Source: a virus. From it: a DNA stretch of 40,003 bases. A model generated the notes under the pieces. It saw only the letters and a program-made list of their open reading frames with translations. It was not told the origin of the DNA and searched no databases. The stretch covers positions 1 to 40,003 of the IMG/VR virus record IMGVR_UViG_3300032050_000319. One strand, 5' to 3'. Shown here in pieces: positions 1 to 40,003 of this stretch (position 1 is the first letter of the stretch; each line of letters starts with the position of its first letter). The position numbers and the translations under genes were made by a program.

Positions 1-114
1 AGGCGCAGGAATATCTTGTGTTCTTTTTTCCACATCAACCTTTGTCACTACATGGTATGCATTAGCAACAGTTACACCAGTTCCTGGTAATTCATAATCT
101 CTGATTAAAGCCAT
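1..114 (-). CDS. Fiber-region small protein, 3'-truncated by window edge
   Basis: The first 38 codons of a minus-strand gene are present; the rest lies beyond the window start. It begins [16 protein letters not shown] and continues through NAYHVVTKVDVEKR. Its ATG shares one base with the stop codon of the upstream fiber gene (TAATG), so translation is probably coupled to it. Short proteins with a 'NAYH' motif near the start are common next to tail-fiber genes in marine and enteric phages and are usually left as hypothetical tail-associated proteins. I infer a tail or fiber accessory role from position only. The frame and start are clear; the function is not. Confidence 0.6.
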   Translation of the reverse strand, partial: MALIRDYELPGTGVTVANAYHVVTKVDVEKRTQDIPAP

Positions 115-1457
115 TATGCTTTCTCCTTTTTTAATTCTTCAATTTCATCTTTTAGCTCTTTGATTGCTTCAATCAAAAGTGCAGTAATATTTCCATAATC
201 AATTCCGTATTGGTCATTTTCATCATCATACATAACAACTTGAGGTAAATGTTCTATAGCTTCTTGAGCAATTAGTCCAACTTTTTGATTCTTCTTTTCA
301 TCTGCAATCATGTTATAGTAAACGCCGCGAAGATTGTATGTTTTTTCTAATGCATTTTTTATAGGTAAAATATTTTCTTTTAGTCTTGCGTCTGAGGCTG
401 CAACAACATTTCCTGTTGCATAAATTGATGCATTTGCATATACTGAATACCCTGATGCTGTTGTTGAAGTTCCAAATCCCCAACAATTATTTGAGTAGCT
501 GTAATAAGAAGCCCATCTACCACCACTTTCATAATAAATTCCGCCATTTGCAGAACCATCAAACATTAAATGAGGTGTATTACCACCATCATAAAAATGA
601 ATACCGCGCCAACCATTTCTTGTTCCGCGTAGTGCAGTACCACCATATGTACTTAAATCATTTGGTTGAATATGCCAGTTATTCGTATCTGAATAATAAC
701 CACTTGCATTTGTATATTGCCAATAGTATTTGTATGAATAATTGCTGGAGCCATTAATTCTAAAAACTAATGTGTTGTGTGAGTAATCATCCCAAAAAGA
801 AACACCCTCATAAGTTGGATTAGCTCCCATAGAAATGCCCACATGATAATTAATGGACAAATCTGGATATGGAGAAGTCCAAGCGCCAGCTTTTTGATGT
901 AATGAGTATGGATAACTTGATGGTGCATTCCCAGAATTTCCACTTACACCACTGAACCCCAATGTGTTTAGTGTTCGGTTTGTGCCATCAACTGTTGCTC
1001 CAGATGGTCCTGTTGGTCCTGCAGGTCCTTGTGCGCCTTGTGCGCCTTGAGCGCCAGTTGGTCCTGTTGCGCCAGTAGGACCTTGAGCACCAGTTGGTCC
1101 CTGTGCTCCAGTAGGACCAGGAGGTCCAGCACTTCCTTGTGCGCCCTGTGTTCCTTGTGCGCCTTGCGGACCAGTTGGTCCTGCTGGCCCTTGTGCTCCT
1201 TGTGCTCCTTGTGGTCCAGTGGGACCAGTTCCACCAGTTGCACCTTGAGCACCTTGGGGACCAGTGGGACCAGTGCCGCCTGTCGCTCCCTGTGCTCCTT
1301 GGGGACCTGTTGCGCCTTGAGCACCCTGTGCGCCTTGTGTTCCTTGAGGACCAATAAGTCCTGTGTTAGCACCTACCCAACGACCATTGGCCGCAATCAC
1401 TTGACTAGAACCAATAGTCAATCCATTTTTTACAATAAAGTCTTGATTAGATGCCAT
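114..1457 (-). CDS. Collagen-like tail fiber with C-terminal S74-type intramolecular chaperone
   Basis: This 447-residue protein has three modules. Residues 1-35 (start [19 protein letters not shown]) form an N-terminal cap nearly identical to that of the fiber gene at 2022-3335. Residues 36-155 are 40 uninterrupted Gly-X-Y triplets rich in GPT, GPQ and GAQ, expected to make a collagen-like triple helix. The middle carries a Gly/Tyr-rich domain with [10 protein letters not shown]. The C-terminus (about 357-447) matches the Peptidase_S74 family: [26 protein letters not shown], then [18 protein letters not shown] as a coiled coil. In that family the domain aids trimer folding and cleaves itself at the Ser-Asp of the 'SDxRxK' motif, present here. 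It is most likely a host-contacting fiber. Which baseplate position it occupies cannot be read from sequence. Confidence 0.85.
993..1352 (-). repeat. Collagen-like Gly-X-Y repeat tract (fiber copy 1)
   Basis: Forty consecutive in-frame Gly-X-Y codon triplets, mostly GPT, GPQ, GAQ and GAT. The plus strand reads as near-identical 9-base units such as 'gcgccttgt' and 'ggtcctgtt'. Comparable tracts lie at 2907-3230 and about 9985-10305 in two other fiber genes. Similar units in three nearby genes make slipped-strand length change and cross-gene recombination plausible. That is inference. Confidence 0.9.
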
Positions 1458-1464
1458 TTAGTTT

Positions 1465-1704
1465 TTATTTTAAATTATCAATGATACTGTATATTTGATT
1501 GATATTATTTGCAGAATCAATATCATTTTGTATTTGTGAATACTTATCTCTAATAGCCTGGCGTGATTCTTCAATTTTAGAAATGTTCTGTCCAGGAATT
1601 TGTTTTGCTATAATTGCATCAAGAGGCTCAAATTCTATCTCTCTTGCTTTTCTTCTTATTTCGTGAGAGATATCTTTTACTTTATTCATATTAAGTGTAA
1701 TCAT
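1465..1704 (-). CDS. Small fiber-associated helical protein
   Basis: This 79-residue, charged, mostly helical protein starts MITLNMNKVKDISHEIRRKA and contains FEPLDAIIAKQIPG and ARQAIRDKY-like text (SRQAIRDKYSQIQNDID). Proteins of this pattern, with a 'K..eIxxe.RR..Rx.eF.PLD' opening, recur beside fiber genes in many tailed phages. From memory of that pattern I judge it a fiber accessory or assembly protein; no catalytic motif is visible. It follows the 100-residue gene at 1710-2012 with a 5-nt gap and precedes the collagen fiber at 114-1457. A good Shine-Dalgarno (AAAGGA) lies just upstream of the ATG. The function is inferred from context only. Confidence 0.65.
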   Translation of the reverse strand: MITLNMNKVKDISHEIRRKAREIEFEPLDAIIAKQIPGQNISKIEESRQAIRDKYSQIQNDIDSANNINQIYSIIDNLK

Positions 1705-1709
1705 ATATT

Positions 1710-2012
1710 TTATCCTTTAGATTGAATCTTAGGAGTGCCATCATTATTCCAACCAACAACATCATACATTGATCCTGTTCCCCAATTTTGACCTTCACCA
1801 TGAGGTTGTGAAAAATCTCCCTCTAAAGCTGCCATAAAAGTAGTATCTCTAATTGGTAAATCTTCTCTATCAATGATTAAATATGGTTGCCCATAAGGAA
1901 CATCTTTAGCGGCAATTTGTTCTATCGTTAAACCACAATCGGGAACAGGTATACAAATAACAATATTACCAGTTTCTGGATTTGGATGTAAAATTAATTT
2001 ATTTTCAATCAT
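1710..2012 (-). CDS. Small tail-fiber-associated protein, possible fiber assembly factor
   Basis: This is a 100-residue protein. The section GLTIEQIAAKDVPYGQPYLI followed by IDREDLPIRDTTFMAALEGD resembles a widespread small phage protein found next to fiber genes, with a 'KDVP.G.P..I.....LP.DR.F..A' pattern that is often annotated as hypothetical or tail-fiber assembly. It sits between the two paralogous collagen-like fibers together with the 79-residue gene, so the two small genes may serve one or both fibers. No membrane segment or signal peptide is seen. The Shine-Dalgarno is weak (GTGAGAT). Family placement is from recall of the motif and needs a profile search. Confidence 0.6.
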   Translation of the reverse strand: MIENKLILHPNPETGNIVICIPVPDCGLTIEQIAAKDVPYGQPYLIIDREDLPIRDTTFMAALEGDFSQPHGEGQNWGTGSMYDVVGWNNDGTPKIQSKG

Positions 2013-2021
2013 ATTAATATC

Positions 2022-3335
2022 TCACAAAAATGCTACAAAGGTATTGTTTGTTGGATTTCCCCAAGTAAAAGAATAATGAAGTAATGTTCTACAATAAATT
2101 GATGTTGCGGTAATATCTGCAACATTTTCAACACCAATAACAAATGAATTAAAACCGCTTCCAGATACAACTGTAGATAATGAATATGAATAATTAGTAG
2201 TTCCTAAACTAGATGAAAAATTTATTGTTTGTTGACCTGTGCTAGGAACACTTACTGAAGTTACATTAAAACTGCCAGCCGATACTGTAGCTGTGCTTGT
2301 ATTCCATCTGCAATATGTAGCAGCCCTTCTGGGAACGCCACTTACTGTACCATTAATTGTAAGATTGTTAATATTAGAAGTGCTAGCTGGATCTGTGTAA
2401 TATCCGGTGTTGTCTGAGTCGTAAAAAAGAGGTGCTCGGTAACTACTACTTGCAATTCCTATACCATTAACATATTCCGCATAACCCGATAGTGTAGTTG
2501 AACCACCAATACCAACAGAATTATTTGTTACATTATAATAAATCGGCCAAACACCACTACTTTCACGATAAATTCCACCATTACCAGATCCGTCAGCCAT
2601 ATAATTTAGATGGGATGTTGTTGTTCCCATCAAAATACCATAGTAAGAATTTTTAATCGCTGAAGCGCCATAACCGCCATATGTTACTGAATTACTTGCT
2701 AATAGACCTGTTGCTCCTTGGGCGCCCTGTGCGCCTTGAGCACCCTGTGCTCCTTGCGGTCCAGTCGGTCCTGTTGCGCCAGTGGGTCCTTGTGGACCTC
2801 TAGGAATAGTAAAATTAAAAACTGCCGCCGCACTAGTTCCGCTATTAGTGACCGCAGAAGTTCCACCCGCTGGCCCAGTAGTTGTTGGACCTAAAGATAT
2901 TGATGCGGCAGTTCCTGTTGCTCCTTGCGGTCCAGTTGGTCCTGTTGCGCCAGTAGGACCTTGAGCACCAGTTCCTCCTGGTGGTCCAGTGGGTCCTTGT
3001 GTTCCCTGTGCGCCTTGTGGTCCTGTTGCTCCAGTTGGACCTTGTGCTCCTTGAGGTCCCGTTGGTCCTGTTCCTCCAGTAACACCTTGAGCGCCTTGAG
3101 CACCCTGCGGTCCTGTGGGTCCAGCACTTCCTTGTGCGCCTTGTGCTCCTTGAGGTCCAGTGGGACCGGCTGGTCCTTGTGCGCCTTGTGTTCCCTGTGC
3201 GCCTTGGGCGCCCTGTGGTCCTTGAGGACCAAATAATCCTGTATTGGCTCCAACCCAACGACCATTAGCCGCAATCACTTGCGATGATCCAATGGTTAAA
3301 CCATTCTTTACAATGAAGTCTTGATTAGATGCCAA
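2022..3335 (-). CDS. Collagen-like tail fiber, paralogue of 114-1457, TTG start
   Basis: This 437-residue fiber has an N-terminal cap (residues 1-34) that is the same as in the gene at 114-1457, then 36 Gly-X-Y triplets (36-143). A globular insert and a second short collagen block follow. A middle domain with [10 protein letters not shown] and [10 protein letters not shown] is related to that of the paralogue. The C-terminus differs completely: there is no S74 chaperone, and the protein ends in a Ser/Thr-rich beta domain finishing NTFVAFL. The start codon is TTG: the aligned position is ATG in the paralogue, and AAAGGGA lies 9 nt upstream. The two genes look like a duplication with a swapped C-terminal receptor-binding part. 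Confidence 0.82.
2907..3230 (-). repeat. Collagen-like Gly-X-Y repeat tract (fiber copy 2)
   Basis: Thirty-six Gly-X-Y triplets at residues 36-143 of the TTG-start fiber. A second block of about ten triplets follows after a short globular insert (about 2703-2795). The composition matches copy 1. Confidence 0.88.
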
Positions 3336-3362
3336 AGTTCACTATCCCTTTGTTGATAAATT

Positions 3363-5483
3363 TTATACCGGTATCAGAGTTATTGCTGTCTTAAATGTAG
3401 TTACTGCATTGTTTGGTGTAGCTAACAAACTTAAAGTGCCAGTTGAAATTGTAGCATCAAATACGCCCAATGTCGCACCAGTTTTAATGTTACCGTACTG
3501 GGACAAATACACAGTTGTTCCATCATGGATCAAAGTCATTTCTAGTAACTCATATGATGAACCACTAGAAATCTGAACGAGATATTTAGCTGAACGATAT
3601 GCAGTTGTTGAGAATGAATCTAATGTAAATTGGGTAGCGGCTGCGGTTGTTACAGCAGTAGATTCGTAAATAGCATTCGTATTAATTGTTGCTATTGTAT
3701 TTGATGTTAAACTTGCGCCAATCAATGCACCGCTGGTAGACAAAGCACCAGTCATTACATCGCCAGATTTTGCAACTTTAGTAATTAATCCTGCACCAAC
3801 GTTTGCTTGATATGCTGATGTTACAGTAATTAATCCTGCCCCAACGTTAGCTTGACCAGTTGCAATCGCTACACCAACGTTTGCTTCATATGCAGCCTTT
3901 GTACTAATTAATCCAGCACCTACGTTAGCTTGTCTTGCGGCTACTTCAACACCTACGTTTGCTTGATATGCTGATGTTACAGTAATTAATCCTGCACCAA
4001 CGTTAGCTTGTGATGTTGTTTGATAAGATAATAATCCTGCACCAGTATTCGCTTGTGCATTAGTGTAAATTGTATTTGAGTAATTTAATGGATCAAGACC
4101 ACGCAATGTAATTACATTCGTAACTAGATTTGCGCTTAGTGTTGCAACTCTTGTGTTTGCAATATCAATAATATTTGTTGGTTCAACACCTGGTGTGTAA
4201 CTATCAAACAAATAATATTTACCATCAGTAAACTTACGAATCAAACCCGTATGATTATTTGGTGTATTTGCGTAATGACCAATGAAACCGATATCCAATA
4301 AATCAGTTTGGTTATCTGTACCCAACTGAATTATTGTGTCAGTAACTTTTATGGATGATACATTAAGTGTTGTTGTATTGCCAGTAATCAATAAGTTACC
4401 AGAAACTGTCAAGTCGCCAGTAATTGTGCCGCCAAGTTTTGGTAGTGCGGCATTGGCTGTATTGTATGCTAAGTTAGCTTGTGCAAACGATGAGTTTGCT
4501 CTATCATATGCAGAGTTGGCTTGATTTCTGACCCAAGTATCTACGGCATTGTTGGCGGCATTAAAAGCAAGATTAGCCTGATTAAATGCGTTACCAATAT
4601 TATTTGTTAATGTAATTACACTTGCGCCAACATTAGCTTGACCAGATGCAACATCTGCAATTCTACCAGCACCAACGTTAGCTTGATATGCCGATGTGAC
4701 TGTGATAAGTCCAGCACCTACGTTTGCTTGCCCTGTTGTTACTGCGCTATTTGCGGCATCATATGCGGCATTAGCTTGATTTCTAACCCATGTATCAACT
4801 GCATTATTAGCGGCTGTAAATGCTAAGTTTGCTTGAGCGAATGCGGACACAGCAACACCAAAACTAGAATTGGCTTGGTCATATGCTAAGTTGGCTTGTG
4901 CAAAAGAACCGTAAGAAGTGTTTGCTTGATTGAATGCTAAGTTAGCCTGATTGAATGCGTTAAGTGCAATGTTAGCAGTAGCCGATGATGATACAGAAGG
5001 TGCACCTGTTGTAGATTGGAAAACAAAATCAGATGCACCAGAGATTACAATCTGACCGCCATTATTTCCAATAACAATACCATCAATGTTAATTGAACCT
5101 GGTCCAACATACAAATCTTTCCAACGATTTCCCGCTGAACCTAAACTGTAAACATTATCTGTTGTTGGAGTTATATTACCAGTTACAATTACATTACCAG
5201 AAATTGTACCACCAGCAGAATTGAATTTTGTATTTGCTAAATCATAGGCTAAGTTAGCTTGTGCAAACGATGAGTTTGCTCTATCAAACGCTAAGTTTGC
5301 TTTTGTGAATGCAAATTGGTCTAACTGTGCTGATTCTAAAGCAAGAGCAAAACCACCAGCGGTTGTTCCATCGTGAACAACAACTGTTTTCTTATCTGTG
5401 TCAACGGTAATCTCAGCCACTGCTCCTGTAAATGTCGCAGTTTGGGCTGTATTTCCTCTTCTTAACTGTAATTGCGTTGGCAT
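3363..5483 (-). CDS. Modular tail fiber with Mtd-like N-terminus and A/N-rich repeats
   Basis: This is a 706-residue protein. The start MPTQLQLRRGNTAQTATF, with AEITVDTDKKTVVVHDGTT, fits the N-terminal domain seen in phage Mtd-type and many other fibers (LQLRRG, AEI, VHDG). It then holds long runs of an A/N-rich unit (FAQANLAYDAAN, YQANVGAGLITVTSA), expected to form a trimeric coiled or beta-helical shaft. A module around residues 362-450, with ITGNTTT, DIGFIGHYA and HTGLIRKF, recurs in the 549-residue fiber at 7263-8912. The C-terminus (about 585-706) is a distinct beta domain. Upstream are a Shine-Dalgarno (AAGGAT) and a CATAAATA late promoter, so the gene likely has its own late start. Confidence 0.78.
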   Translation of the reverse strand: MPTQLQLRRGNTAQTATFTGAVAEITVDTDKKTVVVHDGTTAGGFALALESAQLDQFAFTKANLAFDRANSSFAQANLAYDLANTKFNSAGGTISGNVIVTGNITPTTDNVYSLGSAGNRWKDLYVGPGSINIDGIVIGNNGGQIVISGASDFVFQSTTGAPSVSSSATANIALNAFNQANLAFNQANTSYGSFAQANLAYDQANSSFGVAVSAFAQANLAFTAANNAVDTWVRNQANAAYDAANSAVTTGQANVGAGLITVTSAYQANVGAGRIADVASGQANVGASVITLTNNIGNAFNQANLAFNAANNAVDTWVRNQANSAYDRANSSFAQANLAYNTANAALPKLGGTITGDLTVSGNLLITGNTTTLNVSSIKVTDTIIQLGTDNQTDLLDIGFIGHYANTPNNHTGLIRKFTDGKYYLFDSYTPGVEPTNIIDIANTRVATLSANLVTNVITLRGLDPLNYSNTIYTNAQANTGAGLLSYQTTSQANVGAGLITVTSAYQANVGVEVAARQANVGAGLISTKAAYEANVGVAIATGQANVGAGLITVTSAYQANVGAGLITKVAKSGDVMTGALSTSGALIGASLTSNTIATINTNAIYESTAVTTAAATQFTLDSFSTTAYRSAKYLVQISSGSSYELLEMTLIHDGTTVYLSQYGNIKTGATLGVFDATISTGTLSLLATPNNAVTTFKTAITLIPV
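4468..4506 (-). repeat. 39-bp exact direct repeat, copy A (copy B at 5248-5286)
   Basis: The 39 bases at 4468-4506 recur identically at 5248-5286 in the same fiber gene. They encode DRANSSFAQANLAY, part of the A/N-rich shaft repeat. Exact identity at DNA level, including silent positions, points to recent internal duplication or gene conversion. Other shorter, imperfect copies are scattered between 3800 and 5300. Confidence 0.85.
5248..5286 (-). repeat. 39-bp exact direct repeat, copy B
   Basis: Second copy of the 39-bp unit at 4468-4506, about 780 bp away in the same reading frame. Recombination between the copies would delete 780 bp (260 codons) in frame, shortening the fiber shaft and removing the shared ITGNTTT module's upstream segment. 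Confidence 0.85.
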
Positions 5484-5506
5484 TTAATATCCTTAAATTA
5501 TCAATC

Positions 5507-5514
5507 TATTTATG
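5507..5514 (-). promoter_or_regulatory. Late promoter motif CATAAATA
   Basis: On the minus strand this reads CATAAATA, the NATAAATA form of the T4-type late promoter core recognised by gp55-programmed polymerase. It sits between the stop of the gene at 5515-6666 and the start of the fiber gene at 5483, leaving a leader of about 20 nt with a Shine-Dalgarno. A T4-type late promoter is fully specified by this box, so no -35 is expected. Confidence 0.6.
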
Positions 5515-6666
5515 TTAGGTTAAATAGCCAAGGTCTTTTTCTAAATAAAAGCCTTCGGGTGTTATTGGATTATCTGAACAATCATAAATTGGTCCAATCA
5601 ATTCTCCCTGTATGAATGTATCATCCGAAACTAGAGCAATCATGCTTTGGGAAACAAAACCATAGGATGCGGTTGGAAAATAGTCTCCAGAAGAACCACC
5701 TGTGATGATTGTATTAGCATAATTGTATGCGGCTTGGGCTAAACTATTTGCGGCGTTGGCGGCATCATATGCTAAGTTGGCTTGACCAAATGCTGAATTT
5801 GTTCTTTCTGTAACAACAATTAATCCAGCGCCAACGTTGGCTTGTCCTGTTGTTACTGCTGAGTTGGCCGCATTGTATGCTAGATTTGCTTGTGCGAATG
5901 CTGAGTTTGAAACGTTGCTAATTCTGGTGGTGATATTACTTGTGATATCACCCCTAAGCATCTGCAAACCAGATGAATTAATTTTTAAGACTACATTAGC
6001 ATCTTCATTACCATCAACAACTACACGAATTTCTTGACCCGGTGTTCCTGATATTGTACCAATTACAAGATTACCACCAATCTGACCGGTGTTACCTTGT
6101 ACTAACAAATATCCATCTAATGCTTTAATTGTTCCGTCTGAACTGCCTGAATTTTGGATACCCAAATCGGTATAAAAAGTTGCATCACTACCAACGTCAG
6201 CAGTAGCAACCCAATCAGCAGAACCGGCAGGATCAATATTCTCAACGTTTACTTGAATGTATGAAGAAGAATTTCCTGTAAAATATCCTAATGAGTTTGC
6301 AAGAGGCGTGTGAGAAATGTCTGCAATGCCAACATACAATGCGGTATGTGCGATTACATTTTCTGCAACTAAGTTTGATGTAACTTCAACATTAGCCGAA
6401 ACAATTTTATCGGTAGTTAAAGTTTTTGTAGAAGAATCGAATTTTAGGTTTGCTGAGGAACCAAATACACCAGCATCATTAAATTGAATTTCTTGATTTA
6501 ATCCAGCTGGTTCAGTTATTACATCAAATAAAATTGGATTATTTAATGCGTTTCCATAATACAGTTTACCATCAGCATAGTTAATAGCCAATTCACCAGG
6601 AGCTAATGAACCTGGTGTATTACCTGAAGCGCCTGAATTTTTTAACTGAATTAGTGTGTTTGCCAT
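5515..6666 (-). CDS. Tail fiber / virion adhesin with fiber-type N-terminal domain
   Basis: This is a 383-residue protein. Its N-terminus, MANTLIQLKNSGASGNTP with LAPGELAINYADGKLYYGN, is the fiber N-terminal module shared in outline with the genes at 3363 and 7263 (QL..., GELA, LYYG). A beta-rich middle follows (about 90-235, SSYIQVNVENIDPAGS). Then come A/N repeats like those of the 706-residue fiber (SAFAQANLAYNAANSAVTTG). The C-terminal 50 residues are a small acidic domain (ISVSDDTFIQGE-like text ending EKDLGYLT). No strong Shine-Dalgarno is seen; the start is 10 nt after the stop of the 187-residue gene, so coupling is likely. The role as a fiber or fiber adaptor is inferred from the modules. 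Confidence 0.7.
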   Translation of the reverse strand: MANTLIQLKNSGASGNTPGSLAPGELAINYADGKLYYGNALNNPILFDVITEPAGLNQEIQFNDAGVFGSSANLKFDSSTKTLTTDKIVSANVEVTSNLVAENVIAHTALYVGIADISHTPLANSLGYFTGNSSSYIQVNVENIDPAGSADWVATADVGSDATFYTDLGIQNSGSSDGTIKALDGYLLVQGNTGQIGGNLVIGTISGTPGQEIRVVVDGNEDANVVLKINSSGLQMLRGDITSNITTRISNVSNSAFAQANLAYNAANSAVTTGQANVGAGLIVVTERTNSAFGQANLAYDAANAANSLAQAAYNYANTIITGGSSGDYFPTASYGFVSQSMIALVSDDTFIQGELIGPIYDCSDNPITPEGFYLEKDLGYLT

Positions 6667-6676
6667 TTACCGAATC

Positions 6677-7240
6677 TTAGAATGTTCCGCCAGATTTTAC
6701 AATATCATCACCTATTGGAAGAACGGGTTCTTCAACTGTAATCTCCGGTGTATCAGATTGAATCACTTCACCAAGTTTAACTCTTTTGAGTTTGTTTGCT
6801 GGAACTACTGCTTCCAATCTTGTCACATATTTAGTGAGTTCTTCAATCCGATTATTATTTTGTAATAAAACATTTTGTGATTCACTCTTGACCTTTAACA
6901 CCTCTTGCTGTGTTTCTTTTAGTTGCCTCATGTAGTCGTTGACTGCACTCTGCAATCTATCTTTTTCTTGCTTCAAAGAATCGTTTGATCCTGAGGAACT
7001 TTTTAAATTGTCCCTTTCGGTTGTCAGTTGATTTATCAGCCTATCTTTTTCAACAAGTTGATTTTGATGTTGGGTATTTGAATCAGAAACTTCTTTTAAT
7101 CTTCTTACTGAATCTTCTGCTTCTTGTAAACTACTTTTGTTTACTTCAATTTGCGCTTGAAACATTAGATTCTGCTTGACAACTTCCATAAAATTGCCAA
7201 GCAAAACTTCTACATAAGCATTTTGTAATCTCACATCCAT
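6677..7240 (-). CDS. Coiled-coil structural protein with C-terminal GGTF tag
   Basis: This 187-residue protein is mainly a long coiled coil (about residues 25-145, Gln/Glu/Lys/Leu heptads such as VEKDRLINQLTTERDNL). A short acidic Pro-rich tail then ends SGGTF. The last five codons closely match the end of the neighbouring 549-residue fiber (NGGTF), including the DNA (GGNGGAACATTCTAA on the coding strand). Proteins with a C-terminal 'GGTF' recur among marine T4-like phage structural genes. I read it as a virion component, perhaps an elongated connector. AAAGGA precedes the ATG. I do not recognise a named family. Confidence 0.65.
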   Translation of the reverse strand: MDVRLQNAYVEVLLGNFMEVVKQNLMFQAQIEVNKSSLQEAEDSVRRLKEVSDSNTQHQNQLVEKDRLINQLTTERDNLKSSSGSNDSLKQEKDRLQSAVNDYMRQLKETQQEVLKVKSESQNVLLQNNNRIEELTKYVTRLEAVVPANKLKRVKLGEVIQSDTPEITVEEPVLPIGDDIVKSGGTF

Positions 7241-7262
7241 AATAAAATCCTTTCATTATAAT

Positions 7263-8912
7263 TTAGAATGTTCCACCATTTAGGTGTGCAAAAGTTGGTG
7301 CTCCAGATGAGTTAATTTGTAATAAGTGACCTTCGGTCGGTGAAGTCAAAGCAGACAATGCACCAGTTGTTGATGATGTATCAGAAACAATAACACCCTT
7401 AATTGAGAATGAAGATGCTCCTGAACCACCTCTTGCAATACCTAATGTACCAGAAACAACTGCGCTTGTATCAATATTGATTGCAGTATTGCTTACACCA
7501 GAAACACGGCCTAATGCATCAGTTGTAACAACAGGAACATAAGATGCTGAACCATAAGTTCCTGCTGTGCCCGTATTTGCTAATGTCTTGATTGCAGTAC
7601 CATCATAGAATACTGCCGCACCAGTTGTGTAAGAATCGTTGTTTGTACCGCCTCTTGCAATTGATACTTTGCCAGATACAATATTAGATGCATCAATTTG
7701 AATTGCACTATTTGTAATAGCTGACACACGACCATATGCATCCGTGGTAACAATTAATGTATTAGATGCTGAACCATATGCTCCTGCAGTGCCTGTATTA
7801 GCAAGTACTTTTAATGAGTTTGTTCCATCACCAACTAGAATACTACCAGTCGCAAATGTGCCTGCGCCAGTACCACCGTCAACAACACCAATAGTATTAG
7901 CAAGAGCGGAAATCATACCGCCAGTTAAGTTGGCTCTCAAGGTAGCAGTATTAGCAGCCGTTACTGAACCTGTAGCAAGAACGTTTGATGTTGGATCAGT
8001 ATTTAAATTTTTGAACAAGAAGAAGTCATTACCAGTTCCTGCTCTACGAACAAGACCGTGATGAGTTACTTCTGTGCCTGTATTTGCTTTGCCATAGAAA
8101 CCAATATCTAGAACATCGCTTACTGTGTTATTTGCGCCTAGTCTAATTAAAGAGTCTGCTGTTGATATTGTTGTAGTATCCACTGTTGTGGTATTACCAG
8201 CAACAAACAAACTTCCTGTTAATGACAAGTCGCCGGAGATAAATTGATTTCCAGAATTTCTAAGAACAGTATTATCAACATTAACAAGTACTGTATTGTT
8301 TGCATCAACAGCATTGGTACTGATACCGCCGTTTAGACTGCCCTTGATTGTTAGTGTATCGGAGATTAGAGATAATGTTCCTGGAGCCGCACCAACATCG
8401 CCCGAGAAGTTTAGTGTAGAAGAAATCGGAACGTTAGCCGCGTATGTTACACGACCTTTTGTGTCTACAGAAATTACTGCGGCATTTGTTGCACCACCAT
8501 AATTTCCAGCAGCCACACCAGAGTTGGAAAGAACTAATGGAATATTAGCGTTTACTGTGCCATTAACTGAAACGATACCTGTTGCATCACCAGAAACACC
8601 AATATCTCTAGCGGTAAACCACTTATCTGCGCTTGTAGCATTGCCATAAATGCTACCTACAACATTAGCTGTAATGTAATTGAATGATGCATTACCTGTG
8701 GTATCTCGCTTAACAAGAACGTTTGCTGTCGCGGCTGAGGCTGCGGCATCAATTTTATCGGTATATGCTTTACCACCAATGGCTACAACGCCGGTTCCAT
8801 CATCAATCCAAAGAGTGCTTGATACGTTGGAATATGCTGGTTCCGCTACATTGAGTGTAGGCGGTTTGTTGGTTATGCTGGAATATTTTAGTTGAATTAC
8901 TGTATTTGCCAT
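7263..8912 (-). CDS. Modular tail fiber ending in GGTF
   Basis: This is a 549-residue protein starting MANTVIQLKYSSITNKPPTL with NVAEPAYSNVSSTLWIDDGT, the same type of fiber N-terminal module as the next two downstream genes. The middle carries GNTTT, DVLDIGFYGKA and HHGLVRRAG, which align with ITGNTTT, DIGFIGHYA and HTGLIRKF in the 706-residue fiber. Two tandem units follow with 'FATGSILVGDGTNSLKVLANTGTAG' style and 'ANTGTAGTYGSASYVPVVTT' style text, each about 80 residues, giving a repeated beta shaft. It ends NGGTF. It has its own late promoter at 8948-8955 and a Shine-Dalgarno (AAGGAA). It is very probably a fiber; its position on the tail is unknown. Confidence 0.75.
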   Translation of the reverse strand: MANTVIQLKYSSITNKPPTLNVAEPAYSNVSSTLWIDDGTGVVAIGGKAYTDKIDAAASAATANVLVKRDTTGNASFNYITANVVGSIYGNATSADKWFTARDIGVSGDATGIVSVNGTVNANIPLVLSNSGVAAGNYGGATNAAVISVDTKGRVTYAANVPISSTLNFSGDVGAAPGTLSLISDTLTIKGSLNGGISTNAVDANNTVLVNVDNTVLRNSGNQFISGDLSLTGSLFVAGNTTTVDTTTISTADSLIRLGANNTVSDVLDIGFYGKANTGTEVTHHGLVRRAGTGNDFFLFKNLNTDPTSNVLATGSVTAANTATLRANLTGGMISALANTIGVVDGGTGAGTFATGSILVGDGTNSLKVLANTGTAGAYGSASNTLIVTTDAYGRVSAITNSAIQIDASNIVSGKVSIARGGTNNDSYTTGAAVFYDGTAIKTLANTGTAGTYGSASYVPVVTTDALGRVSGVSNTAINIDTSAVVSGTLGIARGGSGASSFSIKGVIVSDTSSTTGALSALTSPTEGHLLQINSSGAPTFAHLNGGTF

Positions 8913-8947
8913 TATCGTTCCTTAATTGTGGAATCTTCTTATTATTC

Positions 8948-8955
8948 TATTTATG
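8948..8955 (-). promoter_or_regulatory. Late promoter motif CATAAATA
   Basis: CATAAATA on the minus strand lies in the 54-bp gap between genes at 8967 and 8912. Expected transcription starts near 8942, giving a leader of roughly 30 nt with AAGGAA before the ATG of the 549-residue fiber. It has the same core as at 5507-5514. Confidence 0.6.
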
Positions 8956-8966
8956 AATTTGGTAAG

Positions 8967-9221
8967 TCAAAAAAACCCACCATTTATTCTAGGAACTTGC
9001 ACACTTACATTTCCAAGTTGCTGATTTTCAAATTTTCCTGTGCTGGAGACATATGTAATAATGTCGCCTTCCTCCGCTTGGTCAATAGCAGTATCAAACA
9101 ATTCAACTAAACCAACATTAGGTTTAGGTGTAAACTTTGGATCTGCAATTGTTGTTCTTTGATTTGGACGAACAGCAACTTTACCAATCACTCCTGGAGT
9201 ATTGATTCTAGCTGTAACCAT
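8967..9221 (-). CDS. Small virion-associated protein, C-terminal GGFF
   Basis: This 84-residue protein starts MVTARINTPGVIGKVAVRPN and ends RINGGFF. The end resembles the GGTF tail of the two fiber-region proteins next to it. The middle has VELFDTAIDQAEEGDIITYV, then SSTGKFENQ. In marine T4-like phages short proteins of this type sit in the fiber/baseplate region as structural proteins; I infer the same here. It starts 2 nt after the stop of the 110-residue gene, so translation is likely coupled. No enzyme motif or membrane segment is visible. Confidence 0.6.
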   Translation of the reverse strand: MVTARINTPGVIGKVAVRPNQRTTIADPKFTPKPNVGLVELFDTAIDQAEEGDIITYVSSTGKFENQQLGNVSVQVPRINGGFF

Positions 9222-9223
9222 AA

Positions 9224-9556
9224 TTACCTCGTAACTGAAGGTAGAACCGTCACAATTCCTTCAACAACTCTTGTTACTACAGATGTTGGAGATGTAATAA
9301 TTACATCATAAACATATCGGCCTGGTGTTAATGCCGCAGTATTAGCCGCCGACACATTAAGAGTTACTTCACCATTTGCTGTGCCAGTTACTGTGGATGT
9401 AATTGTTGTTGCACTTGTTGAATAGTATGATTTACGCATCATGGAGTTTGCAGTATAACCATAAAGATTAATTGCGGCTCCAGCTGTATCTTCAACATTA
9501 ATTGTAGTGTTGAATGTTGCGCCTTGTTCTATAACGATTTCTGAAAATGCGGCCAT
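9224..9556 (-). CDS. Small beta-rich virion protein (Ig-like fold likely)
   Basis: This 110-residue protein is made almost entirely of alternating beta-type sequence: FSEIVIEQGATFNTTINVED, then GYTANSMMRKS, TVTGTANGEVTLNVS, TPGRYVYDVIITS and VVEGIVTVLP. The pattern fits a single Ig-like or baseplate-upper-protein-like beta sandwich, which is common in phage decoration and baseplate proteins. It lies between the 832-residue fiber (1 nt gap) and the 84-residue protein in a tight minus-strand run. Function beyond virion association is unknown. Confidence 0.6.
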   Translation of the reverse strand: MAAFSEIVIEQGATFNTTINVEDTAGAAINLYGYTANSMMRKSYYSTSATTITSTVTGTANGEVTLNVSAANTAALTPGRYVYDVIITSPTSVVTRVVEGIVTVLPSVTR

Positions 9557-9557
9557 C

Positions 9558-12056
9558 TTATTTCTTCTTTAATTCGTCAACTTCATCTTTCAAATCTTTG
9601 AATGATTTAATCAATTCTTTAATAGATTCAATCAATAAAGGAACAAGTTTATCATAATGTACAGTTAAATATTGGTCATCTATTGGAGCAGAAACAACAA
9701 CTTCAGGAAGAACTGCTTGAATTTCTTGAGCGGATACACCAACTTCTCTTTTTAATTCATATCCTAAATCTTGCGCTATTTCATTGGGCTCATAATAGAA
9801 TCCCGAAATGGCTGCAATTTTAATAAGAGCATTTTCAATATTACCCAATCTCGTTTTTAATCTATCATCAGAGTAACCAGCAGTTATGGAGCCAGTTGCA
9901 CGAATGTCTCCTGTTCCTGCCGCGGCTGGAGTGCCAACACCAAGAGAAGTCATTTGATAAGCTGTGTTGGTAATTGTTCCTGATGGTCCTGTTGCCCCTT
10001 GAGCACCTTGGGCTCCCTGAGCGCCTTGTGCCCCGGTTGGTCCTGTTGGTCCCGTTGGTCCTGTTGGTCCAGCGGGACCCTGTGCGCCTTGAGGTCCTGT
10101 TGGTCCTGGACCGCCATTTGATCCTGCTGGTCCTGTTGGTCCTTGTGCGCCTTGTGCGCCTTGTGCGCCAGTAGGTCCTTGAGGTCCTGTTGGTCCTTGT
10201 GCGCCTTGTGCGCCAGTGGGTCCTTGAGGTCCCGTTGGTCCTTGGGCTCCTTGAGCGCCTTGTGGTCCCTGTGGTCCTGTTGGTCCTGTTGGTCCTTGAG
10301 CGCCCAAATTGCCTGCTCTAGAATATTGAACCATAACGAGGTCGCCACTACTAAATGTTCCTGCGCCAGAAACATAAGTCAAACCAACTTTATAGTAACC
10401 AGAGGCTGCTGTTGATGATGCAATAGCAAAAACTGCAAATTTTGTAGTTGATGCACCAAACACGGAAAATCTTAGGTGACCTTTTACAGTATTGGTTGAA
10501 TCGCCATATGTGGACAATATTCCTGTAATTGTTTGTGCATATGTGTCCAAATTATCCATGTATGCAAAAGTTGCTGATGCAATCGTTGCATTATTAAATT
10601 TAATATTACCATTACCTGGATCAGAATCATCAACAGCAGTAGCAAAGTTTTGTGCGACAACAACCGCGGCACCAGAATTCAAAACATTTGCTGTAACTTG
10701 TGTATTGACATATCTAACGACACTTGTATTAGCAACATCAACATAATTTCCCATGTTGGTATTAGCAACATCAACATAATTTTTTAAATTAGTATTTGCG
10801 TTATCAACATAGTTCTTCATTAACCATGAAGATGCAAAATCATTATTACTTACCGTTGAAGTGCTTATGGTAATTAGATTTGCAGTAAGTATTTTAGAAT
10901 ACGTTGTGGTAGCATCCGAGTTGAATATGTCTCGGATTTGCCAGTTATTAGCAGAGGCACTCCAACGAATATATGCATTTGCGTCTGAATTTGAAAGACC
11001 ATTATGACCAGAAACACCACCAATTGTATTTCCTCTCCAGACGCCAAAATATCCAGCGCCAGTAGTTGTTACTGGCGCTGCCGTGCTTATAGTTAAAATA
11101 TCCGCATCATAAACAATACTACCATTTAGTATGAAGTTTCCATCTACTGTTAAAGAACCACCAATTGTTGCATCGCCGCTGCCGGTTATTTCAAAAGATG
11201 ATGCTGTTAATGTACCAACATCAGTCTTACCGGATACTAAAGACCCAGCATACACCATACCTTGAGTATTTACATTTCCTGCAATAACATTACCGCTGAT
11301 GTTAGCGGAAGTAGTTGCGCTTGTTATTCTTAAACTGTCTGCCACAACTGAACCAGAAGCGACTAAGTGGGCAACATTTGCGTTTGCTGTTATTCTTGCA
11401 TTATCAGCTACAACGGATGTTGAATTTAAATTGCCTGTAGTTGTGTTATTGGTTATTCTAGCGCCGTAGGATACAACGGAATTAGCCGCTATAATGTGTT
11501 CTACGGTTACATTATTACTAAAACGACCATTGTCAGCAACAACAGAATTTGCTGTTGTTAAATTACCAACTGCTGTATTTCCAATAACAGTTAAAGTTGT
11601 GCCAACATAACCACTATTTGCTACACCTAAATATCCTGCGTTTGCTGTACCAATAACAACTACGTTTGAATTTACTGTTACATTATTTGCTACAATAGTG
11701 TTTTTAATAACAACACTGCCGTTAGAAATTATATTATTTGCAACATAAAGTGCCGTTGCGCTACCGTAGATATAAACTGTATTTCCAACAGAAAGATTGC
11801 CCGATTGAGCTACTTCTGATCCTAAAACAATATCTTTACCGACCGTAAGTTGAGTGCCAATTAGAGCATTATTTGAAACTTGAAGCGGAGTTCCTTGAGC
11901 GGTAATGGATAAAACTGCGGTACATGCAATATTAAGAGAACCAGCATACTTATCATAATTTCCGGTTTCTATTTTATTAAGTTCGCCGGCAGATTGATTC
12001 GTCTGAATGCGCCATTCATCAATCGTATTTGTTCGTGTAATGTTATTAATTGACAT
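9558..12056 (-). CDS. Long tail fiber with collagen-like tract and S74 intramolecular chaperone
   Basis: This is an 832-residue protein. The start [20 protein letters not shown] is typical of long fibers of marine T4-like phages. Residues 60-300 are a regular shaft of about 20-residue beta repeats ([19 protein letters not shown] type). A module with [13 protein letters not shown] and SGHNGLSN lies near 300-380, related to the modules in the fibers at 3363 and 7263. Residues about 575-690 are Gly-X-Y triplets. The C-terminus is a Peptidase_S74 domain: [39 protein letters not shown] and a terminal coiled coil. It overlaps the 77-residue gene upstream by one base (TAATG). Probably a main fiber. 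Confidence 0.85.
9985..10305 (-). repeat. Collagen-like Gly-X-Y repeat tract (long fiber)
   Basis: Gly-X-Y triplets rich in GPT, GPQ and GAQ, interrupted once by a SNGG segment. This is the third collagen-like tract in the window. It uses the same codon blocks as the two paralogous fibers 7-9 kb away, so they may exchange sequence. Confidence 0.85.
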
Positions 12057-12289
12057 TATTCTTTACTCTGTTTCAACAATGCGTTTAGTAGGGACTTAAT
12101 TTCCTTCATATCCGAAGACAATTCTTCCACTTGATTCTTCAAGTTATTTATCTCGTTATTTTTGCCATTCATCCTATCAGCAAGTTTTTTCCTTGCTTCA
12201 TTTTCAATCAATGCATTCCGCCCCGTCATCAACAGGGCGTTTGTGCCAGTATCTTTAATAAAATTGGTACCTTCAACTTTCACAAGCAT
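12056..12289 (-). CDS. Small coiled-coil protein in baseplate-fiber junction
   Basis: This 77-residue protein starts [20 protein letters not shown]. Its C-terminal half is an amphipathic coiled coil ([20 protein letters not shown], then [11 protein letters not shown]). Short proteins opening with 'VKV.GT.F.KDT.T.AL' occur next to fiber genes in cyanophage-like genomes, so I treat it as a conserved structural or assembly protein. It starts 2 nt after the 2052-residue gene ends and overlaps the next fiber start by one base, so all three are probably translated from one message. Confidence 0.65.
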
Positions 12290-12291
12290 GA

Positions 12292-15200
12292 TTACTCTGC
12301 TGGAGTTGCGATGATACGCAAATCCTTAACACTTGGTACAATTGCTGGATCACTGGATGTCAATACGACTTTGATAGCAAAAGTCTTAAACGAATCATAT
12401 GTTACACCATTTATTCCGGCATATGTAATTGCATTTGTTGTGGCTGATGGGCGAAACTCATATTCGCGGAATGTTTCGTTATCAGGCGATGATGTTACAG
12501 TAGGATTAATACACACCATTTTTTGATATGGTCTATCTTTAAATGGAGTTGCATCACTATCTGATAACACTTTATAGAATACCGAAACTTCCGAAGATCC
12601 AGGTTTGTTTGCGCCAAGGAATACACGTAAATCACCAGCATCATACCCATCAGCCAATTTAACCGGCTTGGTAATGTACCGTGCTTGACATGGACCACCA
12701 GAAGAATCATATTCGCTATTCAATACAATTGTTGCTGGAGTTGTTGGATGTGTATAGTAAGAAATTTCAAAGTCATCCAAATAACCAGAACCTGGCGATG
12801 TTACATAAACTGCAATAACATTACCATTTGCGTCAACAGTCACGTTAGCATTTGCTCCTGTGCCGGATGAACTTGTGATTGTAATTACGTTTGCATTACT
12901 ATATCCTCTACCAGGATTTATAATTGTAAAATCTTCAGAATTGATTTCTGCATTATCAACGTAGTTTTCCCATATATTTACAGAAGCGGCTTCCATTGAG
13001 AATATTGGAGAAACTGCATCGCTTGTTGTAGTCATTTCCAATTTCAATGTAAAATCATTCGCATTGAACATTTTCTTTCTACGATATCCAACTTGATACA
13101 AATCATCATTAGAGAAGTTGTATGTTTGTCCCGAAGACAATGTTCTGAATGATGATTCTTTTGTTCCTGAAATCGTAGTCGTTGTGATGCTATGCGTCAA
13201 AGATGTAACTTTTGCATCTGGTATAATTGGTTTTGTAAGCAATCTTAATTTGTCATAGTTTGTGCTAGTTGGCAATGCTTGATTTCTCAAGTAATATGTC
13301 GCAGTACTATTCGGTGTGAAAACACAACGATTTAATCTAAACATCAAGTCTTCATTAATAAACGGAGTCCATTCTGCGGTATTCTGTGATTTATACAAAG
13401 TGCCCATGTATGGTTGTTTATCCACATACTCATTATTGGTAGTTGTTCCACCCTTTTCAGCTTCCCAAACAATATAATCTTGAGTATCAGCTAAAACAAT
13501 TAACGCATATTGACCAGGTTTTAAATATACTGGGAAACTAAATTCAAAATTCGTAGATGTGCTTGAATCAGTAACACTTGGCGTTTCCGATATATTAATT
13601 TGTGATGGATATTTTGTTACCACGGATTCTGGATACCAGTAATCTGAAGATGGAAATCCATTTACAGTTGGGCGAACTTGTAGTGTCACTGGCAAATTGC
13701 CATCATCTTTTGCTTTAAAGAATAAATCAACACTACTTAAAAACAAACCTTGTGGATACACAGTTGGGTCAACAAAGAATGTTTGAGCAAGAGGATCGGT
13801 TCCTCCTACAACAAATGTTGATAATAATTCTTGTCCAGCGGCTACTGAACCAACTAGTCTATCGGAAGTTTGTATGCCAACAATTCTTCTATCAACATCA
13901 ACATTTAATACCGTATCAACAAGAGTTGTTTTGTTTACAGTTAAACCAGTTGCATTGTATGTTTTGTCGGAGAATGAAATTGAATCTGCATCATATGTAT
14001 TATTAAAAGATTCAGTAACACGGAAGTTTCTTTCACCTGAACGGAATGTTGCTTTTGGCATATAGAATGCACCACCAGCTTGTCCAAGTTTGTTAGACAT
14101 ATTTGTGCCAAAACTATAAACATATGTTCCACCAACATAAGCAGTTGCTCCACTTACTGTAGCAACCTTTGTGCTGGTATCGTATGCTGTTACGGTGAAT
14201 TGTGCTCCAACTCCTTCAAATGATGAAGTTGAACGAATAATAGTAATCGTATTTCCAACTATGCTGTAAGCTGGCGCATCAGAAGCAAGAGTGATAGTTG
14301 TAGCTGTAACACCTCTTGTTACACCGGAACGATGGTCAGTCACGGAACTTACTGTATAGTATTTACCGCTATCCAAACCATAAACATATTTACTAGAAAG
14401 TGGCTTACCAGTTTCATTAATAATAGAGACATTGGCTGAACCGGGCTCACTCACAACAACAAATCCAGCATCAAAAGAATTTCCACCAGATAACAGACTT
14501 ACTAAGTTTGCGGTCAAGTCTGCAATAGTATTTGCTGTGAGAATTGATTCACCCGAAATCAAAGTTGTATTAGCATTCAATGTAACTTTGTTTGGCACTA
14601 CAATGTATTTGTTAACATCGGTATTATCAAAGAAAGAATACATTACTGTTGAAGGTCTCATTCCATCAGAAGCAAAAAGAATTTGCTTTGACTTCATGTA
14701 TGGTTGAATAGCTAAGTCTGTAACAAAAGTTCCTACATCCACTTGTGATGTTGAAGTTGTAATTTGTTTTTGATTTAGTTCTGCGCCCTTGGTCAAATAA
14801 GTGTTATCATTAACGGCCGCATAAACACCAAAAGTTCTTCCTCCCAAACCAACCGTGGTTTGTTTTGTATAATCAGTTTCTTTGAGTGTTTTATACCACT
14901 TACTATCGGCGATTTGTGCAAAAGGACTATTTCTATCATCAGCCCATTGTTTATTGTTGTCTGCGACATACTTAAATGCATCATTGATAAAGTTGAAAGC
15001 ATTATCAATACCCTGTGTTGAGTTTAAAGTAACTCTTGCTGTAGAACCAGTATCAACATCTCCAGTAAATTCTGGGAACAATTTTGTTTTGCCTTTGAAG
15101 TTAGCAAAAGTTGCATCAGCAATAGCTAATGATTTTGTTGCATAAGGTTGTTTTGCAAATTCAGTCGTGCTATAAGAAAGCATTAACGCTTTTTTAGTAC

Positions 15201-18200
15201 CAGCACCGACAATTTTTGTTGCGCCAGTGCTTAATGATGTATTAGCTTCCAATGCAACAGTTCTCATTAGAGAAGCTGGATATAATCTTCCCGCATCAAT
15301 CAAGTTTCTATTATCATAATCCACGTCCGAGAATGTGGCTTGTGAATCTTTTGATGTAAAGTTATCAACAAGAATACCATATTTTGAACGCTCTAGACCA
15401 TTGTTATCCAGAATTTTTGTTGAGGCTGCATCCTTTTCCAATGTTGTCAATGCAACATAGTACTCTAGTCCACGAATTCTATCCTCAAATGCTTGAATGT
15501 CACTCATCGTATATCTGCGGTGATTCTTAAAGTCTGCGCGGATATCCTTAACACTTTCGGTATATGCTGGAATATACAAAGTATAAATCAACATATCTTT
15601 TTTATCAACTGGAGGAGGAACTGGAACAACGGCTGATTGTCCCTTTAGTACTCCAATTTCTCTAGAAGATTTAACTACAACTTGGTCAATTCTCGGCAAG
15701 AAATAATCATAATCCATTGTGATATTTTCCAATGGCTCAGGATTCAATGCTCCAGACAACGATGTTCCACCCACAGCTTTGTATGGTCTAAAGTCAAATG
15801 CGCCTCTTAAAGAAATAAGTTTTTTATCTTCTATATTATCAAACTTGGAAATATCTGAATAAGAAATATTTGAACCTTTTGAGTACGAATCAACATCAAA
15901 TAATCCTGCAAATACGGACAAGTTTTTGAAGTACCTATATTGTACAAATACTTTTCCTACAGGCGCAGAATATCCACGTTTCAATTTAATTGTTGCGTGG
16001 TCATAATGAGTTTTACGTTGACCATTATCAAACTCATAGTATGATGTAATATCATTAGATGAACTTGTCAACATAGCAGAGGTAACATTTGATCCTGTGT
16101 TTCTAGAATCATAGATGCCAATGATTTCATACACATCAGGAACTTGCAAGCTAACTACTTTTCCTGGTGTTCTTAAATCTGTTAACACAGCGCCGCTATC
16201 AAAGTTGGTTGCGCCGATACTTTTGAATACCGCACCACCTGAAAAATATGTTACTTCGCCGGATGTATTTGCTGAATATAGAACAGTTGTTCCTTCAGTT
16301 CCAGCAGTATTCATTTCATAAGGAATCAATGAATGTAAATCTGTTCCGCCTGTAATTGGTACTAATTGTTTACGCTTTGTGACACCAGTTGAACCATCTT
16401 CTGCGTTATTGATTTTTGTAGTTACAAGCAAATCAACTTTAATCGCTTCGGCAGCTTTCAAATCAACTTCAAATGATGATGTTGAAACTGAGGTAATTGT
16501 GAAGTTATTATTTGATAAGCTAATTGCTGTATTAGGAACAATACCATATTGAACATTACTCGCACTATCTGAACGAACAAAACAAATCATGTTATTCAGA
16601 ATCAATGAATCCGAAATTGTTCCTGATCCAGTTGAGAATGAAAAAGTGTCTGAGCCTGAAGCGGTTACAGTAAATTTACCACCAGATGTTGTACCCGTAT
16701 ATTTCTTTCTTACTTGAAAATCCATATTGCTAATTGTATTAGCTTTAATCGCCTCATATGGAGTTTCAAAAACAAGACTTGTTCTCACGGGTTCACTAAT
16801 AGAAACAAATCCTGTAGTTGAATCTTTTGAGTCTGTATCAACGTTGCCCGCAAATTGAATGTATGTTCCATCACTTATAGCTAATGATTCTGCATTTTTA
16901 ATGTCAGATTGAATTGTAAACGTATTTGAGTCCGGTTTAAAAGTCAATGCTGTGGACAAAGTAATGTGTGTAGCATTTGAGGTTGTAATCAGAATTGGCG
17001 ATAATGAAGAACCGGCACCATTTGTAATCTGGAAATACATATTTGCATATGCATTTGATGGCAAAGCATTGTTGAATGCTGTAGGAATTACAATAGAAGT
17101 TGAAGAAGAATCGGGTCCAGATAGTGTTCCTGTAATTGGAACAGTATTAGCACCAAATGTATTTACAGTAAATGTGTGAGTATTACCAATGTCCGAATTG
17201 TATGCATCATTATAGCGAATCATGTTTGCATAAATTGTACCAATTTTGGTAGAATTATATGTCGCAGTTGTTGATAAACTTATGTTTGTAAATGGAACCG
17301 AATGGATATCCAAAGATGGGAATGAAGTAATATCAAGTGTGCCGCGAACATTCGCTAGAACCAAACTACTTTCATAATTTGTTGGTAAATCAAAACTTGA
17401 AACATTTGAAACATCTCTTGCTCTATCAACCGAAATAATTGTTGGAGCAATCGTTTCAAACTCATAACCACTCACATACGCTTTACCTGGATCTAAAATT
17501 ACACTAAATTTACCATTAGCTGTATCCCCTTCTTCAAGAGAAATAACAAATGGATCTACAGTATAGTTTCCAGATTCATCATGGGTGCGGCGAGCTAAAG
17601 TTTTTTCAATTTCACTATAGATTGGATAGTCAATTTCTTTTGTTTTTACGCCATTAACAAGACGAACAATTTCAAAGAATGTTGAAATATCAGCAGAATC
17701 TAATGTTCTCTTTGCTAGAGAAGTTTGAATTGCAAAACGTTCAGCTCCTGGTGCTTGATAGTTAAATGCGCCCTGTGCTGGATCCAACAATGATGTATCA
17801 TCAACTTCATCAACAATGGTTTCGGTAAATTCAATACCGATTTTGTATGATGGGTTTAAATTAATTGTTGATGTGTTATATCCTACACGATAAAAAATTT
17901 CAAGAATAAGATATTGTGGAACTACTTTTACAAATTGTCCTTTAAAATAATATATACCTTCTTGTAATTTGGCAATGTAAGAACCACCAACAGCCAATGT
18001 GGATCTTAATTGAGCATAAATTTCTTGACCGTAAACACGAATTTCGTCCGATTCGGAAAATCTTTCGCCACTTAAATATTTTAAAATAAGAATAGGATTT
18101 GCAGTTGATGTGTCAATTGCAATAACTTTTGCTCTAATTATTTTTGATGAGTTATATGAAACGACAGTCTTGTTTAGGAATTGCGTAGCATCAACGTCCA

Positions 18201-18450
18201 AGTTATTGTATTGAGCAGACAAGACTACATAATTTGCTTTAGTATCTAAAGAAACTTTACCACCAACAATTGGACTACCACTCTTAAAGATGTGATTGCC
18301 AAATTTTTCAATTTGATTTGATAATATGGTTTGTAATTGAGTCAACTCACGGGCTTGCACCGAGTATCCAGGACGAAACAAAACACGCATGAAGTTTTTA
18401 TCTTCATCAAAATCATCATAATATGGATCGTAGTTAAAGGTAGCAGTCAT
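12292..18450 (-). CDS. Giant baseplate/tail structural protein, DUF4815-like
   Basis: At 2052 residues this is the longest protein in the window. The N-terminus (MTATFNYDPYYDDFDEDKNF, then RVLFRPGYSVQARELTQLQT and SGSPIVGGKVSL) matches the DUF4815 family of phage tail proteins. The middle is long and beta-rich; about residues 880-1000 contain a more charged section (VVPVPPPVDKKDMLIYTLYI, FEDRIRGLEYYVALTTLEKDA). Near residue 1850 lies a GxGY repeat (NPGRGYSNANVITIT, SPGSGYLDDF). The C-terminal 150 residues (DAGDLRVFLGANKP, FREYEFRP) form a carbohydrate-module-like beta domain. It sits next to gp8 where T4 has gp9-gp12, so it may replace the fiber connector or short-fiber functions; that is inference. 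A Shine-Dalgarno (CGAGGA) precedes the start. Confidence 0.75.
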   Translation of the reverse strand: MTATFNYDPYYDDFDEDKNFMRVLFRPGYSVQARELTQLQTILSNQIEKFGNHIFKSGSPIVGGKVSLDTKANYVVLSAQYNNLDVDATQFLNKTVVSYNSSKIIRAKVIAIDTSTANPILILKYLSGERFSESDEIRVYGQEIYAQLRSTLAVGGSYIAKLQEGIYYFKGQFVKVVPQYLILEIFYRVGYNTSTINLNPSYKIGIEFTETIVDEVDDTSLLDPAQGAFNYQAPGAERFAIQTSLAKRTLDSADISTFFEIVRLVNGVKTKEIDYPIYSEIEKTLARRTHDESGNYTVDPFVISLEEGDTANGKFSVILDPGKAYVSGYEFETIAPTIISVDRARDVSNVSSFDLPTNYESSLVLANVRGTLDITSFPSLDIHSVPFTNISLSTTATYNSTKIGTIYANMIRYNDAYNSDIGNTHTFTVNTFGANTVPITGTLSGPDSSSTSIVIPTAFNNALPSNAYANMYFQITNGAGSSLSPILITTSNATHITLSTALTFKPDSNTFTIQSDIKNAESLAISDGTYIQFAGNVDTDSKDSTTGFVSISEPVRTSLVFETPYEAIKANTISNMDFQVRKKYTGTTSGGKFTVTASGSDTFSFSTGSGTISDSLILNNMICFVRSDSASNVQYGIVPNTAISLSNNNFTITSVSTSSFEVDLKAAEAIKVDLLVTTKINNAEDGSTGVTKRKQLVPITGGTDLHSLIPYEMNTAGTEGTTVLYSANTSGEVTYFSGGAVFKSIGATNFDSGAVLTDLRTPGKVVSLQVPDVYEIIGIYDSRNTGSNVTSAMLTSSSNDITSYYEFDNGQRKTHYDHATIKLKRGYSAPVGKVFVQYRYFKNLSVFAGLFDVDSYSKGSNISYSDISKFDNIEDKKLISLRGAFDFRPYKAVGGTSLSGALNPEPLENITMDYDYFLPRIDQVVVKSSREIGVLKGQSAVVPVPPPVDKKDMLIYTLYIPAYTESVKDIRADFKNHRRYTMSDIQAFEDRIRGLEYYVALTTLEKDAASTKILDNNGLERSKYGILVDNFTSKDSQATFSDVDYDNRNLIDAGRLYPASLMRTVALEANTSLSTGATKIVGAGTKKALMLSYSTTEFAKQPYATKSLAIADATFANFKGKTKLFPEFTGDVDTGSTARVTLNSTQGIDNAFNFINDAFKYVADNNKQWADDRNSPFAQIADSKWYKTLKETDYTKQTTVGLGGRTFGVYAAVNDNTYLTKGAELNQKQITTSTSQVDVGTFVTDLAIQPYMKSKQILFASDGMRPSTVMYSFFDNTDVNKYIVVPNKVTLNANTTLISGESILTANTIADLTANLVSLLSGGNSFDAGFVVVSEPGSANVSIINETGKPLSSKYVYGLDSGKYYTVSSVTDHRSGVTRGVTATTITLASDAPAYSIVGNTITIIRSTSSFEGVGAQFTVTAYDTSTKVATVSGATAYVGGTYVYSFGTNMSNKLGQAGGAFYMPKATFRSGERNFRVTESFNNTYDADSISFSDKTYNATGLTVNKTTLVDTVLNVDVDRRIVGIQTSDRLVGSVAAGQELLSTFVVGGTDPLAQTFFVDPTVYPQGLFLSSVDLFFKAKDDGNLPVTLQVRPTVNGFPSSDYWYPESVVTKYPSQINISETPSVTDSSTSTNFEFSFPVYLKPGQYALIVLADTQDYIVWEAEKGGTTTNNEYVDKQPYMGTLYKSQNTAEWTPFINEDLMFRLNRCVFTPNSTATYYLRNQALPTSTNYDKLRLLTKPIIPDAKVTSLTHSITTTTISGTKESSFRTLSSGQTYNFSNDDLYQVGYRRKKMFNANDFTLKLEMTTTSDAVSPIFSMEAASVNIWENYVDNAEINSEDFTIINPGRGYSNANVITITSSSGTGANANVTVDANGNVIAVYVTSPGSGYLDDFEISYYTHPTTPATIVLNSEYDSSGGPCQARYITKPVKLADGYDAGDLRVFLGANKPGSSEVSVFYKVLSDSDATPFKDRPYQKMVCINPTVTSSPDNETFREYEFRPSATTNAITYAGINGVTYDSFKTFAIKVVLTSSDPAIVPSVKDLRIIATPAE

Positions 18451-18461
18451 TTATTCCTCGT

Positions 18462-19790
18462 TTAGAAACTCAAAATGAAACGAATTCGTTCGGTTTGGGC
18501 TGGGTCTCTTGTAATTGGTAACTTATCTGATATGTATAATATCTTTCCAGAGTACAAATCAAGAGTGGGATTTGTTATGGAATTTACAATACGAATAGCG
18601 CCGGTTTGTAGGCCTCTAATGGCTTGATTTGTTTGCAATGTTCCACGAACATTGTTTAGATACAATAAGTTTGGCGTTTCGCTAAATGAAATTACATCAG
18701 CAGTAAATGTTGCACTTGCGTATGTTGTTCCTTGATAAACAACTTCATCGTTGTTAAAGTCGCCAACGCCGGGCGAAACTTTAACAAGAGTGTATAGAGA
18801 ATATGTTTGTGCGGTAGCTAATGCTGTTGTGCCATATTTGTATGGATTTCTTAAAAGCACAACTTCACGAAAATCATTATCAACGGGTAATACTCCACCC
18901 TCATCTTGGTCAAATTCCACATTAAACATAATTGTGGAACCACCCAACTCATAAGTCGGCTCATATCCATGCCCATTATGTGGCGCAATTGAAACTTCAG
19001 CCGTCGCCGATGTTCCTGTGCCACCACTAACATCAGTAAAAGTTAGATTTGCATAAGTGTAATAATTTCCGCGATTTTGAATAACTATATTTTGTACTTT
19101 ACCACCAGAAACATTTGCTTTTAATACAGCACCTGTTCCATCACCTTCAATTGTAATAATGTTTTGTACAGTACCGAGAGTATAATTATTACCAGAATTT
19201 GTTACAGTCACAATATCAATTGAGCCTGGTTCGGCGGCGGCTCGTACAAACTTATTTACAGATACTGGCATCCAATCATCGGTTAGAAATTTTTGTTTTT
19301 GTGTAGATGTTAATGTGTACATGTACTTCCATTTGTAAAAATCGGAAGTCTCAACGTACGGTTCTTCTAGTGAAGTTGTTGATAGTGTTAATTCTGGTGA
19401 TACCGTAGATGCAGTACCAGGCGCAACATTTGAGAGACACTTAAAAACTTGATCCTTTGAATTTATTATATAAAAGTTTGTAGTTGATTGATATGTATTA
19501 TATACTGTATTTGCTGTCCAATTATTTCTAGGAATAACAAGAGAAGCATTTTCCAGAGATATTTGTTTCGCAAGAACACCATATTTGTAGAAATTGTTTA
19601 TATCAGATTCCGATTCAGATGGCGATCCTGCTACTTCGGTTCCTGAATTCCATGGTAAATGTCTGCCAAAAAAGGCATACATATAAGATTTTTTAGCGGC
19701 GGGCAAGTATGCATTTGCTCCCAAGTCCAACTGGTTGTAGACTTGTTCTGCCATCAAAATTTTGAAATTTTTAGTTAAGAGTGCTGACAT
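18462..19790 (-). CDS. gp8: Baseplate wedge protein gp8
   Basis: This 442-residue protein resembles T4 gp8 (334 residues). The N-terminus shows FFGRHLPWNSG, aligning with the T4 region around FGRSEPW, followed by a conserved VIPRNNW motif (T4 VIPRRDW). The C-terminus YISDKLPITRDPAQTERIRF aligns with the T4 end (PPI...DQTEEI..LF). The extra length is largely an insertion at residues 188-268 (18987-19229) with the GxGY-type repeat found in other baseplate genes here. In T4, gp8 dimers sit in the wedge and contact gp7 and gp10. A GATAAATA motif lies 5 nt before the ATG and there is no Shine-Dalgarno, so the message may be leaderless. Confidence 0.88.
   Translation of the reverse strand: MSALLTKNFKILMAEQVYNQLDLGANAYLPAAKKSYMYAFFGRHLPWNSGTEVAGSPSESESDINNFYKYGVLAKQISLENASLVIPRNNWTANTVYNTYQSTTNFYIINSKDQVFKCLSNVAPGTASTVSPELTLSTTSLEEPYVETSDFYKWKYMYTLTSTQKQKFLTDDWMPVSVNKFVRAAAEPGSIDIVTVTNSGNNYTLGTVQNIITIEGDGTGAVLKANVSGGKVQNIVIQNRGNYYTYANLTFTDVSGGTGTSATAEVSIAPHNGHGYEPTYELGGSTIMFNVEFDQDEGGVLPVDNDFREVVLLRNPYKYGTTALATAQTYSLYTLVKVSPGVGDFNNDEVVYQGTTYASATFTADVISFSETPNLLYLNNVRGTLQTNQAIRGLQTGAIRIVNSITNPTLDLYSGKILYISDKLPITRDPAQTERIRFILSF
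18987..19229 (-). repeat. GxGY beta-repeat domain inserted in gp8
   Basis: Residues 188-268 read IVTVTNSGNNYTLGTVQN, then ITIEGDGTGAVLKANVSGG and VQNIVIQNRGNYYTYANLTF. The same plan (V.N.G.GY, V.I.G.G.GA.A.A.V..G.V..I.V.N.G.GY) occurs in gp6, gp7, gp53 and the giant protein in this window. T4 gp8 has no such segment. Confidence 0.7.
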
Positions 19791-19795
19791 GTTTC

Positions 19796-19803
19796 TATTT
19801 ATC
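19796..19803 (-). promoter_or_regulatory. Late promoter motif GATAAATA, 5 nt before gp8 start
   Basis: GATAAATA on the minus strand overlaps the stop region of gp7 and ends 5 nt before the gp8 ATG. T4 late promoters start transcription about 6 nt after this box, which would place +1 on the A of ATG. No Shine-Dalgarno lies between the box and the start. Confidence 0.5.
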
Positions 19804-22591
19804 TAACTTTTTGAATGGTTGCGCTCAAATTGCTGCCGTTTGATGTAAATATGCTATCAGCAAATATGGTATTTGCATTTCTAGAATTTGCCCTAATTGT
19901 AGCCGTATAAACCAAATTAACAGTCGCTGAAGTTGATGTTACATTAATTATAGTGTCTAGTATAGCAAAAGAGGAATTGGTGACTTCTTTAATCGTTACT
20001 GTATTTCCAGTGGAAAGATAAATTGTATCTCCATCTTGTAAGTCATTTATGAAGTTGACACTATTGGCTGAACCAAAGAGGATGTTTGATCCAGAAACAA
20101 CATTAACTGTATTCTGCAATCTTTTGTGGACATTTGATAGAAGGATTAAATCGCCAACATTAACTGTAGATTGAAGATTCGCACTTGCGTTTGTGGTAAT
20201 AATTTTATTTAAACCATTGGCAATATTGTATGTATCCGCAAGAGAAGTAATTGTTATGAAGGCCGATGTATTAATTTGATTCAATATTTCCGAATTATCA
20301 TCAATTTTAGTAATAAAAGTTTTTGTTCCAACTGGATGAACAATGTCATTTAATGGTTTCTTAAACTTAGAATAGTCAGTTTGTGATTTAATAACATAAG
20401 AAAAGTTATGATACTTTTCACCATCTTGCAATTTCTTATCCGCGCTAATTTGTCCATCAGTATTTAAGTAAATACCAGGATAACGAATCAAACCATTTTC
20501 AAAATTTGCTGTAGCTTTAGCATTACCGTCGCCATAGAATAAGAATGATGTTACATTTCCGGTAACTGTGTCATCATCCGACTTGATAATTTTAGTTTCA
20601 TCAAAAACACCACGATAATTAAATATTCTAAGCGTTGAAGTTTCAAAATTATAAGAATCTACTGTTGCGCTAAATGAAGAACTAATGTTTGATGTGCCTT
20701 GATAAATTGAGGTATTTGAAACGAACAATTGTCCTTCCGTAACACCATTCAATACTATGTCTGCATTTCTCAACGATATTAGTGGAGCTTCAACATAATC
20801 ATATCCAAAACTGCTAATTCTTAATGATGTTATTGCGCCAATTCTTGATGTGGTTAGTCCGTACTGTTCACCATCACCTGTTATTTCAGCAATCGTCAGA
20901 TTAGCATTCGTACCAGAAACTGATTGAACATTAATTGATGGTAATGAATCTCTCCTATATCCTTCACCGCCAATAACAAATGCGTTTGATGAATGGTTAT
21001 TCATTGTAACGGAAGTAATTATTCCTCCGGAAACGCTTACGAATGCATTTGCACCATAACCAGAACCGCCGGTAAAAATTAAAATATCGCCGTTAGAATA
21101 TCCAGTCCCGCCACTGTTAACTGTTATTCTTCCAAGTGATCCAAGTTTAGATAAATCATTTCTAAGAATTTTATAAACGGACACATTTGTTAAGTCATTA
21201 GGAAATTCTTCAGCGAAATACAAATTATTCGTATCAACTGAAGAAACTTCACGAATTGCTTCAAATTTGTTATTGATAAACAATCTAACATAGTCGCCAG
21301 CTTCAAAAGAAACTGTTAAGTTTTGCGTAGTATCGCTTATGAGATATGTTCCTTTTACAATATTTCGTGCGGTGCATACTAAAATATCATCATAGTCTTC
21401 ATTGTAAAAACTGTAAGTTTCAACGGTTGGCTTTTGACGATAACCACCACCCGAACCGTCAATTACAACGAAAGAAATTGGAAAAACGGTGAATGCATCA
21501 AATGTTGTTGCATTTGATATTGTCACATTTTCAATATTTGCAATATTCGGTCTTAGTCCGTGTAATGTTTGGACGGACATATTTGAAACATTTATTAATC
21601 TTGAAACTGATGTGTCTAAAAGATTAATTGAGGCTTTTGCTTCTGTGCCAAAAGCTGTGTTAGCAAAACCACCTTTGAAGTCAATGATTGATGAATTGAG
21701 ATTTATTACGGGATCTCTAAATCCAAATCCACTTTTTTCAACAATGATATCTGTGATACCACCTTTTGTTACCACTCCAACATGTGCAACCGCACCAACT
21801 GGAGTATTTGCAACAGGATTTAAACCACCAACAATACTAACTGGATCTCCAATATATGAAGGAATTACGTCCGGATCGTATGCATTATAAAAAAGACCTC
21901 TATTTAGTGGATTAATTTTTATCTCTGATAGTGCGCCAATCAAGCGCCCACTAACAGTAACATTTAGACCAGTATCTACATCAACATATGTTGATGTTAT
22001 TCTCTCGCCAGTGGCGAACAATCTTTTAACATTTGAAACATAAATTTCCGTATATGTAATACCAAGTTGACGGTCAACAGATTGAATTACTTTTTCAACA
22101 AGTGCTGTAGCTTTTGATGTTTCGCCGGTAATTAAAGTTTTTGCGATGTTAAAAATATTGTTATCATCAGTATCAATTCTAAGTGCTAAAGGCAATACCC
22201 ACTTACCATCCGATGCTTTTAGAATATCTTCTTTTGGATAGTAGATATCAATATTTTCATTATACAATGCTCTAAAAAGAAACTTAACTGACTCTTGTGT
22301 TCCGCTGGATCTATAAAATTGAGTGACTAGTTTTAAAAATAGTCTTTTGTCGGTTACAATATCTTGAGGAAAATAAGGAGCTAAATCTTTTTTTAATTGT
22401 TCAATGTAATAGTCATCGGAACTATCAATATCATTTGCATTGCGTAATGCATCAATTTCATAGGAAACGCTATCTGTAGTTTCCAGCCATTCATAGTATT
22501 TCTCTAAGAATGTGACAAATTTTGGATAGTCACTTCTTACGAAATCTGGTAACTGTGAAGATACCAGGTTTGATGTGCGAACGTTTTCCAT
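19799..22591 (-). CDS. gp7: Baseplate wedge protein gp7-like
   Basis: This 930-residue protein (T4 gp7 is 1032). The N-terminus (FVTFLEKYYEWLETT, DKRLFLKLVTQFYRSSGTQE, SVKFLFRALYNENIDIYYPK) aligns with the C-terminal third of T4 gp7 (FCEAYIQYLSDGY, ARFFESRSYDFYSTKG, ASYKFLFKVLYNEEVEIEI). Near the C-terminus, FKKPLNDIVHPVGTK matches the T4 VIRFVHPVG segment. The N-terminal half of T4 gp7 is therefore missing, and the space between the two conserved blocks is filled with beta repeats of GxGY type (residues about 245-300 and 485-608). The wedge protein contacts gp8, gp10 and gp53 in T4. The start overlaps the gp6 stop by one base. Confidence 0.82.
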   Translation of the reverse strand: MENVRTSNLVSSQLPDFVRSDYPKFVTFLEKYYEWLETTDSVSYEIDALRNANDIDSSDDYYIEQLKKDLAPYFPQDIVTDKRLFLKLVTQFYRSSGTQESVKFLFRALYNENIDIYYPKEDILKASDGKWVLPLALRIDTDDNNIFNIAKTLITGETSKATALVEKVIQSVDRQLGITYTEIYVSNVKRLFATGERITSTYVDVDTGLNVTVSGRLIGALSEIKINPLNRGLFYNAYDPDVIPSYIGDPVSIVGGLNPVANTPVGAVAHVGVVTKGGITDIIVEKSGFGFRDPVINLNSSIIDFKGGFANTAFGTEAKASINLLDTSVSRLINVSNMSVQTLHGLRPNIANIENVTISNATTFDAFTVFPISFVVIDGSGGGYRQKPTVETYSFYNEDYDDILVCTARNIVKGTYLISDTTQNLTVSFEAGDYVRLFINNKFEAIREVSSVDTNNLYFAEEFPNDLTNVSVYKILRNDLSKLGSLGRITVNSGGTGYSNGDILIFTGGSGYGANAFVSVSGGIITSVTMNNHSSNAFVIGGEGYRRDSLPSINVQSVSGTNANLTIAEITGDGEQYGLTTSRIGAITSLRISSFGYDYVEAPLISLRNADIVLNGVTEGQLFVSNTSIYQGTSNISSSFSATVDSYNFETSTLRIFNYRGVFDETKIIKSDDDTVTGNVTSFLFYGDGNAKATANFENGLIRYPGIYLNTDGQISADKKLQDGEKYHNFSYVIKSQTDYSKFKKPLNDIVHPVGTKTFITKIDDNSEILNQINTSAFITITSLADTYNIANGLNKIITTNASANLQSTVNVGDLILLSNVHKRLQNTVNVVSGSNILFGSANSVNFINDLQDGDTIYLSTGNTVTIKEVTNSSFAILDTIINVTSTSATVNLVYTATIRANSRNANTIFADSIFTSNGSNLSATIQKVR
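20768..21139 (-). repeat. GxGY beta-repeat array inserted in gp7-like protein
   Basis: Residues 485-608 hold tandem units: ITVNSGGTGYSNGDILIF, GGSGYGANAFVSVSGG, IGGEGYRRDSLPSINV and LRISSFGYDYVEAPLISL. A related partial unit lies upstream (residues 245-300, 21692-21859: VTKGGITDIIVEKSGFGF). The plan is the same as in gp6, gp8, gp53 and the giant protein. Confidence 0.7.
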
Positions 22592-24663
22592 TAAATTGTA
22601 GTAGTTTTAACAACAACGCTAGTAGGATCATCTGCATCCAGAACAAGCATTTTATTTAATTTAGATTGAATGATACTAATCTTTGGTTTAATGTGTACCA
22701 TGATATCGCCGAAGTCATTGTTAACCGCCGTTGGATTAAAATTACTTATTGTTATTTTACCTAATGTGTAATCAATAATACCAGTTACACCATTGTTTTT
22801 TGTTTTGTTTAAAATTACTTTAGTACTTTGGCTGCTAATTTCATCAGGTTTAAAGTATGAAATTCTGATTTGTCCATAACGACCTTCAAGCACAGCCAAT
22901 CCAGCACCTAAAGATCCACCACCGCCAGTGATTTGAACGGCGGCTGTAGTGTATCCAATACCCGGATTCGTAACTGTAATTTTGTTTATTTTTCCATTCA
23001 CTATTTCAGCGACTGCTATTGCGCCTTCTCCGTCTCCAACAATTGTGACCTTTGGAGTTGATGTGTAGTTGAAGCCTGGATTACTCACAGTCACAGATTC
23101 TAATCCAGAAAAAGATGATGGAACTTCTTCAAAGAAACACTGGCGAGAAACACCAATCTCATCTGTCATGGTAAAATCGGGAGTTGAATAAAAATTGTCG
23201 TTTGTTGTTCCTCTACTCAATTCAAAACCAAAATCCAAAATATAACTATCCGTATTAATCAAATCTGGTCTGAATTTTTTAGCAACAAACAAACTTATTT
23301 CATTAGATATAATTGACCTATCAAAATTATCAATCGCAGTTTCAAGGCCCGAAAATCTAAAATAAGTATTGAATTGGTTCAAATTCGTAGAAGTATAATT
23401 TTTAATTAAAGTTGTTATTGCACTTTTCAATTCAGAATCGTTTAATGACAATTTTGATTTATTATAAAAAACGTTTGCTTCAACTTTTAGATAATTGTAG
23501 TCAATATCAACAATTTCTGGTGTAATTGTCAACATACTGATTGGCTTCAATATGGTATTTTTTACAAAATCTTTTTCAGTATCCGATACTTCAAAACCTA
23601 ATTTTGGTTTTGCTGACACAAAAACTTTACCATAAACTGGTGGATCATTTTCTTCTCCACCCCATACGTTGACTGCTTCAAAAGCTGGATAGTTTTGTTG
23701 AATTAACTTGATGTAATCATTCTTAGTCACAGCACGATTCTGTGATAGTAGAGCAAGAGGTGCGGCAAATTTAATTGAATCTACTGATTCTCTGGTGACA
23801 CCACCAGCAGCCGCAGAAATTGAATTTACGGAAATTAAACTAAATCCACCAACTGTTGTGGAAGAAACAAAACTATTTGCTTTGTTTGATGCATCTGCAC
23901 TGGTAATTAAATATTCTAGAGTGATTACACCACCATCCGGTATCTTTTTACCTAAAGTGTCATCACCAAAGTAAACTTCGTATTGTCCGTTTTTACCTTC
24001 TTGTAGGTAATAAACTTCGGATGTTGAATTTACAGTAAGTGCATTCGTAGACAAATCATAAACAACTGTTTCGGTATTTGAAGATGATTGCTTTACTGAA
24101 ACTTTTAATGTTGTCGTATCAATGTTCGCATCTGGTATTGTAAATAGTTGTTTTGGATTAGAGAATAAACTATTGTTGTAAGAGTATGAAACTAGTTGTC
24201 CCTGATAGATTGGCACGTTTGTGAAAACAAAATTGTTTGCTGTTTTGGAAACTGTTGTAGATTCTACGGTAACAAACTTGTATGATACACCATCTAATTG
24301 TGAAGACGAAAATGCATAACCTCTAGGCAGAGTTAATGAACCTGGAGTAGAATTTGTAGTTTGAATTGTTACATTAACAATTGCTCTTGGCGCTCTAGCT
24401 GAACGTGGTGTATATCCAACTCGTTTTGCATGTGAAACAACTGAGTTTCTAAGAGAAGCACTATCTAAGAATGCTTCGTTGGCAATCATATTTAAGTAAT
24501 ATGCATTGTAGTGAGTATTGTATGCTAGAATGTCCAATAGAACACTTAAGCCAGAACCTTCAAAATCATAATCTTGAAATTCGGTTTGTTGTCTTAGGAA
24601 ATTTCTAAGATTAGTTTTGATAGAATCAAAATCTAATTCGGTTACATTTAAACGGTCCGCCAT
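22591..24663 (-). CDS. gp6: Baseplate wedge protein gp6
   Basis: This 690-residue protein (T4 gp6 is 660). The N-terminus is diagnostic: MADRLNVTELDFDSIKTNLR, LRQQTEFQDYDFEGSGLSVL, LDILAYNTHYNAYYLNM and EAFLDSASLRNSVVSHAKR, as in T4-family gp6 and related J-like baseplate proteins. In T4, gp6 dimers form the continuous inner ring joining the wedges and hold gp25 and gp53. Residues 520-597 are a GxGY double repeat near the C-terminus (NPGFNYTSTPKVTIVGDGEG, NPGIGYTTAAVQITGGGG). It follows gp25 directly, with one base between stop and start. Confidence 0.93.
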   Translation of the reverse strand: MADRLNVTELDFDSIKTNLRNFLRQQTEFQDYDFEGSGLSVLLDILAYNTHYNAYYLNMIANEAFLDSASLRNSVVSHAKRVGYTPRSARAPRAIVNVTIQTTNSTPGSLTLPRGYAFSSSQLDGVSYKFVTVESTTVSKTANNFVFTNVPIYQGQLVSYSYNNSLFSNPKQLFTIPDANIDTTTLKVSVKQSSSNTETVVYDLSTNALTVNSTSEVYYLQEGKNGQYEVYFGDDTLGKKIPDGGVITLEYLITSADASNKANSFVSSTTVGGFSLISVNSISAAAGGVTRESVDSIKFAAPLALLSQNRAVTKNDYIKLIQQNYPAFEAVNVWGGEENDPPVYGKVFVSAKPKLGFEVSDTEKDFVKNTILKPISMLTITPEIVDIDYNYLKVEANVFYNKSKLSLNDSELKSAITTLIKNYTSTNLNQFNTYFRFSGLETAIDNFDRSIISNEISLFVAKKFRPDLINTDSYILDFGFELSRGTTNDNFYSTPDFTMTDEIGVSRQCFFEEVPSSFSGLESVTVSNPGFNYTSTPKVTIVGDGEGAIAVAEIVNGKINKITVTNPGIGYTTAAVQITGGGGSLGAGLAVLEGRYGQIRISYFKPDEISSQSTKVILNKTKNNGVTGIIDYTLGKITISNFNPTAVNNDFGDIMVHIKPKISIIQSKLNKMLVLDADDPTSVVVKTTTI
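22873..23106 (-). repeat. GxGY beta-repeat domain inserted in gp6
   Basis: Residues 520-597 contain two clean units, SVTVSNPGFNYTSTPKVTIV and KITVTNPGIGYTTAAVQITG, joined by GDGEGAIAVAEIVNGKIN. This is the most regular copy of the repeat in the window and a good seed for a profile. Confidence 0.75.
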
Positions 24664-24664
24664 C

Positions 24665-25069
24665 TTATCTGTCTCGTTGTAAGAAGAAGTTTATTGTTAT
24701 TGGGTCTGTTCTATTGACTATCAAAAATGTCATACCGATACTGTAAGAATTGTTTTCATAATTTGGCGAAACAGCAACGCTTTTTACGATAACTCTTGGC
24801 TCATAATTTTCCAATGTTTGAACAATCTCACGCTTCAAAGCGGAAGATGTAATGGAATCCATGTTTTCAAATAACAAGTTGCGTACACCGGAGCCCAACT
24901 GAGGCTGAAAAGGTCTTTCGTACCGAGAAGTTGAAATCAAATTCTTAACCGAATTGATTACCGCCATCTCGTCAACGTGCTTATTCACATCCTTCTTTAT
25001 AGGATGGGCTGTGAAAGACAAGTCCAAGTCTTTGTATTTTCTAGTTGTTGCGCTTACTACTGTGGCCAT
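24665..25069 (-). CDS. gp25: Baseplate wedge protein gp25
   Basis: This 134-residue protein (T4 gp25 is 132). It has the family layout: KYKDLDLSFTAHPIKKDV, then RPFQPQLGSGVRNLLFENMD and the EPR core motif (YEPRV, residues 89-93) shared with type VI secretion TssE. In T4, gp25 binds gp6 and gp53 in the wedge core and nucleates sheath polymerisation. The gene sits just upstream of gp6, as in many T4-like phages. An AATAAATA motif ends 4 nt before its ATG with no Shine-Dalgarno, which suggests a leaderless late mRNA. Confidence 0.95.
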   Translation of the reverse strand: MATVVSATTRKYKDLDLSFTAHPIKKDVNKHVDEMAVINSVKNLISTSRYERPFQPQLGSGVRNLLFENMDSITSSALKREIVQTLENYEPRVIVKSVAVSPNYENNSYSIGMTFLIVNRTDPITINFFLQRDR

Positions 25070-25073
25070 GTTC

Positions 25074-25081
25074 TATTTATT
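25074..25081 (-). promoter_or_regulatory. Late promoter motif AATAAATA, 4 nt before gp25 start
   Basis: AATAAATA on the minus strand, followed by GAAC and the ATG of gp25. The gp8 leader is nearly identical (GATAAATA, GAAAC, ATG). The motif overlaps the 3' end of the unknown gene at 25080. Confidence 0.5.
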
Positions 25082-25958
25082 ACGTATTGGCTAAGGTATT
25101 TGAGATATAGCGATCCGTGCCGATTAAATTATTCACAAGGTAACTTTGAGTATTTCCTAGTCTTCCTAAAGAATCCACTTTGAAATAGTCATTTACAATA
25201 CTAACGCCATTCCTATAGAAATCCCAATCATGTTCTCTCCGCACTCTAAGCATGGTATTGGCTGTTGCAAAATGAGACATTATGGTATTAGCATTAGCGG
25301 CAGTTATATTAGAATAATAAAAAGTGTTTGATGGAGGATCTCCACCTCCAACAACGACAACTTGTCGTATAGTCGCATTTAATGCTTGCAAGTCGGATGT
25401 AATTATAGTCAAGTTTGATGCAAGTTCATCACCAATGAAAAGACTTGTCATACTGCCTAATAACGGAGAAGCATTCTGGACGCCATCAGTTACATTCACC
25501 AATTGTAATAGTTGTTGCCCCAAACCCACAGATTTTTTATAATCTGGATAGTCAATGATTGAAGCACCATCGCCAGTAACTGTTTGTGTGCTATCATTTA
25601 CACCAGCAACATTACTTGTATGTGTCTTATATTTTGCCAACTCCAATTCTAAAGTTCCAATAGTCTGATATGCAAAAACTAAATTTAATGTGGGTGCGCT
25701 ATCAAATGATACAACATTCGCAAACACAACATTAAATGTATTTACTGTGGATATAATCGTGTTTGTTACATTTATTACTGGATTCTTGAAGTAGTTTGTA
25801 TTTTGAATATTTCCATTGGCAAGGTCATTTTTCTGCCAAGTTTTAATTTCAAGTGGTGATGTGTTTAAGTAATTCTTTGTTTCAGTTGTTAAATAAAAAG
25901 CATCTCCATACTTTGTATCATCAAAGTTATATGTTAATCTTCCAAAAACGCTAGGCAT
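25080..25958 (-). CDS. Unknown virion protein between spike and gp25
   Basis: This 292-residue protein I do not recognise. It starts MPSVFGRLTYNFDDTKYGDA. It has an N-terminal part with NYFKNPVINVTNTIISTVNT, a helix-rich middle (LELELAKYKTHTSN, SVGLGQQLLQLVNVTDGVQN, DELASNLTIITSDLQALNAT) and a C-terminal part with MLRVRREHDWDFYRNGVSIV. Ser, Thr and Asn are frequent, as in the neighbouring structural genes. It lies between the gp5 spike gene and gp25, where many T4-like marine phages have an unassigned virion protein. I infer a baseplate or hub-associated structural role from location and composition only. Confidence 0.6.
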   Translation of the reverse strand: MPSVFGRLTYNFDDTKYGDAFYLTTETKNYLNTSPLEIKTWQKNDLANGNIQNTNYFKNPVINVTNTIISTVNTFNVVFANVVSFDSAPTLNLVFAYQTIGTLELELAKYKTHTSNVAGVNDSTQTVTGDGASIIDYPDYKKSVGLGQQLLQLVNVTDGVQNASPLLGSMTSLFIGDELASNLTIITSDLQALNATIRQVVVVGGGDPPSNTFYYSNITAANANTIMSHFATANTMLRVRREHDWDFYRNGVSIVNDYFKVDSLGRLGNTQSYLVNNLIGTDRYISNTLANT

Positions 25959-25972
25959 TCAAATCTCCATAA

Positions 25973-26866
25973 TTAAAGTAAAGTCATTGGTGTAATAGGA
26001 GGACTTGTTGGAAATCCTTTATTACCAATATGATTATGTGCATTGTGTTGCATTCTAATTCCTAGCATAGTTCCAGCAACATCTTTTACTGAGAATCCAT
26101 TTATGAAAGGAGCATTTACACTAATACCAGCATAGACGCTTTGGCCGATATAAGCTGATCCAGCAGGAACAACAACTTGCAATGGGATTGCAACAGGTAA
26201 ACCAATAGCAAGACCACCAAGTTCGGAAACAAATCCTAAAGGACCAGCATTAACTTGTGTACCAGCATTAACTTTTGTTGTTGCTGTTACCATGTCTGCT
26301 TGAATTGAACCTGCTACAGCCAAGTCTCCTTGTATGTATGTGTGGTCACCTGTTGAAAGTTTCAAACTTCCCGTTGTTGGATCTCCACATCCAATAGTCA
26401 TATCGCCATCAGAAAGAATCTTTGTTTTCTTTTTAAAATTTTGAGTAACATTACCACGAACTTCTTGAACTAAATCGCCATCAATTCTTTCATATTTGTT
26501 ACCCTTAACATGCACAATAGAATCACCCTCTATTGTAACATTACACACGCCTTTAATCAATACTCTATTTTTACCCAAAACAATCTCGTAGTTGTCTCGT
26601 TGTATTTTTGTGGTCATGTCGCCGTTGGAATGCATTTCTAAGAATGAACCAACGCCGTTATTTTTTGCACCACCGTGTTGTAGACGAATTCTTTCCCGAC
26701 CGAGTGTATCGTCCATTTCAAATAGATGACCAGATTCGGTCATCATAACTTTGTTATGTGGATAAGTTGGTGGATTTTCAATGCTGGCCTCAGACTCCCT
26801 TTCGGTCCAAGATTCATCATCGGCTGGTTTGTTTAACTCATCAGGATTTGCTAATGTATCTGCCAT
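25973..26866 (-). CDS. gp5C: Central spike protein: stand-alone gp5 C-terminal beta-helix
   Basis: This 297-residue protein corresponds to the C-terminal part of T4 gp5. After an acidic N-terminus, YPHNKVMMTESGHLFEMDDT and RERIRLQHGG align with the start of the T4 spike section (YVHTMETESGHIQEFDDTPG, ERYRLVHP). Residues 85-180 carry beta-helix text (VTIEGDSIVHVKGNKYERID, GDLVQEVRGNV). The end holds HNAHNH (residues 274-279) and PTSPP. HxH motifs at spike tips bind iron in the P2 gpV and phi92 spikes, so this spike may cap itself. It starts 2 nt after the OB-domain gene stops, with no good Shine-Dalgarno, so translation by reinitiation is likely. Confidence 0.85.
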   Translation of the reverse strand: MADTLANPDELNKPADDESWTERESEASIENPPTYPHNKVMMTESGHLFEMDDTLGRERIRLQHGGAKNNGVGSFLEMHSNGDMTTKIQRDNYEIVLGKNRVLIKGVCNVTIEGDSIVHVKGNKYERIDGDLVQEVRGNVTQNFKKKTKILSDGDMTIGCGDPTTGSLKLSTGDHTYIQGDLAVAGSIQADMVTATTKVNAGTQVNAGPLGFVSELGGLAIGLPVAIPLQVVVPAGSAYIGQSVYAGISVNAPFINGFSVKDVAGTMLGIRMQHNAHNHIGNKGFPTSPPITPMTLL

Positions 26867-26868
26867 GC

Positions 26869-27990
26869 TTATGCCATTTTAAAATTTGATCTGGAACTTG
26901 AAACAGATGTTACTGTATTTGATGATGTGTCCGATGCCGCGGTAGTTGAAATATATGATGTTATTAAATCACCGGCTTTAGTAACATCAGCCGCGGAAGT
27001 TGGTGAAGTAAGTGCAGTTACAATGGCGGCGGGTGCGGCTACAACTTGAATTCCTGCTTGAACCGTTGATTTAGCTGTATCTACAATTTCGCCGAATACT
27101 CCCATTGCTTCCGATATTCCAGATTCAGTATTATCACCAACACCACCAGAAACTGAAAATAAATCTGCTATTCCTGTCTTTAAAGATGCGTATAATTCAG
27201 CCAGACAATCTTTAAGAAAAGCTAATAATTTTTGAGGTAATGTTAATAGCCAATCAATCATAGCACGAACTTTTCTTGCGAAATCTACAATTACTTTTGT
27301 CCAATCACGTATTTCTTCTATGATAGATTGTATGAATTTTAAATCTCTTAGTAGTTGTTTTGCAATTTCAATAAATCTTCCGGTAACACCATCAGGCGAA
27401 AAACCTAATGCTTTTATAATTGCTCTCACAGCTTCTCTTATTGCTTGTACCAATTGAGAAAATTTAAGTCTTGCTAGAGCCGCAGCCATTTTCATTTCTT
27501 CTCTAATATCACAAACGTGCGCTCGTTTCTCGTTTGCTACGCCAACTGGAGTTCCCTCAACTACGCCTCTTGCAGTTCTTGGTGTAGTTGGCTCTCCAGC
27601 TTTATCAACGATAATTGAATCGGAAGCCTTTGGCTGTAATGCTTTTTGTTCCGGGGTAAGTTGTGGTGAAAAACCAAGATTAGTATTTACAGTTTTTGGA
27701 TTTAGACCATTCAACTGTCCAAAAACAACTGGCTTTTGTGCATTGTTTCCATCAGTAAAGAAACCTATAACCCAATCGCCTTCTTTTATATCTAATGATG
27801 CATTGCTGTGTGTTAATGGAGTAACTGCATCAGCCCACGGTAAATGTTCAGACTTAACTTCATTCAAATCATCAGTATGCCATCCAATAATTCTGACACG
27901 CAAACGTCCTAACTTTAGAGGATCATCCCGATTCTCAACTATTCCTGTCCACCAAATAAAGCCATTCTTGCCAGCAAAATTATTATCCAT
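26869..27990 (-). CDS. gp5N: Hub OB-fold protein: gp5 N-terminal part without lysozyme domain
   Basis: This is a 373-residue protein. Residues 1-100 match the T4 gp5 OB domain: FIWWTGIVENRDDPLKLGRL and RVRIIGWHTDDLN (T4 WFVGVVEDRMDPLKLGRVRV), then LPWADAVTPLTHS and DWVIGFFTDG. T4 follows this with a lysozyme domain and then the beta-helix; here no lysozyme motif is seen. Instead there is a linker with PTTPRTARGVVEGTPVG and a long amphipathic helical region (about 170-300, FIEIAKQLLRDLKFIQSIIE, WTKVIVDFARKVRAMIDWLL), then a low-complexity Ser/Thr tail. It overlaps the gp27 end by 8 nt. The OB domain is expected to bind the gp27 hub trimer. Confidence 0.85.
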   Translation of the reverse strand: MDNNFAGKNGFIWWTGIVENRDDPLKLGRLRVRIIGWHTDDLNEVKSEHLPWADAVTPLTHSNASLDIKEGDWVIGFFTDGNNAQKPVVFGQLNGLNPKTVNTNLGFSPQLTPEQKALQPKASDSIIVDKAGEPTTPRTARGVVEGTPVGVANEKRAHVCDIREEMKMAAALARLKFSQLVQAIREAVRAIIKALGFSPDGVTGRFIEIAKQLLRDLKFIQSIIEEIRDWTKVIVDFARKVRAMIDWLLTLPQKLLAFLKDCLAELYASLKTGIADLFSVSGGVGDNTESGISEAMGVFGEIVDTAKSTVQAGIQVVAAPAAIVTALTSPTSAADVTKAGDLITSYISTTAASDTSSNTVTSVSSSRSNFKMA

Positions 27991-29329
27991 AAAAATCTAC
28001 CAAGTCATTTTGTTGCTGAGTACTCAAATAAACTTTATCACGATTGTTGGAATCTGTTGCCACTTCCATAACAGTTTCATGTTTGTCATAAGTAATCATT
28101 TGTCTAGTTGACACAATCAAATATTTACCACTTTTTGTTTTGTCTATGTTATCTTGGATGTTTTCAGAATACTGTGCGCTAATTGTTGGAACTGTTATAT
28201 TGACATTTGTTCCAGAAATTAAATCAAAGTTTCCAGGCATAACAACTTTCAATCTTTGATTCATTAAATTCCTCATTACCGATTCTCTCTGTATTACATA
28301 GTTGTATGTATCATCATCGGAATTGATAGAATTTGGATCATTCGTTTTGACATAATCGCTTTGTGAACCAAAAATTCCAGTTGAGAATAAAACCCGTCTT
28401 GAGTTAAACATCTCAGTGTTTTTAAATCCAGCTTTGTTCGTAATGATACCAATGTTTGGAGTTTCGTTTGCATGACTTCCTGTTGCATATACATCATCAA
28501 AATCTACATTTCTTTTTGCAATATTTCTTGTTGTAATGTCAAAACCAATAAACGTACCAGCATAAACTCCATGTTTGATATTCTTATTCAAATCAAATTG
28601 AGAAACGACTTCAATGTATCTAGCACCCATCATTTCATTTGTATCTTCAGCCGCCAACGCTAAGTTTTTTGGTTGATAATTAATATTGTGTATGGCTCTT
28701 TGATCCAACATCTTTGAAATAGTTAAGAAATTATAACCTAATTTATTCTCAAAGAATAAAAATGATGGCGATAAATCCTCGTTTACGGCCTTCTTTGAGC
28801 ACCATTCCAAACATTCAATCGGTGTTTTGTTAGGCAAAACAACAGTTCTTATTCCCTTTGATAACTCTACCGAAAATACGCCATCAGGATTTACCAACAA
28901 ATAATTTTTTAAGATATCAAGAACTACATTCGTATAAGTGTCCTGATATGACTTTGATATTTTTGTTTGTTGTGATAAGATGAATTCATCAGAAACAAAA
29001 TGAAGAATATAAAGTTCAGTACTTATATTGACAACTTTTCTGGAACTTTGTTTGTAAACTCTAAATGATTTTGTAATTGTAGCTTGATTTTCTGTTTTTC
29101 CCATATCAATTAAAAGAATTTCTGAGCCATCAAATGATAGTTTATTTGAAAGTCCTTTCGCATCTCTTATGAGAATAGTTCCTGTCATGCATGGATTAAA
29201 TATGCTGTCAAATATATTTAATTCTTCAAACATACCAGTCAAATCAACAATACCAGCTTTGGTTGCTAATGATAGGCCATCTTTTTTAATGGTATATTGT
29301 GTTGATTGTAAAATTGTCTTATCAGACAT
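27983..29329 (-). CDS. gp27: Baseplate hub protein gp27
   Basis: This 448-residue protein (T4 gp27 is 391). It contains the hub signature text FEELNIFDSIFNPCMTGTIL, ILHFVSDEFILSQQTKISKS and YQDTYTNVVLDILKNYL, followed by LPNKTPIECLEWCSKKAV, as in gp27/gpD-type hubs. The trimeric hub links the tail tube to the gp5 OB domain. Gene order agrees: gp27 is immediately followed by the OB-fold gene, with an 8-nt overlap, and preceded by gp53, also with an 8-nt overlap. The C-terminus (IVSTRQMITYDKHETVMEVA) is the usual beta-barrel end. Confidence 0.88.
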   Translation of the reverse strand: MSDKTILQSTQYTIKKDGLSLATKAGIVDLTGMFEELNIFDSIFNPCMTGTILIRDAKGLSNKLSFDGSEILLIDMGKTENQATITKSFRVYKQSSRKVVNISTELYILHFVSDEFILSQQTKISKSYQDTYTNVVLDILKNYLLVNPDGVFSVELSKGIRTVVLPNKTPIECLEWCSKKAVNEDLSPSFLFFENKLGYNFLTISKMLDQRAIHNINYQPKNLALAAEDTNEMMGARYIEVVSQFDLNKNIKHGVYAGTFIGFDITTRNIAKRNVDFDDVYATGSHANETPNIGIITNKAGFKNTEMFNSRRVLFSTGIFGSQSDYVKTNDPNSINSDDDTYNYVIQRESVMRNLMNQRLKVVMPGNFDLISGTNVNITVPTISAQYSENIQDNIDKTKSGKYLIVSTRQMITYDKHETVMEVATDSNNRDKVYLSTQQQNDLVDFYG

Positions 29330-30308
29330 TGCTAATTACTCGCACAAAATCTTGATCCACCGCGGGAACATATTCACTCTTTAAAATTTTTATTCTTCTC
29401 TTAATATCATTTTTTTCAACTTCATAATCGTAGAAAGACATTCTAGTTTTTGTTATTGATACCGTTAAAATATTTCCGTCAGATAACGTATAGTTTGCGC
29501 TTTCTTCCACAAGATTATTGTAGTCTTCTTCGGTTATCTGAATTTTTTGAATAGTCTTATCTCCATTTGCAGGAAATAATCTTGTTTCAATTTTATAAAA
29601 AGAATGATTGTTGAGTATGGCCCATTCTAATCCATCTCTTTCTCTGCCAGTTTCAAAAATTAATTGCTCATCATTAGTTACCGATGCGCTGACAGAAACT
29701 GTCAATCCTGTGCCTGCGCCAGTGATATTTGATGTAGCAACTGTACCAGATGGTAGAATTAAATAAGAACCAACATTTGCTGTGGCGATACTCAATGAAA
29801 CAACATTACCTGTTCCATCGGTGGTTACTGTTGCATTTGCTTTGGTACCAAATACTGTTCCGCCCTGAACTTGAATAATGTTTCCGTTAGCATATCCTGA
29901 ACCATCGTTAACAACATTCAATGATGTAATCGTAGAAATTGCTTCAGTAACAAAAAGATTACCTTCTTCATCAGCCATTTCAAAAGTTTCTGTTATCCAA
30001 CTGTCTGCATATTTTGACCGGATAACTTCATTTAAAACTCTTTGCTCAATCGGCCAATCTGTCTTAACATCAAAGATTTTGTTCATCTTTAAAATAATCC
30101 AGTGTTTTTCTGGTCCACCATAAAATTTGTTTGCGACAATTTCCGGTGTTTCACCATCAGGTACTGTATACTGATAGTATGAAATGGAATTTTCTAAAAG
30201 ACTTTCATCAAACGAAAAACTAGCAGTTAAATTAGTAATTGTATCAAGAGAGTTTGAACCATTTAATGTATAAATGGTTTTTGGAAAGTATCTAAAGTAT
30301 TTTGCCAT
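29322..30308 (-). CDS. gp53: Baseplate wedge protein gp53 with inserted GxGY domain
   Basis: This is a 328-residue protein; T4 gp53 is 196. Residues 42-105 match the LysM-like core of gp53: ISYYQYTVPDGETPEIVANK, YGGPEKHWIILKMN and DWPIEQRVLNEVIRSKY. The C-terminal part (about 240-328) with YNNLVEESAN and KNDIKRRIKILKSEYVPAVD resembles the T4 end (LRQIKIIAKSDI). The extra length is mainly an insert at residues 127-212 of GxGY type (NVVNDGSGYANGNIIQVQGG). In T4, gp53 locks neighbouring wedges together. It ends 8 nt inside gp27 and starts directly after gp48. Confidence 0.87.
   Translation of the reverse strand: MAKYFRYFPKTIYTLNGSNSLDTITNLTASFSFDESLLENSISYYQYTVPDGETPEIVANKFYGGPEKHWIILKMNKIFDVKTDWPIEQRVLNEVIRSKYADSWITETFEMADEEGNLFVTEAISTITSLNVVNDGSGYANGNIIQVQGGTVFGTKANATVTTDGTGNVVSLSIATANVGSYLILPSGTVATSNITGAGTGLTVSVSASVTNDEQLIFETGRERDGLEWAILNNHSFYKIETRLFPANGDKTIQKIQITEEDYNNLVEESANYTLSDGNILTVSITKTRMSFYDYEVEKNDIKRRIKILKSEYVPAVDQDFVRVISNV
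29673..29930 (-). repeat. GxGY beta-repeat domain inserted in gp53
   Basis: Residues 127-212: TSLNVVNDGSGYANGNIIQV, GTKANATVTTDGTGNVVSLS and SGTVATSNITGAGTGLTVSV. It separates the two conserved halves of gp53. Confidence 0.65.
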
Positions 30309-31607
30309 TTAGATTCCTCTGTCAGCATCAAATTGTTGTTCTGCGAAATTTGTTTCATTAAAATTACCCAGCGCCGCTGATGCTTGAAATTCCGCTTTAC
30401 TTCTTTCACCCTCTTGAAAATTAAACTTCGTCATAATTTCTGTTTCTTTAAATGATAAATCCATTCTAATAGCAACTGGCGTACCAGTGCCACCAATCTT
30501 TGGCGAATTATCTCCAGGTGTTTCAAAAGAGTGAAATCCATTTGGCGCATAGTCTAAATCAATTGATTGTAAAACACAAGTTGAAATTGTGGGTATATTT
30601 GGATTGATTTGTCCATTGTAATAAAATTCAATGTCAAACTCTGATGGAGGAACTAAAAAGAATCCAGCTGTTCCATTTTTTATTTCTGGCGCTTGATGAA
30701 ATTTTAATCGTTGAATTAATTTATATACTTCTTCCGCTTCTTTCTCACTTCTTGGATAAAACATAAAAGAAAATCTAAAAGACCTAAAATCTGGTCTTGC
30801 GTAAATTAACTCTAATTGTGGATTCTGTGATAGTTGTGAAGCTCCTGCAAAAACGGCAGCGGCTGCATTTGGAGATCCTGTTAATGATCCTGCAATTTTT
30901 GTTAGTTGTTGGAGAACAAATGGAGATAAATTTCTTCCCTTTTGACCAGCATCAACGCCATCATCTAGAAGTGTTTTTGCAATAGCACCAAAAGTTGTGG
31001 CCGCTTCTCCACCCAAAGATAAATCAGAATAGGCTTGACTATGATTAAAATTTAATGTATTGGGCATATACAGAGCAATACTGTCTGTAGTTCTTTTAGT
31101 AGTTCTTAGAAAAGTTGAATTGTCTAATGATCCTAAATCTGATCCAATAGTTTCAAAAGTAGAATCTACTGCGGTAAATATATCTTGTGTTACACCGCCA
31201 GTAATTTGATTTATTGAGTTCACAGTCTTTTCATAAGCATCTTTTGCAATTTTTGCAGTATTAACATCAAAATTTTTCTTAAGGAATTCATCTACGCTAT
31301 TTGCGCCTCTTGAGCCAAGACCAATTCCTTCTTTAGCTAATCCGCCAATATTTCTATATCCAGTTTGTCCAGCTAACGCTTCTCTATTTCTATGTATTGC
31401 TGACCGTGAATCCTCAGCCAATCTTGATGAATATTCAGTTTTATTCTGAACATTAATATGAACGACCATATAATGTCCTTTGTCCACCGATCCAATATCA
31501 ATAGGATATCTCAATATATTTTGACCAAATGCTTCTCTAGGCAAAGGTCCGACAGTTCTAGCTTCTTGTGCTTTATAAGTTATGTCAGATAGGGTAAAAA
31601 GTGCCAT
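30309..31607 (-). CDS. gp48: Tail tube cap / baseplate protein gp48
   Basis: This 432-residue protein (T4 gp48 is 364). The C-terminal third carries the tube-like fold seen in gp48 and gp54: LIYARPDFRSFRFSFMFYPR, SEKEAEEVYKLIQRLKFHQA, CVLQSIDLDYAPNG and VAIRMDLSFKETEIMTK. The N-terminal half is charged and less conserved (YMVVHINVQNKTEYSSRLAE). In T4, gp48 sits on the gp27 hub and, with gp54, starts tail-tube assembly. It is the first gene of the minus-strand baseplate run. A perfect TATAAATA promoter box lies 23 nt upstream and AGGAT precedes the ATG. Confidence 0.85.
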   Translation of the reverse strand: MALFTLSDITYKAQEARTVGPLPREAFGQNILRYPIDIGSVDKGHYMVVHINVQNKTEYSSRLAEDSRSAIHRNREALAGQTGYRNIGGLAKEGIGLGSRGANSVDEFLKKNFDVNTAKIAKDAYEKTVNSINQITGGVTQDIFTAVDSTFETIGSDLGSLDNSTFLRTTKRTTDSIALYMPNTLNFNHSQAYSDLSLGGEAATTFGAIAKTLLDDGVDAGQKGRNLSPFVLQQLTKIAGSLTGSPNAAAAVFAGASQLSQNPQLELIYARPDFRSFRFSFMFYPRSEKEAEEVYKLIQRLKFHQAPEIKNGTAGFFLVPPSEFDIEFYYNGQINPNIPTISTCVLQSIDLDYAPNGFHSFETPGDNSPKIGGTGTPVAIRMDLSFKETEIMTKFNFQEGERSKAEFQASAALGNFNETNFAEQQFDADRGI

Positions 31608-31615
31608 GTTGATCC

Positions 31616-31630
31616 TGTAGTTTTACTACA
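31616..31630. promoter_or_regulatory. Small inverted repeat in the divergent gp48/gp4 gap
   Basis: TGTAG-tttta-CTACA forms a 5-bp stem. It lies between the divergent starts at 31607 and 31638, within the expected initiation region of the gp48 late promoter and immediately upstream of gp4. It could be a leader hairpin or simply chance in AT-rich DNA. Confidence 0.3.
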
Positions 31631-31638
31631 TATTTATA
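31631..31638 (-). promoter_or_regulatory. Late promoter TATAAATA for the gp48 baseplate run
   Basis: The minus strand reads TATAAATA, the exact T4 late consensus. It overlaps the first base of the divergent gp4 start codon. Expected start near 31625 gives an 18-nt leader with AGGAT before gp48. It probably drives the gp48-gp53-gp27-gp5 run. Confidence 0.75.
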
Positions 31639-32084
31639 TGTCTTATGGAACTAATTCTTACAAAGGTAAGTTTACCCCACAAAACCCCCAAAAATATAAC
31701 GGCAATCCAGATAACATAATCTATAGGTCATCTTGGGAATTGCGTTGTATGAAGTGGTTTGACGATAATCCGAACATCATTTGGTGGTCATCGGAAGAAT
31801 TGGCTATTCCATACTACAGTCCAGTTGACCAAAGAATGCACCGCTATTTTCCAGATTTCATTATCAAAGTCAAACGAAAAGATGATACCATTATGACTTA
31901 TGTAGTTGAGGTCAAACCAGAAGCCCAGACCAAAAAACCAACACAAAAGCGTAAGACAAAGCAGTTTATAAAAGAATCCATTACATACGTTGTTAACCAG
32001 ATGAAATGGAAAGCAGCCGATGAATTCTGTCACGCACATGGCTGGCAATTCAAAATAGTTACGGAAAAAGATTTAGGCATTTAA
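31638..32084 (+). CDS. gp4: Head completion protein gp4 (gp50)
   Basis: This 148-residue protein (T4 gp4 is about 150). The sequence YNGNPDNIIYRSSWELRCMK, NPNIIWWSSEELAIPYYSPV and HRYFPDFIIKVK follows T4 gp4 (YRGDPKKITYRSNWE, NPEIIAWGSE, KRRYFMDIW). Residues PD (72-73) and EVK (91-93), with E34, give a PD-(D/E)xK nuclease-type core, as is known for this family. T4 gp4 completes heads before tail joining. It is the first gene of the plus-strand run. No Shine-Dalgarno is visible, and the ATG lies in the AT-rich divergent gap. Confidence 0.92.
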   Translation: MSYGTNSYKGKFTPQNPQKYNGNPDNIIYRSSWELRCMKWFDDNPNIIWWSSEELAIPYYSPVDQRMHRYFPDFIIKVKRKDDTIMTYVVEVKPEAQTKKPTQKRKTKQFIKESITYVVNQMKWKAADEFCHAHGWQFKIVTEKDLGI

Positions 32085-32089
32085 TCTGT

Positions 32090-32097
32090 AATAAATA
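32090..32097 (+). promoter_or_regulatory. Late promoter motif AATAAATA, 5 nt before next start
   Basis: AATAAATA on the plus strand in the 18-nt gap after gp4. It ends 5 nt before the ATG at 32103, with no Shine-Dalgarno. Spacing is the same as at gp8 on the other strand. It may drive a leaderless message for the plus-strand tail run. Confidence 0.5.
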
Positions 32098-32102
32098 CAT
32101 TT

Positions 32103-32681
32103 ATGGCTTACTTAATGGACAGAATCAATCAGCAGTTGCAAAAGACTGGTTATACGGCTCGTAGTAGACAAGCCCGTGATTGGTTGCGTTCCAAAGTTGG
32201 TGATTTAAAACCAACGCCTCAAAAATTAATGCAGGACCGTGAGAGACAGACAACCTCACATTTTATCGGTCACATGTACTATTTTTATTATGATCCGAAA
32301 ACGAAGGATAAGTTGCCATATTACGACAAGTTCCCATTGGTTCTACCAATACAACTATACCCAGACGGTTTTCTAGGGCTGAATTTACATTACATTCACC
32401 CAAAGCAACGTATCATTCTTTTGGATAAATTGAGCGAACATGCCACCGATAATCGCTTTGATGCACAAACCAAGCTAAGATTAAATTATCAAATGCTGGC
32501 TGCATTCTCAAAAGCGTATGAGGCGACACCTTGCATTAAGCGATATCTAGGTTCTCATGTGCAATCTAGATTTGTTGAAATTCCAGCTGATGAATGGGAC
32601 ATTGCCGCCTTATTACCGGTTGAACAATTTGAAAAGGCAACAAAGAACAAAGTCTGGGCCGATTCTAGGAAAAAATTCTAA
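32103..32681 (+). CDS. Conserved T4-like phage protein, function unassigned
   Basis: This is a 192-residue protein. The N-terminal 50 residues are basic (MAYLMDRINQQLQKTGYTAR, SRQARDWLRSKVGDLK). The core is distinctive: HFIGHMYYFYYDPKTKDKLP, YYDKFPLVLPIQLYPDGF, LGLNLHYIHPKQRIILLDKL, with ATPCIKRYLGSHVQSRF near the end. I recall this pattern from T4-like marine and other phages, where it is uncharacterised and lies near tail and head-completion genes. The basic N-terminus would suit nucleic acid contact; this is inference. It overlaps the next start by one base (TAATG). Confidence 0.7.
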   Translation: MAYLMDRINQQLQKTGYTARSRQARDWLRSKVGDLKPTPQKLMQDRERQTTSHFIGHMYYFYYDPKTKDKLPYYDKFPLVLPIQLYPDGFLGLNLHYIHPKQRIILLDKLSEHATDNRFDAQTKLRLNYQMLAAFSKAYEATPCIKRYLGSHVQSRFVEIPADEWDIAALLPVEQFEKATKNKVWADSRKKF

Positions 32682-33448
32682 TGTCATTTTTACCCCAATT
32701 ATTTTTAGCCAACATAAAGGCTAAAGAAGGCTTAGCCCGTCCAAGTCGTTTCCAAGTTATATTACCAATACCACAATATATTAGCAAGTTTGTTGAGAAT
32801 GGTTTGCTTGAGCAAATTCTTAATTTACCAAATTCAGTTTTTTCGGATGTTACCGCAAGAGTGCTTGGCGGAGAACAAACCCGTTCTTACAATTCATCTA
32901 TTTCAAGATATCTAGCACTTCAATGCGAAGGTGCTGAATTGCCGGGCAAAACATTACAAACGGCTGATGTATCAATTTATGGACCAGGATTCAAAGTGCC
33001 ATATACAACCCAATATGATGAAATTGCACTAACCTGGGTTTGTACAAATGAGTTCTATGAAAGAAAATTGTTTGACCGTTGGATGGAAGCAATAGTTCCC
33101 AACGACACAAACAACGCTAGATTTCCTAAGGGCAAAGAAACATCATACATGACTAACGTTAAAATTGTTCAGTATGATGATTTCATTAAACAGATTTATG
33201 CTGTAGAATTATTTGATGCTTTTCCTATTGGAATAGGAGCACAAACACTTTCTTGGTCGGATGATGGGTTTCATAGATTGACTGTTAGATTTTCATATCA
33301 GAAATTCAAAACAATTTATGAAGGTGATTATGACCTCGGTGCGGCTGCGGCTGCACTTCTTGGTTCTTCCATTGCTGGAGTACCCGTTTCACAAATCCTA
33401 CAATCGCAAATTAGAGGAACGGCTGAAGCTGTGAGAAGAATATTTTAA
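32681..33448 (+). CDS. gp54: Tail-tube initiator, gp54-like
   Basis: This is a 255-residue protein with a tail-tube-type fold. Text such as SRFQVILPIPQYISKF, LQCEGAELPGKTLQTADVSI, YGPGFKVPYTTQYDEIALTW and FYERKLFDRWMEAI parallels T4 gp54 (QMPENRLGYEM, IKLMGREYDPLVISF, NYRAMQDWVNAV) and also gp19. Because gp48 is already present at 30309 and gp19 normally lies elsewhere, gp54 is the best call; a tube paralogue is the alternative. T4 gp54 (320 residues) binds on gp48 and starts tube and sheath polymerisation. The C-terminus is Ala-rich. Confidence 0.65.
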   Translation: MSFLPQLFLANIKAKEGLARPSRFQVILPIPQYISKFVENGLLEQILNLPNSVFSDVTARVLGGEQTRSYNSSISRYLALQCEGAELPGKTLQTADVSIYGPGFKVPYTTQYDEIALTWVCTNEFYERKLFDRWMEAIVPNDTNNARFPKGKETSYMTNVKIVQYDDFIKQIYAVELFDAFPIGIGAQTLSWSDDGFHRLTVRFSYQKFKTIYEGDYDLGAAAAALLGSSIAGVPVSQILQSQIRGTAEAVRRIF

Positions 33449-33463
33449 TTATTTGGAGATTAT

Positions 33464-34201
33464 ATGTTACCTAAAATTGATGTGCCTTTATATGAAATTA
33501 CTTTACCATTACTAAAAAAGAAAGTAAAGTTTAGACCGTTCTTAGTTAAAGAAGAAAAGATTCTTTTGATGGCTGCGGAATCAGAAGACCAAGATGCGAT
33601 ACTTTTGGCCGTGAAACAAATTATTAATAATTGTTGCGTTTCTGATATTGATATTGAAGAATTGCCTATTCTAGATTTTGAATATTTCTTTATGCACTTA
33701 AGAGCAAGATCCGTTGGTGAAGTTGTTGACTTGCAATACAAATGCAATAATACTATTAGTGGAGAAGGTGAAGAGGAAAAGAAATGCAACGCTTTAGTAA
33801 AATTGAGTTTTAATGCTCTGGAAGTTGAACCTGTAATTGGCGATATAAACAACAAAATTCAATTAACACCAAATTTAGGTGTTGCATTAAAATATCCTAA
33901 CTTTAAGAACATTGAAGACATTAGTAAGATACAAGATTTATCATCAAGCGATTTAATTTCAAAAACGATTATCAGTTCTATTGATTTCATTTATGATAAC
34001 GAATCAATGTACTATGCTAAAGATACACCAGAAGAAGAATTGGTAGATTTTATTGATAGTTTGACCAGAGAACAATTTGGAAAAATTCAAGAATTCTTTG
34101 AGAGCATTCCCAAACTTAAAAAACAAATTAAGTTTACTTGTCAAAAGTGTGCTTATGAGGAAGAATTGATGCTTGAAGGAATCCAAAGTTTTTTCGGATA
34201 A
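33464..34201 (+). CDS. gp26: Baseplate hub assembly protein gp26
   Basis: This 245-residue protein belongs to the T4 gp26 baseplate family. Markers are PLYEITLPLLKKKVKFRPFL, VKEEKILLMAAESED and FEYFFMHLRARSVGEVVDLQ. Four cysteines (C94, C108, C226, C229; the last pair in TCQKCAYEEEL) suggest a zinc site. GGAG lies upstream of the ATG. The last codons before the stop contain T TTT TTC, a canonical -1 slippery heptamer, and the -1 frame is open to 34395. The gene therefore probably yields two products: 245 residues, and a 310-residue fusion with the small gp51-position frame. Its role would be hub or tape-measure chaperone, upstream of the tape measure. Confidence 0.88.
   Translation: MLPKIDVPLYEITLPLLKKKVKFRPFLVKEEKILLMAAESEDQDAILLAVKQIINNCCVSDIDIEELPILDFEYFFMHLRARSVGEVVDLQYKCNNTISGEGEEEKKCNALVKLSFNALEVEPVIGDINNKIQLTPNLGVALKYPNFKNIEDISKIQDLSSSDLISKTIISSIDFIYDNESMYYAKDTPEEELVDFIDSLTREQFGKIQEFFESIPKLKKQIKFTCQKCAYEEELMLEGIQSFFG
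34175..34195 (+). other. Candidate -1 programmed ribosomal frameshift site
   Basis: The heptamer T TTT TTC occupies 34189-34195 with the correct zero-frame phasing (AGT TTT TTC GGA TAA), so both phenylalanine tRNAs can re-pair after slipping back one base. A Shine-Dalgarno-like GAAGGA at 34175-34180 lies 8 nt upstream, the placement that stimulates dnaX frameshifting in E. coli. Two bases downstream a weak hairpin (ATAAC-ctttc-GTTAT, 34198-34212) covers the zero-frame stop. The -1 frame is closed upstream at TGA 34174-34176, so the two frames overlap by only 25 bases, centred on the slippery site. Confidence 0.75.
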
Positions 34202-34251
34202 CCTTTCGTTATGATATTTTAAGTAACCATTACCAAACTAATTTCGCACTA

Positions 34252-34395
34252 ATGCAACATCACAAATATTCTTTACAAGATTTAAATGAGATGATGCCGT
34301 GGGAAAGAAATGTATATGTTACTATGCTTCTCCGTCACATTGAGGAAGAAAACGAGAAGATTAAACAACAAAATTTAGCAAGAAGAAAAAAATAA
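34252..34395 (+). CDS. Small gp51-position protein, probably translated mainly as gp26 -1 frameshift extension
   Basis: From the only ATG this is 47 residues (MQHHKYSLQDLNEMMPWERN, then VYVTMLLRHIEEENEKIKQQ). No Shine-Dalgarno precedes that ATG. The frame is open back to 34177, and the extra codons look coding (RITFRYDILSNHYQTNFAL). Entered by a -1 slip at 34189-34195, it adds 66 residues to gp26. Its position, between gp26 and the tape measure, is that of gp51 in T4-like phages, and 'LNEMMPWER.VY..ML..H.EEE' is typical of tape-measure chaperone tails. The stop abuts the tape-measure ATG (TAAATG). Too short for ordinary gene finders, so easily missed. Confidence 0.72.
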   Translation: MQHHKYSLQDLNEMMPWERNVYVTMLLRHIEEENEKIKQQNLARRKK

Positions 34396-36411
34396 ATGGC
34401 AACTAAATTCTCACAAATATACAAACAAGAATTAAAATCAAAAGGTGTTTTGAGTTCTCTTGGTTCAGCGGCTTTGAAGCAAAGAAAAGAGAGAATGGAT
34501 ATTAGAAATGTTTTGTTTGGTGGAAGTGGAGTTGTGTCAGCTACTGGCCAAAAAATATTTGGCAAAGGCTTTTCTGCATTAGGTGGTGCACCAAAGTTAA
34601 GTTCAGATTCACCACAACAAAGTGCGGCTATAAATGCTTTAACTATTTCAAGCGAAAAACAAGAAGGCTTATTAAAAATTGTTGCTAAAAATACTATGAA
34701 CATGAATTCTATGGCTAGAGATATGAATATCACTAGACAAAACATAGCGTCCATGACTAAAAAAGTAGCAGGTAAATCATCAAGAGGTGCGGATGCACTT
34801 TGGATGGGTGCGGAAAAAAGAAATGCATTACTAGCTGACAAAAAAACAACACCGACAAACACTAATAATACCACAGAGAGTAGCGGCGGACTTGGTGGTA
34901 TTTTTTCTGGAATAGGTAACATTCTTTCCGGTGGTGCTGGACTAATTGGAGGAGTTGTTTCGGGACTACTTGGCGTAGTTGGAAAAGTGGGTGGTGGAAT
35001 ATTAGGCGCCATCGGTTCCGTTTTAAGTGGAGTTCCCGGCGGATTTATTTTAGCGACTGTTGCGCTTGCTGGAGTTGCATATTTACTCAAACAAGTTTCT
35101 GAAAATGTAAATTTTGAAGAATTGAAAACTGATATTCTCAAAGGACTTGGTTTAGATCCTAATGATAAAGACAGGTCTTTATCGGAACAAATATTAGAAA
35201 GAATTGGTTTTAGCCGAGAAACTTCTAAAAAAATTATCAACTCAACAAGCGATTTTACAAGAGAAATATCCAAAATATTTGAAGAGCCGGCTAGAATTAT
35301 GACAATCTATGCCAAAGCCGCTTATTTAACATTAACTGATGTTTTTTTGGGAATAGGAAAACAATTTGGTTTCTTTTTGAATGAATTTTTCCAAGACAAT
35401 AAAGGAAAAATTCTTATGGCAGTCACCCTCGGTATAGGTTCAGGTTTTGTTAGAAATCCGGCATCATTAGCCGCTGTCGCAGCCGCGGTAGGTGCCGCTG
35501 GAATATTTGGTGCAACAACTTCGGCCGAAACAACGAATAGTTTAACTGAAGATTTAAATAAGAAAACTGAAAGTCTAAAGAATCAAGAAAAATTATTGAA
35601 CGATATAACTAGAGCTGATCCTAATGATAGAAGAATAGCTGGAAGAAAACAATATATTGAACAACAAAGACAACTAGTTGATGAAGCTAGAATAAAATTA
35701 GACGCTAAAAAAGCTGAACAAGATTCTTTAATGCCAAATATTAGAGATAGGATGAATAGAAATGTTACAGATTTGGAAGAACAGTATCCCAAAACCAAAT
35801 TTACTCCACAAAAAATAGATTCAAATTCACAAAAAGAAACAGCTAATCTAATTCTAAAAAGATTTATGGAAGCAGGTTTTACTTATGAACAGGCTCTTGG
35901 CGCTATAGCAAATGCGTCAGCAGAATCATCTTTAAATCCAAAAGCAAGCAATGTTAATCCAGAAACAAAAGATGATAGTCACGGATTATTTCAATTGAAT
36001 AGACGAGGAGGATTAGGATCTGGGTATAGTGTGGAACAGTTGCATGATGCAGAAACTAACATAGCAATTGCAATACGAGAAGCTAAAAAATCTTCAAAGT
36101 TCAGAACATCAAAAACAGTTGAAGATGCCGCAAGAGCATTTATGGAAGATGTTGAAAGACCTAAAGACCAATCCAACAAAGAATTACAAAGAAGATTGAG
36201 TTTGCCAAATTTTACAGGTGAAAAAATTTCTAGTTCCAGCACAGAATTAAATGACGGTACTAGAACACTTAGTTTAGCTGGCGCAGGCTCAATTGCACCG
36301 ACAGTTATTAATAACAACAATACGACAAACACATCATCCGGTGGTACCGCAGTAGCTTCATCATGGAATAAAGATGCGGCTGAATTGTTTGTCACAAACG
36401 CATACGCATGA
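34396..36411 (+). CDS. Tape measure / gp29-position protein with C-terminal lysozyme-like domain
   Basis: This is a 671-residue protein. Residues 1-150 are helical and polar (KFSQIYKQELKSKG, INALTISSEKQEGLLKIVAK). Residues 160-235 are a Gly-rich hydrophobic stretch ending GGFILATVALAGVAYLLKQV, like the membrane-active part of tape measures. Residues 375-450 are coiled coil. Residues about 481-600 resemble the phage tail lysozyme family (Phage_lysozyme2): LILKRFMEAGFTYEQALGAI, ANASAESSLNPKAS, SHGLFQLN, with E510 a candidate catalytic acid. T4 gp29 (590 residues) has no such domain. It follows the frameshift gene pair directly and converges on gp32. The lysozyme call is by motif and needs a profile search. 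Confidence 0.75.
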   Translation: MATKFSQIYKQELKSKGVLSSLGSAALKQRKERMDIRNVLFGGSGVVSATGQKIFGKGFSALGGAPKLSSDSPQQSAAINALTISSEKQEGLLKIVAKNTMNMNSMARDMNITRQNIASMTKKVAGKSSRGADALWMGAEKRNALLADKKTTPTNTNNTTESSGGLGGIFSGIGNILSGGAGLIGGVVSGLLGVVGKVGGGILGAIGSVLSGVPGGFILATVALAGVAYLLKQVSENVNFEELKTDILKGLGLDPNDKDRSLSEQILERIGFSRETSKKIINSTSDFTREISKIFEEPARIMTIYAKAAYLTLTDVFLGIGKQFGFFLNEFFQDNKGKILMAVTLGIGSGFVRNPASLAAVAAAVGAAGIFGATTSAETTNSLTEDLNKKTESLKNQEKLLNDITRADPNDRRIAGRKQYIEQQRQLVDEARIKLDAKKAEQDSLMPNIRDRMNRNVTDLEEQYPKTKFTPQKIDSNSQKETANLILKRFMEAGFTYEQALGAIANASAESSLNPKASNVNPETKDDSHGLFQLNRRGGLGSGYSVEQLHDAETNIAIAIREAKKSSKFRTSKTVEDAARAFMEDVERPKDQSNKELQRRLSLPNFTGEKISSSSTELNDGTRTLSLAGAGSIAPTVINNNNTTNTSSGGTAVASSWNKDAAELFVTNAYA

Positions 36412-36432
36412 AAAACCCCGCACTAGGCGGGG
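36411..36432 (-). terminator. Rho-independent terminator for gp32
   Basis: CCCCGC-actag-GCGGGG (36416-36432), a 6-bp all-GC stem. Read on the minus strand it is followed by TTTTT (36415-36411), so it terminates the gp32 transcript. The T run overlaps the stop codon of the plus-strand tape measure. A second, AT-rich inverted repeat (AAACTAA at 36434-36440 with TTAGTTT at 36454-36460) lies beside it and could weakly stop plus-strand transcripts. Confidence 0.88.
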
Positions 36433-36458
36433 CAAACTAAGTTCTGAAGAAGTTTAGT

Positions 36459-37337
36459 TTATTGTTCAGCTAACGATTTGAAGTAATCCAAGTCATCATC
36501 TACAGTAGTAGACACAGGAGCTTTTGCTCTTGTAACTGTTGCTGGCAATTCAACATCTTCTGCACGAATATTAGGAACTGCATCACCTTCAAAGCCAAGA
36601 ACTTTATCAAGGCGAGCCTTAAGTTGTTCATATGGTTTGAAATGTTTCTTGTCCGTAAAATCTTTCAAAGAATGTTCTTTGGTGTAAATTGCTTCCAATT
36701 TATCATCATCACCATCAAGCAATGCAGACTTATCAGCAAATTCTGATTTGTCGTAGTTGCGATATCCCTCAACATTACGAATCTTCAATTTGAAGTTAGC
36801 ACCTTCCCACAAGTCAAATGGGTTCAAAGGTGTTTCATCGGGAAACTCAGGATTCATCACTTCGGAAATCTTATCAAAGATTTTCTTTCCGAATTTATAT
36901 AAGCGAACAGTACCTTCATTTTCGGGATTGCTTGGATCAGAAATAACATAGATATTCGCAACGTAACTCAAGCGGCGCTTTTGTTTACGAACGATTTCTT
37001 TGTTTGCTTCAACACCAGAATTCCACAATGTAGAGTTGTGTTCACAAACGGGACACTTATCACCAACTGTAGTCAAACAGTTATCAATGAACCAGCCGCC
37101 TGGTCCTTGAAAGCCGTGGTCAAAACGGCGTACCCATGGAAGTCCATCATCACCATCAATGGAAGGTGCTGGCAGAAAACGAATAACAGCCATGCCGTTA
37201 CCAGATTTATCTACAGTTGGAGCCCAGAATCGGGTGTCATCTTTAGAGCCAGCCTCAGCAGTTTGTGTGGTGGTCTCAATAGCCTTTGTGAGTTTATCAA
37301 GGCTGTCGCGGTTGCGTTTTAGATTAGCGAAAGACAT
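36459..37337 (-). CDS. gp32: Single-stranded DNA-binding protein gp32
   Basis: This 292-residue protein (T4 gp32 is 301). The N-terminus contains the basic LAST-type motif (NLKRNRDSLDKL) used for cooperative binding. The core has FWAPTVDKSGNGMAVIRFLP, and the zinc ligands are in order: H74, C87, C95, C98 (FDHGF; DNCLTTVGDKCPVC), with the same 13-residue His-Cys spacing as T4. The C-terminus is acidic (TTVDDDLDYFKSLAEQ), as in T4, where it recruits gp59, polymerase and other partners. gp59 is encoded two genes upstream. AAAGGA precedes the ATG, and an AU-rich leader with a hairpin may allow autoregulation. A strong terminator follows the gene. Confidence 0.97.
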   Translation of the reverse strand: MSFANLKRNRDSLDKLTKAIETTTQTAEAGSKDDTRFWAPTVDKSGNGMAVIRFLPAPSIDGDDGLPWVRRFDHGFQGPGGWFIDNCLTTVGDKCPVCEHNSTLWNSGVEANKEIVRKQKRRLSYVANIYVISDPSNPENEGTVRLYKFGKKIFDKISEVMNPEFPDETPLNPFDLWEGANFKLKIRNVEGYRNYDKSEFADKSALLDGDDDKLEAIYTKEHSLKDFTDKKHFKPYEQLKARLDKVLGFEGDAVPNIRAEDVELPATVTRAKAPVSTTVDDDLDYFKSLAEQ

Positions 37338-37382
37338 ATTATTTTCCTTTGTATAAATTGTATGCGTTGTATAAAATTATCC

Positions 37383-37403
37383 ACATGATTCATTGTATCA
37401 TGT
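37383..37403 (-). promoter_or_regulatory. Hairpin at start of the gp32 leader
   Basis: ACATGAT-tcattgt-ATCATGT gives a 7-bp stem with a 7-nt loop, overlapping the stop of the HAD gene. Between it and the gp32 ATG lie about 45 nt of AU-rich, weakly structured leader with AAAGGA. T4 gp32 represses its own message by nucleating on a 5' pseudoknot and spreading over an unstructured leader; the arrangement here is similar. A true pseudoknot was not established. Confidence 0.4.
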
Positions 37404-37898
37404 ATTTAGCACACTTTCAATGCGGTCTTCTAACATCATTAAAGTATTACCAATTTCTTTGTGAAGAATACCAATACCACCTGCCGCATTAAACGACTGA
37501 ATAATATCTTGTGTATCATCAATAAGAATAGTGTTTGGTGTAGCATACTCAGCCTTGTGCTTACGACCGGGAACAACGTTCGCCTTTAGTTTGCCAAGAC
37601 CATTGTTCGCTAACCAAACAATTTTTTGTCGTTCAACTTCTTTGTGGTGTTTTTGTCCACCAGATGAAGTCAACAACTCAATCGGTAGTTTTGTTTTAAA
37701 GCAAAAATCTACCAATTGTTTTCCACCAGGATACCATTCCAAAGTTTCAAATTGCTTGTTCTCAATGAAGTGGTCCCAATGTAAATTAAAATCTTTCCTG
37801 TCACGCATTGAACCTGGGAGTTCATTGTATAACTGAAAGTACCGGCGTTCAAAGTTGCAAAGAACACCATCCATATCCAAATAAATTTTCTCAATCAT
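37398..37898 (-). CDS. HAD-family phosphatase, 5'(3')-deoxyribonucleotidase-like
   Basis: This is a 166-residue protein. Motif I is YLDMDGVLCNF with nucleophile D8 and acid D10. Motif II is LLTSSGG, and the metal-binding motif IV is ILIDDTQ near residue 130. PGRKHKAEYATPN supplies a plausible conserved lysine between them. The layout matches small HAD nucleotidases and phage HAD hydrolases that dephosphorylate dNMPs, though the substrate cannot be read from sequence. It overlaps the gp59 stop by 4 nt (ATGA), so it is translated with the replication genes. Length is normal for this type. Confidence 0.82.
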   Translation of the reverse strand: MIEKIYLDMDGVLCNFERRYFQLYNELPGSMRDRKDFNLHWDHFIENKQFETLEWYPGGKQLVDFCFKTKLPIELLTSSGGQKHHKEVERQKIVWLANNGLGKLKANVVPGRKHKAEYATPNTILIDDTQDIIQSFNAAGGIGILHKEIGNTLMMLEDRIESVLNT

Positions 37899-38482
37899 TT
37901 CAATTCTTTCAATGCTATTTCACGAAACTTGTTTTTATCAAAATTCAAAAACGGAGAATATTTTATCCATTTTCTGTGTAGTAATGGCCAACGAATATCA
38001 TCTGAGATTTTTCTTTGCCACATAGGAAGAAAATTCATCATTGAATTCAGTATGCACAAAGTTTCAGTCTGAATAACTTTTTGTAAAGTCATCGTCAATA
38101 ACTCTGGATATTCACCATCGGTTTTCAATAAATCGTTTATGCTACCACTCTCACCAATCACCGAACAATCATTTTGAAAGTTATAACTCAATGCTTGAAT
38201 GATAGCCAAACGCCGTATGTTGACTTCATCGGATCCGTCTTCAAGCAAAGTGCCTGCCCAACAATTATCATTGTGTAGAAAATTTGAGATAACAAAATCA
38301 ACGTAGTCATTTTTACGATTGTTAAACTTGCGGGATAACTTGTAGAAATGGTACTTGTCTTTTCTTCGCTCAAATGTCTCTATGGTGATATTTGTTTTAC
38401 CGTTGTACTTAAAAAAGTCATAGCCCGAGGTGAAATGCAATTTTAGTACGTGATAGAGGGTGAATGCTTCATAACCAGTCAT
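37895..38482 (-). CDS. gp59: DNA helicase loader gp59
   Basis: This 195-residue protein (T4 gp59 is 217). The N-terminus YHVLKLHFTSGYDFFKYNGK and FERRKDKYHFYKLSRKFNN aligns well with T4 gp59 (YLMIKQHMNGKYDVIKYNW, KRRDKYFFQKLSEKY). DFVISNFLHNDNCWAG matches the T4 FISNLVANQDAWIG segment. T4 gp59 loads gp41 helicase onto gp32-covered forks, and gp32 lies two genes downstream. No Shine-Dalgarno is seen. A TGATATAAT extended -10 element ends 6 nt before the ATG, so it may have its own host-type promoter and a leaderless start. Confidence 0.92.
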   Translation of the reverse strand: MTGYEAFTLYHVLKLHFTSGYDFFKYNGKTNITIETFERRKDKYHFYKLSRKFNNRKNDYVDFVISNFLHNDNCWAGTLLEDGSDEVNIRRLAIIQALSYNFQNDCSVIGESGSINDLLKTDGEYPELLTMTLQKVIQTETLCILNSMMNFLPMWQRKISDDIRWPLLHRKWIKYSPFLNFDKNKFREIALKELK

Positions 38483-38488
38483 GCTATA

Positions 38489-38497
38489 ATTATATCA
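38489..38497 (-). promoter_or_regulatory. Possible extended -10 promoter upstream of gp59
   Basis: The minus strand reads TGATATAAT: a perfect -10 hexamer (38494-38489) with the TG of an extended -10. A partial -35 (TAGACT) lies about 18 nt upstream. Transcription would begin at or next to the gp59 ATG. AT-rich DNA makes chance matches likely. Confidence 0.35.
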
Positions 38498-38501
38498 CAA
38501 A

Positions 38502-38723
38502 TCAAATAGGAAGTCTACGTGTTTTCGGTAACATATTGAGTTCTTGTGCATCAATTTCCACTTTTGATTTCAAGTCTTTGTTTACCAGACTGGATGCTAA
38601 TTCAATCTCCATGCCAGTCTGATTACAATACTCAATGATTGCTTCCATATAGTTATAGTCGGTTCCAGCTACGAGTTTTTCAATCTCTTCCTGGAACTTA
38701 AACATTTCATCTTTTGTCGGCAT
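38502..38723 (-). CDS. gp33: Late promoter transcription coactivator gp33
   Basis: This is a 73-residue protein; T4 gp33 is 112. NYMEAIIEYCNQTGMEIELA aligns with the T4 'SYLEATTAFLEENSIPE' segment, and DLKSKVEIDAQELNML with 'IIEKIQSEAIDENLL'. The N-terminal extension of T4 is absent. T4 gp33 binds the beta flap of host RNA polymerase and links it to the sliding clamp for late transcription; the C-terminal clamp-binding end in T4 is hydrophobic and acidic, whereas here it ends RRLPI. It overlaps the DsbA stop by one base (TAATG). Neighbouring dsbA has a related late role, supporting the call. Confidence 0.75.
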   Translation of the reverse strand: MPTKDEMFKFQEEIEKLVAGTDYNYMEAIIEYCNQTGMEIELASSLVNKDLKSKVEIDAQELNMLPKTRRLPI

Positions 38724-38995
38724 TATTTTACAATCGTTTCATACAATTGTTCAAATTGTTCATGCACAGCAACTTCTTCATCATAGTTTTGTTTGTGATA
38801 AACTTTAACTAGACGATTCACAATATTCTTGGGCAACTTCAAGTCATCACAAATTTCTTTGATTGCTTCCTTAATAAAGTCTTTTTCGCCTTCCATGCGA
38901 ATCATAGAATTGGAACACTCTTTCATGGCATCAAGCAATTTCTTGCGGTCAGCCTCACTAGAGATTTGATTAATACTAAATTGTTTTACAGCCAT
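38723..38995 (-). CDS. dsbA: dsDNA-binding late transcription protein DsbA
   Basis: This is a 90-residue protein; T4 DsbA is 89. The C-terminal half is diagnostic: ELKLPKNIVNRLVKVYHKQN-like text (DLKLPKNIVNRLVKVYHKQN) and EQFEQLYETIV, against T4 'FNRLLALYHKDN' and 'ELYDTV'. DsbA binds double-stranded DNA near late promoters in T4. The start at 38995 (MAVKQFSINQ) is chosen because TAAGGAGT lies 7-9 nt upstream; the frame stays open further upstream inside the AAA gene, but those codons are not coding. The gene pairs with gp33, as in other T4-like phages. Confidence 0.88.
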   Translation of the reverse strand: MAVKQFSINQISSEADRKKLLDAMKECSNSMIRMEGEKDFIKEAIKEICDDLKLPKNIVNRLVKVYHKQNYDEEVAVHEQFEQLYETIVK

Positions 38996-39005
38996 AATAT
39001 ACTCC

Positions 39006-40003
39006 TTAAACGAAACCCATTTTGCTACCCACAGAGCGGGTATTCTTTTCTTCAATTTGTTTGTTAAACACTTCTGCGATAGTCCAGCTATCACGCTTAC
39101 CATCAAGTTTGACACCGATTTTCTTAGCCAATGCTTCGGCTTCTTTTTGTTTCAATGAATCAAAAGAAACGATATCAAAACAACGACCTGGGCGAATCAA
39201 CGCAGGATCAATGTCACGGATACTTGGCAAGTTAGTTGAGAAAATCAACTTCTTTCCTTTTGTGGTAACAAGACCATCGCCAACGTTTAGGAAACGATGC
39301 ATCATGGTGTTACCATCGCTACGTGCTTTCAGGAAGTTATCAGAATCTTCAAGCACCATCACACCTGTTTCATCTTCAATGAATCGTGCGAACAGATAAT
39401 CTTTCTCCAGAATTGCGGCATCATATGTCACAATAGCAGAGGAGTTACTGTGTGCAAGAAGACCACGGATGAAAGTTGTCTTGCCAGTTCCTGGTGGTCC
39501 AATCAACAAGAGAATGTTTGCATTAGATTCCAGATAACGGTCATAGTATTCAGTCAATGGTTCTTTGAGGAACGGATACATTTCATCAACAGGCAAACGC
39601 TCGGCATTCAAAGGAACATTCACGCTATCACCATTTGCACCGTACACCCACTCAATATATGAGGTAACTTCATCAAAATGTTTTAGAAAAATATCTTCAA
39701 CATTTTCAATAAAGATTTTATCTCCATAGGTATGTGTTGAGACAGAATTGGAATTCACATCATAACGAATGAAATTCAAACCTTCTGTAACAATAAGCCC
39801 AGAAGAATCTGTATATTGAATGATGTAGTCGCCATCAAATTCTTCATTGATAAAGTCTTGCCATTTTTTACGATTGCCGTGCATCTTCAAATCAGAATTG
39901 AAAGTGGACATTTTCTTTTCTGTCCGCGAATCAAGTAATTGCAAGTGCAACCAGTCAGCGTAATCTGATGCTCCGACAAAAAATTTATCGTTCGCACCGC
40001 TTT
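39006..40003 (-). CDS. AAA+ ATPase, Bcs1-like, probably 5'-truncated
   Basis: The AAA+ module shows Walker A GPPGTGKT (39479-39502), Walker B VMVLEDSD, sensor 1 LIFSTN and the arginine-finger motif LIRPGRCFD, an order typical of Bcs1/ClpX-like AAA proteins; phages of the T4 group often carry one. Upstream of the module is an unassigned 140-residue domain. The frame has no stop up to the window edge and the extra residues look coding (KFFVGASDYADWLHLQLLDS), so the true start is probably outside; a Met at 39911 with purine-rich upstream sequence is the internal alternative. It precedes dsbA by 10 nt. Substrate unknown. Confidence 0.8.
   Translation of the reverse strand, partial: SGANDKFFVGASDYADWLHLQLLDSRTEKKMSTFNSDLKMHGNRKKWQDFINEEFDGDYIIQYTDSSGLIVTEGLNFIRYDVNSNSVSTHTYGDKIFIENVEDIFLKHFDEVTSYIEWVYGANGDSVNVPLNAERLPVDEMYPFLKEPLTEYYDRYLESNANILLLIGPPGTGKTTFIRGLLAHSNSSAIVTYDAAILEKDYLFARFIEDETGVMVLEDSDNFLKARSDGNTMMHRFLNVGDGLVTTKGKKLIFSTNLPSIRDIDPALIRPGRCFDIVSFDSLKQKEAEALAKKIGVKLDGKRDSWTIAEVFNKQIEEKNTRSVGSKMGFV

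Follow-up and report, generated by a model that had tools for sequence, protein, structure and literature searches.

The stretch of viral DNA analysed here (an IMG/VR virus record of 40,003 bases, hereafter the window) contains a T4-like tail region in which a gp26-like gene and a small overlapping frame most likely constitute the tail assembly chaperone (TAC) pair of a T4-like phage, the long form of which would be produced by a -1 ribosomal frameshift, a reading to which we assign a probability of roughly 0.92. It is based on an in-phase slippery heptamer, a -1 frame that is both conserved and under selection, the absence of start codons in that frame before position 34252, an N-terminal domain with a TAC-like fold, and the homology of the encoded tail to the C-terminus of T4-type gp51. 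From these data we infer the actual slippage and its efficiency, and analogy suggests the binding roles of the two products. A frameshift-made TAC pair in T4-like phages is not new, since it was already reported in 2022, and the window represents a further member. In that year, Vladimirov, Gautam, and Davidson (Virology) reportedly found frameshifting to be conserved across several groups of T4-like phages, T4 itself relying on genes 26 and 51. Two papers attribute to Vladimirov et al. 2022 the findings that some T4-like phages do not frameshift and instead have one short gene and one long, fused gene (PMC10885494) and that the TAC-N genes of T4-like phages carry poly-T -1 signals (PMC12846349), so that the sequence-only reading, which was not aware of this being established for gp26/gp51 of T4-like phages, had been preceded by published work. 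As far as these papers describe it, their system shares with ours the short and fused long chaperone genes and the poly-T -1 signals in TAC-N, whereas our study concerns an IMG/VR contig of uncultured origin, together with its relatives, and gives counts, pN/pS values, and statistics on Shine-Dalgarno (SD)-like motifs.

The features of the locus are collected in Table 1; the end of gp26, the heptamer, the limits of the -1 frame, the stop abutting the tape measure gene, the GAAGGA motif, and the 310-residue fusion had all been placed correctly, to the base, from the letters of the sequence. The gp26 protein matches the family PF12322 T4_baseplate (3.6e-56, 190.7 bits, for a curated cut-off of 24.5), to which it therefore belongs, as well as phrog_150 (6.7e-62), and its gene ends in AGT TTT TTC GGA TAA. 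The -1 frame, whose peptide matches phrog_634 (1.3e-25), is open from 34177 to 34392, between a TGA (34174-34176) and a TAA (34393-34395), and the first ATG, GTG, or TTG that it contains is the ATG at 34252, at +53 after the gp26 stop. The predicted fusion would combine 244 residues from gp26 and 66 from the -1 frame. Both frames are located directly 5' of the tape measure ATG, which is the position of a TAC pair. The tape measure protein is the probable client of the chaperones, and the tail tube protein encoded just upstream of gp26, for which the Pfam tail-tube matches were under their cut-offs, is the probable partner of the TAC-C tail. The tape measure protein also carries a joined lysozyme (PF18013 Phage_lysozyme2, 1.1e-13, residues 481-599). 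A CxxC pair (gp26 residues 226 and 229), at least 90% invariant in 52 gp26/gp51 proteins, is found just 5' of the shift site and is possibly a metal-binding element.

Table 1. Features of the chaperone locus and its neighbours in the window.
Feature	Position	Strand	Evidence or role
Tail tube protein, gene just upstream of gp26	32681..33448	+	phrog_45 (1.3e-35)
gp26-like short tail assembly chaperone (TAC-N), 245 aa	33464..34201	+	ORF, PF12322, phrog_150, AlphaFold2, fold match
SD-like GAAGGA, 8 nt upstream of the heptamer	34175..34180	+	Probable frameshift stimulator
Slippery heptamer T_TTT_TTC, in phase	34189..34195	+	Sequence; in-phase T6N in relatives
-1 frame C-terminal extension (TAC-C), 66 codons and stop	34195..34395	+	phrog_634, pN/pS
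Zero-frame stop TAA of the short form	34199..34201	+	Sequence, ORF
Tape measure protein, 671 aa, phage-lysozyme domain	34396..36411	+	phrog_9570 (1.4e-8)

In the frameshift model, most ribosomes would stop at the TAA at 34199 and release the 245-residue short form, and a minority of them, with tRNA-Phe in the P and A sites on T_TTT_TTC, would slip back one base and continue with CGG ATA ACC..., yielding the 310-residue long form (TAC-NC, like lambda gpGT). By analogy with lambda, one would expect the short form to coat the tape measure protein, encoded by the following gene, and the long form to recruit the tail tube through its tail. The window differs from lambda gpG/gpGT in its protein family, PF12322, and in its heptamer, which is T_TTT_TTC and not the G_GGA_AAG of lambda. 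The likeness, as far as PMC5009743 describes it, lies in a short chaperone acting on the tape measure, a -1 shift near the 3' end of its gene, and a long form extended at its C-terminus; the same text states that in lambda the short form binds the tape measure and the C-terminal extension the tail tube, with a short-to-long ratio of 30:1.

A heptamer by itself is weak evidence. The window contains 75 in-phase X_XXY_YYZ heptamers in 12,567 codons (0.6%), and in 4 of its 28 large ORFs one of them falls within 20 nt of the end; because heptamers alone are that common near ORF ends, the case rests on comparative evidence. We gathered 144 loci (80 from IMG/VR, 40 further ones, 23 from named phages, and the window), and the conservation counts come from this sample, the number of gp26-bearing phage records being 977. 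Fifteen T4-type loci with two copies in the stretch and two loci in which gp26 runs off the contig (L060 and L097) were dropped before counting, and the 127 remaining loci with one gp26 were reduced to 72 representatives at 90% nucleotide identity, among which the phages Yut2, Bue1, JA15, and SKML-39 are not included. One locus whose gp26 is interrupted in the record, with a wrong end used (L090), was clustered under another representative, and another (L047) is cut at +95. An in-phase T6N heptamer starting 7, 10, or 13 nt before the gp26 stop is present in 62 of the 72 representatives, 48 of them with the form TTTTTTC at -10, the last base of the variants being C, T, or G. In all 62, TTT is the first Phe codon and follows a codon with T in third position; elsewhere in gp26, TTT averages 64% of the Phe codons. 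We give no p-value, as such statistics treat lineages as independent and overstate significance. Loss of the heptamer in close relatives, which would have spoken against the frameshift, was looked for, and the heptamer is kept in all relatives of 54-100% identity whose gp26 end lies in the contig (L002-L059). Given this conservation and the pN/pS values reported below, a chance origin of the gp26 heptamer is untenable. The ten representatives without T6N comprise seven of Ackermannviridae type, the Vibrio phages D531 and VPALA, and Stenotrophomonas phage IME-SM1. The latter has five T at the slippery site (L131, 2715-2735) and a lengthened annotated gp26, and its congener Yut2 (L145) has six; the T5, which we counted as a miss, is most simply a sequence error.

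Selection on the -1 frame is visible from just past the gp26 stop. In the clade of the window (31 representatives), the stretch from +2 to +49 after the gp26 stop has a pN/pS of 0.207 and no stop in 496 codons in the -1 frame, against 0.99 and 24 stops in the 0 frame and 2.97 and 84 stops in the +1 frame, which bears out the coding character that the sequence-only reading had ascribed to the -1 frame. The 15 members of the clade, including the window, that have no ATG, GTG, or TTG in this stretch show the same signal (pN/pS 0.193, no stop in 240 codons). The -1 frame is thus selected as protein 5' of the ATG at +53, and this is not explained by initiation at 34252. Stops in the -1 frame that separate the slippery site from the small frame, a second outcome that would have contradicted the frameshift, were found in 0 of the 62 T6N representatives. 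Together with the 62 of 72 conserved heptamers, this selection upholds the proposal of a -1 frameshift that joins gp26 to the small frame.

The main competitor is that the small frame is a gene in its own right, whose translation starts, by re-initiation or internally, at the ATG at 34252 or, in some relatives, at a nearer ATG, GTG, or TTG. Current annotations imply a separate gene, small-frame homologues being called 'gp51' or 'baseplate hub assembly catalyst' in cyanophages, and among the 21 annotated frameshift-type records that we opened a separate small CDS is present in 13 and absent from 8. Start codons are also not rare: an ATG at +53 is common among relatives, S-PM2 has an ATG two bases past the gp26 stop, and within the window clade an ATG precedes +53 in 6 of 31 members and a TTG or GTG in 10 more. 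Before +50, 37 of the 62 T6N representatives have some start codon, which is an ATG in 18 (S-PM2 included) and a GTG or TTG in the other 19; 44 have no ATG there, and 25 have none of the three. A -1 frame that is coding from the shift site and has no start of its own there is therefore a property of the window that is not universal in its relatives. Nevertheless, an SD of at least 4 nt lies near a start before +60 in only 4 of the 62, in the long proteins of T4-type phages the homology to the tail begins no more than a few residues away from the point of the shift, and the protein-level selection upstream of +53 (pN/pS 0.21, and 0.19 in the 15 start-less members) is at odds with initiation further downstream, all of which makes a separate gene very improbable. 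Even less credence is due to slippage of the RNA polymerase on the T run, with the long form translated from an edited mRNA. Some relatives do have seven or eight T at the site, and one extra T in the mRNA would open the same frame, but the window has only six, the phase T_TTT_TTN is kept in 62 of 62 representatives (though the conserved Phe-Phe also constrains this phase), and the SD-like motif sits at a spacing typical of ribosomal signals. The 'gp51, baseplate hub assembly catalyst' of many cyanophage and marine phage records is most likely the tail of a frameshifted chaperone and not a gene of its own.

That SD-like motif, which had been noticed upstream of the window's heptamer, proved to be widespread. 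Of the 62 T6N representatives, 51 have one of at least 4 nt in the 20 nt 5' of the heptamer, 48 of those at a distance of 8-10 nt, against a rate of 8.8% (979 of 11,160) for control windows within gp26. Part of it is supplied by a conserved Gly, mostly preceded by Glu, for which the GGA codon is used in 40 of 61 cases, compared with 102 of 390 elsewhere. The motif is a probable stimulator of frameshifting that resembles the internal SD of Escherichia coli dnaX, and in the window the GAAGGA would probably help by pairing with the anti-SD of the ribosome. Downstream, we found no conserved RNA structure in three stretches folded for each of the clade's 31 representatives (mean z between 0.05 and 0.5), and RNAalifold gave -0.92 for this region of the clade, for a column-shuffle mean of -0.23 and an SD (here, standard deviation) of 0.67, so that a downstream stem or pseudoknot is not supported in the window clade. 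No Rfam family matched at 33400-34500. Folded singly, five of nine sequences had z below -2 (S-PM2, -3.8; Vibrio phage D525, -4.1; L072, -2.9; PhiW-14, -2.7; Aeh1, -2.1). S-PM2 (L082, 3206-3285) and D525 (L128, 2520-2600) have strong hairpins just 3' of the heptamer, unlike the window clade, and a hairpin may help in some lineages.

The structural comparison moderately supports a TAC fold, of the HK97 gp13 group, for the N-terminal domain of gp26. The AlphaFold2 model (52-row alignment, pLDDT 89.8) retrieved the HK97 TAC (PDB 2ob9) as the third Foldseek match (E 1.3, probability 0.63), the E-values of the TAC matches being above 1. With VIA-align, the four best Z-scores were those of 3fgx (7.7), YqbN 3klu (7.5), 2ob9 (7.2), and 5ir0 (5.8), followed by a fifth of 2.5; we take 3fgx and 3klu to be structural relatives of HK97 gp13. 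The match is confined to residues 1-94 of gp26, and Z-scores below 8 are moderate. HK97 gp13 itself resembles residues 1-84 (83 residues aligned, rmsd 3.8) and differs in that the gp26 of the window has about 150 further residues with conserved Cys. A sequence search of the PDB found no relative of gp26, and T4 gp51 had a chance-level match only. For a T4-type gp51, modelled from a shallow alignment of seven rows, there was no TAC among the Foldseek matches listed, and the last 50 residues of the model are mostly helices (pLDDT 63-70). The equivalence with lambda G/GT put forward by the sequence-only reading finds support in the frameshift evidence and this HK97-like N-terminal fold taken together. 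PMC3004832 lists T4 gp26 and gp51 as hub assembly chaperones, describes gp51 as an essential protein that has no known function and is missing from the finished particle, and reports genetic support for T4 gp26 as a part of the hub. The latter counts against a chaperone reading, as an assembly chaperone need not be in the hub.

In T4-type phages, the sequence comparisons support a different arrangement, in which the long form would be encoded by a separate gene fused to the tail sequence and the short form would be gp26. T4 gp26 (208 aa) and gp51 (249 aa) both match PF12322 and match each other weakly (2e-6), and phrog_634, the family of the small frame, is matched by T4 gp51 and not by T4 gp26. 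An HMM built from 68 -1-frame peptides, with T4-type sequences excluded, gave 15.6-40.0 bits on 10 of 10 T4-type long copies, the tail alignment starting at profile position 2 in nine of them and at position 4 in RB43; of the nine short copies, four were among the matches listed, all with scores below 0 bits. These 10 long and nine short copies, also used for the tree, lack the short copy of phiP4-3, whose long copy is mislabelled 'short' by the motif rule. The T6 run is absent from 14 of 14 T4-type short copies, which are unclustered and in several cases near-identical to T4, and the seven that keep the Phe-Phe write it TTC TTT. Hence, T4 gp26/gp51 and the window share PF12322 and a homologous tail, at the end of gp51 in the former and in the small frame in the latter, and differ in having two genes, with short copies devoid of the T6 run, versus one frameshifted gene. 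The proposal that gp26 plus the frame in gp51 position is the equivalent of the T4 pair can accordingly be retained as a relation and needs correction in its parts, since the cyanophage 'gp51' is the small tail only, whereas T4 gp51 is a whole gp26-like protein plus the tail and T4 uses two genes. In the tree, the 34 frameshift-type rows (including Ackermannviridae) are split from both T4-type copies by a branch with support 98/92, and as the tree is unrooted it does not show the ancestral state. An HMM of gp26 found one match over all ORFs of the window, which is a fragment, and the intact slippery site argues against the window being of the T4-type two-gene kind. In most loci the two T4-type copies are on opposite strands. 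RB43 (L137, 4982-6291) has its long and short copies in tandem on one strand, unlike T4 and the other two-copy loci seen, and in another locus (L125, 3296-3756) a T4-type gp51 occupies two overlapping frames, the break lying close to a run of five A and possibly being a sequence error.

The Ackermannviridae and two Vibrio phages have an altered site. Vi01, K751, JA15, SKML-39, and Bue1, from five Ackermannviridae genera, keep the -1 frame and the motif of the small frame, and their site reads [A/G]_ATT_TTC_AT; that of the Vibrio phages D531 and VPALA reads A_CTT_TTC_A. The sequence [A/C]TT_TTC_A replaces the T6 run at the same position in five Ackermannviridae loci (L086, L134, L146, L147, and L148) and in the two Vibrio phages (L132 and L135). 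In the seven representatives of Ackermannviridae type, the -1 frame from +2 to +31 has a pN/pS of 0.17 over 70 codons, two of the seven having an ATG at +2, and the five without a start before +32 have a pN/pS of 0.03 over 50 codons only; the 0 frame of this stretch is also free of stops, which makes the evidence thin. In VPALA the -1 frame has no start codon until +77, and in JA15, SKML-39, and D531 the ATG at +2 could start the small frame alone. At this site, we infer that re-pairing of one tRNA-Phe from TTC to TTT would be enough. The accessible portions of the literature on Ackermannviridae tail assembly chaperones and frameshifting hold no description of an [A/C]TT_TTC_A site, and this non-canonical site may be new and unreported. 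We tentatively suggest, with somewhat less than even confidence, that a single chaperone family has taken three routes to its long form, namely slippage on T_TTT_TTC in most of the T4-like phages sampled, a second fused gene in T4-type phages, and slippage on the non-canonical [A/C]TT_TTC_A in the Ackermannviridae and the two Vibrio phages. This family lends itself to a comparison of recoding with gene duplication as ways of setting a short-to-long ratio.

Elsewhere in the window, a tail fibre gene (114-1457, minus strand) has an in-phase AAAAAAG 16 nt before its stop. An ATG in the -1 frame, behind an SD-like GGAG, is probably the start of the next gene, and an ordinary overlap of the two genes is likely.
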